Below are positions 1-64,000 of a stretch of DNA of 64,000 nt, piece by piece. The stretch covers positions 1,488,001 to 1,552,000 of the forward strand of contig NZ_QAOW01000001.1 of assembly GCF_003051005.1 (NCBI RefSeq). The letters are read 5' to 3'. Position 1 is the stretch's first letter. The number at the start of each line of letters is the position of its first letter. The notes beneath the pieces are model-generated. The model was not told the DNA's origin. It ran no database searches and worked only from the letters and a program-made list of their open reading frames with translations. The stretch is from Rhodococcus sp. OK519 (lineage in GTDB: Bacteria; Actinomycetota; Actinomycetes; Mycobacteriales; Mycobacteriaceae). The translations under genes were made by a program, and so were the position numbers.

Positions 1-282
1 GAGGTCTCTGGCCTCGATCAACGCGGGAACGGCTTGGACGCTCATGAAATCGACGCGGGAAAGGTCGAGGACGATGAGGTCGCCGTCCGCCAACCCGCTT
101 GCAGTCCGGTCGACCAGCGCCCCGAACATTGCCCGGAACATGTCGACGGTATTCAGGTCCAAGTCGTAGGCGATGTCCGCGATCAGCGCCGTCGAGTCTG
201 TGGCCGCGGATCGGTTGTGATCCTCGCCGACGCGGGTCTGCGTGCGAGGTGTGGTCGTTGCTGATATCGGAAGATCAGGCAC
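1..282 (-). CDS. STAS-domain anti-sigma factor antagonist, 3' end cut by window edge
   Basis: The reading frame starts at a GTG at 282 with a GGAGG ribosome site 8 bases upstream and runs off the left edge, so about 94 residues are visible. The C-terminal visible part reads DGDLIVLDLSRVDFMSVQA, which is the beta-strand plus conserved D-S/F-M-S loop typical of STAS proteins such as RsbV and SpoIIAA; the serine in this loop is the residue phosphorylated by an RsbW-type kinase in that family. The neighbouring rsbW-sigF pair fits a partner-switching role: the unphosphorylated antagonist would bind RsbW and free the sigma factor. That it acts on this particular RsbW is an inference. The first 40 residues are not conserved in any way I recognise. 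Confidence 0.75.
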   Translation of the reverse strand, partial: MPDLPISATTTPRTQTRVGEDHNRSAATDSTALIADIAYDLDLNTVDMFRAMFGALVDRTASGLADGDLIVLDLSRVDFMSVQAVPALIEARDL

Positions 283-610
283 GCGGTGCCTCCATCCGGT
301 GAAGCCGGGTTCTACGACGTCGGCCGTCCGAGTGTCCGACGGACCACGTCTACCCGGCGACGGCCACGATCGCGCCGTCTCTGATGTGGCGACAGGCTGT
401 GTGCTCAACCTCTCTGTCGTTTCTAACACCGACTGGCCCTCGTGTACAGGGCACCGACCTCTACGCGACCGGAGTCCGTGTACGGAACCTGTCGGTGCGG
501 CTCGACGACCTGCTGCCGCATCTACCCCAACAGGGATAAGGTTCCACGCAGACCCACCCAGCCCGTGTCCGGTTCGCTCGTCGAACCCGTTCGAGGAGGT
601 CGGATCTCCC
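283..610. other. Intergenic region between STAS gene and DUF427 gene
   Basis: This 328-base stretch separates two divergently read genes and should hold both promoters. A GGGTAG box lies upstream of the STAS gene on the minus strand, at about 352-357, resembling a SigF-type -10 element, but I find no matching GTTT box at the right distance. A strong GAGG ribosome site for the DUF427 gene sits near 593-597. I see no small gene or repeat. Confidence 0.4.
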
Positions 611-1396
611 ATGTCGCTCACCGTGCCGCGCGGACCACTGTCCGGTAAGCCCGCTCCGGGCAACTTCACCATCGACGGGCCGGCTCACCGTCTGCTGTTC
701 GACGACTTCCCGCGGCGAGTGCGGGCGACGTACGCGGGGGAGACGATCCTCGACACCGACCGCGGCAAGCTCCTGCACGAGACGGGACTGCTTCCGCAGT
801 TGTACGTCCCCGAGACCGACATCCGCGACGATCTGCTGACACCCACACATCACGTCACGTACTGCCCGTTCAAGGGGGCGGCGAGGTACTGGTCGGTCAC
901 CGTCGGCGGCCGAAGCGCCGAGAACGCTGTCTGGGCCTACGCCGAACCCAAGCGGGCGGCCTCGTGGTTGAGCGGGTACCGAGCGTTCTACTGGGAGTCG
1001 ATGGACGGCTGGCTGGACGAGGAGGAGTCGGTGGCCGGTCATCTCCGCGACCCCTACCATCGCGTCGACGTCCGGCACACCGGTCGACGAGTCCGGGTGC
1101 TCCTCGGCTCCGACGTCATCGTCGACACCGACCGCGCCGAATTGCTCTCGGAGACGGGACTTCCCAATCGGTTCTACGTGCCACGCGATGCCGTCGGCGC
1201 CGACCTGCTCCAACCGAGCAACACGACCACGGTCTGCCCCTACAAGGGAAGCGCCACGTACTGGACGCTGCGACTTCCCGGGCGCGTCCTCGACGACGCC
1301 GCATGGTCGTACGACGACCCACTGGAGTCGGCGCTGCAGGTCCGCGGACACGTGTGCTTCGACCACGAGCAGCTCACGGTGGTGGCCGAGAACTGA
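611..1396 (+). CDS. DUF427 domain protein with two tandem DUF427 domains
   Basis: The protein has 261 residues. Two copies of the same domain are visible: residues about 20-115 with the motif YCPFKGAARYW, and about 140-250 with VCPYKGSATYW. Both carry the CP(F/Y)KG signature of DUF427. The internal duplication is normal for a subset of actinobacterial DUF427 proteins; the biochemical role of the family is not established. The start ATG follows a GAGGAGGT ribosome site about 9 bases upstream, so the longer open frame starting at 242 is rejected. It stands alone, convergent with sigF. Confidence 0.85.
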   Translation: MSLTVPRGPLSGKPAPGNFTIDGPAHRLLFDDFPRRVRATYAGETILDTDRGKLLHETGLLPQLYVPETDIRDDLLTPTHHVTYCPFKGAARYWSVTVGGRSAENAVWAYAEPKRAASWLSGYRAFYWESMDGWLDEEESVAGHLRDPYHRVDVRHTGRRVRVLLGSDVIVDTDRAELLSETGLPNRFYVPRDAVGADLLQPSNTTTVCPYKGSATYWTLRLPGRVLDDAAWSYDDPLESALQVRGHVCFDHEQLTVVAEN

Positions 1397-1479
1397 ACCG
1401 CGGCGCGCGGTGCGGTGCTGCTTGCGTGACACGCAGATAGATCTGAAGCGCACCGTCGTGAGACTGCTGTCTCGGCCGA

Positions 1480-2256
1480 CTACCGCTCGGCGTGCTCACG
1501 CAGTTTGGCGAGGGTGGCCGAGAGGATTCGTGACACATGCATCTGTGACACGCCGATCCTCGCGGCGATCTGGGACTGGGTCTCGTTGCCGAAGAAGCGC
1601 AGCAGCAGAACGAGTCGCTCCCGATCCGGCAGATTGTCGATGATCACTCTCAGGGTCTCGTGGTCCTCGACTCCGGCCAGGGCGATGTCGTCGTCGCCCA
1701 AGAGGTCACCCAGTGTCGATCCGGCTTCGTCGCCGCTCACGGCCGCGTCCACCGAGAGTGCTTGGTAACCGTTGGCGGCCTGCAGGCCCTGCACGACGTC
1801 CTCGACGCCTACCCCGAGTTCGTCGGCGATCTCGCGTGGCGTCGGCGCACGTCCGAACTGCTGGGACAACTTCGACGATGCCGTGGTGATCTCCAGGTGG
1901 AGTTCCTTCAGGCGTCGGGGTACTCGCACCGCCCACCCGGTGTCCCGGAAGTGTCTGCGTACCTCACCCATGATCGTCGGGACCGCGAAGGCCAGAAAGT
2001 CGGATCCACGGTCCACGTCGAAGCGGTCCACCGCGTTGACCAGCCCGACGCTGGCGACCTGCACGAGGTCGTCGAAAGGTTCGCCTCGCCGGTCGAAGCG
2101 GCGGGCGATGTGCTCGGCAAGTGGCAGACACCGGGTGATGATCGCGTCTCGTAGTTCGTCGCGCGAGGGATCGTCGGCATCGAGCGATCCCAGTGACGCG
2201 AACATCGGTCTCACGTCGCTGTACTCGTCGGAGCGATCGGTCGTTCGGGAAGTCAC
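1480..2256 (-). CDS. sigF: SigB/SigF/SigG-family stress RNA polymerase sigma factor
   Basis: This 258-residue protein is an alternative sigma factor of the SigB/SigF/SigG group, which directs RNA polymerase to general-stress promoters. Sigma region 2 is visible at about residues 55-125, with the core-binding and -10-melting stretch that includes DLVQVASVGLVNAVDRFD. Region 3 follows at about 130-185, and a region 4 helix-turn-helix containing QSQIAARIGVSQMHVSRIL lies near the C-terminus. I chose the GTG at 2256 because it overlaps the rsbW stop in a GTGA junction, meaning translational coupling; an upstream ATG at 2271 would overlap rsbW further. The gene pair matches the usfX-sigF arrangement of mycobacteria. 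Calling it sigF rather than sigB is by analogy to that arrangement. Confidence 0.88.
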   Translation of the reverse strand: MTSRTTDRSDEYSDVRPMFASLGSLDADDPSRDELRDAIITRCLPLAEHIARRFDRRGEPFDDLVQVASVGLVNAVDRFDVDRGSDFLAFAVPTIMGEVRRHFRDTGWAVRVPRRLKELHLEITTASSKLSQQFGRAPTPREIADELGVGVEDVVQGLQAANGYQALSVDAAVSGDEAGSTLGDLLGDDDIALAGVEDHETLRVIIDNLPDRERLVLLLRFFGNETQSQIAARIGVSQMHVSRILSATLAKLREHAER

Positions 2257-2693
2257 ACGGCGTCTCCACACCGTACGGAGAACGAGATCGTGACGCTGGA
2301 GCCCCGCCCGTCGCCGTTACCGTGGTGGCGGTGGAGTGTCAGATCGTCGGTCAGCGTGCGCAGAACGTGCCATCCGAAGCGGCGCTCGAACGGTCCGTCC
2401 ACGTCGTCAGCGGCGGCGGCCACACACGCCGAGAAGCGGAAGGAATCGGGCGATACGCGAAACCTGCACACGACGTCGCTGCCGCTCAGCGCGATCCGAA
2501 AGAGGGTGCTGCAGGCCTCGTCGACCGCCAGTCGCAGGTCTGCGAGCTGGTCCAGGGTCAGATCGCACCGCTCAGCCAGCGACGCGGACACACTCCGAAT
2601 CGGCCCGAGCTGGGATGCATCGGCCGGCGTACGTAGTTCGATCACTGGCCCGAAATCCTCGGGTGCCCTCGTGGAGGCGCACGTTTCGCTCAT
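2253..2693 (-). CDS. rsbW: Anti-sigma factor RsbW/UsfX, HATPase fold
   Basis: This 146-residue GHKL-fold anti-sigma factor would bind and silence the sigma factor encoded immediately downstream. The N-box region reads DLRLAVDEACSTLFRIAL and the later part GWHVLRTLTDDL, which line up closely with the mycobacterial SigF antagonist UsfX as I recall it. As in UsfX, the Asn expected in a classical N-box (EAxxN) is replaced, here by Thr/Leu, so kinase activity on the STAS partner cannot be assumed. A GAGGAG ribosome site sits 3-4 bases before the ATG. The gene overlaps sigF by four bases. A GTTT-N16-GGGAAT element upstream suggests autoregulation by SigF. Confidence 0.88.
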   Translation of the reverse strand: MSETCASTRAPEDFGPVIELRTPADASQLGPIRSVSASLAERCDLTLDQLADLRLAVDEACSTLFRIALSGSDVVCRFRVSPDSFRFSACVAAAADDVDGPFERRFGWHVLRTLTDDLTLHRHHGNGDGRGSSVTISFSVRCGDAV

Positions 2694-2752
2694 GACTCCT
2701 CGCTTCGAAGTCGGCCTGACGGGTGCGGTCGGAGCGGCTGCGATGGTTCAGG

Positions 2753-2778
2753 ATTCCCGCGCTGAGTGCTTTCCAAAC
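2753..2778 (-). promoter_or_regulatory. Candidate SigF-type promoter of rsbW-sigF
   Basis: On the minus strand GTTT (2778-2775) is followed after 16 bases by GGGAAT (2758-2753). This resembles the actinobacterial SigF/SigB consensus of GTTT, 14-17 bases, GGGTAT-like box. It lies about 60 bases upstream of the rsbW ATG, consistent with the known autoregulation of such operons. Confidence 0.45.
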
Positions 2779-2853
2779 TCCCGGTCCCGGATTCCCGATG
2801 GGTTGTCCGTACTGCGAATGCGTCGACTGCCTCGCACAGGTGGCCGGTCGGCG

Positions 2854-3195
2854 TCATTCATCGGCGAGGAGTGGGCCCAGCGGCCCCAGATCGATGTTGA
2901 GATCCTCGGGTTCGAGCCCGAAATGCTCGCGCAACTCCTCCATCTTCTCCTCGAGTAGCATCAGCGTGGTACCGATTCGTTCGATCTGGTCGTCGGAGAG
3001 GTCGCCGGCATCTACTCGGCGCAGGGCCTGGCGTTCCATGAGCTGGCGCAACAGTTCGACGAGCGTGAGTACGAGGGCGACGAGCCCACGTTCGACGGAC
3101 TCTGGATCGGCATCGATTCGCTGCCGCACCGACGGGGAGTGCGAACGAGACACAGGCTCCTCGCCCGGGCGCCGATCGTCCGACGCGTCCGTCAC
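2854..3195 (-). CDS. gvpK: Gas vesicle protein GvpK
   Basis: The protein has 113 residues and is the last gene of the gas vesicle operon. The central hydrophobic helix GLVALVLTLVELLRQLMERQALRR and the following acidic segment with LSDDQIERIGTTLMLLEEKMEEL are typical of GvpK, a minor protein needed for gas vesicle formation. The C-terminal extension with repeated LGPL is short. Translation starts at a GTG overlapping the gvpS stop codon in a GTGA junction. Assignment rests on family motifs and operon position. Confidence 0.9.
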   Translation of the reverse strand: MTDASDDRRPGEEPVSRSHSPSVRQRIDADPESVERGLVALVLTLVELLRQLMERQALRRVDAGDLSDDQIERIGTTLMLLEEKMEELREHFGLEPEDLNIDLGPLGPLLADE

Positions 3196-3389
3196 CGGAG
3201 TCTTTCGGGTGGTCCGCCGAGTGGAGGCGTCAGTGCGCTGACCGACGACACGAGTGCGCGCAGTGAGATGTGAACCATGTCGACGTCGGCGATCGAGAGG
3301 GTCACTTCGCCGGCGACCACGACGCCGCCACCGAGGACTCGATCGAGAAGGTCGACCAGGGCGATCCGGCGATCGGGGTAAGCGGTCAT
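3192..3389 (-). CDS. gvpS: Gas vesicle protein GvpS (GvpA/J-family small subunit)
   Basis: This 65-residue protein belongs to the GvpA/GvpJ/GvpM fold: the stretch IALVDLLDRVLGGGVVVAGEV followed by a second amphipathic strand matches the family core of about 50 residues. The ATG at 3389 overlaps the gvpL stop in an ATGA junction, so a longer 79-residue frame starting inside gvpL is less likely. Position between gvpL and gvpK matches gvpS of Streptomyces gas vesicle clusters; GvpJ or GvpM are alternative names for the same kind of minor shell or nucleation protein. Confidence 0.82.
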   Translation of the reverse strand: MTAYPDRRIALVDLLDRVLGGGVVVAGEVTLSIADVDMVHISLRALVSSVSALTPPLGGPPERLR

Positions 3390-4165
3390 CGCGGACTCGA
3401 TCCGACGGCGGTGAACGAATAGGGAGGCCACGGCCCGGTGATCACGGTATCGACATCGTCGATGCGGGTATCGACGCTCTCTACCGCGGCAGTGAACTCG
3501 TGCACACGAGCGTTGTCGACCAGGTACGACGCGTTGAGAATCTCCGACGCTCGACGGGGGGAGAGGCCGGAGGCCGACGGTGGCTGGCGGACTGCGGCGA
3601 CCGCCAGATTGCCCAGTTCCGCGAAGATCTCATCGGCGAGCCGGGCGGCCTCCGATTGGGTCTCTTCCTGCGCCGCCGCCCGCGCCCGCCGCTCCATGAG
3701 ATATGCGGTCCCCGTTGTCTTGCGCTCCTTCTCGGCGGTGTCATCGCCGTCGGCTCGTCGACGATCGAGATATGACCTGATTCCCCACTCGGATCGGCCG
3801 GTGATGTGCTCCAGCGCGTCGGTGAGCTCTGCGGCGTTCTCGCGCAACATCGTTCGCACCCGATCCTCGTCGTAATACACGGTGGCCAATCGCATCGGCA
3901 CGGTGGTTCCCCCCGCGCAGATCGCGGCGACGACGGCGTCATGGCGGCGTGCTGTTTCGGATAGCCAGTCGAGGTCCTCGAGGTTGCGGCGCAGAGCCTG
4001 CTCGCCGAACGTATCGAGGGCGACCGTGCCCACGACAGAGGTGAAACCACCCTCGGTCACCGTGTTCAACTCTTCTCCGGCTACACCCCGAATCCCGGTG
4101 ATTCCACCGGGAAACGAACCCGCGGTGGTCACGGCGTATACCCACACGCCTTCATCGCGGGTCAT
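3386..4165 (-). CDS. gvpL: Gas vesicle protein GvpL/GvpF family
   Basis: This 259-residue protein is of the GvpF/GvpL family, accessory proteins that contact the shell protein during assembly. The N-terminal VWVYAVT strand, the central MRLATVYYDED segment and the C-terminal TGPWPPYSF motif are the expected landmarks. It starts at an ATG 14 bases inside the end of gvpJ, so the two are translationally coupled. It is the second GvpF/L paralogue in the operon; being beside gvpJ and gvpS it is named gvpL by order. An alanine- and arginine-rich coiled stretch lies around residues 155-195. Confidence 0.88.
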   Translation of the reverse strand: MTRDEGVWVYAVTTAGSFPGGITGIRGVAGEELNTVTEGGFTSVVGTVALDTFGEQALRRNLEDLDWLSETARRHDAVVAAICAGGTTVPMRLATVYYDEDRVRTMLRENAAELTDALEHITGRSEWGIRSYLDRRRADGDDTAEKERKTTGTAYLMERRARAAAQEETQSEAARLADEIFAELGNLAVAAVRQPPSASGLSPRRASEILNASYLVDNARVHEFTAAVESVDTRIDDVDTVITGPWPPYSFTAVGSSPR

Positions 4166-4604
4166 GCCGGTGGTCCTCGTCGACGGGCGGGTCGGCAGGA
4201 GGGTGAGCATTCGGGTTGACGGCCTCCACAGCTTGTGGGGGACCCGTCGTCAGGTCGCTTGCTGCCCGCCCACCCGACTCCAACGCTTCGATGCGATCGC
4301 GCAGCCTCCGGTTCTCCAACTCGAGGTCCTCGGCGTCACTGCTGCGACCGGAGAGCCACGGGTCGTGTTCCCACCAATCGATTCCGACCTCGCGCGCAGT
4401 CTCGAGCGACGCGATCACCAGACGCAGTTTGATTGTGAGCAGTTCGATGTCGAGCAGGTTTACGCGGATGTCACCGGCGATGACGATGCCCTTGTCCAGG
4501 ACGCGCTCGAGAATGTCGCCGAGATTCGCAGGCTCGTGCCCGGCGCCGCCGAGGCCCTGGCTGTAGCGCTGGGGATAATTGGACCCGCCACCCGAGCTGG
4601 TCAC
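4152..4604 (-). CDS. gvpJ: Gas vesicle protein GvpJ (GvpA-like, extended C-terminus)
   Basis: The protein has 150 residues. Residues about 25-85 form a GvpA/J core with LGDILERVLDKGIVIAGDIRV and IELLTIKLRLVIAS. Beyond it comes a short coiled coil (LELENRRLRDRIEALE) and a proline- and acid-rich tail. The core is closer to GvpJ than to the major shell protein: it has AGDIRVNLLDIELLTIKLRL where GvpA has [14 protein letters not shown]. The ATG overlaps the gvpO stop in an ATGA junction. The coiled coil suggests a binding role for the tail, which is inference. Confidence 0.87.
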   Translation of the reverse strand: MTSSGGGSNYPQRYSQGLGGAGHEPANLGDILERVLDKGIVIAGDIRVNLLDIELLTIKLRLVIASLETAREVGIDWWEHDPWLSGRSSDAEDLELENRRLRDRIEALESGGRAASDLTTGPPQAVEAVNPNAHPPADPPVDEDHRHDPR

Positions 4605-4900
4605 TGCTCAGCCCCCTTCCCGGACTGTCCGCGCGTGTACTGTCGGATCCTGCGGTAGGACAACAGCATTCCGTCCAGATCCAACACGACAACGTAGATG
4701 GCCATCACGTCGGACGACGACGGGATGCGGCGGTCCTCGAGAACCTCGACCTCGACGGACCATCCCTCGTCCGTGGGTGCGACCGAGACGGCTCCGATCG
4801 GTGTCCGGCCGGTCAGTTCGGCGATCTGACGGGCGGCCTCGGAGGCGGCCTCGGGCGCGGTCAGGTCGACGTGGTCTCCGGAATCTCCCGAGCCGCTCAT
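4601..4900 (-). CDS. gvpO: Gas vesicle protein GvpO
   Basis: This 99-residue protein fits GvpO, an accessory protein of unknown precise role that is required for vesicles in haloarchaea and found in actinobacterial clusters. The signature is a helix (AARQIAELTG), a beta hairpin around GWSVEVEVLEDRRIP and the C-terminal stretch YVVVLDLDGMLLSYRRIRQYTRG, all visible here. It lies 3 bases after gvpG and overlaps gvpJ by 4 bases. In Streptomyces gvpO opens the cluster; here it sits in the middle. Confidence 0.9.
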   Translation of the reverse strand: MSGSGDSGDHVDLTAPEAASEAARQIAELTGRTPIGAVSVAPTDEGWSVEVEVLEDRRIPSSSDVMAIYVVVLDLDGMLLSYRRIRQYTRGQSGKGAEQ

Positions 4901-4903
4901 GGG

Positions 4904-5167
4904 TTACTCCTCTCCGTTGCCGCCGTCGGTCGCGTCGATGTCGTCGACCCGTGCGACCCTGCCGAGGATCGTGCTTTCTTCGCACGCGGCCTCCTCGTCC
5001 GAGATCTGCCCCGAACGTCGAGCATCGTCAACTGCTTCGAGATCGCGGCGCACGGCGGCCGGACTGGAAAGCTCCTCCTCCACCTGGCGCCGCACGACCT
5101 CGCCGATCCACACGACGCCGCGGACGGGCGCGAGCGGCAAACCGGCGATGGCGGAAAAGAGCCCCAT
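4904..5167 (-). CDS. gvpG: Gas vesicle protein GvpG
   Basis: The 87-residue protein begins MGLFSAIAGLPLAPVRGVVWI, the conserved hydrophobic opening of GvpG, followed by a charged helix with VRRQVEEEL and an acidic C-terminus. GvpG is an accessory assembly protein that interacts with GvpF/L in other systems. It starts 2 bases after the gvpF stop, so the two are probably coupled. Confidence 0.9.
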   Translation of the reverse strand: MGLFSAIAGLPLAPVRGVVWIGEVVRRQVEEELSSPAAVRRDLEAVDDARRSGQISDEEAACEESTILGRVARVDDIDATDGGNGEE

Positions 5168-5169
5168 GG

Positions 5170-5952
5170 TCAGGCCCCCGGCGCTCGCGTCGTCACGAAG
5201 TCGTAGGCAGCGAGAGGCCCGGCCACGGTGATGTCGACCCGTCCTTGCCAGTCGTCGATCAGGGGATTCAGGGCCTTGTCGAGAGCATCGACCTGGTCTG
5301 CCGGGATCAGGACGGCCACCGAACCGGCATCCTCGTCGTGGGTCACCTCGCGGACCGTTACCGCCTTCGCAACCTGATCGAGCGCCCCGATGAGGCGCTC
5401 GGTGTCCTGCTCGCGTTTACCGGCCAGGGCTCGACTGATCAACTCGCCGAGCGCCAGTCGCTCGTCACGGGTCGCCTCCTCGGGCCGGTCACGGATCGTG
5501 TCCCGCAGACGGCTCGCCTCGGGATCGCCGGAGAGGATCTCACGGAGGATCGCGTCTTCGACATATCTGCCCTTGACCACGTATTCGACAGATCCTTCGA
5601 GCTGTTCGAGCGCGTCGCTGAACTCGTCCCGGTACGGCTCCAGAAACTCGGACACCACCGCGTCCCTGTCGGTCAGTACTGCACCGAACCGCAGCGGGAG
5701 AACCGGCGCGACGGTGGCCGTGGAGTCGAGCACCGCGGCGTGAGCACGAAGATCGTCCGGGCTGCCCAGTGGAGTGTCCGGTGGTATCTCGCTCACGAGC
5801 GCGGCTACGCCACCGTGCGTCACGATCTGCAGGGGGCGGGGAGGTGATCCGATGCCGGTCGCATCCGCATTCACTTCCACGTCGGCGGGGACCAAGCCAT
5901 AGACGTACACCACGGGTGCACCACCGTCGGGTGTGGAATTCGATTCCGTCAT
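5170..5952 (-). CDS. gvpF: Gas vesicle protein GvpF
   Basis: This 260-residue GvpF/GvpL family protein follows the shell gene directly, as gvpF does in other clusters. Landmarks are the N-terminal YVYGLVPA strand, the [10 protein letters not shown] segment near residue 90, the [11 protein letters not shown] hairpin and the C-terminal [12 protein letters not shown] motif. GvpF contacts GvpA monomers and is thought to start assembly. The ATG overlaps the gvpA stop in an ATGA junction. It is clearly diverged from the second paralogue at 3386-4165. Confidence 0.9.
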
Positions 5953-6347
5953 CTCTCCTCGCCTCCACCGGAGTGCCCGCGAGGCTGCCGTTCGTGTTCT
6001 TCGTCGGAGCCGCCGATGAAGTCCATCACCTTCTCGCCTGCAGCCTCGATCGCGCCCTTGGTCTTGGACCGGGCTCCACCTTCGGTGATGTCCTGCACCA
6101 TGTCGGGCAGGCCCTTCGGCTGGGTGTCGGAGATCTGCAGTCGGTTGACCGCCTCGGCGAACTTCAGGTAGGTGTCGACGCTGGCAACGACCACCCGTGC
6201 GTCGACGGTGAGCAGTTCGATGCCGACCAGCGACACACGGACGTAGGCATCGATTACGAGGCCCTTGTCGAGAATCGTGTCCACGACGTCGGCGAGGCTC
6301 TGTGAACTCGGTCCTCCGCCGCCACCCCCGCCTTGAACCATCGTCAT
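5949..6347 (-). CDS. gvpA: Gas vesicle major shell protein GvpA
   Basis: This 132-residue protein contains the GvpA core at about residues 17-72: [21 protein letters not shown], then [18 protein letters not shown] and [10 protein letters not shown]. These match the wall-forming protein almost position by position, unlike the other three GvpA-fold genes here. A glycine-rich N-terminus and a roughly 55-residue charged tail extend it beyond the classical 70 residues; extended GvpA proteins also occur in Streptomyces. It overlaps both neighbours by four bases. Confidence 0.92.
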
Positions 6348-7387
6348 TCGCGCGTCACCTTCTTCCGTCGACGCGCCGGGGGCGTCTCTTCGGTCCTGTC
6401 GTCGCTCGGCGCGGTCTCGTCGTCGTAGTCGTCCTCGGTGTCGTCCGGCCCGCCTGGCTCATCCGATTCCTGGTCTTGGTTCTCGTCCTGGTTCTCGTCC
6501 TGGTTCTCGTCGAACTCGGCGTCAGCGTCCTCGTCATCCTCGAGGTCCTCCTCGGGGACCACCTCGCCGTCTCGGATCTCGCCGTGCCATCCCTCCACGT
6601 CGTCCGGGTGCAGCAGGGCCTGAGTCATGACGTGGCGGCGGAAATTCTTGAGTTCCAGTCGGATTCGGCGCCCTTGGGCGCGCCAGATGTTGCCGGTCTT
6701 TTCGAAGAAGCCCTGTGGGTGATACTCGATCAGGACCAATACCCTGGTCAGGTCCGGAGTGAGTTCGTGGAACGTGATTGCGCCGTCGAGGTATCCCTTG
6801 TCGCCTTTCGACCGCCACACGATGCGTTCGTCCTGAACCTGCTCGAGGATCGTGGACTCCCACGATCGATGGGACCAGAAGACCTGCGCCTTCCACCTCG
6901 TCTTCTCGTCGGAGACCTGCTCCACCTGTTCGAGCTTCTTCATGAACCGGGGGAAATCGGCGAACTGTGTCCATTGGTCGTACACCAGATCGACCGGGGC
7001 CCCGATGTCGATCTGTTCGACGATGTTGGTGATCTTGTCCTTCTTGCCCTTGCCTTTTCCCTTCCCCTTACCTCCGGTGAGCGCGTCTTTGAGGCCGGTA
7101 CCCGCGTCCTTGATCTTGTCTTTCACGCTCGTCATTCCGGCCTTGACGGCCACCTTCGCGGGTGACTCGCCCTGGGCCAGGCCGGTCATCGCCGTGGCGA
7201 GTCCACCACCGCCGCCGTTCGAGGTGAATTGGTCCAGGTTGCCGACCGCCGACGTGACGGTATCGGTCAACGATTTGACCCCCTTCTGGGCGACGGCACC
7301 GACGAGGTGCTGAAGGGATGATTTGAGTTGGTCCCCATCGTCCGAGGCGGACCGATCAGCTTCTTTCTCCTCCTTGGTTACGGTCAT
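6344..7387 (-). CDS. gvpZ: SRPBCC (START/cyclase-like) gas vesicle operon protein, GvpZ-like
   Basis: The protein has 347 residues. Residues about 1-110 are low complexity with glycine and GK repeats; residues about 115-250 form an SRPBCC ligand-binding fold with [17 protein letters not shown] and [11 protein letters not shown]; the remaining 90 residues are a very acidic tail containing a DENQ repeat and a basic end. I chose the ATG at 7387, which has a GGGAGG site with 8-base spacing, over a GTG at 7396. In Streptomyces the SRPBCC gene of the gas vesicle cluster is called gvpZ; the symbol is by that analogy. Its ligand and role are unknown. Confidence 0.75.
6478..6513 (+). repeat. 12-base tandem repeat coding for DENQ repeats
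   Basis: The unit GGTTCTCGTCCT occurs twice exactly and a third time with two changes at the end. On the coding (minus) strand it produces the [12 protein letters not shown] run in the acidic tail of the GvpZ-like protein. Copy number may vary between strains by slippage. Confidence 0.85.
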
Positions 7388-7392
7388 TTCCC

Positions 7393-8082
7393 TCACCTCC
7401 CGGTGCGTCGCACGGGCGCGTCTGCGGGCGTAGTGGACCGCGAGCGTGCTCGTGCCTTCGGCTCGGAATCCTTACGCGTGCGGGGAGCGCCGCGTCGCGA
7501 CGACGATGCGCGGGACGCGGGGGAAGAGGTGCGGCGCCCGGAGCCTTTCGCCTCCGCCTCGGGCTGCTCCTGCTCGTCGTCGTTGTCGTCCTCGGCGGCG
7601 GATTCGTCGTGTTCGGTGTCCGCTCGCTTCCGGCGTGGGGCGCGCGAGCGTCCGCGCTCCGCCTCGGAATCGGGTGCCTCTGCCTCGGCTCCAACCTCTT
7701 CCGCTTCCTCGTCCTGATCGTGCTCCTGCTCCTCGCCCAGGACTCCTTCGCCGATCTTGCCTGCTTGCTCGCCGGCCACACCGACCCCCTCGCCGACACC
7801 TTCGATGCGACTCGTGAGCGAGTCGATTCGGTTGCTCGCTGCGGCGACAGCGGCATTCTTGGCGGCGTCGACCAGTTCGCCGCGGACGCTCTCGGTCAGC
7901 TTTCCGACCTCCGCGGAATCCCCGAGTCGTTTGATTCCTTCACGGACCAGTTCGCGAGAGTTACTCGGGAGACGGCCGGTCGCGCCCGCTCCGGCCAGCA
8001 TCAATGCGACCTTCATCTTGCGCGTACGGCCCAGGAAATAGCCGACCGCGACGCCTAGGGCGATGCGCATGCCACCGTTCAT
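7393..8082 (-). CDS. First gene of gas vesicle operon, GvpY-like, hydrophobic N-terminus with charged tail
   Basis: The 229-residue product begins with a mildly hydrophobic, glycine-rich segment (IALGVAVGYFLGRTRKMKVALML), then a helix-rich middle with repeated VREGIKRLG- and VRGELVDAAK-like segments up to about residue 110, and ends in roughly 110 residues of acidic then basic low complexity. The ATG at 8082 has a GGAGG site 7 bases upstream; the longer frame to 8184 lacks one. It ends four bases before, or overlapping, the start region of the SRPBCC gene. The same kind of gene precedes gvpZ in Streptomyces (gvpY); orthology is inferred from position and layout only. Function is unknown. Confidence 0.65.
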   Translation of the reverse strand: MNGGMRIALGVAVGYFLGRTRKMKVALMLAGAGATGRLPSNSRELVREGIKRLGDSAEVGKLTESVRGELVDAAKNAAVAAASNRIDSLTSRIEGVGEGVGVAGEQAGKIGEGVLGEEQEHDQDEEAEEVGAEAEAPDSEAERGRSRAPRRKRADTEHDESAAEDDNDDEQEQPEAEAKGSGRRTSSPASRASSSRRGAPRTRKDSEPKARARSRSTTPADAPVRRTGR

Positions 8083-8157
8083 GACCGGTCCTCCGTATTC
8101 GGGAGACGTGCGCCCGGTGCCCCGCCGGCCCGGATCGATCCCGCTCCATTCGTCGGG

Positions 8158-8182
8158 TAGCCCCCATCGCACCGAACCAAAC
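8158..8182 (-). promoter_or_regulatory. Weak SigF-like promoter candidate of the gas vesicle operon
   Basis: On the minus strand GTTT (8182-8179) is followed after 15 bases by GGGCTA (8163-8158), about 76 bases upstream of the first operon ATG. The -10 box is imperfect against a GGGTAT-like consensus. No better promoter is visible in this divergent region. Confidence 0.3.
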
Positions 8183-8283
8183 ACGAAACAGCGGCCGATT
8201 CGGACGATCTGATGCTGGGGAGACCGGACGAATGGACGGGGGCCGGGTGGGGTACGCGGACGGTGACTGACAAGGAGGACACG

Positions 8284-8541
8284 ATGACCGATCCAGGAGC
8301 ACCCGTCGGACCCGATCCCGATCCTCGCGAGACGCCGGACCTCGAGCCTGGCGGAGGCGTCCCAGCCGGGTCCACGCCGCCGGCGTCAGGTGGTACCTCA
8401 GGAATCTCGGAGCACGAGCCTGATACCCGCGGCCGGTTTCCCCCGACCGGTGCGGCGACGATCGTTGTCGTCGGCTTGATCGTGGTCGTTTTCGTCGTTG
8501 TAGTGGTCGGACTCATCCTGATGGCAGCCGGCGTCTGGTAG
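8284..8541 (+). CDS. DUF6480-type small membrane protein
   Basis: The 85-residue protein starts with a polar proline-rich region containing DLEPGGGVPAGSTPP, a motif I associate with DUF6480 proteins of actinobacteria, and ends in one transmembrane helix of almost pure Val/Ile/Leu (residues about 58-80). A perfect AAGGAGG ribosome site precedes the ATG. It is read divergently from the gas vesicle operon, with about 200 bases between starts. Function is unknown. Confidence 0.75.
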   Translation: MTDPGAPVGPDPDPRETPDLEPGGGVPAGSTPPASGGTSGISEHEPDTRGRFPPTGAATIVVVGLIVVVFVVVVVGLILMAAGVW

Positions 8542-8634
8542 CGCGTACCCAGACCGCGCGCCGGAGGGTGGGCCCAGGATTGATCGGCCCGAGCAATGCG
8601 GTCGCTGACGGACGGCGCTACCTGCGGTCACCAG

Positions 8635-8805
8635 TCACGAATCGTCTCGTCGCTGCTCTCGGTGCACGTCGTTCATCTGCCGGGTCTTGCCTTCGGCGCT
8701 GCCCGAGTCGGAGCGCGTGGCCTTACCTTGACGCTTGCGGTACCACCATCGCAGATTGACCGCCGCAACAACGACCACGAGCGCCACAATGACGAGTACC
8801 TCCAT
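8635..8805 (-). CDS. Small membrane-anchored protein, 56 residues
   Basis: This short gene starts MEVLVIVALVVVVAAVNLRWWY, one N-terminal transmembrane helix with WW at the interface, followed by a highly charged tail rich in Arg, Lys and Ser. An AAGGGG ribosome site lies about 9 bases before the ATG. It follows the acidic protein gene by 24 bases on the same strand, so the two are probably one transcript. I do not recognise a family. Confidence 0.6.
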   Translation of the reverse strand: MEVLVIVALVVVVAAVNLRWWYRKRQGKATRSDSGSAEGKTRQMNDVHREQRRDDS

Positions 8806-8829
8806 CGTGAGTGCCCCTTGTTCGCGGTG

Positions 8830-9258
8830 CTATTTCTTCTCGGGATGCGTCGTCTCCGGAGGATGATCCTCACCGCGTCGGGTGCCCGACTGGTGGGCCG
8901 GACCGACGCCCTTGTCGGATGACGAAGGCTTCTCGTGCTCGACCGCGCTCTTCTGGGCCTGCCCGCCGCCATCGGGGTTGCCGGCGCGTGCGCGCATGTG
9001 CTCGGCAGACTTCGCTTGCTTCTGACGGTCGTCGTAGGGCGGAACGGCAGCATCATCCGACTCGGATCCGAGGCCCCCTGCGTCGTCGGGTCGCTGCCAG
9101 CCCGGCTCGCCAGAGGAGGTCATGGACTCGTCCTCGAACGCGCCTTCTCGGCGGTGCTCTCCCACACTGGGTGCGTCGGCGCCGGTGTCTCGCGACCCCG
9201 GTTCGCCGCGCTCTGATTGCGGTTCCTCTTCGAGATGCTCGCCCGGTTTCTGCGTCAT
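8830..9258 (-). CDS. Hydrophilic acidic protein, probably disordered
   Basis: The 142-residue product is almost free of hydrophobic residues and rich in Glu, Asp, Gly, Ser and Pro, with no recognisable domain. Such composition resembles stress-related hydrophilins, but I cannot assign a family. The ATG at 9258 has a GGAGG site 5 bases upstream, so the frame to 9279 is trimmed. A GGGTAG box upstream on the minus strand resembles a SigF -10 element, but the -35 is unclear. Confidence 0.6.
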   Translation of the reverse strand: MTQKPGEHLEEEPQSERGEPGSRDTGADAPSVGEHRREGAFEDESMTSSGEPGWQRPDDAGGLGSESDDAAVPPYDDRQKQAKSAEHMRARAGNPDGGGQAQKSAVEHEKPSSSDKGVGPAHQSGTRRGEDHPPETTHPEKK

Positions 9259-9374
9259 GACTGCCTCCTCGTTATCCACCGACGTCTCGGGAACGGCGGA
9301 GGGAATGGGCGCGGTGTTCCCGTACTACCCACTCGTCGTGTCCGCTACACCATCGACGGCGGGGCGAGCCGTGA

Positions 9375-9659
9375 TCAGCGGTGACGACTCGGGGTATCCG
9401 TCGCGTGAACGTCCCGAGTCGGAAGAGGTGCGCCGATCGGTCCCTGATCGAACGGGCCGTAGTGCGTCGTCGTCGGGTCGGTGGTCGACGTCTCGGGGTC
9501 GCCGGGATCGATCGTCGGGGCAGTGGTTTCCACGGCGGGAGTGTCGGCGGTGCCGTCGAGGTCGTCGCCGCATCCGGCTGCTAGTGCTGCCGCCGCCGCG
9601 ACAGCGACTGCGGTGCCGACGAGCGTTCGGCGGTGGGGGAGGTGCTTTCGGGGGCTCAT
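9375..9659 (-). CDS. Small lipoprotein
   Basis: The 94-residue protein has a lipoprotein signal: basic MSPRKHLPHRR, a hydrophobic alanine-rich stretch and the lipobox ALAAGC, giving a predicted lipid-modified Cys near residue 29. The mature part is threonine- and proline-rich with no known domain. An AAGGA site precedes the ATG at 9659 by 8 bases. It shares direction and spacing with the acidic and small membrane genes to its left. Confidence 0.65.
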   Translation of the reverse strand: MSPRKHLPHRRTLVGTAVAVAAAAALAAGCGDDLDGTADTPAVETTAPTIDPGDPETSTTDPTTTHYGPFDQGPIGAPLPTRDVHATDTPSRHR

Positions 9660-9787
9660 GGTGGTGTCCTTCGAGGCGTCTATTCGAGCCTTCGCTCTCA
9701 GCATCCCACCGCGGGGCGTGCAGCGGGAGGGCTCGATCAGGCCCGCCCGCCGGTCGGCCCCGCGCGGGTGGCAGCGACAATGGCGGC

Positions 9788-9967
9788 ATGCCGCTCATAC
9801 AGATCAGCCAGACGCCGGGACTGTCCGCCGAGCAGAAGCGCGAGACCATTGCCGCGGTCACCAAGGCCTACGCCGAGGCGACCGGGAAGAACGCGTCGTC
9901 GGTGTGGGTCACCATCACCGAGGTTCCGCGCGAACACTGGGGCGTCGGCGGCGAACCGCTGGGCTGA
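9788..9967 (+). CDS. 4-oxalocrotonate tautomerase family enzyme
   Basis: The 59-residue protein has the expected size of a 4-OT subunit. Met is followed by Pro, the catalytic base after Met removal, in MPLIQISQTPG. The central helix KRETIAAVTKAYAEATG and the later VWVTITEVP strand match the family. 4-OT enzymes move double bonds in unsaturated keto acids, for example in aromatic degradation; the substrate here cannot be told. The 3' end overlaps the convergent transglutaminase-like gene by 53 bases. Confidence 0.85.
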   Translation: MPLIQISQTPGLSAEQKRETIAAVTKAYAEATGKNASSVWVTITEVPREHWGVGGEPLG

Positions 9968-10664
9968 CCGCGCAGCCGCGGATCGAAGCGACCTTCCGGT
10001 TCATTGCGTTCCGGATCACCCTCTGGAACAGGAAGTTCCGCACTCCGGTGAGATTCGTCCCGCTCCGTGCATAGAAGGTGTCCGGATCGTCGTAGGTGCC
10101 GAGGTCGCGGTTGACTCCGGTCTTCTGGATTGCGGTGTCGGTGCCGGTCCACGCCACCGGCGGATCGCCGATGTCGTCGGTCCCCGCGCCGTAGCCGAGG
10201 AACGGCCCGGTGGGCGCCATCGTGTTCCGCAGTCCGGTGAGGTAGCCGGCATCGAGGATGACGCCCTCCAGGTCGACCCAGCGATCGTCGAATCGCACCT
10301 CTGCCCAACTGTGGAGGATGCTCCGAGGGGCCAGTCGGTAGAGAATTCCGTCGATGACGCCCTTCTGCAGACGCTTGTCGATGGTTGCCCCGTGGAATCG
10401 GCAGGGCACGTCGACGGCCCTCAGCAGCGCCATGAGGAGGGTGGTCTTGGTGTTGCACTGGCCGTATCCATCGGCGAGCACCCGGGAGGCGGGCAGCGCG
10501 TCGTCGGTGTTGTACCCGAAGGTGATCCCGTCCCTCACGAAGTCGTAGACCGCGCCGATGCGGGTTTCGTAGGGAAGATCTCTCCATCCGCGCTCGGTGA
10601 CGAGCGACTGAACGGAAGCGTCGTCGTAGTCGAGGAGCGGGGTGGGCTGAATATGAGCGTCCAT
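9915..10664 (-). CDS. Transglutaminase-like cysteine protease-fold protein
   Basis: This 249-residue protein contains a transglutaminase-like core with the Cys in DGYGQCNTKT (about residue 70), the His in LHSWAEV (about 117) and the Asp in WVDLEGV. That Cys-His-Asp order is the catalytic triad of the family. The N-terminal part includes a YDFVRDGITFGY segment common to it. There is no signal peptide. Activity could be proteolytic or transamidating; the substrate is unknown. The last 50 bases overlap the tautomerase gene in antisense. Confidence 0.8.
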   Translation of the reverse strand: MDAHIQPTPLLDYDDASVQSLVTERGWRDLPYETRIGAVYDFVRDGITFGYNTDDALPASRVLADGYGQCNTKTTLLMALLRAVDVPCRFHGATIDKRLQKGVIDGILYRLAPRSILHSWAEVRFDDRWVDLEGVILDAGYLTGLRNTMAPTGPFLGYGAGTDDIGDPPVAWTGTDTAIQKTGVNRDLGTYDDPDTFYARSGTNLTGVRNFLFQRVIRNAMNRKVASIRGCAVSPAVRRRRPSVRAEPR

Positions 10665-10740
10665 GTGTCGAACGTATGGGGGCCTGGCGCCGAGAGACTT
10701 GAACGTTGCGGCTGATCTCGGTCGTGAGGGCTCGGCCGAA

Positions 10741-11535
10741 TCACGAGGTACTGTCGGGCCACTCGTCGCGGTGAACCGTCATCCGCAGAAGGGCCGACGG
10801 ACTCAGGCCGAAATTGTTCTTGAAGACCCGGCTGAGGTGCGACGAGTCACTGAACCCGGCGGACACCGCGGCCTGAGTCAGGTTGTCGCCGAACGCTACT
10901 CGTTCGGCCACGGTTCGCAGGCGGATCCACAGCCCGTAGCGGCGGAACGGTATGCCCACTTCGCGCGTGAACAGGTGTGTCAGACGCGAGGGCGAAATGT
11001 GGGCGTCGGCGGCCGCTCCCGCGAGTGTGGGCTGCGAGCCTGGCTTCTGCTCCAGATGCCGCAGCGCCGAGCGCACCGGTTCGGACAGGAGGGTGGGCCG
11101 CTGCAGCCCGCCCGGGGTGACGGCCCGAATCAAGCTGTCGATGGCGCTCGCGGCGTTCTGCTCGTCGGCATGCTCGGTGGCGATGCGCGCGAGCACGCCC
11201 TCGAACTCGCGTCCGCGCGTGCGTTCCCCGGCGAGGCCGAGTCCACGGCCCCGTGGCCCGAACGGCTCGACGAGCACCAGCAGTAGCCGGCGCGAGGTGC
11301 ACTGCAACCGGTGTGGCAGGCCGCTCGGAATGACTGCGGCCGTCGCGCAAAGGTGGTCGTCCGCGAACTCGAGGACGAACGGCTCGTCCAGGGAGATCAT
11401 CACCTGCACCGCGTGGTGCGCATGGAGATTCGAGTCGCCGCCGACGCCGCGATAGAGAACCGCACCGGGAGTCAGCGTCAGCGTGCCGTTCCAGGGGGAG
11501 CGGTCGGGTGTCGTCGCCGTCGACAGGGTAGTCAT
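10741..11535 (-). CDS. AraC family transcriptional regulator
   Basis: The 264-residue protein has an N-terminal cupin-like sensing domain (residues about 10-100, including the HAHHAVQVMI metal-box-like motif) and a C-terminal AraC-type double helix-turn-helix at about 165-260 with TLAGAAADAHISPSRLTHLF and the hallmark QAAVSAGFSDSSHLSRVFK. The closest operon neighbours are a MarR gene and a transglutaminase-like gene, with no clear target pathway. The ATG overlaps no upstream gene. Confidence 0.88.
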   Translation of the reverse strand: MTTLSTATTPDRSPWNGTLTLTPGAVLYRGVGGDSNLHAHHAVQVMISLDEPFVLEFADDHLCATAAVIPSGLPHRLQCTSRRLLLVLVEPFGPRGRGLGLAGERTRGREFEGVLARIATEHADEQNAASAIDSLIRAVTPGGLQRPTLLSEPVRSALRHLEQKPGSQPTLAGAAADAHISPSRLTHLFTREVGIPFRRYGLWIRLRTVAERVAFGDNLTQAAVSAGFSDSSHLSRVFKNNFGLSPSALLRMTVHRDEWPDSTS

Positions 11536-11551
11536 GGTCGGGAAACCCGTT

Positions 11552-12046
11552 CTAGGCCTTGCCGGTTCCTGCGGCGATGCCCTTGTCGAGTTGGGTGAGC
11601 AGCGCCTTGCCCAGGGTCGACAACTGCATCACCTGCCGCTCGTCGAGCCCCTCGAACACCAGCGACTGAACCGTCGCCACATGTCCGGGCGCGGCCTCGG
11701 CCACCTTGTCGTATCCGTCGTCGGTGAGGACCGCGAAGGCGCCGCGGGTTCCGGTCACGGTCTCGCGTCGCGCCCAGCCGCGCTTCTCGAGACGCGTGAC
11801 GACGTGCGACAGGCGTGACAGCGATGCGTTCGCCTGGCACGCGAGCTCGGACAGGCGCAGCCGTCGGTCGGGCGCCTCGGAGAGCACCGCGAGCACGAAG
11901 TACTCGAAATGGCTCAGATCGGAGTCCCGCTGCAGCTGGGTGTCCAACGCTGCCGGCAACCGGGTCACCAGGGAGACGAGTGTCCGCCAGGCCTCCTGCT
12001 GGGGTCCGGAGAGCCAGGTGGTGTCGGTGCTGTCCTCTGCGCCCAT
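11552..12046 (-). CDS. MarR family transcriptional regulator
   Basis: This 164-residue winged-helix regulator has the MarR layout: dimer helices, then RLSELACQANASLSRLSHVVTRLEKRGWARRE as recognition helix plus wing start. The ATG at 12046 follows a GGAGA site by 8 bases; the longer 181-residue frame is less likely. It is divergent from the dioxygenase gene, and a perfect 14-bp palindrome lies between them, so it probably represses that gene until an aromatic ligand binds. Confidence 0.87.
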   Translation of the reverse strand: MGAEDSTDTTWLSGPQQEAWRTLVSLVTRLPAALDTQLQRDSDLSHFEYFVLAVLSEAPDRRLRLSELACQANASLSRLSHVVTRLEKRGWARRETVTGTRGAFAVLTDDGYDKVAEAAPGHVATVQSLVFEGLDERQVMQLSTLGKALLTQLDKGIAAGTGKA

Positions 12047-12160
12047 CGGGTCGTTCTCCGATCGCTGAAAGTCGGTGTTCGGATACCAGCGTGTCAAACC
12101 TGTGGTGCCGACGCGGTGGCGGGGAACAGCGCACCGTCGACGGTGTCGACTTCGTGTTAA

Positions 12161-12174
12161 GTTGAAGCTTCAAC
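12161..12174. promoter_or_regulatory. Perfect 14-bp palindrome, likely MarR operator
   Basis: GTTGAAGCTTCAAC reads the same on both strands. It sits 12 bases before the dioxygenase start and between the two divergent genes, the position expected for an operator of the neighbouring MarR protein. AT-rich TTGA/TCAA half-sites of this kind are common for the MarR family. Confidence 0.65.
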
Positions 12175-12186
12175 AAAGGAGTTCTC

Positions 12187-12963
12187 GTGAGCGACATGCC
12201 GGCCATCTTCCTCAGTCACGGCGCACCCCCGCTGGTGGACAGCGCGCAGTGGGTCGCCGAGCTGTCCCGGTGGTCCGCGGATCTTCCGCGCCCGACGGCG
12301 ATTCTCGTCGTCTCCGCGCATTGGGAGTCGGCGCCGCTCACGATCGGAGCCGTCGAGACCGGGACTCCGCTGGTGTACGACTTCGGCGGCTTTGCGCGAC
12401 GGTTCTACGAGGTGACGTACCGGTCGCCCGGCGCACCCGTCCTGGCCCGGCAGGTCGCGGCGCTCATGCCCGACAGCGAACCCGTCTACCACCAGCCCGA
12501 CCGTGGCCTCGACCACGGCGCGTACGTGCCACTCACCGTCATGTACCCCGACGCCGACATCCCCGTGCTGCAGATGTCGATGCCGACCCTCGATCCCCAG
12601 CGCCTGCTCGACCTCGGGCGCCGCCTGCGGCCGCTACGCGAGCAGGGTGTGCTGATCATCGGATCTGGCTTCGCCACGCACGGCCTGCCGTTCCTGCGCG
12701 ACCCCTCGCCCGACGCCGTCGCGCCGGGATGGTCCGCGGAGTTCGACGCGTGGGCGGGGGAGCGGCTTGCCGCCGGTGACGTCGATGCACTGATCGACTT
12801 CCGCGTCCAGGCGCCCGGCATGCCGTACGCACATCCGACGATCGAGCACTTCGCTCCTCTGTTCGTCACGCTCGGCGCGTCGAGCAATCCCGAACAGATC
12901 GCCGAACAGGTGATCGACGGATTCTGGATGGGCCTGGCCAAGCGTTCGATCCAGGTGGCGTGA
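12187..12963 (+). CDS. Class III extradiol dioxygenase (LigB/DODA-type)
   Basis: The 258-residue protein matches YgiD/DODA-type ring-cleaving dioxygenases. Metal and catalytic positions visible are the His in FLSHGAPP (near residue 10), the His in VSAHWES (about 45), DHGAYVPL (about 118) and the His in GSGFATHGLP (about 165). The family cleaves catechol-like rings using a single metal ion; the substrate is not known. Translation begins at GTG 12187 behind an AAGGAG site; an ATG four codons later is an alternative. It is controlled presumably by the divergent MarR gene. Confidence 0.85.
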   Translation: MSDMPAIFLSHGAPPLVDSAQWVAELSRWSADLPRPTAILVVSAHWESAPLTIGAVETGTPLVYDFGGFARRFYEVTYRSPGAPVLARQVAALMPDSEPVYHQPDRGLDHGAYVPLTVMYPDADIPVLQMSMPTLDPQRLLDLGRRLRPLREQGVLIIGSGFATHGLPFLRDPSPDAVAPGWSAEFDAWAGERLAAGDVDALIDFRVQAPGMPYAHPTIEHFAPLFVTLGASSNPEQIAEQVIDGFWMGLAKRSIQVA

Positions 12964-12969
12964 CGCCGG

Positions 12970-13428
12970 TCAGGCGTGGTTGCGGACGAACTCGAGCGCC
13001 CGGTCGGCGTGCAGGTTGGCGCGCAGTTCGCTGGAGATCACTTCGAGCACGGTGCGATCGGTGTCGATGACGAAGGTGCTCCGCTTGACCGGGGTGATCT
13101 TGCCCAGCAGGCCTCGCTTGACGCCGAACTGCTCGGCGACGCTGCCGTCGACATCGGCCAGTAGCGGATAGTCGAACGACTGGGCCCGGGCGAAGGTCGA
13201 CTGCTTGTCGACGCTGTCGCGGCTGATCCCCGCGACGGACGCCCCCGCCGCGGCGAACTCGCCCGCAAGGTCCCGGAAATGGCAGGCCTCCGCCGTGCAC
13301 ACCGGGGTCGAGGCCGCCGGGTAGAAGAACAGCACGAGCGGTCCGCCTGAGAGCAGCGCGGTCAGCGTGTGACGGGTGCCGTCTTGGTCGGGAAGATCGA
13401 ATTCGGGCGCGCGCTCACCGGGCTTCAT
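12970..13428 (-). CDS. bcp: Peroxiredoxin, PrxQ/Bcp type
   Basis: This 152-residue thiol peroxidase reduces hydroperoxides in the cytoplasm. The peroxidatic Cys is in TPVCT and the resolving Cys five residues on (CTAEAC), the C-x4-C spacing that defines the atypical two-Cys PrxQ group. The opening [17 protein letters not shown] is typical. I start at the ATG at 13428, since the upstream frame is only the antisense of trpE. It is convergent with the dioxygenase and divergent from trpE with 58 bases between starts. Confidence 0.92.
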
Positions 13429-13486
13429 GAGCGCCGACGCTACCCGCGACCGCGGTGGCAATCGGAGTTCCTGGGATGATGGACGC

Positions 13487-15088
13487 ATGCGCGGCGAGTC
13501 CACCACCATCCCAGCAGCTACCTCGGCGGTTTCGAGCGAGGGGCCACGGCACGATTCGACCACCACCCGCGAGCAGTTCCGGGCGCTGGCGGCAGAGCAT
13601 CGTGTGGTCCCTGTCATTCGAAAGGTGCTGGCGGATGCCGAGACTCCGCTGTCCGCCTACAGCAAGTTGGCGGGCAGTCGGCCCGGCACGTTTCTGCTGG
13701 AATCGGCCGAGAACGGCCGGTCGTGGTCGCGCTGGTCGTTCATCGGCGCGGGTAGCCCCGCCGCACTCACCGTGCGCGACGGTGAGGCTGCGTGGTTCGG
13801 CAACGTCCCGGCCGGCGCTCCGTCCGGCGGCGATCCGTTGGTCGCCCTGGGCCGCACCCTCGAACTTCTGCGCACCGAACGGCTGCCGGATCTGCCGCCG
13901 TTGACGGGCGGCATGGTCGGCTTCCTCGGCTACGACGCCGTCCGCCGGCTCGAACGTCTGCCCAGCCATGCCGTCGATGATCTGGGTATCCCGGAGATGG
14001 TGATGCTCCTCGCGACCGACCTGGCCGCAGTCGACCACCACGAGGGCGCCATCACGCTCATCGCCAATGCGGTCAACTGGGACGGCTCCGACGAGCGGGT
14101 CGACGAAGCGTACGACGATGCGGTCGCCCGCCTGGATCGGATGACCGATGCGCTCGCGGCGCCCGCCCATTCCACCGTCTCCATGTTCGCGCGTCCGCAG
14201 CCCGAGTACCGGCGCCAGCGCACCACCGAGAGCTTCGGCGTCGACGTCCGGAGATTGATCGGCGAGATCGAGGCCGGCGAGGCATTCCAGGTGGTGCTCT
14301 CTCAGCGCTTCGAGATGGACTGCGCGGCAGAGCCGATCGATGTGTACCGGATGTTGCGCGCGTCCAACCCCAGCCCGTACATGTACCTGGTCCAGGTGCC
14401 CGGTCCGGACGGGGAGACGGCGTTCTCGATCGTCGGATCCAGCCCGGAGGCGCTCGTCACGGTGAGCGAGGGTGTCGCGACCACGCACCCGATCGCCGGC
14501 ACACGCTGGCGGGGCGCCACCGAGGAGGACGACATCCTGCTCGAGAAGGATCTGCTCGCGGACGAGAAGGAGAACTCGGAGCATCTGATGCTCGTGGACC
14601 TCGGACGCAACGACCTGGGCCGGGTGTGCGAGCCGGGGACGGTCAAGGTGCACGACTACCGGCACATCGAGCGGTACAGCCACGTGATGCACCTCGTGTC
14701 GACCGTGACGGGCCGGTTGTCCGACGGCAAGCATGCGCTCGACGCGGTGACGGCGTGCTTCCCCGCCGGGACGTTGTCCGGTGCGCCGAAGGTGCGCGCG
14801 ATGGAACTGATCGACGAACTCGAACCGACTCGACGTGGAATCTACGGCGGCATCGTCGGCTACCTGGACTTCGCGGGCGACGCGGACACCGCGATCGCGA
14901 TCCGCACGGCACTGATCAAGGACGGGACGGCGTACGTGCAGGCCGGTGCCGGCGTCGTCGCCGACTCGGATCCCGTCTACGAGGACACGGAGGCGCGGAA
15001 CAAGGCGATGGCGGTGCTCAGTGCCGTCGCCGCCGCGCAGACGCTGCGGCCCCTCGGGGGCGCTTCGGAGGTGAACGGCGTTGAGTGA
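13487..15088 (+). CDS. trpE: Anthranilate synthase component I
   Basis: This 533-residue enzyme makes anthranilate from chorismate with glutamine-derived ammonia, the first step of tryptophan synthesis. The N-terminal regulatory domain includes [18 protein letters not shown], whose LLES motif forms the tryptophan feedback site. The C-terminal chorismate-binding domain carries [24 protein letters not shown] and [14 protein letters not shown]. The trpG partner is not in the window. The ATG at 13487 suits the family length; no strong ribosome site is seen. Confidence 0.95.
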
Positions 15089-15818
15089 GAAGAAGACCGC
15101 GGATGCTGCATCGCGAGGCAAGCGGGCGACCGGGGTGGCGGCCTTGCTGCTCGCCGTGGCGGCGCTGTGCCTGTGGGGCTCGTCCCGGATGACGTGGGTG
15201 ACCGTGACGTCGGCGGACGGGCTCGGTGAGGAACGCATCACCGATCTCGATGGTGGGACCTGGGCGGCGGCGACCACGCCGCTTGCGCTCGCGCTTGTCG
15301 CCGCGATTGCGGCCGCGTTCGCGGTGCGTGGCTGGCTGCTGCGCGTGGTGGGTCTGTTGGTCGCCGTCGTCGCGGTGGTCGCAGCAATCCCGGCGATCGG
15401 GTTGCTCGCGAACGGGGCGTCGAACGACAAGGCTTCCGACATCGCAGGATTCGAGCGGGCGGCGACACGCGTCACGGACACCGAGGTGGCGACTGTGCCG
15501 GCCCTACTGGTGCTGCTCGGTTCCGTGGTCGCGCTGGTTGCCGCCTTCATGCTGATTCGGAAACCGACTGCCACGGGCGGACTCTCGTCGAAGTACGACA
15601 GCCCGGCCGCACGCCGGGAGGCGGCCGCCAGCCGCGGTGGGTCCGCCGCGGAGGACGAGCCTCCGACGCAGCGCATGCTGTGGGATGCGTTGGATGCCGG
15701 CGAGGACCCGACCGTCGAAGCGGCGGACAACGACTCTGCTGGAGGCGAGTCAAGCCGTCCGGCACGGGATGTGAGCAAGGACACCGGACCCACGGGTACC
15801 CGCCCGGAGTCCGAATAA
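15081..15818 (+). CDS. Trp-region conserved membrane protein (TIGR02234 type)
   Basis: This 245-residue protein sits between trpE and trpC, as its family does across mycolata and streptomycetes. Four hydrophobic segments are visible, at about residues 17-36, 66-85, 88-112 and 137-160, with a conserved W-G-S/T-R-x-T-W motif after the first. The last 85 residues are hydrophilic. It begins with a TTG that overlaps the trpE end by 8 bases. Function is unknown; a link to tryptophan synthesis rests on position only. Confidence 0.85.
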
Positions 15819-15828
15819 CTGCGACCTC

Positions 15829-15834
15829 TAGGCT
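15829..15834 (+). promoter_or_regulatory. -10 element upstream of trpC
   Basis: TAGGCT matches the actinobacterial TANNNT -10 box. It lies 7 bases before a GTG at 15842 that is in frame with trpC, and 61 bases before the ATG at 15896. It could serve an internal promoter of the trp run, possibly leaderless. Confidence 0.4.
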
Positions 15835-15895
15835 GAGTCAAGTGCCGATGAGTTTCCTCACATCGGTTGACATGCCGGAAAGGACTCGGGCCACG

Positions 15896-16705
15896 ATGAC
15901 CGTTCTCGACTCGATTCTCGACGGAGTGCGCGCCGATGTCGCCGCCCGTGAAGCCGTTCTCGACCTTGCTGCGGTGAAGGCGGCTGCCGCTGCCGCTCCG
16001 CCGGCGCTCGATGCCGCCGCGGCGCTGCGTGCCCCCGGTATCGGTGTCATCGCCGAGGTGAAGCGGGCGAGCCCGTCGAAGGGTGCCCTCGCGGACATCC
16101 CGAATCCTGCGGTGCTGGCTGCGGCCTACGAGGCGGGCGGCGCGCGGATGATCAGCGTGCTCACCGAGGAGCGGCGATTCCACGGTTCCCTCGCGGACCT
16201 GGATGCGGTTCGTAAGGCCGTGAGCATTCCGGTCCTGCGCAAGGACTTCATCGTCGGGCCGTACCAGATCCACGAGGCCCGCGCACACGGCGCCGACGTG
16301 ATCTTGCTGATCGTCGCGGCGCTCGACCAGCACGTGCTCGCATCCCTGTTGGACCGGACCGAGTCGCTCGGTATGACCGCGCTCGTCGAGGTCCACACCG
16401 AGGAAGAGGCCGACCGCGCACTCGAGGCCGGCGCCAGCGTCATCGGAATCAACGCGCGCAACCTCAAGACCCTCGAGGTCGACATGGACACGTTCGGGCG
16501 GATCGCCCCGGGCCTGCCCACGGACCTCGTGAAGATCGCCGAGTCCGGTGTCCGCGGCACCGCGGACCTGCTGGCGTACGCCGGTGCCGGTGCCGATGCG
16601 GTCCTCGTCGGTGAAGGCTTGGTCACCAGCGGTGATCCGCGCGCTGCGGTGTCGGATCTGGTGACGGCGGGTGCACACCCGTCGTGCCCCAAGCCGTCGC
16701 GCTGA
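15896..16705 (+). CDS. trpC: Indole-3-glycerol phosphate synthase
   Basis: The 269-residue TIM barrel closes the indole ring in tryptophan synthesis. Active-site segments visible are [10 protein letters not shown] (Lys and Glu), [21 protein letters not shown] with the catalytic Lys, and [14 protein letters not shown]. The start [17 protein letters not shown] matches the mycobacterial protein start, so I chose the ATG at 15896; an in-frame GTG at 15842 behind a TAGGCT box would add 18 residues if the message is leaderless. Confidence 0.95.
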
Positions 16706-16766
16706 CGAGGCTCATCTCGGCGGACCCGACCGCTCGTTCTCGATGACGTTGGGGCAGACTGGGGGG

Positions 16767-18095
16767 GTGAGTTCACGCAATGAGGCCCTCGTGTCCAAGG
16801 GGGGCAATCTGCCCCCCGCCAGCGCCGGTCTGACGGAGCGTTCCGGTCACGAACCGGACCCCGGTGGTCATTGGGGTGTGTACGGCGGTCGGCACGTCCC
16901 CGAGGCGCTGATGGCGGTCATCGAGGAGGTCACCGCCGAGTACGAGAAGGCTCGTACGGACGACGGGTTCCTCGACGAGTTGGATCGCCTCCAGCGTGAC
17001 TACACCGGTCGTCCGTCTCCGATCTTCGAGGCCACTCGGCTGCGCGAGCATGCCGGTGGCGCCCGCATCCTCCTCAAGCGTGAAGATCTGAACCACACCG
17101 GATCTCACAAGATCAACAATGTGCTCGGGCAGGTGTTGCTCGCGAAGCGCATGGGTAAGACGAGGATCATCGCCGAGACCGGCGCCGGTCAGCACGGTGT
17201 CGCGACCGCGACCGCGTGCGCTCTGCTGGGCCTCGAGTGCGTCGTCTACATGGGTGCGGTCGACACCCGACGTCAGGCCCTCAACGTCGCCCGGATGCGC
17301 CTGCTCGGCGCGGAGGTCGTGTCCGTCGAGTCGGGTTCCTCGACGTTGAAGGACGCGATCAACGAGGCGCTGCGTGACTGGGTCACCAACGCCGATCGCA
17401 CCTACTACTGCTTCGGCACCGCCGCCGGTCCACACCCGTTCCCGTTGCTCGTGCGCGATTTCCAGCGCGTCGTGGGTCTCGAGGCGCGAGCCCAGGTGCA
17501 GTCGCTCACGGGCGGTCTGCCCGACGCGGTCGTCGCATGCGTCGGCGGCGGGTCGAACGCGATCGGCATCTTCCACGCGTTCATCGGTGACCCTTCGGTC
17601 AAGCTCGTGGGATACGAGGCGGCCGGCGATGGCGTCGAGACCGGTCGGCACGCAGCAACTTTCGCCGGGGGCACCCCGGGCGCCTTCCAGGGGGCGTTCT
17701 CGTACCTGCTGCAGGACGAGGACGGCCAGACCATCGAGTCGCACTCGATCTCCGCCGGCCTGGACTACCCCGGCGTGGGCCCGGAGCACGCGTACCTCAA
17801 GGACACGGGGCGCGCGTCGTACGAGCCGATCACCGACGCCGAGGCAATGGACGCGCTGCTGCTGCTGTCGCGCGCCGAGGGCATCATCCCGGCGATCGAG
17901 TCGGCGCACGCCGTCGCCGGAGCCCTGAAGTTGGGCCGTGAACTGGGCGAGGGAGCGATCATCGTCGTCAGCCTGTCCGGCCGCGGCGACAAGGACATGG
18001 ACACGGCAGCGCAGTGGTTCGGGCTGTTCGACAACGACGCGGCCGCCGACACCGCCGATACTGCTGATTCGACCGAGGAAGGTACGGCCAAGTGA
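16767..18095 (+). CDS. trpB: Tryptophan synthase beta chain
   Basis: This PLP enzyme of 442 residues joins indole and serine. The PLP Lys is in [14 protein letters not shown], and the phosphate-binding glycine loop is VGGGSNAIG. An AETGAGQHG motif and an allosteric GRGDKDMDT segment are also present. The start is uncertain: the GTG at 16767 and an ATG at 16743 are both in frame and neither has a clean ribosome site. The C-terminal acidic tail with repeated ADTAD is not part of the fold. Confidence 0.95.
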
Positions 18096-18895
18096 GTCAG
18101 AAGGATTCGCGCCTGGCGCCCACGTTCGCGAAGTGCCGCGACGAGAAGCGTGCCGCGCTGGTCGGGTATCTGCCCGCCGGCTACCCGGACATCGCGACGT
18201 CGATCGACGTCTACAAGACGATGGTCGATGCGGGATGCGACATCATCGAGGTCGGCATCGCGTACTCGGACCCGGTGATGGACGGGCCCACCATCCAGTC
18301 GGCGGCCGAGACGGCGCTGCGCAACGGTGTCCGTGTCCGCGACGTGTTCACCGTCGTCGAGCAGATCGCCTCGGTCGGTGGCAACGCCGTCGTCATGACG
18401 TACTGGAACCCGGTGCTCCAGTACGGCGTCGACCGGTTCTCCCGTGATCTCGCGTCCGCCGGTGGCCTCGGACTGATCACGCCGAACCTCATTCCCGAGG
18501 AGGCCGGTGAGTGGATGGAAGCATCCGACGAACATCACCTCGACCGGATCTTCCTGGTCGCGCCCTCGTCCACCGAGGAGCGCCTGGCGATGACGCTCGA
18601 GGCGAGCAGTGGCTTCATCTACGCGGCCTCGACGATGGGTGTCACCGGCGCGCGTGACGCGGTGTCGTCGATGGCGCCCGAGTTGACCGCTCGGATCCGC
18701 GAGCATTCGGACATCCCGGTCGGTGTCGGGCTCGGTGTGCGCTCCGGCGCACAGGCTGCCGAGATCGCCTCCTACGCGGATGCCGTGATCGTCGGGTCTG
18801 CCATCGTCTCTGCTGTCGAGAACGGGCTGGGCGCGGTTCGCGCCCTCACGACTGAACTCGCGGAGGGCGTGCGCTCGGCTACCGTGGCGTCGTGA
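18092..18895 (+). CDS. trpA: Tryptophan synthase alpha chain
   Basis: The 267-residue alpha subunit cleaves indole-3-glycerol phosphate and channels indole to TrpB. The catalytic Glu is in [17 protein letters not shown], which also holds the catalytic Asp region, and the phosphate-binding end reads [13 protein letters not shown]. The GTG start overlaps the trpB stop in a GTGA junction, fitting equal production of the two subunits. Confidence 0.95.
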
Positions 18896-19869
18896 CTTCG
18901 ATGGTGACTTCGACCGAATTGCTCGCCTACATCCCCAGCCCAGCGCAGGGTGTGTGGCATGTGGGGCCCCTGGCCCTGCGGGCCTACGCGCTGTGCATCA
19001 TCGTCGGCATCGTCGTCGCGATCGTGTGGGGCGACCGTCGCTGGGTTGCGCGCGGTGGCGAGAAGGGCACCGTCCTCGACATCGCTGTCTGGGCGGTACC
19101 GTTCGGTCTGATCGGCGGTCGCCTGTATCACGTCATCACCGACTGGTCGACGTACTTCGGCGAGGGCGGAAGCCCCGCCGATGCCCTCAAGATCTGGCAG
19201 GGCGGCCTGGGTATCTGGGGTGCCGTCGCACTGGGCGCGGTCGGTGCCTGGATCGGTTGCCGTCGACGCGGGATTCCGTTGCCGGCCTTAGGTGACGCGA
19301 TCGCGCCGGCCATCGTGCTGGCGCAGGCGATCGGGAGGCTCGGCAACTGGTTCAACCAGGAGTTGTACGGCCGCGAGACCACCGTGCCGTGGGGTCTCGA
19401 GATCTACGAGCGCACCGACGCGTCGGGCCGCGTCGACACCCTGAACGGCGTGTCGAACGGTGTCGTACAACAGGTGGTGCATCCGACATTCCTGTACGAG
19501 CTGGTCTGGAACCTGCTGATCGTCGTGCTGCTTGTCGCTGTGGATCGCCGATTCAAGATCGGCCACGGGCGTCTGTTCGCGCTGTACGTCGCCGGCTACT
19601 GTGCCGGGCGTTTCTGGATCGAACTCATGCGCTCGGACCACGCGACCGAGATCCTCGGTATCCGCGTGAACTCGTTCACGTCGGCAATCGTGTTCCTTGC
19701 CGCTGTGGCGTACTTTGTCCTGGCCAAGAAGGGGCGCGAGGAACCGTCGGATCTACAGCCGCATCGGGCGGGCGGGCAGGCCGCCGTCGCGGCGGACACG
19801 GATGACGCGTCCGTAAACACCGACCGGACCGACGGGGACAGGTCCGAAGTGAACGGGGAAAAGAAATGA
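18892..19869 (+). CDS. lgt: Prolipoprotein diacylglyceryl transferase
   Basis: This 325-residue multi-pass membrane enzyme attaches diacylglycerol to the lipobox Cys of lipoproteins. The family signature GRLGNWFNQELYGRET, with the catalytic Arg, is present near residue 145, and the earlier GLIGGRLYHV motif is also there. About seven hydrophobic segments are visible, and the last 50 residues are hydrophilic. It overlaps trpA by four bases, as in other mycolata where lgt follows trpA. Confidence 0.95.
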   Translation: MTSMVTSTELLAYIPSPAQGVWHVGPLALRAYALCIIVGIVVAIVWGDRRWVARGGEKGTVLDIAVWAVPFGLIGGRLYHVITDWSTYFGEGGSPADALKIWQGGLGIWGAVALGAVGAWIGCRRRGIPLPALGDAIAPAIVLAQAIGRLGNWFNQELYGRETTVPWGLEIYERTDASGRVDTLNGVSNGVVQQVVHPTFLYELVWNLLIVVLLVAVDRRFKIGHGRLFALYVAGYCAGRFWIELMRSDHATEILGIRVNSFTSAIVFLAAVAYFVLAKKGREEPSDLQPHRAGGQAAVAADTDDASVNTDRTDGDRSEVNGEKK

Positions 19870-20597
19870 CCGAGCAGCCGGATCTGTCCAAGAAGTCCGG
19901 GTCGTCGGGACAGGGTGGACCGCAGGGGGCGCCGCAGCCCCCGGAGTTCGGTTCGCCGTTCGACTACGACGCCACCGCGGATGCCTCGATGACCGAATCG
20001 ACTTCCGGGACGTCGTCGGTGCCGCCGTCCGGTGGCAGCACCGCCGGACCGGGCTGGGACACCTACTCGGGCGTCGGAAACGGCCCGGGCTGGGGAAGCG
20101 GTCCCAGCTACCCGTCTCCGGTGGACGATCAGTTGCCGCCGGCCTCGTGGCCGGTCGAGGAGCCTCCGCAGTACGGCGCGTCGGCCGCACCCCCGCCGCC
20201 GGTCTACCCGCCTGCATCGGCCTACCCGTCGGCCCCGGGGTATCCCGCGCCGGGTGTCGGAAATCCGGCACCCTACGGCGGGTACGGAGACCCGAGCGCG
20301 CCGTTCGGTCGCGACCCGATGACCGGCGAGCCGTACTCGGGCAAGTCGAGGGCCACCGCCGGCCTGCTGCAGATCCTGCTCGGTTTCATCTCCCTGCCCG
20401 GCATCGGCCGCCTGTACATCGGCAGCATCGGTATCGGACTGATCCAGTTGTTGGTCTTCTGGCTCGGCCTGCTCAGCACAGTCTTCGGAATCGGGTTCGT
20501 CATCTTCCCGGTGATCTGGATCTGGGCGTTCGTCGACGGCATCCTGATGCTCACCGGCGCCGTGCGCGACCCTCAGGGGCGACCGCTCAAGACCTGA
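19866..20597 (+). CDS. TM2 domain protein with Pro/Gly-rich N-terminus
   Basis: Residues 1-155 of 243 are rich in proline, glycine and tyrosine without a fold. From about 158 a TM2 domain begins: [22 protein letters not shown], then a second helix and a final [16 protein letters not shown]2 proteins have two membrane helices with a G-x-x-R/H-F/L-Y turn; function is not established. The ATG overlaps the lgt stop. It is the last gene before a strong terminator. Confidence 0.85.
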
Positions 20598-20628
20598 TTG
20601 CGGCTGGGGACATCCCACAACGAACACA

Positions 20629-20667
20629 CCGCCCGCGCCGATTCTCGGCGCGGGCGGTTCGTATTTT
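20629..20667 (+). terminator. Terminator of the trp-lgt-TM2 transcript
   Basis: A perfect 12-bp stem of G and C (CCGCCCGCGCCG pairing with CGGCGCGGGCGG) with a 5-base loop is followed by a T-rich tail ending TATTTT. Confidence 0.9.
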
Positions 20668-20696
20668 CGCCATCGCTTCGGGTGGCCTTCACGCGG

Positions 20697-20702
20697 TAAA
20701 CT
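20697..20702 (+). promoter_or_regulatory. Candidate -10 box for gltB
   Basis: TAAACT fits TANNNT and stands 30 bases after the preceding terminator. It implies a 5' leader of roughly 178 bases before the gltB GTG. The -35 region is poor. Confidence 0.35.
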
Positions 20703-20886
20703 TGCCCGGCCGGGTGTGGACTCGGCAACCTTCACGGGTCGACAGCAGTGCCGGAAGACCCCGATCGATGCAGTCAGCACCCGTAATGGGCGACTCCTCC
20801 AGGGCGTCGCCGTAGAAAGTGCGCGACGCGCGATGGCCCGCAGCGACCGCTTCCCGGAGCGTTCGGGGCCGGTGTGGAGGTGCTCG
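20703..20886 (+). other. gltB 5' leader
   Basis: The stretch between the probable promoter and the gltB start is about 180 bases, long for a housekeeping gene. It holds a 6-bp stem (GGCGAC at 20789-20794 with GTCGCC at 20806-20811) and short open frames but no riboswitch class that I recognise. The last bases give a GGAGG ribosome site. Confidence 0.35.
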
Positions 20887-23800
20887 GTGCTGTTTTCTCG
20901 GCAACCCGATTCCGGTGGCCTCTATGTTCGTGACCGCGAATCCGATTCGTGTGGTGTGGCGATGGTTGCCGACATTCACGGCCGTCGATCGCACGGGATC
21001 GTTGCGGACGCGCTGCTCGCACTCGAGAACCTCGAACACCGTGGCGCCGCGGGTGCGGAGGTCAACAGTGGTGATGGCGCGGGCATTCTGATCCAGCTCC
21101 CGGTCGAGTTCTTCCGTGGCCTCGTCCCGTTCGAGTTGCCGGGCCTCAGCCCCGACGGCTTCCATACCTTCGCGGCGGGGATCTGTTTCCTGCCGACCGA
21201 CCCGGAGATCAGGCGTGCGGCGCGCGAGCGCGTGGCCGGGATCGCGGAACAGGAAGGCGTCGACGTCATCGGCTGGCACGAGGTGGGCGTCGACCCGCTC
21301 GGGGCGGACATCGGCGTCACCGCGCACTCGTGCATGCCGCACATGACGTATCTGTTCGTCGCGGCACGGTCCGACGACGGTGCTCAGCTCGGCGGAGTCG
21401 ATCTCGATCGCCGGGTGTACGGCCTGCGGAAGCGTGCCGAGCAGTTGTCGGAGGACGTCGAACGCGCCGGCACCGCGGTCTACTTTCCGTCGCTGTCAAG
21501 TCGGACGATGACCTTCAAGGGAATGCTCACCACCGCCCAACTCGGGCTGTACTTTCCCGAACTACGTGACCCGCTGATGATGAGCGCGATTGCCGTGGTG
21601 CACAGTCGCTTCTCCACGAACACGTTCCCGTCGTGGCCGCTCGCCCACCCGTTCCGGTTCATCGCCCACAATGGAGAGATCAACACGGTTCGCGGGAACC
21701 GGAACCGGATGCGTTCGCGGGAGGCGATGCTCGCGAGCGCGGTCATCCCCGGCGATCTGCGCCGCCTGTACCCGATCTGCGCACCCGACGCCTCCGATTC
21801 GGCCTCGTTCGACGAGGTCCTCGAACTGCTTCACCTCGGAGGGCGATCGCTGCCGCACGCCGTGTTGATGATGATCCCGGAGGCCTGGGAGAACCGCACC
21901 GACATGCCTGCGTCGCTGCGCGCGTTCTACCAATTCCACGCCTCGCTGATGGAACCGTGGGACGGCCCGGCGTGTGTGACGTTCACGGACGGCACCGTGG
22001 TGGGGGCGGTCCTCGACCGCAACGGGTTGCGTCCCGGCAGGTGGTGGCGCGCCGGCGACGGACGGGTCGTGCTGGCGAGTGAGAGCGGCGTGCTGCCCAT
22101 TCCGCAGTCCGAGGTGATCGAGAAGGGTCGACTCGAACCGGGGGAGATGTTCCTCGTCGACACCGAGGCGGGCCGTGTCGTGCCGGACAAGGAGGTGAAG
22201 GAGCAACTGGCGGCGCAGCTGCCTTACGAGGAATGGCTGCACGCCGGCCTGCTCGCCCTGCGGTCGCTGCCGGGCCGAGGCCGGGCTGTCCACGACCACG
22301 AGTCGGTGGTCCGCCGGCAGTTGGCGTTCGGCTACACCGAGGAGGAGCAGCGGGTGCTGATGTCGCCGATGGCGACGTCGGGCGGGGAACCGATCGGCTC
22401 GATGGGCACAGACACCCCCATTGCCGTGCTCTCGCAGCGTCCTCGCCTGCTCTACGACTACTTCGTCGAGCTGTTCGCGCAGGTCACGAACCCGCCACTG
22501 GATGCGATCCGGGAGGAGATCGTCACGTCGCTGCGTCGCGTGATGGGTCCCGAGCAGAACTTGCTCGAGCCCACCGCTGCGTCGTGCCGGCAGATCGTGC
22601 TGTCCTGGCCGGTGCTCGACAACGACGAGCTGGCGAAGATCGTCGGCATCAATGCGGACGGGGACTGCCCCGGGTTCGCGACAACGGTGCTGCGAGCTCT
22701 GTATCGGGCGGACTCCGGCGGCGAGGGAATGGCGGAGGCGATCGAGGATCTGCGCGCGGAGGCGAGCGCGGCGATCGCGAACGGGTATCGCACACTGGTG
22801 ATCTCGGATCGGGACTCCGATCATCTGCGAGCGCCGATACCGTCGTTGCTTGCCGTGTCGGCGGTGCACCACCACCTCGTCCGGACGAAGGAGCGGACGA
22901 AGGTCGCGCTGGTGGTGGAGACCGGCGACGCCCGCGAAGTGCACCACATCGCGCTGCTGATCGGGTGCGGGGCCGCCGCCGTCAACCCGTACCTGGCGAT
23001 GGAATCCATCGAGGACCTGGTGGCCGAGGGCGAACTGACGGGAGTGGAGTCGTCCGTGGCGGTGCGGAACTACCTCGTCGCGCTCGGCAAGGGTGTGCTC
23101 AAGGTGATGTCGAAGATGGGCATCTCGACGGTCGGGTCGTACACCGCCGCACAGGTTTTCGAGGCAATCGGGCTCTCGAACGAGGTGGTCGACGAGTACT
23201 TCACCGGGACCGTCAGCCGTCTGGGAGGCGTCGGGTTGGACGTCCTGGCGCGCGAGGTGGAACTACGGCACCGCGAGGCGTACCCGGAGAATCCGTCGTC
23301 GCAGGTGCATCGACGCCTCGACGTCGGCGGAATCTACCAGTACCGGCGCGGGGGCGAGCTGCACCTGTTCACCCCCGAGACCGTGTTCTTGCTGCAGCAC
23401 GCCACCCGGACGGGTCGGGTAGACGTCTTCGAGCGGTACAGCGCCGAGGTCGATCGGCTGTCCGCGGAGGGCGGGACGCTGCGCGGGCTGTTCGAGTTCC
23501 GCCGCGGGCTGCGGCCCCCGGTGCCGATCGAGGAAGTCGAACCGGCAGAGTCGATCTTCGCGCGATTCAACACGGGCGCGATGAGCTACGGATCGATCTC
23601 GGCGGAGGCGCACGAGACGATGGCGGTGGCAATGAACCGTCTGGGTGGCCGTTCCAACTCGGGTGAGGGCGGCGAGGACGTCGACCGCCTGTACGACCCG
23701 ATGCGGCGCAGTGCCGTCAAACAGGTCGCGAGCGGGCGGTTCGGGGTCACCAGCGACTACCTCGTCCACGCCTCCGATATCCAGATCAAGATGGCGCAGG

Positions 23801-25470
23801 GCGCCAAGCCCGGTGAGGGCGGCCAGCTTCCGGCGTTCAAGGTCTATCCGTGGATTGCGCGGACTCGGCACTCGACACCCGGGGTGGGTCTCATCTCGCC
23901 GCCGCCGCACCACGACATCTATTCCATCGAGGACCTGGCCCAGCTCATCCACGATCTCAAGAATGCGAACGAGAACGCTCGCGTGCACGTCAAGCTCGTC
24001 AGCTCGGTGGGCGTCGGCACGGTGGCGGCCGGGGTCAGCAAGGCGCACGCCGACGTGGTCCTCATCTCCGGGCACGACGGCGGTACGGGGGCATCGCCTC
24101 TCACCTCGCTCGAACACGCGGGCCTGCCGTGGGAGGTGGGACTCGCGGACGCGCAGCAGACCCTCGTGCTCAACGGTCTCCGTGACCGGATCACGGTGCA
24201 GTGCGACGGCGGCCTGCGGACCGCGCGCGACGTGATGGTCGCGATGCTGCTCGGCGCCGAGGAGTTCGGATTCTCGACCGCGCCGCTGATCGCGGCCGGC
24301 TGCATCATGATGCGAGTCTGTCACCTCGACACCTGCCCGGTCGGCGTGGCCACGCAGAATCCGGAGCTGCGCAAGAGGTTCACCGGCAAGCCCGAGTTCG
24401 TCGAGGAATTCTTCCGATTCGTCGCGGCAGGTGTCCGCGAGCATCTCGCCGAACTGGGATTCCGCACCATCGACGAGGCGGTGGGGCATCCCGAACTGCT
24501 CGAGACGGCGGTCGGGGTCGCGCACTGGAAGAGTCGGGGTCTCGACCTCACCCCGATCTTCGCGAACGAGGACACACTCACCGGTGTCGGGATTCCGCAG
24601 CGGCGCCGCGTCCGCGCGCAGGAACACGGACTCGATCTGGCATTGGATCGCACCCTGATCCAACTGGCAGAAGGCGCCCTCGAGGACGCGCTGCCCGTAC
24701 GCCTCGAGTTGCCCGTCCGCAACGTCAACCGGACCGTCGGGACACTGCTCGGCTCCGAGGTCACCCGGCGGTACGGCGCGGCCGGTCTGCCCGACGACAC
24801 GATCCGGGTCCAGCTCGAGGGGTCGGCGGGACAGTCGCTCGGGGCCTTCCTGCCGCACGGGATCACGATCGATCTCGTCGGCGACGCGAACGACTATGTC
24901 GGCAAGGGGCTCTCGGGCGGACGCGTGGTCGTCCGGCCCGCCGACGACGTGCTGTTCCTGCCGGAGACGCAGGTGATCGCCGGGAACACGCTGCTGTACG
25001 GAGCCACGTCGGGCGAGGCGTTCCTGCGCGGCAAGGTGGGTGAACGCTTCTGCGTGCGCAACTCCGGAGCGGTCGCGATCACGGAGGGCGTCGGCGACCA
25101 CGCCTGCGAGTACATGACCGGCGGCCGAGTGGTCGTCCTCGGCCCGACCGGCCGAAACCTCGCGGCCGGCATGTCGGGCGGGATCGCGTTCCTGCTCGAC
25201 GCCGACCGGACGAAGATCAACACTGCGATGGTCCGGTTGCTGGTGCCCGACGGCGACGACCTGCAGTGGCTGCGGGTGGTGATCGAACAGCACCTGCGGT
25301 GGACCGGTTCCGCGGTGGCCGCGTCGGTGCTTGCCGACTGGCCGCGTCGCTCGGCGCTGTTCACGAAGGTCATGCCCACCGACTACCAGCGCGTCCTCGA
25401 GGCGACGCGGGTAGCACGGGCCGAAGGACTCGACGTCGACACCGCGATCATGGAGGCGGCCCGTGGCTGA
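20887..25470 (+). CDS. gltB: Glutamate synthase (NADPH) large subunit
   Basis: The 1527-residue enzyme transfers glutamine amide nitrogen to 2-oxoglutarate. After an N-terminal propeptide the nucleophile Cys of the amidotransferase domain is Cys22 in DSCGVAM. Further motifs are the GEINT segment near residue 260, the FMN-domain region with NSGEGGED and [10 protein letters not shown], and the 3Fe-4S cysteines in [12 protein letters not shown]. The C-terminal GXGXG structural domain includes [10 protein letters not shown] chose GTG 20887, with GGAGG six bases upstream, over the ATG at 20716, which would add 57 residues ahead of the usual start. Confidence 0.95.
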
Positions 25471-26968
25471 TCCCCAGGGATTCCTGCACGTGGCCAAGCA
25501 GGAAGCGCGCAAACGTCCCGTCGACGAACGCATCCACGACTGGCGCGAGGTGTATGCGGCGCAGTCCGCCGCCGAACGGGCCCACGAGGTGTCCGAGCAG
25601 GCGCGCCGGTGCATGGACTGCGGGATCCCGTTCTGTCATTCGGGCAGTGCCGGGTGCCCGCTCGGGAACCTGATCCCCGAGTGGAACGACCTGGTACGAC
25701 GCGGGCGGTGGGATGCCGCGGCCGAACGGCTGCACGCCACCAACAACTTTCCCGAGTTCACCGGCCGGGTCTGTCCGGCACCCTGCGAGGCCGCGTGCGT
25801 GCTGTCGCTCGCCGACACCCACACCACCGGGAGTGTGACGATCAAACGGATCGAGCAGGCCATCGCCGACGTCGCCTGGGATATGGAGGTGGTCCCGCCG
25901 GTGCGTGCGGCGCTGCGGACCGGCAAGAACGTCGCGGTTGTCGGCTCGGGCCCGGCAGGATTGGCGGCCGCGCAGCAACTCACCCGTGCCGGCCACGAGG
26001 TGACGGTGTACGAGCGTGACGACCGGCTCGGCGGATTGCTGCGGTACGGCATCCCGGAGTTCAAGCTCGAGAAGGCCGTGGTCGAGCGGCGTCTGACCCA
26101 GATGCGCGTGGAGGGAACGCATTTCGTCACCGAGGTGGAGGTGGGTGTCGACCTGGCCGTTCCGGATCTGCACGACCGGTTCGACGCGGTGGTGCTCGCG
26201 ACCGGGGCTCTGCTCGCGCGTGACAACCCGGGTGTCCAGGGTAGGAACCTCGACGGCGTCCACCTGGCGATGGAGTATCTGGTCGCCTCGAATCACGAAT
26301 GTGAGGGCGACGGCGCGACCCGTATCAGCGCGAAGGGCAAGCACGTGGTGATCATCGGGGGCGGTGACACCGGTGCCGACTGCCTGGGGACGGCGCATCG
26401 CCAGGGTGCATTGTCGGTGACGCAGCTGGACTACCACCCGGCCCTGCCGGAGGAGCGGGACGAGGCCTCGATGCCGTGGCCGGCGTGGCCGATGGTGTTA
26501 CGCACGTCACCGGCACACGCCGAAGGGGGTGTCCGCCGCTACGAGGTTGCGGTGCAACGATTCCTCGGTGACGCCGACGGTCACGTCCGCTCGATGGTGC
26601 TTGCGGAGGTTCGGCTCGCGCGCGACGAGCACGGTCGTCGAGTGATCATGCCCGTCGGGGAGGAAATCGAATTGCCCTGTGATATGGCGCTTTTCGCGAT
26701 CGGATTCGAAGGCGTCGAACACGGTCCGCTGCTCGACGACCTCGGGCTCGAGACCAACCGGCGCGGCTCGCTGTCGTGTTCGTCGGACTGGCAGACGGCC
26801 GCGCCCGGCGTGTTCGTGTGCGGCGACGCGCATCGCGGTGCGTCGTTGGTGGTGTGGGCGATCGCAGAAGGCCGCTCGGCGGCGCGGGGTGCCGACGTCT
26901 ACCTGATGGGCTCGTCCGAACTGCCCTCACCCGTGCATCCGACGGCGCTCCCGCTCACCGTCCTCTGA
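25463..26968 (+). CDS. gltD: Glutamate synthase (NADPH) small subunit
   Basis: This 501-residue subunit passes electrons from NADPH through FAD and two 4Fe-4S clusters to GltB. The N-terminal cluster ligands appear in [12 protein letters not shown] and CPAPCEAAC. The FAD site is [13 protein letters not shown] (about residue 157) and the NADPH site [11 protein letters not shown] (about 298). The GTG start overlaps the gltB end by 8 bases. A 17-base tandem duplication begins just inside its stop region. Confidence 0.95.
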
Positions 26969-26985
26969 CGCTCACCGTCCTCTGA
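26952..26985 (+). repeat. 17-base tandem duplication spanning the gltD stop
   Basis: CGCTCACCGTCCTCTGA occurs twice head to tail, and a third partial copy CGCTCAC follows. The first copy supplies the last codons and the stop of gltD, so the second copy is non-coding. It looks like a recent slippage or tandem duplication event. Confidence 0.85.
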
Positions 26986-27045
26986 CGCTCACACGGATGT
27001 CATCACACGTTTGCCTGCCGAATAGAGTTCGTTCCCCGGATTGAC

Positions 27046-27051
27046 TAGGCT
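27046..27051 (+). promoter_or_regulatory. -10 box for leaderless pyk
   Basis: TAGGCT lies exactly 6 bases before the pyk GTG, with no ribosome site in between. This is the geometry of leaderless transcripts in mycolata, in which transcription starts on the first base of the start codon. Confidence 0.6.
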
Positions 27052-27057
27052 TTCCCC

Positions 27058-28476
27058 GTGACCCGACGCACGAAGATTGTCTGCACTCTTGGCCCTGCTA
27101 CCGCAAGCGGCGACCGTGTCCGCGAGCTCGTCGAGAGCGGGATGGACGTAGCCAGACTCAACTTCAGTCACGGCGAACACGCTGATCACGAGGACAACTA
27201 CAACCGTGTGCGGGCCGCCTCCGAGGCGACCGGTCGCGCGGTGGGCATCCTCGCCGACCTGCAGGGACCGAAGATCCGCCTCGGTCGTTTCGTCGAGGGC
27301 AAGACGTACTGGGCGACCGGCGAGCAGGTCCGGATCACGGTCGAGGACTGTGAGGGAACCCACGATCGGGTCTCGACCACCTACAAGCAGTTGGCGCAGG
27401 ACGCGAAGCCCGGCGACCGCCTGCTCGTCGACGACGGCAAGATCGGCGTGGTCGTCGAGGCCGTCGACGGCGACGACGTGGTGTGCCGTGTCACCGAGGG
27501 TGGCCCGGTCAGCAACAACAAGGGTGTGTCGCTGCCCGGCATGAACGTGTCGGTGCCCGCGATGTCCGAGAAGGACATCGAAGATCTCGAGTTCGCGCTC
27601 CGACTGGGCGTCGACTTCATCGCGCTGTCCTTTGTGCGCTCGCCCGCGGACGTCGAACTCGTTCACGACGTGATGGACCGCGTCGGTCGCCGCGTGCCGG
27701 TGATCGCGAAGCTCGAGAAGCCCGAAGCGATCGAAAACCTCGAGGCCGTGGTCCTGGCGTTCGACGCGGTCATGGTCGCGCGCGGCGACCTGGGAGTGGA
27801 ACTGCCGCTCGAGCAGGTGCCGCTCGTACAGAAGCGGGCCATCCAGATCGCCCGCGAGAATGCCAAGCCGGTGATCGTCGCGACGCAGATGCTCGAGTCG
27901 ATGATCGAGAACTCCCGTCCCACGCGCGCCGAGGCATCGGACGTCGCGAATGCGGTGCTCGACGGCGCCGACGCCGTGATGCTCTCCGGTGAGACGTCGG
28001 TCGGCAAGTACGTGATGGAGACCGTGCAGACGATGGCGCGAATCCTCGAGGCCGTCGAGACGGATCCGGCACGTGTCCCGCCGCTCACGCACGTCCCGCG
28101 CACCAAGCGCGGCGTCATCTCGTACGGCGCCCGCGACATCGGTGAGCGTCTGGACGCGAAGGCGCTGGTGGCGTTCACGCAGTCCGGCGACACCGTCCGC
28201 CGACTCGCGCGACTGCACTCGCCGCTGCCGCTGCTGGCTTTCACGCCTCTCGAATCGGTGCGCCGCCAGTTGGCACTGTCGTGGGGCACCGAGACGTTCA
28301 TCGTGGACCCGGTGGCCTCGACGGACCAGATGTTCACGCAGGTCGACCACGCACTGCTCTCGCTCGCCCGTTACAACAAGGGCGACCTCGTCGTCATCGT
28401 CGCCGGCTCCCCGCCCGGCACAGTAGGCTCGACCAACCTGATCCACGTGCACCGGATCGGGGAGGAAGACCACTAG
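27058..28476 (+). CDS. pyk: Pyruvate kinase
   Basis: The 472-residue glycolytic enzyme makes pyruvate and ATP from phosphoenolpyruvate and ADP. The start RRTKIVCTLGPAT, the NFSHG motif near residue 41, the Mg-binding MVARGDLGVELP and the NSRPTRAE and LSGETSVGKY segments are all present. The C-terminal allosteric domain is complete. The GTG start has no Shine-Dalgarno site, consistent with a leaderless message behind TAGGCT. Confidence 0.96.
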   Translation: MTRRTKIVCTLGPATASGDRVRELVESGMDVARLNFSHGEHADHEDNYNRVRAASEATGRAVGILADLQGPKIRLGRFVEGKTYWATGEQVRITVEDCEGTHDRVSTTYKQLAQDAKPGDRLLVDDGKIGVVVEAVDGDDVVCRVTEGGPVSNNKGVSLPGMNVSVPAMSEKDIEDLEFALRLGVDFIALSFVRSPADVELVHDVMDRVGRRVPVIAKLEKPEAIENLEAVVLAFDAVMVARGDLGVELPLEQVPLVQKRAIQIARENAKPVIVATQMLESMIENSRPTRAEASDVANAVLDGADAVMLSGETSVGKYVMETVQTMARILEAVETDPARVPPLTHVPRTKRGVISYGARDIGERLDAKALVAFTQSGDTVRRLARLHSPLPLLAFTPLESVRRQLALSWGTETFIVDPVASTDQMFTQVDHALLSLARYNKGDLVVIVAGSPPGTVGSTNLIHVHRIGEEDH

Positions 28477-28490
28477 CGAGGGGACCGCAC

Positions 28491-29387
28491 GTGAACGAGG
28501 TGGGGGCGGCGCTGCGTCCGGCGCGATCGGCCGATCTGGAGACCCTGCTGGGGCTCTTCGATCTGGAGCAGATCGGGGAGGACACCTACCTCGGTCGGCA
28601 TCCCGCGCAGGTCGGCAGCCGAACATTCGGCGGACAGTTGGTGGCGCAGGCATTGGTGGCGGCGGGCCGGACGGTCGACGGCGACCGTCCGGTTCACGCC
28701 GTCAACGCCCACTTCATCCGCGGCGGTGACGTGAAACTCCCGATCGAGTACCGCGTCGACCGGCACCGGGACGGCCGGGCGTTCGCGAATCGCCAGGTGA
28801 CCGCATACCAGGACGGGAACGTCCTCTTCTCGATGTTCGCGGCATTCCAGGACTGGGGTTCCGGGCTCGAGCACGCCGTCGCAATCCCCGATGTCGACGG
28901 ACCCGAGGAACTGCCGACGATCGGTGATCATCTCGTCGGTTACGAGGACCGCCTGCGGATGTTCGTCGACGCCCTCAAGCCGTTCGAGATGCGCTACGCG
29001 AACGACCCCACGTGGGTCCTCAAGGATGCCGGCGAGCGCCTGAACCACAACCGGGTCTGGATGCGCGCCGACGGCGGTCTGCCCGACGATTCGTGGGTGC
29101 ACAGCGCGGCGCTCGCCTACTCGTCGGACACCACCGTCCTGGACTCGGTCCTCACCACCCATGGGTTGTCGTGGGGTCTCGACCGGATCGTCGCGGCGAC
29201 AGTCAACCATTCGATCTGGTTCCACCGTCCGTTCCGGTTCGACGAATGGGCGCTGTATGCAACCGAATCGCCCGTGGCAGCGGGATCGCGAGGTCTGGCA
29301 ACCGGCCGGTTCTTCACTCGTGACGGTCAGTTGATCGCAACGGTCGTGCAGGAAGGCGTCATTCGGCATTTTCCGGCCCGGCGCTGA
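28491..29387 (+). CDS. tesB: Acyl-CoA thioesterase II
   Basis: This 298-residue double hot-dog thioesterase hydrolyses acyl-CoA to fatty acid and CoA. FGGQLVAQALVAA (near residue 45), the catalytic Asp region GLPDDSWVHSAALAYSSD and the HSIWFHRPFR segment are typical of TesB. The GTG at 28491 has a GAGGGGA site 6 bases upstream, so the long frame from 28281 inside pyk is not used. It follows pyk by 14 bases and may share its transcript. Confidence 0.92.
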   Translation: MNEVGAALRPARSADLETLLGLFDLEQIGEDTYLGRHPAQVGSRTFGGQLVAQALVAAGRTVDGDRPVHAVNAHFIRGGDVKLPIEYRVDRHRDGRAFANRQVTAYQDGNVLFSMFAAFQDWGSGLEHAVAIPDVDGPEELPTIGDHLVGYEDRLRMFVDALKPFEMRYANDPTWVLKDAGERLNHNRVWMRADGGLPDDSWVHSAALAYSSDTTVLDSVLTTHGLSWGLDRIVAATVNHSIWFHRPFRFDEWALYATESPVAAGSRGLATGRFFTRDGQLIATVVQEGVIRHFPARR

Positions 29388-29468
29388 GATGACCGTCCGC
29401 GGCACCACCGCGGCGATTAGAATTCTGGTTCTCTGATCACGGCACGCCATCTGTGATGGGGGAGCCAC

Positions 29469-31322
29469 ATGCGAGACGAACCGATCGACTGGAGCCACGA
29501 GGCCGTGGCCAGTCTGCTGTGGACGTCGAGAGCCTTCCTGATCGCGCTGGTCTGTTTCCTCGCGGTCGGTGCCCTGTTGGCGCGGCGCACCAACTGGGGC
29601 AGACAGTTCTGGCGGATCACCGGGCGGTACTTCTCGACGCGTGACAGTTGGCGCCCGTGGTCGCTGGTCGTCGTGCTGCTGTTCCTGACGATCCTCGGCG
29701 TGCGGATCCTGGTCTTGCTGTCCTATCAGAGCAACGAGATGTACACCTCGCTGCAACTGGTGGCTCAGTCGATCCAGGCCGGCGACGCCGCAGCGCTCGA
29801 CGACGCCAAATCGATGTTCTGGCGCTCCATCGTGGTGTTCGCGGCGCTCGCGACTGTGCACGTGGTGCGGGCGCTTCTGGCGCAGTACGTCGGCCAGGCC
29901 CTCGAGATCCTGTGGCGTGCGTGGCTCACTGATCGCGTCACGACGGACTGGCTGGACGGGCGCGCCTACTACCGGGGCCGCTTCATCGACGGTTCGATCG
30001 ACAACCCGGACCAACGCATCGAGTCCGACATCACCGAGGTGGCGACGACGTCACAGACGCTGTCGATGGGACTGGTCAGCGCGGTGGTCTCGGTGGTGTC
30101 GTTCACCGGGATCCTCTGGGATCTGTCGGGACCGATGAACGTGTTCGGCGTCGAGATCCCCAGAGCGATGGTGGTCCTTGTCTACGTCTACATTCTCGCC
30201 GCCACGGCGATCGCCTTCTGGATCGGCCGTCCACTGATCAGCCTGAGCTTTCTGAAGGAACGACTGACCGCCAACTTCCGCTATGCGCTCGTGCGATTGC
30301 GCGACAGCGCCGAGAACGTCGCTTTCTACCGTGGTGAGGACGTCGAGAAGCGCGGACTGCTCGGACGTTTCGCGGCGGTCGTCACCAATGCGTGGCAGAT
30401 CGTCTTCCGGACACTCAAGTTCAACGGCTTCAATCTCGGCGTCAGTCAGGTCGCCGTCGTGTTCCCGATCGTGATCCAGGCGCCCAGGTTCTTCGCCGGC
30501 ACAATCACGCTCGGCGACATCACCCAGAGCGCGCAGGCCTTCGGTCAGGTGTCGGACGCGCTCTCGTTCTTCCGGCAGTCGTACGACGTGTTCGCGGTCT
30601 ACCGCGCCAGCCTGATCCGACTCGACGGCCTGATCGACGCGGACGAACGCTCGCGGCGGTTGCCGTCGATCCGGACACGGGGCCGGGACCGCGTGGTGGA
30701 ACTCGACAGCATCTCCGTCCGGACCCCAGACGGCAGATTGCTCATCGACGAACTCGATCTGCAACTCCAGGCCGGTGACGCCTTGCTGGTCAAGGGATCG
30801 TCCGGGAGCGGCAAGACGACTCTGTTGCGCAGCCTGGCCGAGATGTGGCCCTTCGCCGACGGTTCGGTGTCGCGGCCGGTGGGGCAGGACGCGTTGTTCC
30901 TGTCCCAGTTGCCGTACCTGCCGTTGGGTGATCTGCGGAGCGCGGTCGCGTACCCGGCGCGTGCGGAGGATCTGAGTGACGACCGGATACGCGACGCGCT
31001 GCGCGACGTCCACCTGGGCAACCTCGTCGGACGATTCGACGAGCGTGCAGACTGGGCCAAAATCCTGTCCCCGGGCGAGCAGCAACGGATCGCGTTCGCC
31101 CGCATCATCCTGATCCGACCGCAGGCCGTTTTCCTGGACGAGGCCACGTCAGCTGTCGACGAAGGCCTCGAATACTCTCTCTACCAACTGATCCGAGAGC
31201 GTGTTCCCGAGTGCATCCTGTTCAGCGTGAGCCATCGGAGCACCGTCGACCAGCACCACACACGCCAACTCGAACTGCTCGGCGACGGGCCGTGGCGGCT
31301 CTCGGCGGTGGCGGTGAGCTGA
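29469..31322 (+). CDS. ABC transporter with fused membrane and ATPase domains, SbmA/BacA-like
   Basis: The 617-residue protein has a long membrane region (residues 1-360, about six helices) of the SbmA/BacA type, with the EILWRAWLTDRVTTDWLDGRAYYR and NPDQRIESDI segments characteristic of that subfamily. The ATPase domain follows: Walker A GSSGSGKTT (about 446), signature LSPGEQQR and Walker B AVFLDEATSAVD. The mycobacterial relative Rv1819c imports hydrophilic compounds including vitamin B12; the substrate and direction here are unknown. A TAGAAT box lies at 29418-29423 and a GGGAG-like site precedes the ATG. Confidence 0.88.
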   Translation: MRDEPIDWSHEAVASLLWTSRAFLIALVCFLAVGALLARRTNWGRQFWRITGRYFSTRDSWRPWSLVVVLLFLTILGVRILVLLSYQSNEMYTSLQLVAQSIQAGDAAALDDAKSMFWRSIVVFAALATVHVVRALLAQYVGQALEILWRAWLTDRVTTDWLDGRAYYRGRFIDGSIDNPDQRIESDITEVATTSQTLSMGLVSAVVSVVSFTGILWDLSGPMNVFGVEIPRAMVVLVYVYILAATAIAFWIGRPLISLSFLKERLTANFRYALVRLRDSAENVAFYRGEDVEKRGLLGRFAAVVTNAWQIVFRTLKFNGFNLGVSQVAVVFPIVIQAPRFFAGTITLGDITQSAQAFGQVSDALSFFRQSYDVFAVYRASLIRLDGLIDADERSRRLPSIRTRGRDRVVELDSISVRTPDGRLLIDELDLQLQAGDALLVKGSSGSGKTTLLRSLAEMWPFADGSVSRPVGQDALFLSQLPYLPLGDLRSAVAYPARAEDLSDDRIRDALRDVHLGNLVGRFDERADWAKILSPGEQQRIAFARIILIRPQAVFLDEATSAVDEGLEYSLYQLIRERVPECILFSVSHRSTVDQHHTRQLELLGDGPWRLSAVAVS

Positions 31323-31336
31323 ACTCTCCCGCGCGC

Positions 31337-31381
31337 TGAAGCGATCCTTCACGCGCGGAGAGCGCATGAAGGATCGCTTCA
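31337..31381. terminator. Bidirectional terminator between ABC transporter and Rpf-like gene
   Basis: A perfect 15-bp inverted repeat (TGAAGCGATCCTTCA with TGAAGGATCGCTTCA) encloses a 15-base loop that itself contains a GCGC/GCGC stem. It lies between two convergent genes. The T-tails are short, so strength is unclear. Confidence 0.75.
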
Positions 31382-31402
31382 TTCACGGGTTGCCTGAGGG
31401 GG

Positions 31403-31924
<522 letters not shown>

Positions 31925-32037
31925 TCACGAGTTGGTTTTCTGGTACGCCTGTCCGTGTTCGGGGCGAGATCTTCGCGCTCTTCCCTGGTGAGCGTCCGAA
32001 ACTGGGTGTCGAGGCGACGGTGAATTCCGGTTCAGAA

Positions 32038-32053
32038 AGTGACCAGGGTCACT
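32038..32053. promoter_or_regulatory. CRP/GlxR-like site 2 upstream of Rpf-like gene
   Basis: AGTGACCAGGGTCACT is a palindrome of GTGA-N6-TCAC type, matching the actinobacterial CRP/GlxR half-sites but lacking the central TA. Its centre is 23 bp from the stronger site at 32061-32076, so the two lie roughly two helical turns apart. Confidence 0.5.
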
Positions 32054-32060
32054 CGACCCT

Positions 32061-32076
32061 AGTGAGCTACATCACA
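32061..32076. promoter_or_regulatory. CRP/GlxR-like site 1 upstream of Rpf-like gene
   Basis: On the minus strand TGTGATGTAGCTCACT matches the consensus TGTGA-NN-TA-NN-TCACA at every fixed position but the last. cAMP receptor proteins of mycobacteria and corynebacteria use this consensus, and rpfA of Mycobacterium tuberculosis is a known CRP target. Confidence 0.7.
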
Positions 32077-32165
32077 TTTCACAGTGGCGCGAAACGCCCT
32101 CGTGATCCGATAGCGCGCGGCGGTAACGAAGTGGGCAAGCGACGCGAGGGGAGCAAAACAGCAGG

Positions 32166-32837
32166 TCACACGGTGAAAGTCAGGCCGGCGACGAGATCTT
32201 CGACGGTCAGCGGTGCGACACCGATCGCGCGGACGTTCGAGAGCCGCTCCGGGGTCACCTGTGAAGTCGCGTCGGTGACGAGGACGGTGCGATAGTCCCG
32301 TGCGCTCGCGTCGAACAGTGTTGCGTGGGGACAGTTCGGCAGATTGCAGCCCGCGACGACGACGGTGTCGACGCCGAGGTCGATGAGGTGCGCGTCCAGG
32401 CGCGTCCGGTGGAACGCGCTCCAGCGGGGCTTCCACATCACTGCCTCCGCGTCGCCGACCGCTTGGAACCCGCCGTCGAGGAGCAGTTTCGGGTCGAGGT
32501 GCTCTGCTGCCGCCGGCAGGAGTCCACGTGAAATCTGCGACCCGACGGTGCCCGGGCGGACAATCGGTGCGTCGTCACGGGTAATCGTGGTGCGGCGCAC
32601 GAGGTCCACGTCGTCACCGTCGTAGATCCGGACGACGTGCACGATCGGCCGGTGTGCTCGGCGGAACGCCTCCACGAGCATTGTCAGCCTCGGGAGTATT
32701 CCGGTCGTTCCCGGCACCGGCATCGTTCCGTCGTCGAGGAAGTCGTTCTGCACGTCGATCACCACGAGCGCGGACGATCGCAGATGCGGTCGAACATACT
32801 CGTCGAGGATGATCGGGCCCGTCATGTCGTCGAACAT
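32166..32837 (-). CDS. Isochorismatase-like cysteine hydrolase
   Basis: The 223-residue protein has the Asp-Lys-Cys triad of the cysteine hydrolase family: Asp in VVIDVQNDFLDDG (about residue 25), Lys in MWKPRWSAF and Cys in VVVAGCNLPNCPHATL. Members hydrolyse amides such as nicotinamide, ureido compounds or isochorismate; the extra Cys in the NLPNCP variant of the active-site loop is usual for the biuret/ureidoacrylate-like branch, though the substrate cannot be named. The ATG at 32837 or the one at 32825 may be used; neither has a clear ribosome site. Confidence 0.82.
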   Translation of the reverse strand: MFDDMTGPIILDEYVRPHLRSSALVVIDVQNDFLDDGTMPVPGTTGILPRLTMLVEAFRRAHRPIVHVVRIYDGDDVDLVRRTTITRDDAPIVRPGTVGSQISRGLLPAAAEHLDPKLLLDGGFQAVGDAEAVMWKPRWSAFHRTRLDAHLIDLGVDTVVVAGCNLPNCPHATLFDASARDYRTVLVTDATSQVTPERLSNVRAIGVAPLTVEDLVAGLTFTV

Positions 32838-32886
32838 ACTGGTGTGCAAACGGTTCCGAATGCGAATCGGTTCCGAAAGTGCGAAA

Positions 32887-32914
32887 CGCTCCCCATCCAT
32901 GTGGATGGGGAGCG
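32887..32914 (-). terminator. Terminator downstream of the thiolase gene
   Basis: CGCTCCCCATCCA pairs perfectly with TGGATGGGGAGCG around a 2-base loop. It lies 24 bases past the thiolase stop, before the cysteine hydrolase start, on the strand of both genes; the minus-strand tail reads TTTCGC. Confidence 0.8.
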
Positions 32915-32937
32915 CTTCGTGCGACGTACCGATCGGA

Positions 32938-34131
32938 TCAGGCGGAGACGATGACCGATGAGCCGTGGCCGAACAGGCCCTGGTTGGCGGTGATACCGAC
33001 GCGGGCACCCTCGACCTGACGGCCCTCGGCCTGTCCGCGCAGCTGCCAGGTGAGCTCGCAGACCTGCGCGAGTGCCTGGGCGGGAACGGCCTCGCCGAAG
33101 CAGGCCAGCCCACCGGACGGGTTGACCGGGATGCGGCCGCCGATGGTGGTGTCACCCGCGCGCAGCAGATGCTCGGCCTCGCCGCGCTTGCACAGGCTCA
33201 GGTCCTCCATCCAGTCGAGCTCGACCGAGGTCGCAAGGTCGTAGACCTCGGCGACGTCGACGTCCTCGGGGGAGATGCCGGCCTCTTCGTAGGCTGCGTC
33301 GCCGATCGACTCCTTGAACGTGCGCTCCGGTGCGGGCACCGCGGACGCCGACTCGGTGGAGAAGTTCGGCATGTCCATGATCGTCTGCGGGAACGTGGGC
33401 GTGACCGTCGAAATCGCCTTGATCCGAACGGGATCCACGATGCCCTTCTTGCGGGCGTACTCCATGGAGGTCAGGATGATGGCGGCGCCGCCGTCCGACG
33501 TGGCGCAGATGTCGAGCAGGTGCAGCGGATCCGCGACCATCGGCGACGCGAGCACGTCCGCGGCGGCAACTTCCTTGCGGTAGCGCGCGTTCGGGTTGTT
33601 CAGGCCGTGCTTGGCGTTCTTCACCTTGACCGCGGCGAAGTCCTCGGGCGTCGCTCCGTAGAGGTCGATGCGGCGACGAGCGTTGAGCGCGAAGTACGCC
33701 GGGTTCGTCATGCCCATCAGGCGGAAACGCAGCCAGTCCGGATCGTCCCAGCGCTCACCGGCGACCGGAGCGAGAAAGCCCTTCGGGGTGGTGTCGGCGC
33801 CGACGACCAGTGCGACGTCCGACAGGCCGGCGAGGATACGAGCGCGGGCGGTGTCCAGGGCCTGTGCACCCGTCGCGCACGCGGCATACGACGTCGCGAC
33901 GCGGGCGCCGTTCCATCCGAGCGCCTGAGCGAACGTGGCGCCGGCCACGTAGCCGCCATATCCGTTGCGAATCGTCTCGCCGCCGACGACCAGGTCGACG
34001 TCCGTCCAGTCGATACCGGAATCTGCGAGGGCGGCGCGGGCTGCTGCCACGCCGTACTTGACGAACGAGTGGCCCCACTTGCCCCACGCGTGCATGCCGA
34101 CACCGAGAACGGCCACGTCGTTGTTGCTCAT
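32938..34131 (-). CDS. Thiolase-like lipid-transfer protein (acetyl-CoA acetyltransferase family)
   Basis: This 397-residue thiolase-fold protein resembles the Ltp/Rv1627c group rather than classical thiolases. The reactive Cys lies in YAACATGAQALD (about residue 87), and later motifs are NPSGGLACFGEAVPAQ and GHGSSV near the end. Such proteins carry out retro-aldol or thiolytic cleavage in sterol and fatty acid breakdown, usually with a DUF35 partner. The partner is the gene upstream, overlapping by four bases (ATGA). The pair corresponds to Rv1627c-Rv1628c, near polA in mycobacteria. Confidence 0.87.
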   Translation of the reverse strand: MSNNDVAVLGVGMHAWGKWGHSFVKYGVAAARAALADSGIDWTDVDLVVGGETIRNGYGGYVAGATFAQALGWNGARVATSYAACATGAQALDTARARILAGLSDVALVVGADTTPKGFLAPVAGERWDDPDWLRFRLMGMTNPAYFALNARRRIDLYGATPEDFAAVKVKNAKHGLNNPNARYRKEVAAADVLASPMVADPLHLLDICATSDGGAAIILTSMEYARKKGIVDPVRIKAISTVTPTFPQTIMDMPNFSTESASAVPAPERTFKESIGDAAYEEAGISPEDVDVAEVYDLATSVELDWMEDLSLCKRGEAEHLLRAGDTTIGGRIPVNPSGGLACFGEAVPAQALAQVCELTWQLRGQAEGRQVEGARVGITANQGLFGHGSSVIVSA

Positions 34132-34580
34132 GCCTGTGCCCCGTTCTCTGCTGCCGCGGACGGCTTCCAACGCCAGATGCTGCGGTCGCCCGTCTCGTCC
34201 GTGTAGAGGGTCTCGATGACCAGCTCGACCGGGTTGCCCACCTTGAGGTCCGCGACGCCGAAACCGTCGGCGACCTGTCCGAGCACGACGAGGCCCTCGG
34301 GCAGCTCGACCGCTGCGAGCGCGAACGGAACATAGGGATCGGTGTTCGCGATGTACGGAGCCGGCGGCTTGTACTGCGCGTCGGTGTACGACCACACCTT
34401 GCCGAAGCGAGACAGCTCGACGTCGTCGTACTCTTCACCGGAACACGCCGGGTTCTTGCAGAAGGTGGTCTCCCGCGGGAACGAAATCGTGCCGCAGGAC
34501 CGGCACTTGGTGCCGATCAGGGCCGGCTCCGGCCCGGTGGTGAACCAGCCTTCGACGGCCGGTGTGGCGGTGTCGCTCAT
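34128..34580 (-). CDS. DUF35/OB-fold zinc-ribbon partner of the thiolase
   Basis: The 150-residue protein has an N-terminal zinc ribbon with CRSCGTISFPRETTFC and a fourth Cys in NPACSG, followed by an OB-fold with GKVWSYTDAQYKPP and the EGLVVLGQV strand. DUF35 proteins bind a thiolase-like enzyme and complete its acyl-CoA channel. The ATG at 34580 follows a GAGG site by 5 bases. It is translationally coupled to the thiolase gene. Confidence 0.87.
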   Translation of the reverse strand: MSDTATPAVEGWFTTGPEPALIGTKCRSCGTISFPRETTFCKNPACSGEEYDDVELSRFGKVWSYTDAQYKPPAPYIANTDPYVPFALAAVELPEGLVVLGQVADGFGVADLKVGNPVELVIETLYTDETGDRSIWRWKPSAAAENGAQA

Positions 34581-34953
34581 GCAAACCTCATCTGCTTGTC
34601 GAGCCTGAACGGCCGGTCGAGACGGTGACCGGCAACGGAACGGGTTGCAGTATGGCATGAGTTAACTGATTCCCGATGTGTGGTCCCATCCACCGGACGG
34701 CGCTGCCGGTTCCAGTCCCGGAGAGGCGACTGCCGACCGAATGAACGTCCGTCCAGTGGGACCGGGTCGCGGACGTGCGGCCGTACCGAAAACGACCAAA
34801 CGGCCGAAACGGACCACCCGTGAGGACCTGGGCGAACGCGATCATTCGGCGGACCGGTCCGCGTTTCGAAACACGCGTCAATTCCTGGTGGCGAAGTCCG
34901 TCATTGTCGGGCGACCGACCGTTATCGTGATGGCGACTCGTCGGAGGTGCGCT
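34581..34953. other. Divergent upstream region of DUF35 and alpha/beta hydrolase genes
   Basis: This 373-base stretch holds the promoters of two divergent genes. The most distinct element is GTTTCGAAAC at 34863-34872, a 10-bp palindrome extended by CG pairs on both sides with one mismatch; it might be an operator. I see no terminator or small gene. Confidence 0.4.
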
Positions 34954-35829
34954 GTGCCCAGAGTGACTGTCAGGCCCGAAGATCGGGTGATCAGTTTGCG
35001 AGATGGTCGGTCGATGGGATTCGCCGACTACGGTCCCGCAGATGGCTTCGTCGTGGTCAATGCCCATGGTGGGCTGTCGTGTCGCCTCGATATCCGGGCC
35101 GCCGCCCCCGTTGCCGAAGCTGCCGGGATCCGACTCATCTCGCCGGATCGCCCGGGAATCGGTTTGTCCGACCCCAGCCCGGGACGGACGGTGCTCGACT
35201 GGGCGGCGGACGTCGAGGAACTGGCCGATCACCTCGGCGTGGAACGCATGGGTGTCCTGGGATGGTCGATGGGCGGTCAGTACGCGGCCGCGCTCGGGTA
35301 CGCGCTCGCCTCTCGGATCAGTCGCGTGGCGATCGTCGCCGGCGCGCTGCCGCTGACTGAGGCTGGAACGTTCGCGCGGCTGCCGCGGATGGACCGCTTC
35401 TTCACGCGGATGTCCGAGGGCTGTCCGGCGCTGGCCGGGGCGTCCTTCCGGGGGCTGTCGGTGCTGGCGCGTGCGATGCCCAGGCAGTTCGCGCGGATCT
35501 CGGCCCGCTCCCTCGCGCCCGCCGATGCCGAGGTGGTCAACAACGAACTGAAGGCGTTCTCGGCGATGACCGATGAGGGTCTGCGGAACCCGGCGGGCGT
35601 CGTCGAGGACTACCGCGCGTGGATGCGGCCGTGGGGGTTCGATCCGGAGGATCTGCAGGTGCCCGTCGACGTGTGGTGGGGAGACTCGGATCGGCTCATC
35701 CCGCGCGAGTGGCCTGCCGAACTGGCGATTCGAATCCCCAAGTCGACGTTGAACATCGGGTCGGGCGGCCACTTCATGGCGCATCTCCACTACCGCGCGA
35801 TCCTCGACTCGCTCGCGGATGCTGCCTGA
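34954..35829 (+). CDS. Alpha/beta hydrolase
   Basis: The 291-residue enzyme has the alpha/beta hydrolase order: VVNAHGGLSCR (oxyanion region), SPDRPGIGLSD, nucleophile elbow GWSMGGQYAA (Ser near residue 109), Asp in WGDSDRLIP and His in GSGGHFMA. The substrate is unknown. The GTG at 34954 has a GGAGGT site 5-6 bases upstream; the longer frame from 34678 lacks support. Confidence 0.85.
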   Translation: MPRVTVRPEDRVISLRDGRSMGFADYGPADGFVVVNAHGGLSCRLDIRAAAPVAEAAGIRLISPDRPGIGLSDPSPGRTVLDWAADVEELADHLGVERMGVLGWSMGGQYAAALGYALASRISRVAIVAGALPLTEAGTFARLPRMDRFFTRMSEGCPALAGASFRGLSVLARAMPRQFARISARSLAPADAEVVNNELKAFSAMTDEGLRNPAGVVEDYRAWMRPWGFDPEDLQVPVDVWWGDSDRLIPREWPAELAIRIPKSTLNIGSGGHFMAHLHYRAILDSLADAA

Positions 35830-36370
35830 CGCGAAACAATCCGAATGCCCGGCACGACTGGATCTTCTGCGTGCGTGAGTATTTCGGATTCGAGTCGGGT
35901 TCCGCTGCCTGCCAACGATTGATTCTGTCCCACCACAAGCATCTCGTTCCGACACCGCGGTGACCGCGACGCGAAGCGGCCCTACCGCGAGGCCTGCGAC
36001 GGGGTGACGACCCACGCCCTCGCCGGTGTTGCATCGATCACTCGGACGATTCGAATCTCGTTCGTCATCACCTTGCGCCGCCGGGAAAGGCCGGGGTCGC
36101 GGCGCCTACGCGCGGGATTCGGAAAGTTCCGCCTCGGCGTCGTCGAACGATTTCACCATCAGTTTCACTCCCCGAGGCACTGGGCGCACTCGCGGAGTTG
36201 TGGCACTCTGGGTATTGCTCCTTTTGGTAGGGGAGACCGAGAAGGCCTCGAGATCGCGAGATCTCGGGGCCTTTTTCGTAGGGAAACCGCGTGAACCGGA
36301 ATCGGGACGACCGCAGCCCTTGGTTGCAGCAGTTCGGTGGGTTCAATAGCGGGATCGCGGTGATGTGTCG
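35830..36370. other. Gene-free stretch between alpha/beta hydrolase and tRNA
   Basis: Over 500 bases lack a convincing gene. The clear element is a rho-independent terminator read rightward at 36243-36276. A very short minus-strand frame (ATG near 36155, 17 codons) sits behind a GGGGAG site at 8-base spacing but is too short to judge. I see no repeat or mobile element. Confidence 0.45.
36243..36276 (+). terminator. Strong rightward terminator, no obvious gene in front
   Basis: A 13-bp stem (AGGCCTCGAGATC with GATCTCGGGGCCT, one G-T pair) with loop GCGA is followed by five T residues. The nearest upstream rightward gene ends 413 bases away, so it may end a small RNA or a long 3' UTR. Confidence 0.8.
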
Positions 36371-36447
36371 TGGTGCCCTCGGTGAGACTCGAACTCACAC
36401 TGCACGGGTTTTGAATCCGTTTCCTCTGCCAATTGGGATACGAGGGC
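36371..36447 (-). tRNA. tRNA-Leu (anticodon CAA), short variable loop
   Basis: The minus strand gives a 77-base tRNA including an encoded CCA. The acceptor stem is GCCCTCG/CGAGGGC with discriminator A; the T arm is GTGAG-TTCGAGT-CTCAC; the anticodon loop TTCAAAA gives CAA for leucine. The variable loop is only 5 bases (GCAGT), whereas leucine tRNAs normally have a long class II arm. The anticodon stem has an A-C mismatch next to the loop. tRNA identity is therefore by anticodon and A73 only. A Leu tRNA gene is, as I recall, located near pdtaR in mycobacteria too. Confidence 0.8.
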
Positions 36448-36557
36448 TTGCTGCGGGTTCCTACTCTAGAAGATCACGGAGCACAGTCAAACCACCGGTA
36501 CCCTCGAAGCGTTCGCGCCCCGATCGGCGGGCGCCGACTCCGAGGAGACAGCTGACT

Positions 36558-37178
36558 ATGAACGCTCCCGCCACGCAGGGCACCGAACGACGGCCGCGGC
36601 GTGTGGTGGTGGCGGAGGACGAGGCGCTGATCAGGCTCGACCTGGTCGAGATGCTCCGCGAGGAGGGCTACGACGTCGTCGGTGAGGCCGGTGACGGACA
36701 GCGCGCCGTCGAGTTGGCGGAAGAACTCCGCCCGGACCTGGTGATCATGGACGTGAAGATGCCGCGGCGCGACGGCATCGACGCCGCGTCGGAGATCGCT
36801 GCCAAGCGCATCGCTCCGGTGGTGATCCTCACCGCGTTCAGTCAGCGCGAACTGGTCGAGCGCGCGCGGGACGCCGGCGCGATGGCGTACATCGTCAAGC
36901 CGTTCTCGAAATCGGATCTGGTGCCCGCAGTGGAATTGGCGGCGAGCAGGTTCGACGAGATCTCGTTACTCGAGCGGGAGGTTGCGAATCTGTCCGAACG
37001 GCTCGAGACGCGCAAGCTCATCGAACGTGCCAAGGGCGTACTGATGCAGTCGCAGAACCTGTCCGAGCCCGAGGCCTTCAAGTGGATCCAGCGGGCCGCG
37101 ATGGATCGCCGGACGACGATGAAGGCAGTCGCCGAGGTGGTCCTCGACACGCTCGGTGGCGGTGGCTCACCCGCCTGA
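36558..37178 (+). CDS. pdtaR: ANTAR-domain response regulator PdtaR
   Basis: The 206-residue protein has a receiver domain (residues about 19-130) with acidic pocket VAEDEALIRLD, phosphoacceptor Asp in VIMDVKMPRRDG and Lys in YIVKPFSKSD. A coiled linker leads to a C-terminal ANTAR RNA-binding domain with TRKLIERAKGVLMQSQNLSEPEAFKWIQ. ANTAR proteins bind hairpins in mRNA leaders and prevent termination. The partner kinase PdtaS is not in the window. A GAGGAGA site lies upstream of the ATG, and the position before polA matches Rv1626. Confidence 0.93.
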   Translation: MNAPATQGTERRPRRVVVAEDEALIRLDLVEMLREEGYDVVGEAGDGQRAVELAEELRPDLVIMDVKMPRRDGIDAASEIAAKRIAPVVILTAFSQRELVERARDAGAMAYIVKPFSKSDLVPAVELAASRFDEISLLEREVANLSERLETRKLIERAKGVLMQSQNLSEPEAFKWIQRAAMDRRTTMKAVAEVVLDTLGGGGSPA

Positions 37179-37245
37179 CCGGGCGGCGACTCGTTCCGGC
37201 AGGCGACGCGCGGGGACGTGCGACGTGGGTGTCGGCGCCCGTCCC

Positions 37246-37251
37246 TAGACT
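37246..37251 (+). promoter_or_regulatory. -10 box for leaderless polA
   Basis: TAGACT fits TANNNT and lies 8 bases before the polA GTG, without a ribosome site. This suggests that polA is transcribed leaderless. Confidence 0.5.
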
Positions 37252-37259
37252 GGTCAACC

Positions 37260-39998
37260 GTGAGCCCCGCAACCACGTCCTCGTCCACGACTCCTGCTAC
37301 TGCCGACGCGTCCGGTTCGGACCGGCCGACGCTTCTGCTCCTCGACGGACACTCTCTGGCCTACCGCGCGTTCTTCGCGCTGCCGGCCGAGAACTTCAAG
37401 ACGCAGAGCGGGCAGGCCACCAATGCCGTGTACGGCTTCACCTCGATGCTGATCAACCTGCTGCGGGACGAGAAGCCGACGCACGTCGCGGCCGCATTCG
37501 ACGTCTCGCGTCAGACGTTCCGCGCCGAAGCCTTCCCGGAGTACAAGGCCAACCGCAGTAAGACCCCGGACGAGTTCAAGGGGCAGGTGGAGATCACCAA
37601 GGACGTGCTCGGGGCCATGGGCATCCCGGTGATGGCGATCGACGGCTTCGAGGCCGACGACGTCATCGCGACGATCACCACGCAGGCCACCGCGTTGGGC
37701 TACCGCGTGCTGGTCGTGACGGGCGATCGCGACTCGCTGCAGTTGGTCACCGACGACGTCACCGTGCTCTACCCCCGCAAGGGCGTCTCCGACCTCACGC
37801 GATTCACGCCCGAGGCCGTCGAGGAGAAGTACGGGCTCACCCCGCAGCAGTACCCGGATTACGCCGCGCTGCGTGGCGACCCGAGTGACAACCTGCCCGG
37901 CATCCCCGGCGTCGGAGAGAAGACCGCCGCCAAGTGGATTCGCGAGTACGGCTCGTTCGAGAACTTGGTGAACGAGGTCGACAAGGTGAAGGGCAAGGTG
38001 GGTGAGTCGCTGCGGGCGAATCTGCCCGCGGTCGTTCTCAATCGTCAGCTCACCGAGATGGTGCGCGATGTCGCGTTGCCGTACACGCCCGATCAGCTGG
38101 CGCTCGCACCGTGGGACCGCGAGCGCATCCACGCACTGTTCGACGACCTCGAGTTCAAGGTGCTGCGTGACCGCCTGTTCGCCACGCTCAGCTCGGCCGA
38201 ACCGGAGGCGGAGGAAGGTTTCGAGGTCCGCGGCCGTGCGCTGGCGCCTGGTGAGGTGGCCGGCTGGCTCGCCGAGCATGCGTCGACCGGGGAACGGCAC
38301 GGGCTGTCCGTCGTAGGAATCACGACCCCGTACGGCGGCGACGTCACGGCCGTCGCGATCGCGGCGGCCGACGGCGAAGGCGCCTATATCTCCACCACCG
38401 CGGCCACGCCCGAGGACGAGGCGGCACTGACGGCGTGGCTCGCCGACGCGAGCCGGCCCAAGGCTCTGCACGAGGCAAAGCGCGCGATGCATGCCCTGTG
38501 GGGGCGCGGCTGGACCCTCGCCGGACTGACAAGTGACACCGCGCTCGCTGCGTACCTGGTGCGTCCGGGTCAGCGAACCTTCAACCTCGACGACCTGTCG
38601 CTGCGCTACCTCAAGCGCGAACTACGCGTCGAAGAGTCGGGGCAGCAGCAGCTTTCGCTGCTGGACGACGAAGAGGCGGCCGACGCCGAAATGGCCGAGG
38701 CGGAGATTCTGCGCGCCCGCGCCGTCGTCGACCTCGCTGCCGCGCTCGACACGGAACTCGCCGACATCGAGGCGACAAGGCTGCTCTCCGACATGGAGTT
38801 GCCGCTGCTCGAGGTGCTTGCCCAGCTCGAGGCGACCGGCATCGCGGTCGACACCGCGCACCTCCACGACCTGCAGTCCACGTTCGCCGCGCGCGTCGCG
38901 GAGGCCGCCGACGCCGCGTACGCGGTGATCGGCAAGCAGATCAATCTGGGCTCGCCCAAGCAGTTGCAGGTGGTGCTCTTCGACGAGCTCGAGATGCCCA
39001 AGACCAAGAAGACCAAGACCGGCTACACCACCGACGCCGATGCCCTGCAGTCGTTGTTCGAGAAGACGCAACATCCGTTCCTCGAGCACCTGCTCGCGCA
39101 CCGCGACGCGACGCGTCTCAAGGTCACCGTCGACGGTCTGCTCAAGACGGTCGCCGAGGACGGCCGCATCCACACCACGTTCAACCAGACGGTGGCCGCG
39201 ACCGGCCGTCTGTCGTCGACCGAGCCGAATCTGCAGAACATTCCGGTCCGCACGGACGCCGGACGTCAGATCCGCGACGGGTTCGTCGTCGGCGAGGGCT
39301 TCGAGACTCTGCTGACCGCCGACTACAGCCAGATCGAGATGCGAATCATGGCGCACCTGTCGGGCGACGAGGGTCTGATCGAGGCGTTCAACACGGGCGA
39401 GGACCTGCACAGCTTCGTCGGATCGCGTGCCTTCGGCGTGCCGATGGACGAGGTGACACCGGAACTGCGGCGCCGGGTGAAGGCGATGTCGTACGGACTT
39501 GCCTACGGGCTCAGTGCTTTCGGTCTTGCAGCGCAGTTGAAGATCTCCACCGATGAGGCGCGCCAGCAGATGGACGCGTACTTCGCACGTTTCGGCGGCG
39601 TCCGCGACTACCTGCACGAGGTCGTCGAGCAGGCGCGCAAGGTCGGCTACACCGAGACCCTGTTCGGGCGTCGCCGCTACCTGCCGGACCTCACCAGTGA
39701 CAACCGGCAGCGCCGGGAGGTCGCCGAGCGTGCCGCGCTCAACGCGCCGATCCAGGGCACGGCCGCCGACATCATCAAGGTCGCGATGATCGACGTGCAG
39801 CGTTCGCTGCAGGACGCCGGGCTGCGGTCGCGAATGCTGCTGCAGGTCCACGACGAACTCGTCCTCGAGGTCGCAGCGAGTGAACGCGATCAGGTGGAGC
39901 AGTTGGTGCGGGAGAAGATGGCCTCGGCCATCGAGTTGTCGGTGCCCCTCGAAGTGTCGGTCGGCACCGGACGCAGCTGGGACGCCGCGGCGCACTGA
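37260..39998 (+). CDS. polA: DNA polymerase I
   Basis: This 912-residue polymerase fills repair gaps and replaces primers. Domains are a 5' nuclease (residues about 25-310, with LLLDGHSLAYRAFFAL and DGFEADDVI), a 3'-5' exonuclease-like domain without clear catalytic acidic residues, and a polymerase domain with motif A DYSQIEMRIMAHL, O-helix RRVKAMSYGLAYGLSAFG and motif C QVHDELVLEV. The GTG at 37260 is preferred because a TANNNT box precedes it; the ATG at 37218 lies upstream of that box. Confidence 0.96.
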   Translation: MSPATTSSSTTPATADASGSDRPTLLLLDGHSLAYRAFFALPAENFKTQSGQATNAVYGFTSMLINLLRDEKPTHVAAAFDVSRQTFRAEAFPEYKANRSKTPDEFKGQVEITKDVLGAMGIPVMAIDGFEADDVIATITTQATALGYRVLVVTGDRDSLQLVTDDVTVLYPRKGVSDLTRFTPEAVEEKYGLTPQQYPDYAALRGDPSDNLPGIPGVGEKTAAKWIREYGSFENLVNEVDKVKGKVGESLRANLPAVVLNRQLTEMVRDVALPYTPDQLALAPWDRERIHALFDDLEFKVLRDRLFATLSSAEPEAEEGFEVRGRALAPGEVAGWLAEHASTGERHGLSVVGITTPYGGDVTAVAIAAADGEGAYISTTAATPEDEAALTAWLADASRPKALHEAKRAMHALWGRGWTLAGLTSDTALAAYLVRPGQRTFNLDDLSLRYLKRELRVEESGQQQLSLLDDEEAADAEMAEAEILRARAVVDLAAALDTELADIEATRLLSDMELPLLEVLAQLEATGIAVDTAHLHDLQSTFAARVAEAADAAYAVIGKQINLGSPKQLQVVLFDELEMPKTKKTKTGYTTDADALQSLFEKTQHPFLEHLLAHRDATRLKVTVDGLLKTVAEDGRIHTTFNQTVAATGRLSSTEPNLQNIPVRTDAGRQIRDGFVVGEGFETLLTADYSQIEMRIMAHLSGDEGLIEAFNTGEDLHSFVGSRAFGVPMDEVTPELRRRVKAMSYGLAYGLSAFGLAAQLKISTDEARQQMDAYFARFGGVRDYLHEVVEQARKVGYTETLFGRRRYLPDLTSDNRQRREVAERAALNAPIQGTAADIIKVAMIDVQRSLQDAGLRSRMLLQVHDELVLEVAASERDQVEQLVREKMASAIELSVPLEVSVGTGRSWDAAAH

Positions 39999-40040
39999 TT
40001 CGTGCGCCGGTCGGCGTCCCAGGAGCTGAGGCGAGAGCGG

Positions 40041-40406
40041 TCAGTTGCCCGTCTGTGCCGCGATCTCCTTGCGGACCTCGTCCATGTCGAGCGCCTTGAT
40101 CTGGGTGACCAGGTCCTCGAGGGCCGCCGGGGGCAGAGCGCCGGCCTGGTTGAACACGAGGACGCCGTCGCGGAACGCCATGATGGTCGGGATCGACCGG
40201 ATACCGGCGCCGGCAGCGAACTCCTGCTCGGCCTCGGTGTCGACCTTGGCATGGACGATGTCGGGGTGCTTCTCCGAGGAAGCCTCGAAGGTCGGCGCGA
40301 ACGACTTGCACGGGCCGCACCACGAGGCCCAGAAGTCGACGAGAACGATGCCGTTGTCGTCGATGATCTGCTTGAAGTTCTGCTGAGTCAGGGTCTGGGT
40401 GGCCAC
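40041..40406 (-). CDS. trxA: Thioredoxin
   Basis: The 121-residue thioredoxin has the redox motif WCGPC in LVDFWASWCGPCKSFAPTF, the cis-Pro in SIPTIMAF and a C-terminal extension of about 12 residues. It reduces disulfides in cytoplasmic proteins. The start is a GTG with an AAGGA site 6 bases upstream, so longer frames to 40643 are not used. It is convergent with polA, 42 bases apart. Confidence 0.93.
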   Translation of the reverse strand: MATQTLTQQNFKQIIDDNGIVLVDFWASWCGPCKSFAPTFEASSEKHPDIVHAKVDTEAEQEFAAGAGIRSIPTIMAFRDGVLVFNQAGALPPAALEDLVTQIKALDMDEVRKEIAAQTGN

Positions 40407-40548
40407 AATGGGTCCTTTCCGGGAAGTCGTCGTCGGATGTCCGGGGGTTGGCCGGTTCAACGCTTCCACCGCCGGAATTCTTCCGTATCCGTGCGCGACG
40501 CAGGCCCGTCCCGGACGGGCGTCGGTGCCCGTAGCCGATCGTCGCTGG

Positions 40549-41076
40549 TCAGGGGTGGCGTGTGATCCGCCACTCTCGCTTCTCGTCGGAGTTCCACCTC
40601 CGAACCCCGTCCGACATTCCGACGACGTCGCGGCTGCCCGCACGGGTGACCATCACCGCCGTGCCCAGGTCTGTCGACTGGATGCGCCGCGACAGCGTGA
40701 CGTGGGGGGTCCATTCGCCGGGCACGACGTGCGGGGGCACGCCCTCGCAGTCCGCGATCAGTTCGTAGACGATCCGTTGCAGGGTGAGGAGCTCGGTCGT
40801 CGGGACCACCAGGCGCGCCAAGGTCAGTCGGCGGCCGCCGAAGACCACCACGCCGCCGAGGCGGATCGGGAGCGGCGCCGATGGGAGTTCCCGTACCAGG
40901 GCATCCTCTACGTCGTCCGGGATGTGGCTCGCGACGCCCATCGTGATGTGCGGTCGGTTCGACTCCGCAGTGATTCGATCCTGACTGGGTAGGCGCGCGG
41001 CCGAGAGCCGTCGCCATTCGGCGCGCACCGCCATGTCGATATCGCGGTCGAGCAGCAACTCCACGGACTGGACCAT
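40549..41076 (-). CDS. 2'-5' RNA ligase/2H phosphoesterase family protein
   Basis: The 175-residue protein has the two H-x-T motifs that define 2H phosphoesterases, PHITMGV (about residue 40) and PHVTLSR (about 137). Family members cleave 2',3' cyclic phosphates or ligate RNA with 2'-5' bonds; the natural substrate here is unknown. The ATG at 41076 opens about 20 bases from the divergent dehydrogenase gene, so both promoters overlap. Confidence 0.85.
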   Translation of the reverse strand: MVQSVELLLDRDIDMAVRAEWRRLSAARLPSQDRITAESNRPHITMGVASHIPDDVEDALVRELPSAPLPIRLGGVVVFGGRRLTLARLVVPTTELLTLQRIVYELIADCEGVPPHVVPGEWTPHVTLSRRIQSTDLGTAVMVTRAGSRDVVGMSDGVRRWNSDEKREWRITRHP

Positions 41077-41095
41077 CGTGAGTAATGATTGTCGG

Positions 41096-42193
41096 GTGGG
41101 GATCGCCAGTGCAGAAGAATTGCCGAATCCGCGTCTCGGTTTGTTGCAGGGCGACGGCATCGGCCGTGAGATCGTCCCGGCGACCCGGGACGTCGTCGAC
41201 GCCGCGATGTCGGCCGTCGGCCTGCCCGATGTGGACTGGGTGCCACTGCCGATCGGGTTCGACGCGATCGCGTCGCACGGGACGCCGATGCCCGAGAGCA
41301 CCCTCGTCGCACTGGCCGAACTCGACGCGTGGATTCTCGGGCCGCACGACAGCGCCTCCTACCCCGACCCGTTCCAGATGCAGTTGACCCCGGGCGGGGC
41401 GATCCGTAAGCGCTTCGATCTCTACGCCAACATCCGGCCGGCGCGGGCTCTGCCGTCGGTGCGCGCAGTGTCGCCGCACATGGACCTCGTGATCGTCCGG
41501 GAGAACACGGAGGGGTTCTACGCCGACCGCAACATGTTCGCGGGCAGTGGTGAATTCATGCCGACGCCCGACGTGGCGATGGCGGTCGGGGTGGTGACAC
41601 GGCAGGCATGTGAACGCATTGCGCACACGGCCTTCGGGCTCGCGCGGCGTCGCCGCAAACGGGTCACGGTGGTGCACAAGGCGAATGTGCTCTCCACGAC
41701 CACCGGTCTGTTCCGCGACGTGTGTCGTGAGGTGGGCGAGCACTATCCGGACGTCCGACTCGACGACGAGCACGTCGACGCGATGGCCGCGTATCTGGTG
41801 CGGCGCGGCGACGACTACGACGTCATCGTCACGGAGAACATGTTCGGCGACATTCTGTCCGACCTGGCCGCGGAGCTGGCCGGTTCCCTCGGCACGGCGG
41901 CGTCGATCAACGCCTCCGAGTCGAAGGTGATGGCGCAGGCCGCGCACGGTGCTGCCCCGGACATCTCCGGGAGGAACCGGGCGAATCCGATGGCCCTGAT
42001 GTCGTCGGCGGCAATGCTCCTCGACTGGTTGGCGTCCACCGGTCACGATCCGCGACTGGCCGCCGTATCGGCCAGGATCCGCAGCGCGATCGAACGGACC
42101 GTCGAGGCGGGAGTCGCGACGGCCGACCTTGGAGGACTCGCGTCGACGAGCGAGTTCACGGAGACGGTGATCGCCCGGGTCCATCGCCGGTGA
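41096..42193 (+). CDS. Isocitrate/isopropylmalate dehydrogenase family protein
   Basis: The 365-residue beta-decarboxylating dehydrogenase carries LLQGDGIGREIVPAT at its start, IVRENTEGFYADRNMF, VVHKANVLSTTTGLF and TENMFGDILSDLAAEL, which includes the metal-binding aspartates. The Asn/Thr-Glu-Gly-Phe-Tyr loop is closest to tartrate or homoisocitrate-like branches rather than LeuB, so the substrate is left open. The GTG at 41096 is one of two in-frame GTG codons; no clear ribosome site exists. Confidence 0.85.
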   Translation: MGIASAEELPNPRLGLLQGDGIGREIVPATRDVVDAAMSAVGLPDVDWVPLPIGFDAIASHGTPMPESTLVALAELDAWILGPHDSASYPDPFQMQLTPGGAIRKRFDLYANIRPARALPSVRAVSPHMDLVIVRENTEGFYADRNMFAGSGEFMPTPDVAMAVGVVTRQACERIAHTAFGLARRRRKRVTVVHKANVLSTTTGLFRDVCREVGEHYPDVRLDDEHVDAMAAYLVRRGDDYDVIVTENMFGDILSDLAAELAGSLGTAASINASESKVMAQAAHGAAPDISGRNRANPMALMSSAAMLLDWLASTGHDPRLAAVSARIRSAIERTVEAGVATADLGGLASTSEFTETVIARVHRR

Positions 42194-42270
42194 GCAATTC
42201 GATTTCCGTGCGCCCCAGGCAGTAGTGTGTCCCGGGTTCGACGGTCGGGAAACGGAGGTTCGAGGCGCCC

Positions 42271-43167
42271 GTGTTCGCTCGATTCGCAAGTCGCGTGACC
42301 GCTGCCGTCGTGGCATCCGTCGTCGCGTTCGGCGCCGTGGGATGCGTCACGAACGAAGAGGGTCTGGTGCCGGTGCTGCCGGAGATCGACGTCCAGCGCG
42401 TCGCTGCGATCGCCGACCAGTTGCCCCCGGCGATCGCCGACTCCGGCGAACTCCGGATCGGCACCAATCCGCCGTACGCGCCCAACGAGTTCAAGGACGA
42501 GACGGGCGCGATCGTGGGATTCGACGTCGACCTGATGGAAGCCGTGGGCGCCGTCCTCGGATTGACCCTCGACCTCAAACAGACCGACTTCGACAAGATC
42601 ATCCCGGCTGTGCAGGCCGGGACGCTCGACGTCGGGATGTCATCGTTCACCGACACACTCGAACGGGAGAAGAGCGTCGACTTCGTGACCTATTACAGCG
42701 CCGGTGTGCAGTGGGCGCAGCGTGCAGGCGACGATATCGACCCGGACGACGCGTGTGGGCTCCGTGTGGGTGTCCAGACCACGACGATCGAGGATATCGA
42801 CGAGGTGCCGGCGAAGAGCGCGGCGTGCGTCGCGGCCGGGAAACCACCGATCCGGAAGATCAAGTACGACAGCCAGGACGATGTCGCCAACGCGCTCATC
42901 CTGGGCCGTGTGGACGCCCTGTCGGCGGACTCGCCCGTCACCTCCTACGCAATCAAACGGAGCGACGGGCGCATCGTGCCTGCCGGCGGCGTCTACGACG
43001 CGAGCCCGTACGGATGGGTCGTGGCGAAGGGCTCGCCGCTGGCGCCGGTGCTGCAGCAGGCAGTGCAGTACCTGATCGACGGCGGCCAGTATCGCGCGAT
43101 TGCAGAAGCGTGGGGCGTCGAGGCGGGGATGATCGACACATCGGTCGTCAACGGCGCGACGAACTGA
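42271..43167 (+). CDS. Polar amino acid ABC transporter, substrate-binding lipoprotein
   Basis: This 298-residue protein has a lipoprotein signal with lipobox GAVGC (Cys near residue 25) and a periplasmic-binding-protein type 2 fold with LRIGTNPPYAPNEFKD, GFDVDLMEAVG and the hinge segment DVGMSSFTDTLEREKSVDF. It would hold the amino acid outside the membrane for the permease downstream. The GTG start follows a GGAGG site. The specific substrate cannot be told from sequence alone; similar sets serve glutamine, glutamate or basic residues. Confidence 0.9.
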   Translation: MFARFASRVTAAVVASVVAFGAVGCVTNEEGLVPVLPEIDVQRVAAIADQLPPAIADSGELRIGTNPPYAPNEFKDETGAIVGFDVDLMEAVGAVLGLTLDLKQTDFDKIIPAVQAGTLDVGMSSFTDTLEREKSVDFVTYYSAGVQWAQRAGDDIDPDDACGLRVGVQTTTIEDIDEVPAKSAACVAAGKPPIRKIKYDSQDDVANALILGRVDALSADSPVTSYAIKRSDGRIVPAGGVYDASPYGWVVAKGSPLAPVLQQAVQYLIDGGQYRAIAEAWGVEAGMIDTSVVNGATN

Positions 43168-43187
43168 AAATGGGAGAGGGAACAGTC

Positions 43188-44132
43188 ATGCCAGCCAACG
43201 AGAGCCGGCCACCGGACGTCGTGGCGGACTCCGAGCCGGAGCCGATCGAGGCTGTCCCGTTGCGGCACCCCGGCCGTTGGGTCGCGGCGGTGGTCGTACT
43301 GGCGCTGTTCGCGCTCTTCGTCTATGGCGCCGCCACCAACGGCGCCTTCCACTGGGACGTCTACGGCCAGTACCTGTTCGACAAGCGGATCACCGCCGCC
43401 GCGTGGAAGACGATCCAGCTCACGGTGCTGGCCATGGCGATCGCGATCGTGCTCGGCGTGATCCTCGCCGTCATGCGCTTGTCACCCAACCCCGTGTTGA
43501 GAGCGGCGGCGTGGGTCTACCTCTGGGTTTTCCGCGGAACACCCGTGTACGTGCAGTTGGTGTTCTGGGGCTTGTTCCCGGCTATCTACCAGACGATCGA
43601 CCTGGGGATCCCGTTCGGACCCCAGTTCGTGCACCTCGACATCAAGACCCTGGAGGCGGGGTTCCTCTTCGCGGTCATCGGACTGGCGCTCAACGAAGCG
43701 GCGTACATGGCCGAGATCGTTCGGGCGGGGGTGGGCTCGGTGAGCGAGGGACAGACCGAGGCGTCGACCGCGCTCGGCATGTCGTGGGCTCAGACCATGC
43801 GCCGCACCGTCCTGCCGCAGGCGATGCGCGTCATCATTCCGCCCACCGGCAACGAGCTCATCAGCATGCTCAAGACCACCTCGCTCGTCGCGGCCGTGCC
43901 GTACAGCCTCGAGCTGTACGGGCGTGCGCGGGACATCTCCGGCGCCAACTTCTATCCGGTGCCGCTCCTCCTGGTGGCCTCCACGTGGTACCTCGCGATC
44001 ACGAGCATCCTGATGGTCGGCCAGTACTACATCGAGCGGCACTACTCGAAGGGCTCCTCGCGGACCTTCACCGCCGGACAGCTCCAGGTCCTCGCGAAGG
44101 CCCAGCGCCGTGACGAAGGGGGCGGAGCATGA
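43188..44132 (+). CDS. Polar amino acid ABC transporter, permease
   Basis: The 314-residue permease has about six membrane helices after a 30-residue hydrophilic N-terminus. The EAA loop typical of the HisMQ type is [22 protein letters not shown], and the entry motif [13 protein letters not shown] is diagnostic for polar amino acid permeases. Only one permease gene is present, suggesting a homodimer. The ATG at 43188 has a GAGAGGG site 7 bases upstream. Confidence 0.9.
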
Positions 44133-44893
44133 CGACCCCGATGGTTCGCGCGGACCGCGTGTGCAAGCACTACGGCGAGCTTCAGGTGCTCCGGGGCATC
44201 TCTCTCGAGATCGAACGCGGTCAGGTGCTGTGCCTGATCGGACCATCCGGATCCGGCAAGTCCACCTTCCTGCGTTGCATCAACCACCTCGAGCGCGTGG
44301 ACGCCGGCCGGCTGTACGTCGACGGCGAGCTCGTCGGCTACTCGGAACGCGGCGGCAAGCTGCATGAACTGAGCCCGCGCGCGGCCGCACGGCAGCGTCG
44401 CGACATCGGCATGGTGTTCCAGCACTTCAACCTGTTCCCGCACCGCTCCGTCCTCGAAAACATTGTCGAGGCGCCGGTGCTGGTGAAGAAGGTGCCGCGT
44501 GCGAAGGCCGTCGCTCAGGCGCGGGAACTGCTCGACCGGGTGGGCCTCTCGTCGAAGGCCGACGCCTACCCCGTGCAGCTGTCCGGCGGTCAGCAGCAGC
44601 GGGTGGCGATCGCCCGCGCCCTCGCCATGGAGCCCAAACTGATGCTGTTCGACGAGCCGACGTCGGCTCTCGACCCCGAGCTGGTGGGGGAGGTTCTCGG
44701 CGTCATGAAGGAACTTGCGCAGGACGGCATGACGATGGTCGTCGTCACCCACGAGATGGGTTTCGCACGCGAGGTCGCCGACCGGCTCGTGTTCATGGAC
44801 GGCGGGGTCGTGGTGGAGGCGGGGGAGCCGCGGGAACTGCTTGCCAACCCCCGGCACGACCGCACCAAGGCCTTCCTGTCCAAACTGCTGTGA
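44129..44893 (+). CDS. Polar amino acid ABC transporter, ATP-binding protein
   Basis: The 254-residue ATPase has Walker [11 protein letters not shown]-loop [10 protein letters not shown], signature [15 protein letters not shown] and Walker [13 protein letters not shown], all in the GlnQ/HisP style. It overlaps the permease gene by four bases (ATGA), so the three genes form one operon. Confidence 0.93.
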
Positions 44894-44908
44894 CCGCAGT
44901 CGCGGGAG

Positions 44909-45757
44909 TCAGGCCGGCTTGCGGGTCACGAAGATCGCCGTGCCGGGGAACAGTTGGCCGCGCAGCGGACTCCATTGGCCCCACTCTCGGTCGAGCCATT
45001 CGGGCCATTCGGGTTCGATGATGTCGCGAACCTCGAGGCCGGCACCGACGGCTTCGCGGACGCGGTCCCCGATCGTTCGGTGGTGCTCGACATAGGTCGG
45101 GACGCCTTCGTCGTCGACCTCGACGTACGGCGTGCGGTCGAAGTAGGGGAGCGTCGCGGTGAGACCACGCGGTCCGGGATCGTCGGGGAAGATCCACCGG
45201 ATCGGGTGATTGACCGCGAACACCCACAGTCCGCCCGGCCGCAACACTCGCGCGACCTCGGCCATGACCTGTGCGGAATCCGCGACGAACGGAACCGCCC
45301 CGAAGGCCGAACATGCGAGGTCGAAGCTCTCGTCCGCGAACGGCAGCGCCTCGGCGCCGGCCTGGACGAGGGGAATCCGCCCACCGGCCTGGTCCATCGC
45401 AGACACGCCGCGGGCCAGCATTCCCATCGACAGATCGAGGCCGACGACGTCGGCGCCCTGCGATGCGAGCCATCGCGCGCACGGCGCCGAACCGCAGCCG
45501 ACCTCGAGGATGCGCTTACCTGCGACGTCACCGAGGAGATGCACATCGCCCTCGTGCAGCCCCTCGGGGCACCACACGAACTCGCCGGCGCTCGACTCGA
45601 CGCCCAGGAACTCGCCGTGGGTGCGGTGGTAGTCGTCGGCATCGGCGTCCCACCACGCGCGACTGGCCCGTTCGCTCGCGGCCGAACCGATCCGGGCGCG
45701 GGCAACCCCGCTGGTTCCGAGCGTGGAGATGGCGGCGGCATGACGATCGTCGGACAT
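44909..45757 (-). CDS. Class I SAM-dependent methyltransferase
   Basis: The 282-residue protein has the SAM-binding motif I ILEVGCGSAP near residue 85, the acidic motif II VVGLDLSMGM, and FDLACSAFGAVPFV and LRPGGLWVFAVNHP further on, as in UbiE/COQ5-like enzymes. The substrate is unknown. The ATG at 45757 is preceded by a TAGGCT box after 8 bases, which suggests a leaderless message. It is convergent with the ABC operon. Confidence 0.87.
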   Translation of the reverse strand: MSDDRHAAAISTLGTSGVARARIGSAASERASRAWWDADADDYHRTHGEFLGVESSAGEFVWCPEGLHEGDVHLLGDVAGKRILEVGCGSAPCARWLASQGADVVGLDLSMGMLARGVSAMDQAGGRIPLVQAGAEALPFADESFDLACSAFGAVPFVADSAQVMAEVARVLRPGGLWVFAVNHPIRWIFPDDPGPRGLTATLPYFDRTPYVEVDDEGVPTYVEHHRTIGDRVREAVGAGLEVRDIIEPEWPEWLDREWGQWSPLRGQLFPGTAIFVTRKPA

Positions 45758-46060
45758 GGAGATCAAGCCTAGATGCCGGGGACGGAACGCCTCGTGCCCG
45801 CCCGTCGTCGGCGTCGGACGCGTCGGTGACGCCGGAGTTTGCCCAGCTAGCCGGAGGTCGCGTACCCTGTTGCTCGCGAGTGTCTTCGGTGCGATTCGCC
45901 GCCGGCTGCAGTTTGGGTCGGCAGGGTCGTCCGAGAGATCTCGTGGTGGACCGGAAGATCGGTCGGATCCGGCATTTGCGTCGGAACTTACGGCACTCCG
46001 ATCCGCCTGTCTGACAAACACCGTCAACCGACTAACAACCCGTCCGGAGCAACTCAACAT
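45758..46060 (+). other. rpsA upstream and leader region
   Basis: This 303-base region holds the divergent methyltransferase and rpsA promoters. On the minus strand TAGGCT (45771-45766) fits the leaderless methyltransferase start. On the plus strand TTGCCC (45839-45844), 18 bases and TACCCT (45863-45868) form a SigA-like promoter candidate, implying a roughly 185-base rpsA leader. No known RNA motif is recognised. Confidence 0.45.
45839..45868 (+). promoter_or_regulatory. Candidate rpsA promoter
   Basis: A -35-like TTGCCC and a -10-like TACCCT are separated by 18 bases. The predicted start near 45875 leaves a leader of about 185 bases before rpsA. Confidence 0.4.
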
Positions 46061-47536
46061 ATGCCCTCCAACACCGTGACCTCGCCGCAGGTAGCCGTCA
46101 ACGACATCGGCTCCGCCGAGGACTTCCTCGCCGCCATCGACGCCACGATCAAGTACTTCAACGATGGCGACATCGTCGAAGGCACCATCGTCAAGGTCGA
46201 CCGCGACGAGGTCCTTCTCGACATCGGTTACAAGACCGAAGGCGTCATCCCTTCCCGTGAGCTCTCCATCAAGCACGATGTCGACCCCAATGAGGTCGTC
46301 TCCGTGGGCGATGCGGTCGAAGCCCTGGTCCTCACCAAGGAGGACAAGGAAGGTCGACTGATCCTGTCGAAGAAGCGTGCTCAGTACGAGCGCGCCTGGG
46401 GCACCATCGAGGAGCTCAAGGAGAAGGACGAGGCCGTCAAGGGCACCGTCATCGAGGTCGTCAAGGGTGGCCTCATCCTCGACATCGGTCTCCGTGGCTT
46501 CCTTCCCGCTTCGCTCGTCGAGATGCGCCGCGTCCGCGACCTCCAGCCGTACGTCGGCAAGGAGATCGAGGCCAAGATCATCGAGCTCGACAAGAACCGC
46601 AACAACGTGGTCCTGTCGCGTCGCGCATGGCTCGAGCAGACCCAGTCCGAGGTCCGCAGCGAGTTCCTGCACCAGCTCCAGAAGGGCCAGGTCCGCAAGG
46701 GCGTCGTGTCCTCCATCGTCAACTTCGGTGCCTTCGTGGACCTGGGTGGCGTCGACGGCCTGGTTCACGTCTCCGAGCTGTCCTGGAAGCACATCGATCA
46801 CCCGTCCGAGGTTGTCGAGGTCGGCAACGAGGTCACCGTCGAGGTTCTCGACGTCGATCTGGACCGCGAGCGCGTCTCCCTGTCGCTGAAGGCGACCCAG
46901 GAAGATCCGTGGCGTCAGTTCGCCCGCACCCACGCCATCGGCCAGATCGTGCCCGGCAAGGTCACCAAGCTGGTTCCGTTCGGTGCGTTCGTGCGTGTCG
47001 AAGAGGGAATCGAAGGCCTCGTCCACATCTCCGAGCTGGCCGAGCGCCACGTGGAGGTTCCGGACCAGGTTGTCGGCGTCGGCGACGATGCGCTCGTCAA
47101 GGTCATCGACATCGACCTCGAGCGTCGCCGCATCTCGCTGTCGCTGAAGCAGGCCAACGAGGACTACAACGCCGAGTTCGATCCGTCCAAGTACGGCATG
47201 GCCGACTCGTACGACGATCAGGGCAACTACATCTTCCCCGAGGGCTTCGATCCCGAGACCAACGAATGGCTCGAGGGCTTCGACAAGCAGCGTGAAGAGT
47301 GGGAAGGCCGCTACGCCGAGGCTGAGCGTCGCCACAAGATGCACACCGCTCAGATGGAGAAGATGGCTGCCGACGAGGCTGCTGAGGCTGCGGCCGGCGC
47401 TTCGGGCACCAACTACTCCTCCGAGTCGGGCTCCGACGACGAGGATGCTGCTGCACCCTCCGAGTCCGCTGGTGGCTCGCTGGCCAGCGATGCGCAGCTC
47501 GCTGCTCTGCGTGAGAAGCTGTCGGGCAACGCCTGA
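46061..47536 (+). CDS. rpsA: 30S ribosomal protein S1
   Basis: The 491-residue protein consists of four S1 domains at about residues 35-105, 123-190, 208-277 and 295-365, for example GDIVEGTIVKVDRDEVLLDIG and QVRKGVVSSIVNFGAFVDLGG. An acidic, alanine-rich tail of about 125 residues follows. S1 binds mRNA to the small subunit; many leaderless messages in such bacteria make this less critical. A GGAGC site precedes the ATG. Position after polA and before coaE matches mycobacteria. Confidence 0.96.
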   Translation: MPSNTVTSPQVAVNDIGSAEDFLAAIDATIKYFNDGDIVEGTIVKVDRDEVLLDIGYKTEGVIPSRELSIKHDVDPNEVVSVGDAVEALVLTKEDKEGRLILSKKRAQYERAWGTIEELKEKDEAVKGTVIEVVKGGLILDIGLRGFLPASLVEMRRVRDLQPYVGKEIEAKIIELDKNRNNVVLSRRAWLEQTQSEVRSEFLHQLQKGQVRKGVVSSIVNFGAFVDLGGVDGLVHVSELSWKHIDHPSEVVEVGNEVTVEVLDVDLDRERVSLSLKATQEDPWRQFARTHAIGQIVPGKVTKLVPFGAFVRVEEGIEGLVHISELAERHVEVPDQVVGVGDDALVKVIDIDLERRRISLSLKQANEDYNAEFDPSKYGMADSYDDQGNYIFPEGFDPETNEWLEGFDKQREEWEGRYAEAERRHKMHTAQMEKMAADEAAEAAAGASGTNYSSESGSDDEDAAAPSESAGGSLASDAQLAALREKLSGNA

Positions 47537-47571
47537 TAGCAGTGGCCTGAGCATTCAGGTCTGATCTACCG

Positions 47572-47609
47572 GAAGACCCCGGCCCTGTTCATCCAGGGCC
47601 GGGGTCTTC
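47572..47609 (+). terminator. Terminator of rpsA
   Basis: GAAGACCCCGGCCCT pairs perfectly with AGGGCCGGGGTCTTC over 15 bp around an 8-base loop, followed by TGTTCGTT. Confidence 0.9.
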
Positions 47610-47643
47610 TGTTCGTTCCCGCAGATTCCCGGGTGCGGATACG

Positions 47644-47679
47644 ACGATGGCCCGATCCCTTGTGGGATCGGGCCATCGT
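47644..47679 (-). terminator. Terminator of the 70-residue minus-strand gene
   Basis: ACGATGGCCCGATCCC pairs perfectly with GGGATCGGGCCATCGT around a 4-base loop. It lies 16 bases beyond the stop of the leftward gene at 47695 and back to back with the rpsA terminator. Confidence 0.8.
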
Positions 47680-47694
47680 GTGTCGTGCGTGCGG

Positions 47695-47907
47695 TCAGTT
47701 CGCTGCGGCTGGCACCCAACGGGTGGGCATGGTCGCCGTTCGCTTCTTGATGCTCGCGAAGCTGTGGCGGGCGGGGCTCAACATACTGGTGAACCAGTTG
47801 CGTCGATGCTCGGCAAGTGCCGACGCGACCTCGGGTATGAGGATGACGTGAATGCCGCTCTCCATGCCGAGACGGTGCCGACCGGGACGGGTGGGATTGC
47901 TGGGCAT
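47695..47907 (-). CDS. Small conserved-looking hypothetical protein, 70 residues
   Basis: The protein is basic, with GMESGIHVILIPEVASALAEHRRNW as its most ordered part and RTATMPTRWVPAA near the end. No family is recognised. Support for a real gene comes from a GGAGA ribosome site 5 bases before the ATG and a dedicated terminator just past the stop. It sits between rpsA and coaE, where mycobacteria have no gene that I know of. Confidence 0.55.
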   Translation of the reverse strand: MPSNPTRPGRHRLGMESGIHVILIPEVASALAEHRRNWFTSMLSPARHSFASIKKRTATMPTRWVPAAAN

Positions 47908-48035
47908 GCGCTTCTCCTACTCGAATCTCGAATCGGCTGTCGGACGGTCACCGAAAGGGTATCTGACCAGGTCGAAGAACCCCGTCATTTGGCGCATAGA
48001 TGATCTTCGGCGTGTTTGGTGAGAGACTGGTCGAC

Positions 48036-49259
48036 GTGTTGAGAGTGGGCCTCACGGGAGGCATCGGAGCCGGCAAGTCGACCGTGTCGAAGGTCCTCGC
48101 GGAGTTGGGGGCAGTGATCGTCGACGCCGATCTGATCGCGCGAGAAGTTGTAGAACCCGGCACCCCGGGCCTCGCGGCTCTGGTCGACGCGTTCGGACTT
48201 GGGATCCTCCACGACGACGGTTCGCTGAACCGGCCGGCGTTGGCGGAGGAGGCGTTCGGCAGCGACGACTCGCGGCTGCTGCTGAACTCGATTCTCCATC
48301 CCCGCATCGGTGCGCGCACCGCGGAACTCGTCGACGGCGCGCCCGCCGACGGAATCGTCGTACAGGACATCCCCCTCCTGGTGGAGGGGCGAATGGGCGC
48401 TGCGTTCAACCTGGTAGTCGTCGTGTACGTCGACCAGGAGGAGCGGGTCCGACGGCTCGTCGAGCTGCGGGGGATGCCGGAGGCGGACGCGCGTGCGCGG
48501 ATCGCGGCGCAGGCGTCCGACGAGCAGCGCCGTGCTGCGGCCGACGTCCTCCTCGACAACAGCGGTGCTCCCGAGTTGATTCGGGAACAGGCCCGAGCTC
48601 TGTTCGAGGACCGCTTGCTGCCCTTCGAGGCGAACCTGCGGGCGGGGACGGCGGTGTCGGTGCCGCCGATCGTGCGCCCGTCGAATCCCGAGTGGGCCGC
48701 CCAGGGGCGCCGACTCGTCGAGCGTTTACGTCTGGTGTGCGGAGACCACGCCGTCCGGGTCGATCACGTCGGGTCCACTGCCGTGGCCGGTCTCGATTCG
48801 CGCGACCTGATCGACATCCAGATCACAGTGAAGGACCTGGCGGCCGCCGACGCGCTCGCCGATCCGCTCGCGGCAGCCGGGTTCCCGCGCCTCGCCGACG
48901 AGAACCGCGATTCACCCAGGCCGGCATACGGGGTCGGTGGCGAGGGCGATCCGGGTCTGTGGGACAAGCGGACACACGGCGGTGCGGATCCCGGTCGGCC
49001 CGTGCACATCAGCCTGCGTGTCGAGGGGTGGCCCGGGCAGCAGTTCGCGTTGCTCCTGCGGGACTGGCTGAACGCTGACGAGGATGCTCGCGCGGACTTC
49101 GTAGCGGTCAAGCAGTCCGCGGTGGCGACGGCCGCCGAGAACCTGCACGAGGACGACGCGGTGACGGCCTACACCGAAGCCCTCGCCCCTTGGTTCGATC
49201 TGGGCTACCAGCGGGCGTGGGCGTGGGCCGAGTCGACGGGCTGGACGCCCGGCGACTGA
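48036..49259 (+). CDS. coaE: Dephospho-CoA kinase fused to GrpB/UPF0157 domain
   Basis: This 407-residue protein has an N-terminal dephospho-CoA kinase (residues 1-200) with P-loop GLTGGIGAGKST, DADLIAREVVEPGT and QDIPLLVEG, catalysing the last step of CoA synthesis. A C-terminal GrpB (UPF0157) nucleotidyltransferase-like domain follows, with VRVDHVGSTAV and LWDKRTH. This fusion is normal in mycolata. GTG 48036 and TTG 48039 are both possible starts; the ORF opening at 48000 adds residues beyond the family start. Confidence 0.93.
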   Translation: MLRVGLTGGIGAGKSTVSKVLAELGAVIVDADLIAREVVEPGTPGLAALVDAFGLGILHDDGSLNRPALAEEAFGSDDSRLLLNSILHPRIGARTAELVDGAPADGIVVQDIPLLVEGRMGAAFNLVVVVYVDQEERVRRLVELRGMPEADARARIAAQASDEQRRAAADVLLDNSGAPELIREQARALFEDRLLPFEANLRAGTAVSVPPIVRPSNPEWAAQGRRLVERLRLVCGDHAVRVDHVGSTAVAGLDSRDLIDIQITVKDLAAADALADPLAAAGFPRLADENRDSPRPAYGVGGEGDPGLWDKRTHGGADPGRPVHISLRVEGWPGQQFALLLRDWLNADEDARADFVAVKQSAVATAAENLHEDDAVTAYTEALAPWFDLGYQRAWAWAESTGWTPGD

Positions 49260-49267
49260 GATCGTCG

Positions 49268-49858
49268 TCACCGCCAGGTGATCGGCATGCCTTTCGACGC
49301 TAGCCACGCGTTTATGTCGTGACCGTGGGCGGCGATGCCGTCCACTGCGGCAACCGCGCGCTGGATCGCCCGGTCGGCCGTCCGCGGCGAAATGTAACCA
49401 TGGGCGGTCGCCGAGATCAGCTCGTCGACGTCGAGGAGCTCGGTCTCGCGCCCGGTGCGGACGACCAGGTCGAGGTAGTGATCCTCCGACTTCCAGACGT
49501 CCGGACCCCGCGTGAAGTCGCCGATGTCGACGTAGTGGTCCTGATCGCGCTCGTGATACGGGTGGAAGTGGAAGACGGATGCGCGGATTCCGAGATCCGG
49601 GATCAGCCACGACTCCAGGTAGTGGAACTGCGGGTGATCGGCGGTCCGTGCCATGTAGAGACCCCACGGTTCGAGCCGGAAGTGGTCCACCGGGCGGACG
49701 TAGCCTTTGGGATCGGTGTTGGTGCCCTCGGTGACGTTGAAGAACTCAGTCTTCGGGCGGTGTGCGGGCCCCAGGTCGATCGTCGGCACGTACGTGGGCG
49801 GCACGGGCGCGACGGCTTCTGCGGTGAACTTCCCGGCGCCCCGTTCGACGTTCTCCAT
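49268..49858 (-). CDS. DUF402 domain protein
   Basis: This 196-residue protein shows the DUF402 fold, with the FEFFNV-like strand TEFFNVTEGTN and the metal-binding YHERDQDHYVDI and DHYLDLVV segments. Family members include nucleoside phosphatases and RNase-related enzymes; the role here is not known. The ATG at 49858 is preceded by a TACTTT box after 8 bases and no ribosome site, a possible leaderless start. It corresponds by position to Rv1632c next to uvrB. Confidence 0.82.
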   Translation of the reverse strand: MENVERGAGKFTAEAVAPVPPTYVPTIDLGPAHRPKTEFFNVTEGTNTDPKGYVRPVDHFRLEPWGLYMARTADHPQFHYLESWLIPDLGIRASVFHFHPYHERDQDHYVDIGDFTRGPDVWKSEDHYLDLVVRTGRETELLDVDELISATAHGYISPRTADRAIQRAVAAVDGIAAHGHDINAWLASKGMPITWR

Positions 49859-49933
49859 ACAGGTAGAAAGTACAGGCTGACGCCTCGCTCGGCAGTGTTG
49901 ATCGCCCCTGCCGGGAGGAGGCGTTATCAGAAC

Positions 49934-49956
49934 TTGTCGGTACCGGCGCATACCCT
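49934..49956 (+). promoter_or_regulatory. RecA-independent DNA-damage promoter (PafBC type) of uvrB
   Basis: TTGTCGGTA, 8 bases, TACCCT matches the motif TTGTCRGTG-N8-TANNNT described for mycobacterial RecA-independent damage-induced promoters recognised through PafBC. The -10 box ends 6 bases before the uvrB ATG, so the message would be leaderless. Confidence 0.75.
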
Positions 49957-49962
49957 GGAGTC

Positions 49963-52119
49963 ATGGCGTTCGCATCCGAGCACCCTGTGGTGGCCCATTC
50001 CGAGTTCCGACCCGTCAGCGAGGTCGAACGGTCCGAGGCGCGCTTCCAGGTCGTGAGTCCGTACGAGCCGGCGGGCGACCAGCCGCAGGCCATCGATGAT
50101 CTCGAGCGCCGGTTGCGTGCGGGGGAGAAGGACATCGTTCTTCTCGGCGCGACCGGAACCGGAAAGTCGGCGACGACGGCCTGGCTGATCGAACGAGTGC
50201 AACGGCCCACCCTGCTGATGGCGCCCAACAAGACTCTCGCGGCTCAGCTCGCCAACGAGCTCCGGGAGATGTTGCCCAACAACGCTGTCGAGTACTTCGT
50301 GTCGTACTACGACTACTACCAGCCGGAGGCGTACATCGCGCAGACGGACACCTACATCGAGAAGGACTCCTCGATCAACGACGACGTCGAGAGGCTCCGG
50401 CACTCGGCGACGTCGAGCCTGCTGTCGCGCCGCGACGTCGTGGTGGTTGCCTCGGTGTCGTGCATCTACGGCCTCGGTACTCCGCAGTCGTACCTGGACC
50501 GGTCGGTTCAGCTCGAGGTCGGTGTCGAAGTCGATCGTGACGCGCTGCTGCGCCTGCTGGTCGACGTGCAGTACAACCGGAACGACATGGCCTTCACCCG
50601 CGGCTCGTTCCGCGTCCGGGGGGACACGGTCGAGATCATCCCGTCGTACGAGGAACTCGCGGTCCGGATCGAGTTCTTCGGCGACGAGGTCGAGGCGCTC
50701 TACTACCTGCACCCCCTGACGGGAGATGTCGTGCGGCAGGTGGACACCGTGCGGATCTTCCCGGCCACGCACTACGTTGCCGGGCCGGAGCGGTTGGAGC
50801 GAGCCGTCCACGACATCGAAGCCGAGCTCGAGGAGCGGCTGGCGGATCTCGAGAATCGCGGCAAACTGCTCGAGGCGCAGCGGCTCCGGATGCGCACCCA
50901 GTACGACCTGGAGATGATCAAGCAGGTCGGATTCTGCTCCGGCATCGAGAACTATTCGCGGCACATCGACGGTCGTCCGGCCGGATCGGCGCCCGCGACG
51001 CTGATCGACTACTTCCCGGAGGACTTCCTGCTCGTCATCGACGAGTCGCATGTGACCGTGCCGCAGATCGGCGCGATGTACGAGGGCGACATGTCGCGCA
51101 AGCGGAACCTCGTCGAGTTCGGGTTCCGGTTGCCGTCGGCGACTGACAATCGGCCCCTCACGTGGGAGGAGTTCGCCGGCCGTATCGGGCAGACGGTGTA
51201 TCTGTCGGCCACCCCCGGACGCTACGAACTGGGGCAGGCGGGCGGCGAGTTCGTCGAGCAGGTGATCCGTCCGACGGGTCTGGTCGATCCGGAGGTCGTG
51301 GTCAAGCCGACGAAGGGGCAGATCGACGACCTCGTGCACGAGATCCGTCAGCGCACCGAACGTGACGAGCGGGTTCTCGTCACGACGCTCACCAAGAAGA
51401 TGTCCGAGGACCTCACCGACTATCTCCTCGAGCTCGGCATCCGGGTGCGTTACCTGCACTCGGACATCGACACGCTCCGTCGCGTCGAGTTGCTGCGCCA
51501 GTTGCGACTGGGTGAGTACGACGTCCTGGTGGGCATCAACCTGCTGCGGGAGGGTCTCGACCTGCCCGAGGTCTCGCTGGTCGCGATCCTCGACGCCGAC
51601 AAGGAGGGCTTCCTACGCAGCACCACCAGCCTGATTCAGACGATCGGTCGCGCGGCCCGCAACGTGTCGGGCCAGGTGCACATGTATGCCGACAAGATCA
51701 CCGACTCGATGCAGCGGGCGATCGAGGAGACCGAGCGGCGCCGCGAGAAGCAGATCGCGTACAACCTCGAGAAGGGCGTCGACCCGCAGCCGCTGCGCAA
51801 GAAGATCGCCGACATCCTGGACCAGGTCTACGAGGAGGCCGAGGACACCGAGGTCGAGATCGGCGGGTCTGGGCGCAACGCCAGCCGCGGTCGGCGCGCG
51901 CAGGGCGCGGCCGGTCGCGCAGTGAGTGCCGGCATCTACGAAGGCCGGGACATCAAGTCGATGCCGCGCGCTGAATTGGCGGATCTGGTCAAGGAACTCA
52001 CAGATCAGATGATGAACGCCGCGCGCGACCTGCAGTTCGAACTCGCGGGACGTCTGCGGGACGAGATCGCGGATCTCAAGAAGGAGCTACGAGGGATGGA
52101 CGCGGCGGGCCTGAAGTAG
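49963..52119 (+). CDS. uvrB: UvrABC system protein B
   Basis: The 718-residue helicase-like damage-binding protein works with UvrA and UvrC in nucleotide excision repair. Walker A is [13 protein letters not shown], the beta-hairpin that probes the lesion includes [11 protein letters not shown], and helicase motifs [23 protein letters not shown] and QTIGRAARN are present. The C-terminal UVR domain (about 675-710) includes [19 protein letters not shown]. The start follows a PafBC-type promoter directly. Confidence 0.96.
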
Positions 52120-52126
52120 TCCCCAC

Positions 52127-52132
52127 TACGCT
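52127..52132 (+). promoter_or_regulatory. -10 box for leaderless SCO6745-like gene
   Basis: TACGCT fits TANNNT and lies 8 bases before the ATG at 52141, with no ribosome site between. Confidence 0.5.
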
Positions 52133-52140
52133 TCCTGGAC

Positions 52141-53013
52141 ATGGACGTACATCTCGCCGGGCGCACCGCGCGTTCGCTCGAACTCTTGCATTCGCTCGCC
52201 TACTTCGCACCCGAGGTCGAAGCGGAACTTGTGGGGAGCGGCCTCGAGTCGGGCCGAATGACTTACTTCGCCGGACGCTCCGCACCGATGGGGGCGGTGT
52301 CGGCAGGGGTCGTGACCGCTGTCTTCTACAACTTCAACCCCGCGTTGATCGCCGACGTGGTGCCGCGCGCCTGGAAGCTGGCGGATCCCGAAGCGGTCGT
52401 GCAGGCGCGGTACCGCGGCGTCGATGCCGCCTATCGCACGCTGCTCGGAGAGAAGGTGATCGGGTCGGCGGAGATGTCGGAGGCCGCTCAACTCGCAGCC
52501 ATTGCGGCACAGGCAATTCCGGGCGTCGACGGGCGACCGCTGTACGCCGGATACGCGACGCTGGAATGGCCCGAGGAGCCGCACCTCGTGCTGTGGCATG
52601 CGCTGACGCTGCTTCGCGAGTACCGCGGCGACGGTCACGTCGCGGCGCTGCAGACGGCCGGGCTCAGCGGCCTCGAGGCATTGATCACCCACACCGCCGC
52701 AGGAATCGGTTTCCAGAAGTCCTTCGCGAAGTCGCGCCGTGGATGGAGTTCCGAGGACTGGGGCGCCGCGGTCGGCGGGTTGATCGACCGTGAACTGTTG
52801 ACCTCCGGCGGCGAGCTCACCGCCGATGGTCGCGAATTGCGAGAGGTCGTGGAGGATCTCACCGACGAGCTCGCATCGGCCCCGTGGGCGGGCCTGGGGG
52901 AGGACGGTGCCGCGTGTCTCGCCGAGCTCGCCGCGCCGTGGTGCCGCACTGTGCGGAAATCGGGGCTGTTCCCGGAGTCGCTGTTCGGCCCCCGCTACGG
53001 CGAGTCACGCTAA
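52141..53013 (+). CDS. SCO6745-family protein
   Basis: The 290-residue, largely helical protein matches the SCO6745 family of actinobacteria as I recall it, with YFAGRSAPMGAVSAGVVTAVFYNF near residue 45 and HALTLLREYRGDGHVAAL around residue 148. Function is not established; a winged-helix-like C-terminal half has been proposed for relatives. It begins 21 bases after uvrB, and a TACGCT box allows its own leaderless transcript. Confidence 0.75.
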   Translation: MDVHLAGRTARSLELLHSLAYFAPEVEAELVGSGLESGRMTYFAGRSAPMGAVSAGVVTAVFYNFNPALIADVVPRAWKLADPEAVVQARYRGVDAAYRTLLGEKVIGSAEMSEAAQLAAIAAQAIPGVDGRPLYAGYATLEWPEEPHLVLWHALTLLREYRGDGHVAALQTAGLSGLEALITHTAAGIGFQKSFAKSRRGWSSEDWGAAVGGLIDRELLTSGGELTADGRELREVVEDLTDELASAPWAGLGEDGAACLAELAAPWCRTVRKSGLFPESLFGPRYGESR

Positions 53014-53212
53014 CGCGTCGCCGATCGGGCGGATCCCGTGGTGAAATGGTGCCAGGGGTGGGTCCGTCCACCGGGGGATGAAGCATGTTGTGCCGCAATT
53101 CCACCTGACCGCGCGCTGATGCGGATAGTGTCAGCGCAGCGAACGGTGAACTCGGTCGAACAGGGCACGCTGCCACAATCCTCGATCGAACGCACACATG
53201 ATGGAGGAATGA

Positions 53213-53665
53213 ATGAGCGCCTACCGGACAGTCGTCGTCGGTACCGATGGATCGGATTCGTCGTTCCGGGCAGTCGACAAGGCCGCGGCCCTCGCTGGAG
53301 CGGCGGGGGCGAAGCTCGTGATCGCGTGCGCCTACTACCCGGCAGACCCGAAGGACACCGAGGTTGCGCAGGACACGCTGCGTGAGGACGCCTACCAGGT
53401 GACGGGCTCGGCGCCCACCTACGAGATCCTTCGGACCGCTCGTGAGCGCGCCGTCGCGGCGGGCGCGAAGGAGATCGTCGAGCGGGCCGTGGTCGGTGCG
53501 CCCGTGGATTCTCTTCTTGCGCTGGTCGATGAGGTGGAGGCCGACCTCCTGGTGGTGGGCAATCGTGGCCTCAACACGCTGACCGGTCGCCTCCTGGGTT
53601 CGGTTCCGTCCGACGCGGCACGCAAATCCACCTCGGACGTCCTGATCGTCCATACGGTGCTCTGA
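53213..53665 (+). CDS. Universal stress protein (UspA family)
   Basis: This 150-residue single-domain protein has the UspA nucleotide loop: VVGTDGSDSS at the start and GNRGLNTLTGRLLGSVP at about residue 115, an exact G-2X-G-9X-GS motif. It should bind ATP or a related nucleotide; the mycobacterial homologue Rv1636, located in the same region, binds cAMP. A GGAGG site precedes the ATG. Confidence 0.9.
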   Translation: MSAYRTVVVGTDGSDSSFRAVDKAAALAGAAGAKLVIACAYYPADPKDTEVAQDTLREDAYQVTGSAPTYEILRTARERAVAAGAKEIVERAVVGAPVDSLLALVDEVEADLLVVGNRGLNTLTGRLLGSVPSDAARKSTSDVLIVHTVL

Positions 53666-53674
53666 CCATTCGGT

Positions 53675-54091
53675 TCAGCAGAAGTCGCTGCGCGTCGAAA
53701 CCAGCAACACCGTTGCCGCCCGATCCGCGGTGAGTGCGCCGCCGGATTGGCTCGCCGCGTAGGCTGCGGTCGGGCCCAGGTGGGTGAGGATTGCCGAATC
53801 GGGTGTGCCGGTGGCCGTTTGCCGGCACACCCCGTCGGCCAGCGCGAACAGTGTCTGTGGGGGGACGACCGCCGGGAATCCTGCAGTCGCGAGCACCTCG
53901 GTGAGGTGCGTCGTGCGAGCGTCGGCCACGGTCGCGTTCGTGGACGGCTCGAACGATTCCGTGATCGGCCCGGCGGGATCCTGAGAGGGGTTCGTGGCGC
54001 CGCACGCTCCCGCTGATATCGCGATTCCACCTACAACCAATGCGGTGGGGAGTGCGCGCACAGCGCGCCCCGACAGACGCGATTTGGTCAC
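53675..54091 (-). CDS. DUF732 lipoprotein
   Basis: The 138-residue protein has a signal peptide with lipobox SAGAC (Cys near residue 30). The mature part has a DUF732-like fold with FLATAGFP-like LATAGFP, a Cys in ADGVCRQ and a C-terminal Cys, which may form the usual disulfide. Function is unknown. The GTG start has an AGGA site 7 bases upstream. Confidence 0.75.
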   Translation of the reverse strand: MTKSRLSGRAVRALPTALVVGGIAISAGACGATNPSQDPAGPITESFEPSTNATVADARTTHLTEVLATAGFPAVVPPQTLFALADGVCRQTATGTPDSAILTHLGPTAAYAASQSGGALTADRAATVLLVSTRSDFC

Positions 54092-54201
54092 GGATACTTC
54101 CTGTTCCTGTGGTGTAAGCGACGATCCGGGCCGTCGAGACGGGAACCGGGCCCCGGGGCACGGTACCGCCTCGCCGACCCGCGAGGGCGGGGGTTACGCA
54201 A

Positions 54202-56478
54202 TCAATTTCGTGCGACCACGGATTCGTCGAGTGCCCCGAGCACCGCGGGCAGTGGGCGGGCATGCACGATGCCGAGTCGCTGGGTCGCTCGTGTCAGCGC
54301 GACGTACAGGTCGTTCATGCCGCGCGGTGACTCGTCGAGAAGATTCTGAGGCTCGACGATGATGACGGAATCGAACTCGAGTCCCTTTGCGTCCTTGACG
54401 GTCAGCACGCTCACCGACTCCGATCGCAGATCGGCCAGTTCGGCGACGTGATCGTGGCCGGCGAGTACGGCGGTCAGGCCGGGACCGGACTCTTCGGCGA
54501 CCCGCCGCCGGACCTCGTCGAGGACCGTGGACGTATCGACCCGCTGCGCCCATGGCGCGTGGCCCGATGCACGCACCGAGCGCGGCACCGTCTGGCTCGG
54601 GTCGATCTCCGCGAGCACCCGGTGCGCGAAGTCCATGATCTCCGAGGGCGTCCGGTAGTTGACGGTGAGCTCGGTCAGCTTCCAGCGCTGTGCGACATAC
54701 GGTCCGAGGACGTCCTGCCAGGACGAGCTGCCGGCCGGGTCGCCGGTCTGTGCCGTATCGCCGACGAGCGTCATCCAGCGGTTCGGGATGCGGCGCATCA
54801 GCATCCGCCACGCCATCTCCGACAGCTCCTGAGCCTCGTCGACGATCACGTGGCCGTAGGTCCAGGTGCGATCCCCGGCAGCGCGCTCGGCAGTGGTCTG
54901 GTGTCGGCCGAGTTCCTGCCGTTCGGCGAGCTGACTGGCGTCGATGAGGTCGTACGCCATGAGGATCTCGGGGTCCATCTCGTCCTCGAGGTCCTGCGGT
55001 GCCGAACCCGTGAGGATGTCCAGCGCGCCCTGCGCGTCAGCGATCTGAGCCCGCCAGCGACGTTGCGCGCGTTCGCGTTCGGCGGCATCGTCGACACCGA
55101 GGAGTTCGGCCAGCTCGTCGAGCAGTGGAGCATCGGCCGCGCTGAATCCCACGCCCTCGGTGCGGAGGAGCACGGCCCGTTCGGCATCCGTGAGATCCGG
55201 GGCCGCCGATGCCAGCCGTGCGGGGGAGCGCAGCAGATCGGTCAGCACCTGCTGGGGCGTCAGATCCGGCCACAGTGCGTCGAGCGCAGACATGATCGCC
55301 GGATCCTCTCGCATCTCGTCGCGCATGTCGGCGATGTCGTCGCGGCTGAGCAGGTTCGAACCGTCGACGACATTCATGCCGAGCGTGGCCGCGAGTTGGT
55401 CGGCGAGCGCCTCGATCGCTGCGGACACGAAGATCGGCCGCGCCAGATTGTGCGGGCGCCGGGACGATCGGGCACGCCCGCGAGCGCGGGTGACGATCTT
55501 GCGGTCGAGCGTGATCGGATAGGTGTCGAAGCGCAGTTCGATGGGTGCCTTCGGCAGGTCCTGGCGGTCACGGACCGCCTTCTTGAGCACGTCGACCATT
55601 GTGAGCGCGCCCTTGAGTTCGCCCGCCGAGAGCGAGTCTTCGCGGCTGGCTCGGACACCGGGGTAGAGGTCGCCGATCGTGGACAGCAAAACACCGGTCT
55701 CACCGAGCGACGGCAGCACCTGGCTGATGTAGTCGAGGAACGTGGCATTGGGTCCGACGATCAGGACGCCGGCCTTCTCCAACTGCTGCCGGTATGTGTA
55801 GAGCAGGTAGGCGGCACGGTGCAGGGCGACGGCGGTCTTGCCGGTGCCCGGTCCGCCCTGGACGACGAGGACGCTTCGGTGGGTGGACCGAATGACGGCG
55901 TCCTGTTCGCTCTGGATGGTCTCGACGATGTCGTGCATCTGGCCGGTGCGGGCCGCGTTGAGAGCGGACAACAGAGCACTCTCGCCCGCGACTCCGCCGG
56001 CACCGCTACTGTCGTGAGCTTGCGCCGCGTCGAGGTCGAGGTATTCGTCGTTGAGCGCGGTCACGGTCCGACGTCGTGAGCGGATGTGCCGGCGGCGGGT
56101 CACGCCTTCCGGGGCGGCGGGTGTGGCGAGGTAGAAGGGGCGGGCGAGCGGTGCCCGCCAGTCGAGCAGCAACGTGTCGTAGTCGCCGTCCTCGTCGAGG
56201 ATGCCGACGCGTCCGACGTAGCGCGGCTCGCCGTCGCCGTCGATCCGGCCGAAGCACAGGCCGTTCTCGGCGGCGTCGTAGCGGGCCAGGTCCTCGGAGT
56301 ACATCTGGGTGAACGACTCGCGTTCGCTTCGCGCCTGAGGAGTTCCGCCGGTCTCGAGGAGCACGCGGCTGAGCCGGTTCTTCGCGTACGCCCGCAGGCC
56401 GTCCAGGCGCTCGTAGAGCATCGACACGTACCCCTGCTCGTGCTCGAGTTCGGGGTGCACGGGGGCCTCGTCCGGCAA
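54202..56478 (-). CDS. HelD/HelR-type RNA polymerase recycling helicase
   Basis: This 758-residue superfamily 1 ATPase has Walker [15 protein letters not shown] (near residue 210), Walker [44 protein letters not shown] and [11 protein letters not shown]. The N-terminal 150 residues (with [23 protein letters not shown]) form the coiled arm characteristic of HelD proteins, which pull stalled RNA polymerase off DNA. HelR members protect against rifampicin in other actinobacteria; assignment to that subgroup is an inference. The start is a TTG behind a GGAGA site. Confidence 0.85.
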
Positions 56479-56654
56479 GAAGGTCTCCTAGGTTGGAACG
56501 GCAGAAAGCGCCCAAGCATTCTAGTGCGCCGCGAGCTCTCGCGCAGAATCCCAGCTTGCGGGATCGCGACGGTGCGGCATGCATGACCGGAGCCCGATCG
56601 GGGTACTGCGTCAAGCGAAGCTACCCGAGCAACCGAGATGAAGGGGGAGTGCGC

Positions 56655-58118
56655 ATGACCTCGACCAGTGTGCAACCGATGAGCGCGTCGGGTCCCGACC
56701 CGACACCGTTTCACACGGTGGATCCGTACACGGGACGATCCATCGCGGAGTATCCGTATCTCGTCGGCGAGCAGATCGATGCCATCGTCGAGCGCGCCGA
56801 CGCAGCGTTCGAGCAATGGCGGGAGGAACCCGTCGAGCGGCGCGCACGGATTCTCGCGCGGACGGCCGAGATCATTCGGGAACGCAAGGACGATCTCGCG
56901 GCGCTCGTGACGCGGGAGATGGGCAAGCTGATCGGTGAGAGTCGCGCCGAGGTCGATCTGGCGGCGGACATCTTCGACTACTACGCCGAGCAGGGGCCGG
57001 GCTTCCTGGGTCCGCGCCGGATCGAGGTCGAGAAGGGCTCCGCCGAGCTGATCACGGAGCCGCTGGGAGTACTCCTCGGAATCGAGCCCTGGAACTTCCC
57101 GCTGTACCAGGTGGCGCGGTTTGCCGCCCCCAATCTGTTGGTGGGCAACACGATCCTGCTCAAGCACGCCAGCTCGTGTGCGCAGACGGCACTGGAACTC
57201 GAGAAGATCGTCACCGAAGCCGGTGCACCCGTCGGCGTCTACAACAATGTCTTCCTTCAGATCTCGGACGTGGAGAGGGTGGTCGCGAATCCGGCGATCC
57301 AGGGGGCATCGCTCACTGGCAGTGAGCGGGCCGGCGCATCGTTGGCCGAGATTGCGGGCCGACATCTCAAGAAGTGCGTTCTCGAGCTGGGTGGCAGCGA
57401 CCCGTTCGTCGTGCTCGATGCGGACGACCCGGACGCAACGCTGTCGGCCGCCGCCGCGGGTCGGCTCGGGAACACCGGGCAGAGTTGCGTCGCCTCGAAA
57501 CGATTCATCGTGCCGGAGGCGATCTACGACGACTTCGTCGACGGACTGTCGCGGCGTTTTGCGGATCTGGTGGTGGGGGACCCCTCGGACCCGCAGACCA
57601 CACTGGGTCCGCTGTCCTCGGAGCAGGCGGCGCAGACACTGCTGGACCAGATCGACGACGCACTCGACAAGGGCGCCACGGTCGCGGTCGGAGGCGCCCG
57701 TCCACTCGACCGCGGGCCGGACGGGAACGGAGCCTTCATCGAGGCAACGGTGCTGACGGACGTGACGCCGGACATGGAAGCCTTCGCCGAGGAACTTTTC
57801 GGACCGGTCGCCGTCGTATATCGGGTCGGGGACGAGGACGAGGCAATTCGACTCGCCAATTCGACTCGGTTCGGTCTCGGAGGCACGGTCTTCGGATCGG
57901 ACCCCGACCGTGCCCGATCGGTCGCCGACCGTATTCGCAGCGGGATGGTGTGGATCAACCACCCGACGTCGACCGAGCCCGAACTCCCATTCGGGGGTGT
58001 GAAGAGTTCGGGCTTCGGACGCGAGCTGAGCGACCTGGGTCTGTTCGAGTTCGCGAACCGGAAACTGATCCGCGCCTTCCCCGCCGGTAGCGGAACGGAG
58101 AATGCCGCGACGGGCTGA
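56655..58118 (+). CDS. NAD(P)-dependent succinate-semialdehyde dehydrogenase family
   Basis: The 487-residue aldehyde dehydrogenase has the general-base Glu in [12 protein letters not shown], the catalytic Cys in [13 protein letters not shown], and the NAD-binding [12 protein letters not shown] motif. It resembles the GabD-type enzymes that oxidise succinate semialdehyde, though the substrate is not proven. An AAGGGGGA site lies just upstream of the ATG at 56655. It is divergent from the helicase gene. Confidence 0.9.
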
Positions 58119-58279
58119 CAGTCGAGTGCAGCTTGGAGCGACGATTGACTGCCATTGCGACGGTTGTCGGGCTCGACGACAGCGGGGCCGATCGCCGCGG
58201 CGCTGATGCGTGCGGCGATCGACTCGCTACGGCGCGAAGCAGTTCCCGCCGGCCACGCGCGTCGTCGAGCCCGACCCGA

Positions 58280-58558
58280 TCAGTGGTTGCGGAGCGCTGA
58301 GATCAACTCTGACTTCTTCATCGACGAGTACCCGGTGAGCCCCAGTTCCGCGGCCCGGTCGCGCAGTTCTTCGACGGTTCGGTCCTCGTAATTCTCCGCC
58401 TTGCCGCCCTTGTGGCCGATCGACGAACGGCCCTCGTCGGCGGCGGCATTGGAGATGCGGGCCGCCTTCTCCTTGGACTCGCCTTCGTCGCGGAGCTTCT
58501 CGTACAGTTCCTGATCCTTCAGATGCGGATCGGAATCTTGCGATCGATCAGTGGGCAT
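58280..58558 (-). CDS. Rho N-terminal-like (SAP/HeH) small protein
   Basis: The 92-residue protein has a charged helical N-terminus ([25 protein letters not shown]) and a C-terminal Rho-N/HeH helix-extended-loop-helix: [30 protein letters not shown]. Such domains bind nucleic acid. Similar small stress-linked proteins are common in actinobacteria; function is unknown. Confidence 0.78.
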
Positions 58559-58585
58559 CTCGGCGACCTTCCGTCGACGTGTCGG

Positions 58586-59440
58586 TCAGTCCTGAAGTTC
58601 CGCAGCTTTCGCCCGTGCAGTCGCGAGCGCACGCTCGGCCTGCTTGCGGGCCCGGCGGCTGAGCTCCTCACCCTGCTCGCTCGCGGTGGCGGCCCATTCC
58701 GTGCCGCGTTCCCGTGCCAGGTGGGCCAGCTCGGTGCCGCGCTCACGCGCCACCTCCGCGAGGACGGGGCCGCGTTCGCGGGCGACCTCGCCCAGTTCCG
58801 CCCCACGTTCCTTGGCGAGATGTGCCAGCGCAGCGCCCCGGACGCGGGCGGCGTCGAGCAGTTCTCCGCCGCGCTCACCGGCCTGCTCGGCGGCGGATCG
58901 GGCACGGTCGGAGACCACCTGCACGGCGTGGTCGGCGTGGTCGGCGCCGTCGTCGCCGCTCGAGAAGGCGTCCACCACGGTCGCCTGTGCCTTGCGCGCT
59001 GCGCGGCGGCCACGCCAACCCAGCGACGGCTTGCCCTCGGTGTCGACCGCGGCGATCAGGAGCCCGCCGAGCATGGTGAGGTTCTTGAAGAACTGCATGC
59101 GCTGCATCGCGCGCTGCTGCGGGTCCTCGACGTTCCAGAAGTCGTGTCCCGCGACGGTCGTCGGGACCAGAGTTCCGGCCAGGACCAGTGCTGACGCGCG
59201 CGGAGCCTTGCCGATCGCGAGGAGTGCGCCGGCCCCGACCTGCAGGGCGGCGTTGATCTTGATCAGTGTCTCGGGGTCCGACGGCAGCTTGTCCGTGACG
59301 ACGCCGGGAAGCGTCTCGACGCTCTTCTCGAGGAACGGCGCGGCGGCCTGCGCCTTCTGTGAGGGGCTCCGCAGTGAATCGATGCCACCGGCAATGAACA
59401 CGGTGGACAGAAGCGGGCGGGCAATACGGCGAACGATCAT
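58586..59440 (-). CDS. DoxX family membrane protein with repeat tail
   Basis: The 284-residue protein has a DoxX domain of four membrane segments in residues 1-130, with [17 protein letters not shown] at the start, [19 protein letters not shown] and [17 protein letters not shown]. The last 110 residues form a long helical tail with repeated ARERGxELAxLA units of 11 residues, six or so in a row. The tail is unusual for DoxX proteins. A GGGAGG site precedes the ATG, partly inside a hairpin. It lies upstream of the Rho-N-like gene. Confidence 0.85.
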
Positions 59441-59447
59441 GGGGCCT

Positions 59448-59485
59448 CCCTACCTGGATTGTGTTTCCACCGTATCCAGGTAGGG
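59448..59485. promoter_or_regulatory. 12-bp inverted repeat at the doxX ribosome site
   Basis: CCCTACCTGGAT and ATCCAGGTAGGG are perfect 12-bp arms with 14 bases between. On the minus strand the arm nearer the gene covers part of the GGGAGG ribosome site, so a folded leader could hide it. Alternatively it is a protein operator. Confidence 0.6.
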
Positions 59486-59530
59486 ATCATTCGGCACGGC
59501 ACCGTTGGAGCTCGGTGCCGTCACAAGCTG

Positions 59531-60223
59531 TCACCAGCCCCGTTCGCGCCATTCCTGAAGGTGCGGGCGCTCGGCGCCGAGGGTGGAGTCCTTGCCGTGG
59601 CCGGGGTAGAAGGCGGTGTCGTCGGGGAACCGTGCGAACAGCTTGGTCTCGACGTCGTCCACGAGCGACGCGAAGCGCTCGGCGTCGGGGGTTTTGCCGA
59701 CGCCACCCGGGAAGAGCGAGTCTCCGGTGAACAGGTGGACGCGCCCGTCGCCGTCGTTCTCGGTGAGTGCGAGCGTGATACCGCCCGGTGTATGCCCGCT
59801 CAGGTGAATCACTTCGAGGGTGAGATCGCCCATGGTCACGATGTCACCGTCCTCCAGGCTGCGCGTGGGAGTGACCGACAGGATCTCCGAATCGAGGGGG
59901 TGCGCGGCGGTCGGCAGGCCGGTCTTCTCGGCGACCTCGGCCAGCGCGAACCAGTGGTCGTGGTGCTGGTGCGTCGTGACGATCAACTCCAGTTGCGGCG
60001 CCTGCTCGTCGATGAGCTGCAAAATCCGTCCCGCGTCGTTCGCGGCGTCGATGAGCAGCGATCTTCCGGTCGCGGAGCACGTGATCAGATACGTGTTGTT
60101 GTCCATCGGACCGACGGACATCTTCGTGATCGTGGCGCCGGGGACAGTTCGTCGCTGTGCCGCGGAACTGCCGGACAGCTCGCCCGTGTAGTCGTCGTCG
60201 ATGGTGATGCGCTGCTGCTCCAT
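59531..60223 (-). CDS. MBL-fold metallo-hydrolase
   Basis: This 230-residue hydrolase has the metal-binding HxHxDH motif as THQHHDHW (about residue 88), the LSGHTPGG loop, [11 protein letters not shown] and a C-terminal YPGHGKDS. It resembles the glyoxalase II-like group. It is divergent from uvrA, as Rv1637c is in mycobacteria. Substrate unknown. Confidence 0.88.
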
Positions 60224-60301
60224 GATCGGGAGGCTACCGTCGAATCGGGGTGTCGCTGTCGGCTGCCGTCGATCATCGCCGAAACCCGCTGGTCGTCGAG
60301 T

Positions 60302-60324
60302 TTGTCGGTGCCCGCGCCTACCAT
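60302..60324 (+). promoter_or_regulatory. RecA-independent DNA-damage promoter (PafBC type) of uvrA
   Basis: TTGTCGGTG, 8 bases, TACCAT is an exact match to the mycobacterial motif TTGTCRGTG-N8-TANNNT. It lies 52 bases before the uvrA GTG. Together with the uvrB copy it points to PafBC control of excision repair in this organism. Confidence 0.8.
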
Positions 60325-60376
60325 GGGCTTCGCCCGGACGAGTGTCCGATCAAGCTGTACCGAGAAGGGAATACGT

Positions 60377-63334
60377 GTGGCGGATCGCCTGATCGTGCAA
60401 GGTGCGCGTGAGCACAATCTGCGAGGGATCAATATCGATCTGCCCCGGGACAGCCTCATCGTCTTTACAGGTCTGTCCGGCTCCGGAAAGTCCAGTCTCG
60501 CGTTCGACACCATCTTCGCGGAGGGGCAGCGACGCTATGTCGAGTCGCTGTCGGCGTACGCGCGTCAGTTCCTGGGACAGATGGACAAGCCGGACGTCGA
60601 CTTCATCGAGGGGCTGTCGCCCGCGGTGTCGATCGACCAGAAGTCCACCAACCGCAACCCGCGCTCCACCGTGGGCACCATCACCGAGGTGTACGACTAC
60701 CTGCGCCTGCTCTATGCGCGCGCGGGCACGGCGCACTGTCCGGTGTGTGGCGAGCAGATCGCGCGGCAGACGCCGCAGCAGATCGTCGACCAGGTGCTGG
60801 AGATGGAGTCGGGTACCAAGTTCCAGGTTCTCGCCCCGGTCGTGCGGACGCGCAAGGGCGAGTTCGTCGATTTGTTCGAACAGCTCAACACGCAGGGCTA
60901 CTCGCGTGTGCGTGTCGATGGTGTCGTCCACCAACTCACCGACCCTCCCAAGTTGAAGAAGCAGGAGAAGCACGACATCGAGGTGGTCGTCGATCGCCTC
61001 ACCGTCAAGTCGAGCGCGAAGCAGCGACTCACCGACTCCGTCGAGACGGCGCTGCGCTTGGCCGAGGGAATCGTCGTCCTCGATTTCGTGGACCGCGACG
61101 AGGATGCGCCCGATCGCGAGCGGCGCTTCTCCGAGAAGTTGGCGTGCCCCAACTCTCACCCGTTGTCGATCGACGATCTCGAGCCGCGGTCGTTCTCGTT
61201 CAACTCGCCGTACGGCGCGTGCCCCGAGTGCACGGGCCTCGGTATCCGCAAAGAAGTCGACCCGGACCTCGTCGTGCCGGATCCCGAACTGACGCTCGAC
61301 GACGGCGCCATCGCTCCGTGGTCGATGGGGCAGAGTTCGGAGTACTTCGGACGGCTGTTGTCGGGCCTCGGCGACATCATGGGCTTCGACATGTCCACGC
61401 CGTGGAACAAACTGCCGGCCAAGGCCCGGCGGGCGATTCTCGAGGGCAGTACCGAGCAGGTGCACGTCAAGTACAAGAATCGCTACGGGCGAACCCGCTC
61501 CTACTATGCGGAGTTCGAAGGTGTCATGCCCTTCCTGCACCGCAGGCTCGAGCAGACCGAGTCCGAGCAGATGAAGGAACGCTACGACGGCTACATGCGC
61601 GACACGCCCTGTCCCGCATGTAACGGCGCCCGGCTGCGCCCAGAGATCCTGTCGGTGACGATCTCGTCCGAGACGTACGGCAAGAAGTCGATCGCCCAGG
61701 TTTGCGAACTCTCCATCGCGGAGTGCTCGGCGTTCCTCAACAGCCTCACCCTGGGATCTCGTGAGGAAGCGATCGCCGGTCAGGTCCTCAAGGAGGTTCA
61801 GGCGCGGCTCGGCTTCCTGCTCGACGTCGGACTCGAATACCTGTCGTTGGCTCGTGCCGCGGGGACGCTCTCCGGCGGCGAGGCGCAGCGCATCCGCCTG
61901 GCCACGCAGATCGGCTCCGGGCTCGTCGGCGTTCTCTACGTCCTCGACGAGCCGTCGATCGGTCTGCATCAGCGTGACAACCGCCGTCTCATCGAAACCC
62001 TCACGCGGCTGCGGGATCTCGGCAATACCCTGATCGTGGTCGAGCACGACGAGGACACCATCCGGACGTCGGACTGGGTCGTCGACATCGGCCCGTTGGC
62101 CGGCGAGCACGGCGGTCGCGTGGTGCACAGCGGCACCTACAAGGAGCTGCTCGACAACAAAGAATCCCTCACGGGTGCCTACCTTTCGGGTCGCAGCGTT
62201 ATCGAGGTGCCGTCCGAGCGCCGCGCGGTGGATCGCAAACGACAGATCACCGTCGTCGGAGCGCGGGAGAACAACCTGCGGGGCATCGACGTCAGCTTCC
62301 CGCTCGGCGTGCTCACCTCGGTCACCGGCGTGTCCGGTTCCGGCAAGTCGACGCTCGTCAACGACATCCTGGCCACGGTGATGGCGAACAAGCTCAACGG
62401 CGCACGGCAGGTCCCCGGTCGGCACACTCGGATCAACGGCTTGGACCAGCTCGACAAACTGGTTCAGGTCGACCAGTCGCCGATCGGTCGGACGCCCCGC
62501 TCCAACGCCGCGACATACACCGGGGTGTTCGACAAGATTCGCACCCTGTTCGCCGCGACGACCGAGGCCAAGGTGCGGGGCTATCAGCCGGGACGATTCT
62601 CCTTCAACGTCAAGGGCGGCCGGTGTGAGGCATGCTCCGGTGACGGCACCCTGAAGATCGAGATGAACTTCCTCCCTGACGTATACGTCCCGTGCGAGGT
62701 CTGCCACGGCGCCCGCTACAACCGCGAGACGCTCGAGGTGCACTACAAGGGCAAGACCATCGCCGAGGTCCTGGACATGCCGATCGAGGAAGCAGCCGAG
62801 TTCTTCGAGCCCGTCACCTCGATCCACCGCTATCTGAAGACGCTTGTCGAGGTCGGACTCGGGTACGTTCGGCTGGGCCAGCCCGCACCGACACTGTCTG
62901 GCGGTGAGGCGCAGCGCGTCAAGCTCGCGGCGGAACTGCAGAAGCGTTCCACCGGGCGCACCGTTTACGTCCTCGACGAGCCGACCACCGGCCTGCACTT
63001 CGAGGACATTCGGAAGCTGCTCAAGGTCGTCAACGGTCTGGTCGAGAAGGGCAACACTGTCATCGTGATCGAGCACAACCTCGACGTCATCAAGACGTCC
63101 GACTGGGTTGTGGATATGGGCCCGGAGGGCGGTTCGGGCGGTGGCACCGTAGTCGCCGAGGGAACGCCGGAAGCGATCGCTGACGTGCCCGAGAGCTACA
63201 CCGGGCGGTTCCTGAAGGAAGTGCTCTCGGTGACGCAGGCCGCCGCGAACGGTGCGGCAGCGCGCCGAACCGCGTCCGGCAAGGCTGGCACTGCGCCCCG
63301 CAAGCGTGCGAGGAAGGCCGCCACGGTCGGATAG
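60377..63334 (+). CDS. uvrA: UvrABC system protein A
   Basis: The 985-residue ATPase finds DNA damage and loads UvrB. Two ABC modules are visible: Walker [15 protein letters not shown] (about 32) and [13 protein letters not shown] (about 652), signatures [11 protein letters not shown] and [12 protein letters not shown], and zinc-binding cysteines in CPVCGEQ, CPECTG and CEACSGDG with CEVCHG. The C-terminus is a short basic tail. The GTG start follows an AAGGGA site by 6 bases. Confidence 0.96.
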
Positions 63335-63382
63335 TAGGCCGCTCGCCGGGGGCGATGTCGCCGGCGCCGCCTGGGTAGACGA

Positions 63383-63414
63383 ACGGCGGTGGGAACCGAG
63401 GTTCCCACCGCCGT
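63383..63414. terminator. Bidirectional terminator between uvrA and a small gene
   Basis: ACGGCGGTGGGAACC pairs perfectly with GGTTCCCACCGCCGT over 15 bp with a two-base loop. It lies between convergent ORFs. Confidence 0.88.
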
Positions 63415-63433
63415 CAAGCTGTCAGACGTCCGC

Positions 63434-63553
63434 TCAGGGCTGCTGCTGCTCGGACGATCCACCGAGCAGGGAGCCCAGCAGGGCGGTGATGTCGAGGTCT
63501 CCGCTGCTGAGTGCGCTGATCAGGCCGGGGAGGATTTCGGTGATCGATCCCAT
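63434..63553 (-). CDS. Very small protein, 39 residues
   Basis: The reading frame opens MGSITEILPGLISALSSGDLD and ends with a GGSSEQQQP tail. A GAAGGAG ribosome site lies 5 bases before the ATG, stronger than most in this window, and a dedicated terminator follows the stop. The ORF is probably real, but I recognise no family. CRP-like and TetR-like palindromes lie upstream. Confidence 0.6.
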   Translation of the reverse strand: MGSITEILPGLISALSSGDLDITALLGSLLGGSSEQQQP

Positions 63554-63606
63554 GTTTTTCTCCTTCGAATCGGTCCTTCGGGGGAAGGACCCAGTGGGGG
63601 GTTTGC

Positions 63607-63620
63607 GTGACCTGGATCAC
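63607..63620. promoter_or_regulatory. CRP/GlxR-like site upstream of the small gene
   Basis: GTGACCTGGATCAC is a GTGA-N6-TCAC palindrome, 54-67 bases upstream of the 39-residue gene. On the minus strand it reads GTGATCCAGGTCAC, close to site 2 before the Rpf-like gene. Two further GTGACC half-sites follow at 63626-63647. Confidence 0.4.
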
Positions 63621-63730
63621 TTCCTGGTCACGCGATGGTCACGCTACCAACACGATGGGCCGAATCGGGACGGTTTTCGCAAACTGGTTCTTCGTAATCG
63701 ATCAGGGAGTCTGCGCAGGCCAGGCGGTAA

Positions 63731-63748
63731 ATTGGACATCTGTCCAAT
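63731..63748. promoter_or_regulatory. 18-bp palindrome, TetR-type operator candidate
   Basis: ATTGGACA-TC-TGTCCAAT has perfect 8-bp arms around two bases. Such TTGGACA/TGTCCAA dyads are typical of TetR-family operators. It lies between the 39-residue gene and the DUF1801 gene. Confidence 0.5.
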
Positions 63749-63801
63749 AATGCCTGGTAGTGAGGCCGGGAACCCGCAGTCCCGTAGGTCGTTACCGAAG
63801 C

Positions 63802-64000
63802 TCAGGACTCGCCGAGTTGTCGGGCGGCCGCCACGGAACGCTCGATCAGTTCGATGAGGACCTTCTCGTCGACGCCCGCGAGTCGGGTGATGTACAGGCA
63901 GCCCTTGCCGAGTCGGTGGGGTCCGAGCTTGTCGAGGTCCTCGCGTACGTCGTCGAACTCGAGGGCGAGGTAGAGGCTCAGTGCGGTACCTCTGGGGGAG
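63802..64000 (-). CDS. DUF1801 domain protein, 5' end cut by window edge
   Basis: The last 65 codons are visible on the minus strand, ending in a TGA. The sequence includes LGPHRLGKGCLYITRLAGVDEKVL, which matches the C-terminal G-K-x-C-L-Y-I-x-R-L signature of DUF1801 (YdhG-like) proteins. Function is unknown. The start and the rest of the domain lie beyond the window. Confidence 0.75.
   Translation of the reverse strand, partial: SPRGTALSLYLALEFDDVREDLDKLGPHRLGKGCLYITRLAGVDEKVLIELIERSVAAARQLGES

Follow-up and report, generated by a model that had tools for sequence, protein, structure and literature searches.

Gas vesicle genes and their neighbors in the window

The window, by which we mean the entire 64 kb stretch of DNA analyzed here, comes from a genus that in current naming is Prescottella (formerly Rhodococcus). 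On its minus strand, positions 2854-8082 contained ten open and densely packed genes in the order gvpY-Z-A-F-G-O-J-L-S-K, 8 of which matched Pfam families of gas vesicles above the curated cut-off, and the ten-gene operon proposed in the first-pass annotation was thereby confirmed in the order given there. The genes, the promoter-like block and the neighboring regulatory genes were as follows.

8155..8184, minus strand: promoter-like block with the sequence GTGTTTG-N15-GGCTACCC; 72 nt separate its end from gvpY
7393..8082, minus strand: gvpY, 229 aa
6344..7387, minus strand: gvpZ, 347 aa; PF03364 (Polyketide_cyc), 74 bits
5949..6347, minus strand: gvpA, shell protein of 132 aa with a C-terminal extension; PF00741; NF006872, 163.9 bits (cut-off 151)
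5170..5952, minus strand: gvpF; PF06386; PDB relatives 6l5d and 4qsg
4904..5167, minus strand: gvpG; PF05120
4601..4900, minus strand: gvpO; PF05800
4152..4604, minus strand: gvpJ, GvpA family, GTG start; PF00741; subtype from position and weak NCBIfam matches
3386..4165, minus strand: gvpL; PF06386 (searched from the upstream start at 4174); ATG at 4165 chosen as start
3192..3389, minus strand: gvpS, GvpA family; PF00741 (searched from the start at 3431); subtype by position
2854..3195, minus strand: gvpK, GTG start; PF05121, 131.6 bits
2253..2693, minus strand: RsbW-like anti-sigma ATPase; HATPase_c_2, PF13581, 39.1 bits
1480..2271, minus strand: SigF-family sigma factor; NF005514 SigF, 376.6 bits (cut-off 372); TIGR02980, 295.8 (cut-off 234.35); searched from 2238
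1..195, minus strand: STAS-domain gene, anti-anti-sigma-like, cut off by the left window edge; L160:9830-10501, PF01740, 40.0 bits

The junctions Z-A, A-F, O-J, L-S, and S-K were 4-base overlaps, and gaps of 5, 2, and 3 bases separated Y-Z, F-G, and G-O, while J-L overlapped by 14 bases when the ATG of gvpL at 4165 was used. The description of almost all junctions as 4-base overlaps or gaps of 2 to 3 bases was thus true for 7 of the 9. For gvpS, an alternative in-frame start was located upstream at 3431, and the ATG at 3389 gives the 4-base overlap with gvpL. The accessory set F/L, G, J, K, O, and S was present in full according to Pfam, with position deciding the subtypes of J and S. The operon had been called complete, which holds for the ten intact genes but not for GvpN, an ATPase found in many such clusters, for which no match in the genome itself exceeded the curated cut-off (best score 36 bits against 266.8). 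The missing GvpN is not disqualifying, since gvpN is also missing from the S. coelicolor list in the accessible part of PMC9501494. We conclude that the operon is a real and intact gas vesicle gene set of an already-known type that is common in soil actinobacteria.

The core of GvpA was conserved and could be aligned to the solved GvpA chains 7r1c (77 residues) and 8gbs (58 residues), with retention of the core residues whose loss had been named in advance as evidence against the operon. In comparisons of the window with 6 congeners, dN was well below dS for most gene pairs, with dN values of 0.015-0.044 against dS values of 0.79-1.04 for gvpK, and of 0.088-0.141 against 0.75-1.06 for gvpA. 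By the same measure, gvpY was the least constrained gene of the operon. Two pairs were outliers, one for gvpY (0.909/1.393) and one for gvpL (1.26/2.121), probably owing to a misplaced frame start or a misalignment. The accessory genes F, G, J, K, L, S, and O have been maintained under mostly purifying selection.

Gene order, distribution, and the gvpY-gvpZ pair

The order YZAFGOJLSK, the commonest arrangement identified, was shared by 32 of 41 clusters selected through GvpK and by 60 of 80 loci selected through GvpZ. The idea that the gene order is unusual was therefore rejected, and the supposed oddity of the Y and Z genes was likewise not upheld, as both are named in S. coelicolor.

Within the genus, 7 of the 14 genomes gave no GvpK match. 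The presence and absence of the operon required at least 2 changes on a SigF plus RsbW tree of 10 genomes, and empty operon sites were identified in 3 gvp-less congeners in which the SigF locus was present. A recent horizontal gain in Prescottella was not supported by a tree of 8 proteins, inferred with a quick method, in which Prescottella grouped with Rhodococcus/Gordonia, Mycobacterium, and Nocardia (a clade of 41 rows, support 92). A tree of GvpZ only was in conflict with the 8-protein tree, and placed Actinocrinis beside Prescottella (support 95).

The GvpY protein contained 2 short hydrophobic stretches flanking a basic loop, GYFLGRTRKMK, followed by an acidic and basic low-complexity tail; GvpY of the window had no Pfam match up to an E-value of 0.05 and a single chance-level match at 0.47. 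The GvpZ protein consisted of a Gly/Lys-rich N-terminus, helical at low confidence, an SRPBCC/START-like domain at about residues 120-257, and an acidic tail. An AlphaFold2 model had pLDDT values above 90 across most of the SRPBCC domain, and the best PDB match by E-value in a Foldseek search was 3ggn. The Pfam match and the predicted structure indicate that GvpZ has an SRPBCC/START helix-grip fold.

Both Y and Z were present in 38 of the 41 loci picked by GvpK, as adjacent genes inside the operon, and the pair occupied 2 different operon positions across clusters. However, Y-Z or Z had neither gvpA nor gvpF in its vicinity at 14 of the 80 named loci, of which at least L122 and L143 are at contig ends, and in a Kitasatospora plasmid the Y/Z genes were divergent from the gvp operon. 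Furthermore, 5 order-sample genomes without a GvpK match carried true GvpZ and GvpY according to profile matches, and gvpY-gvpZ was also found in genomes without GvpA or GvpK matches. A third, unnamed protein at YZ-X loci, here called X, contained a conserved domain of 100 residues followed by amphipathic repeats of 11 residues. It was not kin to GvpA (hhalign probability 0.1), and its structure model, with a mean pLDDT of 44, was too poor for use. No SigF-type promoter motif was matched before the YZ-X loci in any of 7 cases. The first-pass annotation had described Y and Z as having no known assembly role, and this agrees with the accessible text of the literature searched, in which no functional data on the actinobacterial proteins were found. 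The free-standing gvpY-gvpZ pair may offer a handle on 2 proteins for which no known role was found.

The upstream block and the SigF locus

The promoter-like block contained GTTT-N16-GGCTA at 8182-8158, in which the -35 GTTT is present at the correct spacing for a SigF/SigB-type promoter. A GTTT-N16-GG(C/T)TA block was aligned about 100 nt upstream of the operon in each of the genus's 7 genomes with gvp genes, including L040, where it was visible in the alignment made with the correct gvpY start. The block pattern, which was derived from the site and its relatives, had this site as its sole match in the 64 kb at up to 1 mismatch, and 0 matches in 100 shuffles. The -10 element was not GGGTA; it was GGCTA in the window and GG(C/T)TA across the 7 genomes of the genus with the operon. 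No sigma-70 promoter was found in a promoter scan, and a terminator scan yielded 4 terminator-like sites versus 5.2 in shuffles.

Across the actinobacteria, GTTT-N14-17-GGGTA was identified upstream of gvp genes in 33 of 97 distinct regions, which include relatives and are not independent, and in 2 on the other strand. The spacing was 15 or 16 in 31 of the 33 matches. As controls, 79 permuted motifs had a mean of 0.72 matches, the largest number being 14 for a one-base slide, and GC-matched windows contained the motif in 62 of 5791 cases. None of the 7 regions from the genus, of the 35 from further genera in its family group, or of the 2 from the Streptomycetaceae combined GTTT with GGGTA. In the remaining genera of the family, no clear motif emerged from a search for motif pairs, and a looser -35 (G.TT) together with GGGTA was observed in 9 of the 35 regions. 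According to the available portion of PMC8346170, promoters of the SigB homologues in S. coelicolor are similar to the SigB consensus of B. subtilis, GTTTAA-N12-14-GGG(A/T)A(A/T), and the first three G of the -10 are nearly invariant. Judged from these motifs, the shared GTTT-N15/16-GGGTA would extend the published SigB dependence of the S. coelicolor gvp genes, although the genus and its close relatives lack the canonical -10.

A SigF gene with at least 77% identity was located downstream of gvpK on the same strand in each of the 7 congeneric genomes that carry gvp, counting the one studied here. The RsbW-like gene, whose matches to NCBIfam anti-sigma families fall below their cut-offs, adjoined it in the same 7 genomes, and both were within about 10 kb of the operon. 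Since the SigF gene was also present in 3 of 7 gvp-less congeners, it is not dedicated to gvp. No SigF-type motif was found before rsbW-sigF in the window in the exact form scanned.

A probable stress-responsive operon and its relation to known systems

We consider it fairly probable that the locus is an intact actinomycete-type gas vesicle operon, kept by selection and most likely transcribed as one unit that is switched on by a SigF/SigB-type stress sigma factor. The analysis showed the ten genes with their families and conservation, the mostly purifying selection, the conserved block ahead of gvpY, and the neighboring genes for a sigma factor, an anti-sigma-like protein, and a STAS protein, and the following steps are inferred. 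Under stress, SigF would be freed from the RsbW-like protein by STAS partner switching and would read the block at 8155-8184. GvpA would then form the ribbed shell, while GvpJ/S and GvpF/L/G/K/O would initiate and aid it, in the vesicle-building roles that these proteins have in other organisms. GvpZ, with its lipid-cradle-like SRPBCC domain, and GvpY, with its hydrophobic hairpin and charged tail, may have accessory roles at a hydrophobic surface, which could be the growing shell or the membrane.

In the accessible parts of the literature, the S. coelicolor gvp cluster shows SigB-dependent expression (PMC6629963, PMC5733086) and is induced by salt, acid, and pellet growth, with no effect of its disruption on buoyancy (PMC5839063, PMC2631018, PMC6629963); acid shock raised the expression of 11 of the 16 gvp genes and lowered that of 2 (PMC2631018). 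As far as the available text goes, functional gas vesicles have not been reported in actinomycetes (PMC6629963) or in S. coelicolor (PMC4982088), contrary to a review stating that Streptomyces form gas vesicles (PMC9501494). We counted as evidence against the favored reading the GGCTA in place of GGGTA, the lack of GTTT with GGGTA in the genus, its family group, and the 2 Streptomycetaceae regions, the SigF gene in gvp-less congeners, the lack of GvpN, the absence of GvpK from half of the 14 genomes, the published statements that functional vesicles have not been reported, and the mixed acid-shock response.

The published induction pattern, the unaffected buoyancy, and the occurrence of Y and Z in genomes without GvpA or GvpK matches would also suit assemblies of Gvp proteins with a role in stress, such as turgor or envelope or protein protection, that contain no gas-filled vesicles. 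We regard this as rather unlikely, given that the GvpA core and F, G, J, K, L, S, and O have been retained, seemingly more than a loose assembly needs. Slightly less likely still, gvpY and gvpZ may be passengers with a function of their own and no relation to vesicles, as the loci away from gvpA and gvpF (partly at contig ends), the divergent pair on the Kitasatospora plasmid, and the 5 genomes without GvpK would suggest; their presence in 38 of 41 GvpK-picked loci and in 2 operon positions argues for a tie to vesicle formation. The patchy distribution of GvpK, the repeated presence/absence changes, the 3 empty sites, and the weak constraint on gvpY would all be expected of a cryptic cluster that is being lost and has been retained by chance, but this is improbable in view of the ten open frames, the low dN/dS in most comparisons, and the conserved upstream block, and was already weakened by the signs of selection.

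Beyond the stress-induced operon that we favor, we tentatively suggest a broader and rather speculative scheme, in which GvpY-GvpZ acts as a self-contained module for hydrophobic surfaces, contributing to gas vesicle building and, with X, serving another surface in vesicle-gene-free genomes, and in which actinobacterial gas vesicles are generally a SigB/SigF stress output and not buoyancy organs. A stress-type promoter common to gvp operons of several families, together with a SigF locus shared by species with and without the operon, provides a direct way of testing what makes soil actinobacteria retain these genes.

Compared with the solved shells 7r1c and 8gbs, GvpA of the window has an alignable core and an extra C-terminal extension of about 60 residues, which is also part of the 143-position NF006872 model. 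Among solved structures, the one nearest in sequence to the SRPBCC domain of GvpZ is DR_A0006 of Deinococcus radiodurans (3ggn, 2kcz), a chain of 155 residues deposited as uncharacterized, which lacks the long N-terminal region and the acidic tail of GvpZ. The GvpY and GvpZ proteins of Serratia sp. ATCC 39006 share their names with the actinobacterial proteins, and shared letters do not imply homology. In Nocardia, gvpAFGOJLMK adjoins narGHIJ in the available text of PMC7600791; the order from gvpA onward is the same as in the window, but the neighbor is a nitrate reductase rather than a SigF module, and that text does not mention gvpY or gvpZ. The S. coelicolor clusters (SCO6499-6508 and SCO0649-0657) contain the same families, including gvpY and gvpZ, with no gvpN in the published list. 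As anticipated in the first-pass annotation, the order differs from that in Streptomyces: SCO6499-6507, where gvpY and gvpZ are named, reads O-A-F-G-Y-Z-J-L-S in the part of PMC5839063 available, versus Y-Z-A-F-G-O-J-L-S-K in the window, and the equivalence of Y and Z was assigned through 4 order-sample clusters with the Streptomyces order in which Y and Z matched the window profiles.

The operon and its gene order

The ten gas vesicle genes proposed in the first-pass annotation were recovered on the minus strand of the window between 8082 and 2854, all ten with open frames, in the order gvpY-Z-A-F-G-O-J-L-S-K and with junctions of 5, -4, -4, 2, 3, -4, -14, -4, and -4 bases from gvpY to gvpK (negative values are overlaps). 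Gas vesicle Pfam families were matched above their cut-offs by 8 of the 10 genes; gvpZ matched PF03364, and no Pfam match was obtained for gvpY at an E-value of 0.05. The GvpA protein passed two NCBIfam GvpA models, and its core was found to be kept: residues 14 to 71 align without gaps with the shell protein structures 7r1c and 8gbs. Solved relatives of GvpF are 6l5d and 4qsg. Overall, the operon is intact and of the normal actinomycete gas vesicle type, and its host is new. Prescottella equi (R. equi), an animal pathogen, served for comparison only. Among the papers searched, none paired "gas vesicle" with "Rhodococcus equi", and the article on the R. equi genome mentions neither "gas vesicle" nor "gvp" in its main text.

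In the predicted structure of GvpZ, an SRPBCC/START-like fold was modelled with confidence between approximately residues 120 and 257, and confidence was low over most of the remainder (mean pLDDT 68). The first PDB match by E-value was DR_A0006, with a TM-score of 0.74 by target length. In GvpY, two hydrophobic stretches flank a conserved GYxLGR...K loop, and there is a long charged tail.

GvpK was identified in 7 of 14 Prescottella genomes (a genus formerly part of Rhodococcus), the window genome included, in 73 of the 397 genomes of the order sample, and in 20 of the 296 genomes of the phylum sample, 19 of these above the cut-off. We examined 41 loci picked by GvpK. Besides the window, they came from its gvp-bearing congeners (6 genomes) and from the order sample, where 34 of a further 72 gvp-bearing genomes, mostly the better-scoring ones, were used. 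Genes were called with profiles built from the window proteins, and a gene that scored as J but stood in the S position was taken as S. The window order was present in 32 of the 41 loci, O-A-F-G-Y-Z-J-L-S-K in 4, and other or partial forms in 5; Y and Z were each found in 38. The window order also occurred in 60 of the best 80 named loci obtained with a GvpZ alignment (at least 590 confirmed), a set that overlaps in part with the GvpK-picked loci, some contigs, recognized by their equal lengths, being common to both. As the annotation had stated, the order differs from that of Streptomyces, the S. coelicolor order being O-A-F-G-Y-Z-J-L-S in the excerpt of PMC5839063; the list is given as OAFG-JLSK in PMC9501494, and an excerpt on Nocardia gives AFGOJLMK (PMC7600791).

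Gas vesicle genes were also seen on plasmids, in R. opacus pRop44186_b (L250) and Kitasatospora (L251). In the Kitasatospora operon, annotation covers A, F, G, K, and L/F, and O, J, and S were assigned from their positions. The gvpY and gvpZ places are taken by two genes that run divergently from this operon and have a CsbD gene after them; the public record calls them "histone protein" and "SRPBCC family protein". Rhodococcus koreensis DSM 44498 (G713; L116) contained thirteen GvpA-family matches scattered over several contigs, nine of which share score and E-value, and another genome of that family (L242, L243) had partial clusters, in one of which gvpA and gvpF are repeated.

Descent, loss and the SigF locus

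An RsbW-like ATPase gene is located 160 bases downstream of gvpK on the same strand, followed on the operon strand by a sigma gene scoring above the SigF model cut-off and then by a STAS-domain gene. A protein with two DUF427 stretches (PF04248; 611-1396, opposite strand) adjoins the sigma and STAS genes. Identity of the sigma gene was 77% or more across the 7 gvp-bearing Prescottella genomes, where it lies on the gvpK strand at distances from less than 1 kb to about 10 kb from gvpK. Of the 7 gvp-less congeners, 3 have it too, with an identity of 76% to 79%. All 3 of the latter, when fetched, contained the SigF locus without the gvp operon. In one of them (L245), 155 bases separate the sequence matching the rsbW-like gene from that matching window positions 8833-9324, and the two others (L246, L247) retained a match (window 8311-8378) to the following gene:

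8284-8541, divergent from the operon: DUF6480 gene

In these two congeners the match marks the edge of the missing operon. On the SigF plus RsbW tree of ten genomes, gvp presence and absence needs at least two changes, which could be two losses, or one gain and one loss.

In comparisons of the gvp genes with those of the six gvp-bearing congeners, dN was mostly well below dS; gvpY was the least constrained gene, and two pairs, one of gvpY and one of gvpL, were outliers. In a tree of eight proteins and 96 clusters, Prescottella formed one group (support 100) and clustered with other genera of its own family group (support 92), a placement that fits mainly vertical descent. However, the tree of GvpZ alone disagrees, placing Actinocrinis beside Prescottella.

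The gvpY-gvpZ pair and family X

The gvpY-gvpZ pair also occurs apart from vesicle genes. Z or Y-Z was located beside a gene of a family here called X, without other gvp neighbors, in 7 named loci. Among 19 genomes checked, Z was present without a GvpA or GvpK match in 4, although drafts may miss genes: Prauserella alba, Micromonospora chalcea, one Actinomadura, and one MAG. The M. chalcea locus is probably a remnant, since the syntenic locus of Micromonospora sp. RP3T keeps a GvpA fragment. Profiles run on fetched stretches identified both Y and Z in five order-sample genomes without a GvpK match (G040, G059, G104, G197, and G300), all five of which matched X.

X is an actinobacterial family whose members have a conserved domain of 100 residues and, after it, GEGAG repeats 11 residues long, for example:

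L124, 8910-9212: X
L128, 8540-8842: X
L145, 11073-11375: X
L149, 11111-11413: X

Weak Apolipoprotein-like repeat matches were obtained for 3 of 4 X proteins, and no PDB relative was found. X was present in 64 of the 397 order-sample genomes and is not tied to Z, because 7 of 20 fetched X neighborhoods contained a strong GvpZ match.

The block upstream of gvpY

In all 7 gvp-bearing Prescottella genomes, GTGTTTG is followed 15 bases on by GG(C/T)TANCC upstream of gvpY, in otherwise divergent sequence. GTTT...GGGTA is a SigF/SigB-type motif, and it was fixed before it was counted. The count covered 97 distinct regions, each the 300 nt ahead of the point where the profile of the first gvp gene matches; 33 of them contained the motif with a spacing of 14 to 17. 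Close relatives are among the regions, so these are not 33 independent events. The spacing was 15 or 16 in 31 of the 33. The other strand gave 2 of 97, GC-matched windows of the same loci 62 of 5,791, and 79 permuted motifs a mean of 0.72 and a maximum of 14 (a one-base slide), as against 33.

Motif-bearing gvp upstream regions by group
Named Micromonosporaceae: 8/8
Named Pseudonocardiaceae: 2/5
Thermomonosporaceae: 2/4
Streptosporangiaceae: 1/8
Jiangellaceae: 1/1
Family f14: 14/18
Family f15: 5/5
Streptomycetaceae: 0/2
Other genera of the window's family group: 0/35

Given these counts by group, the Prescottella -10 is a variant form, and the sigma factor assignment of the block is one that we infer. 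A literature search gave no description of a SigB/SigF-type gvp promoter shared across families, which is no proof of absence. With SigF as a neighbor and a stress-type promoter ahead of related operons, the question of gvp function becomes testable. In the excerpts consulted, the S. coelicolor gvp cluster is described as SigB-dependent in expression (PMC6629963, PMC5733086), and promoters of the S. coelicolor SigB homologues are in print (PMC8346170).
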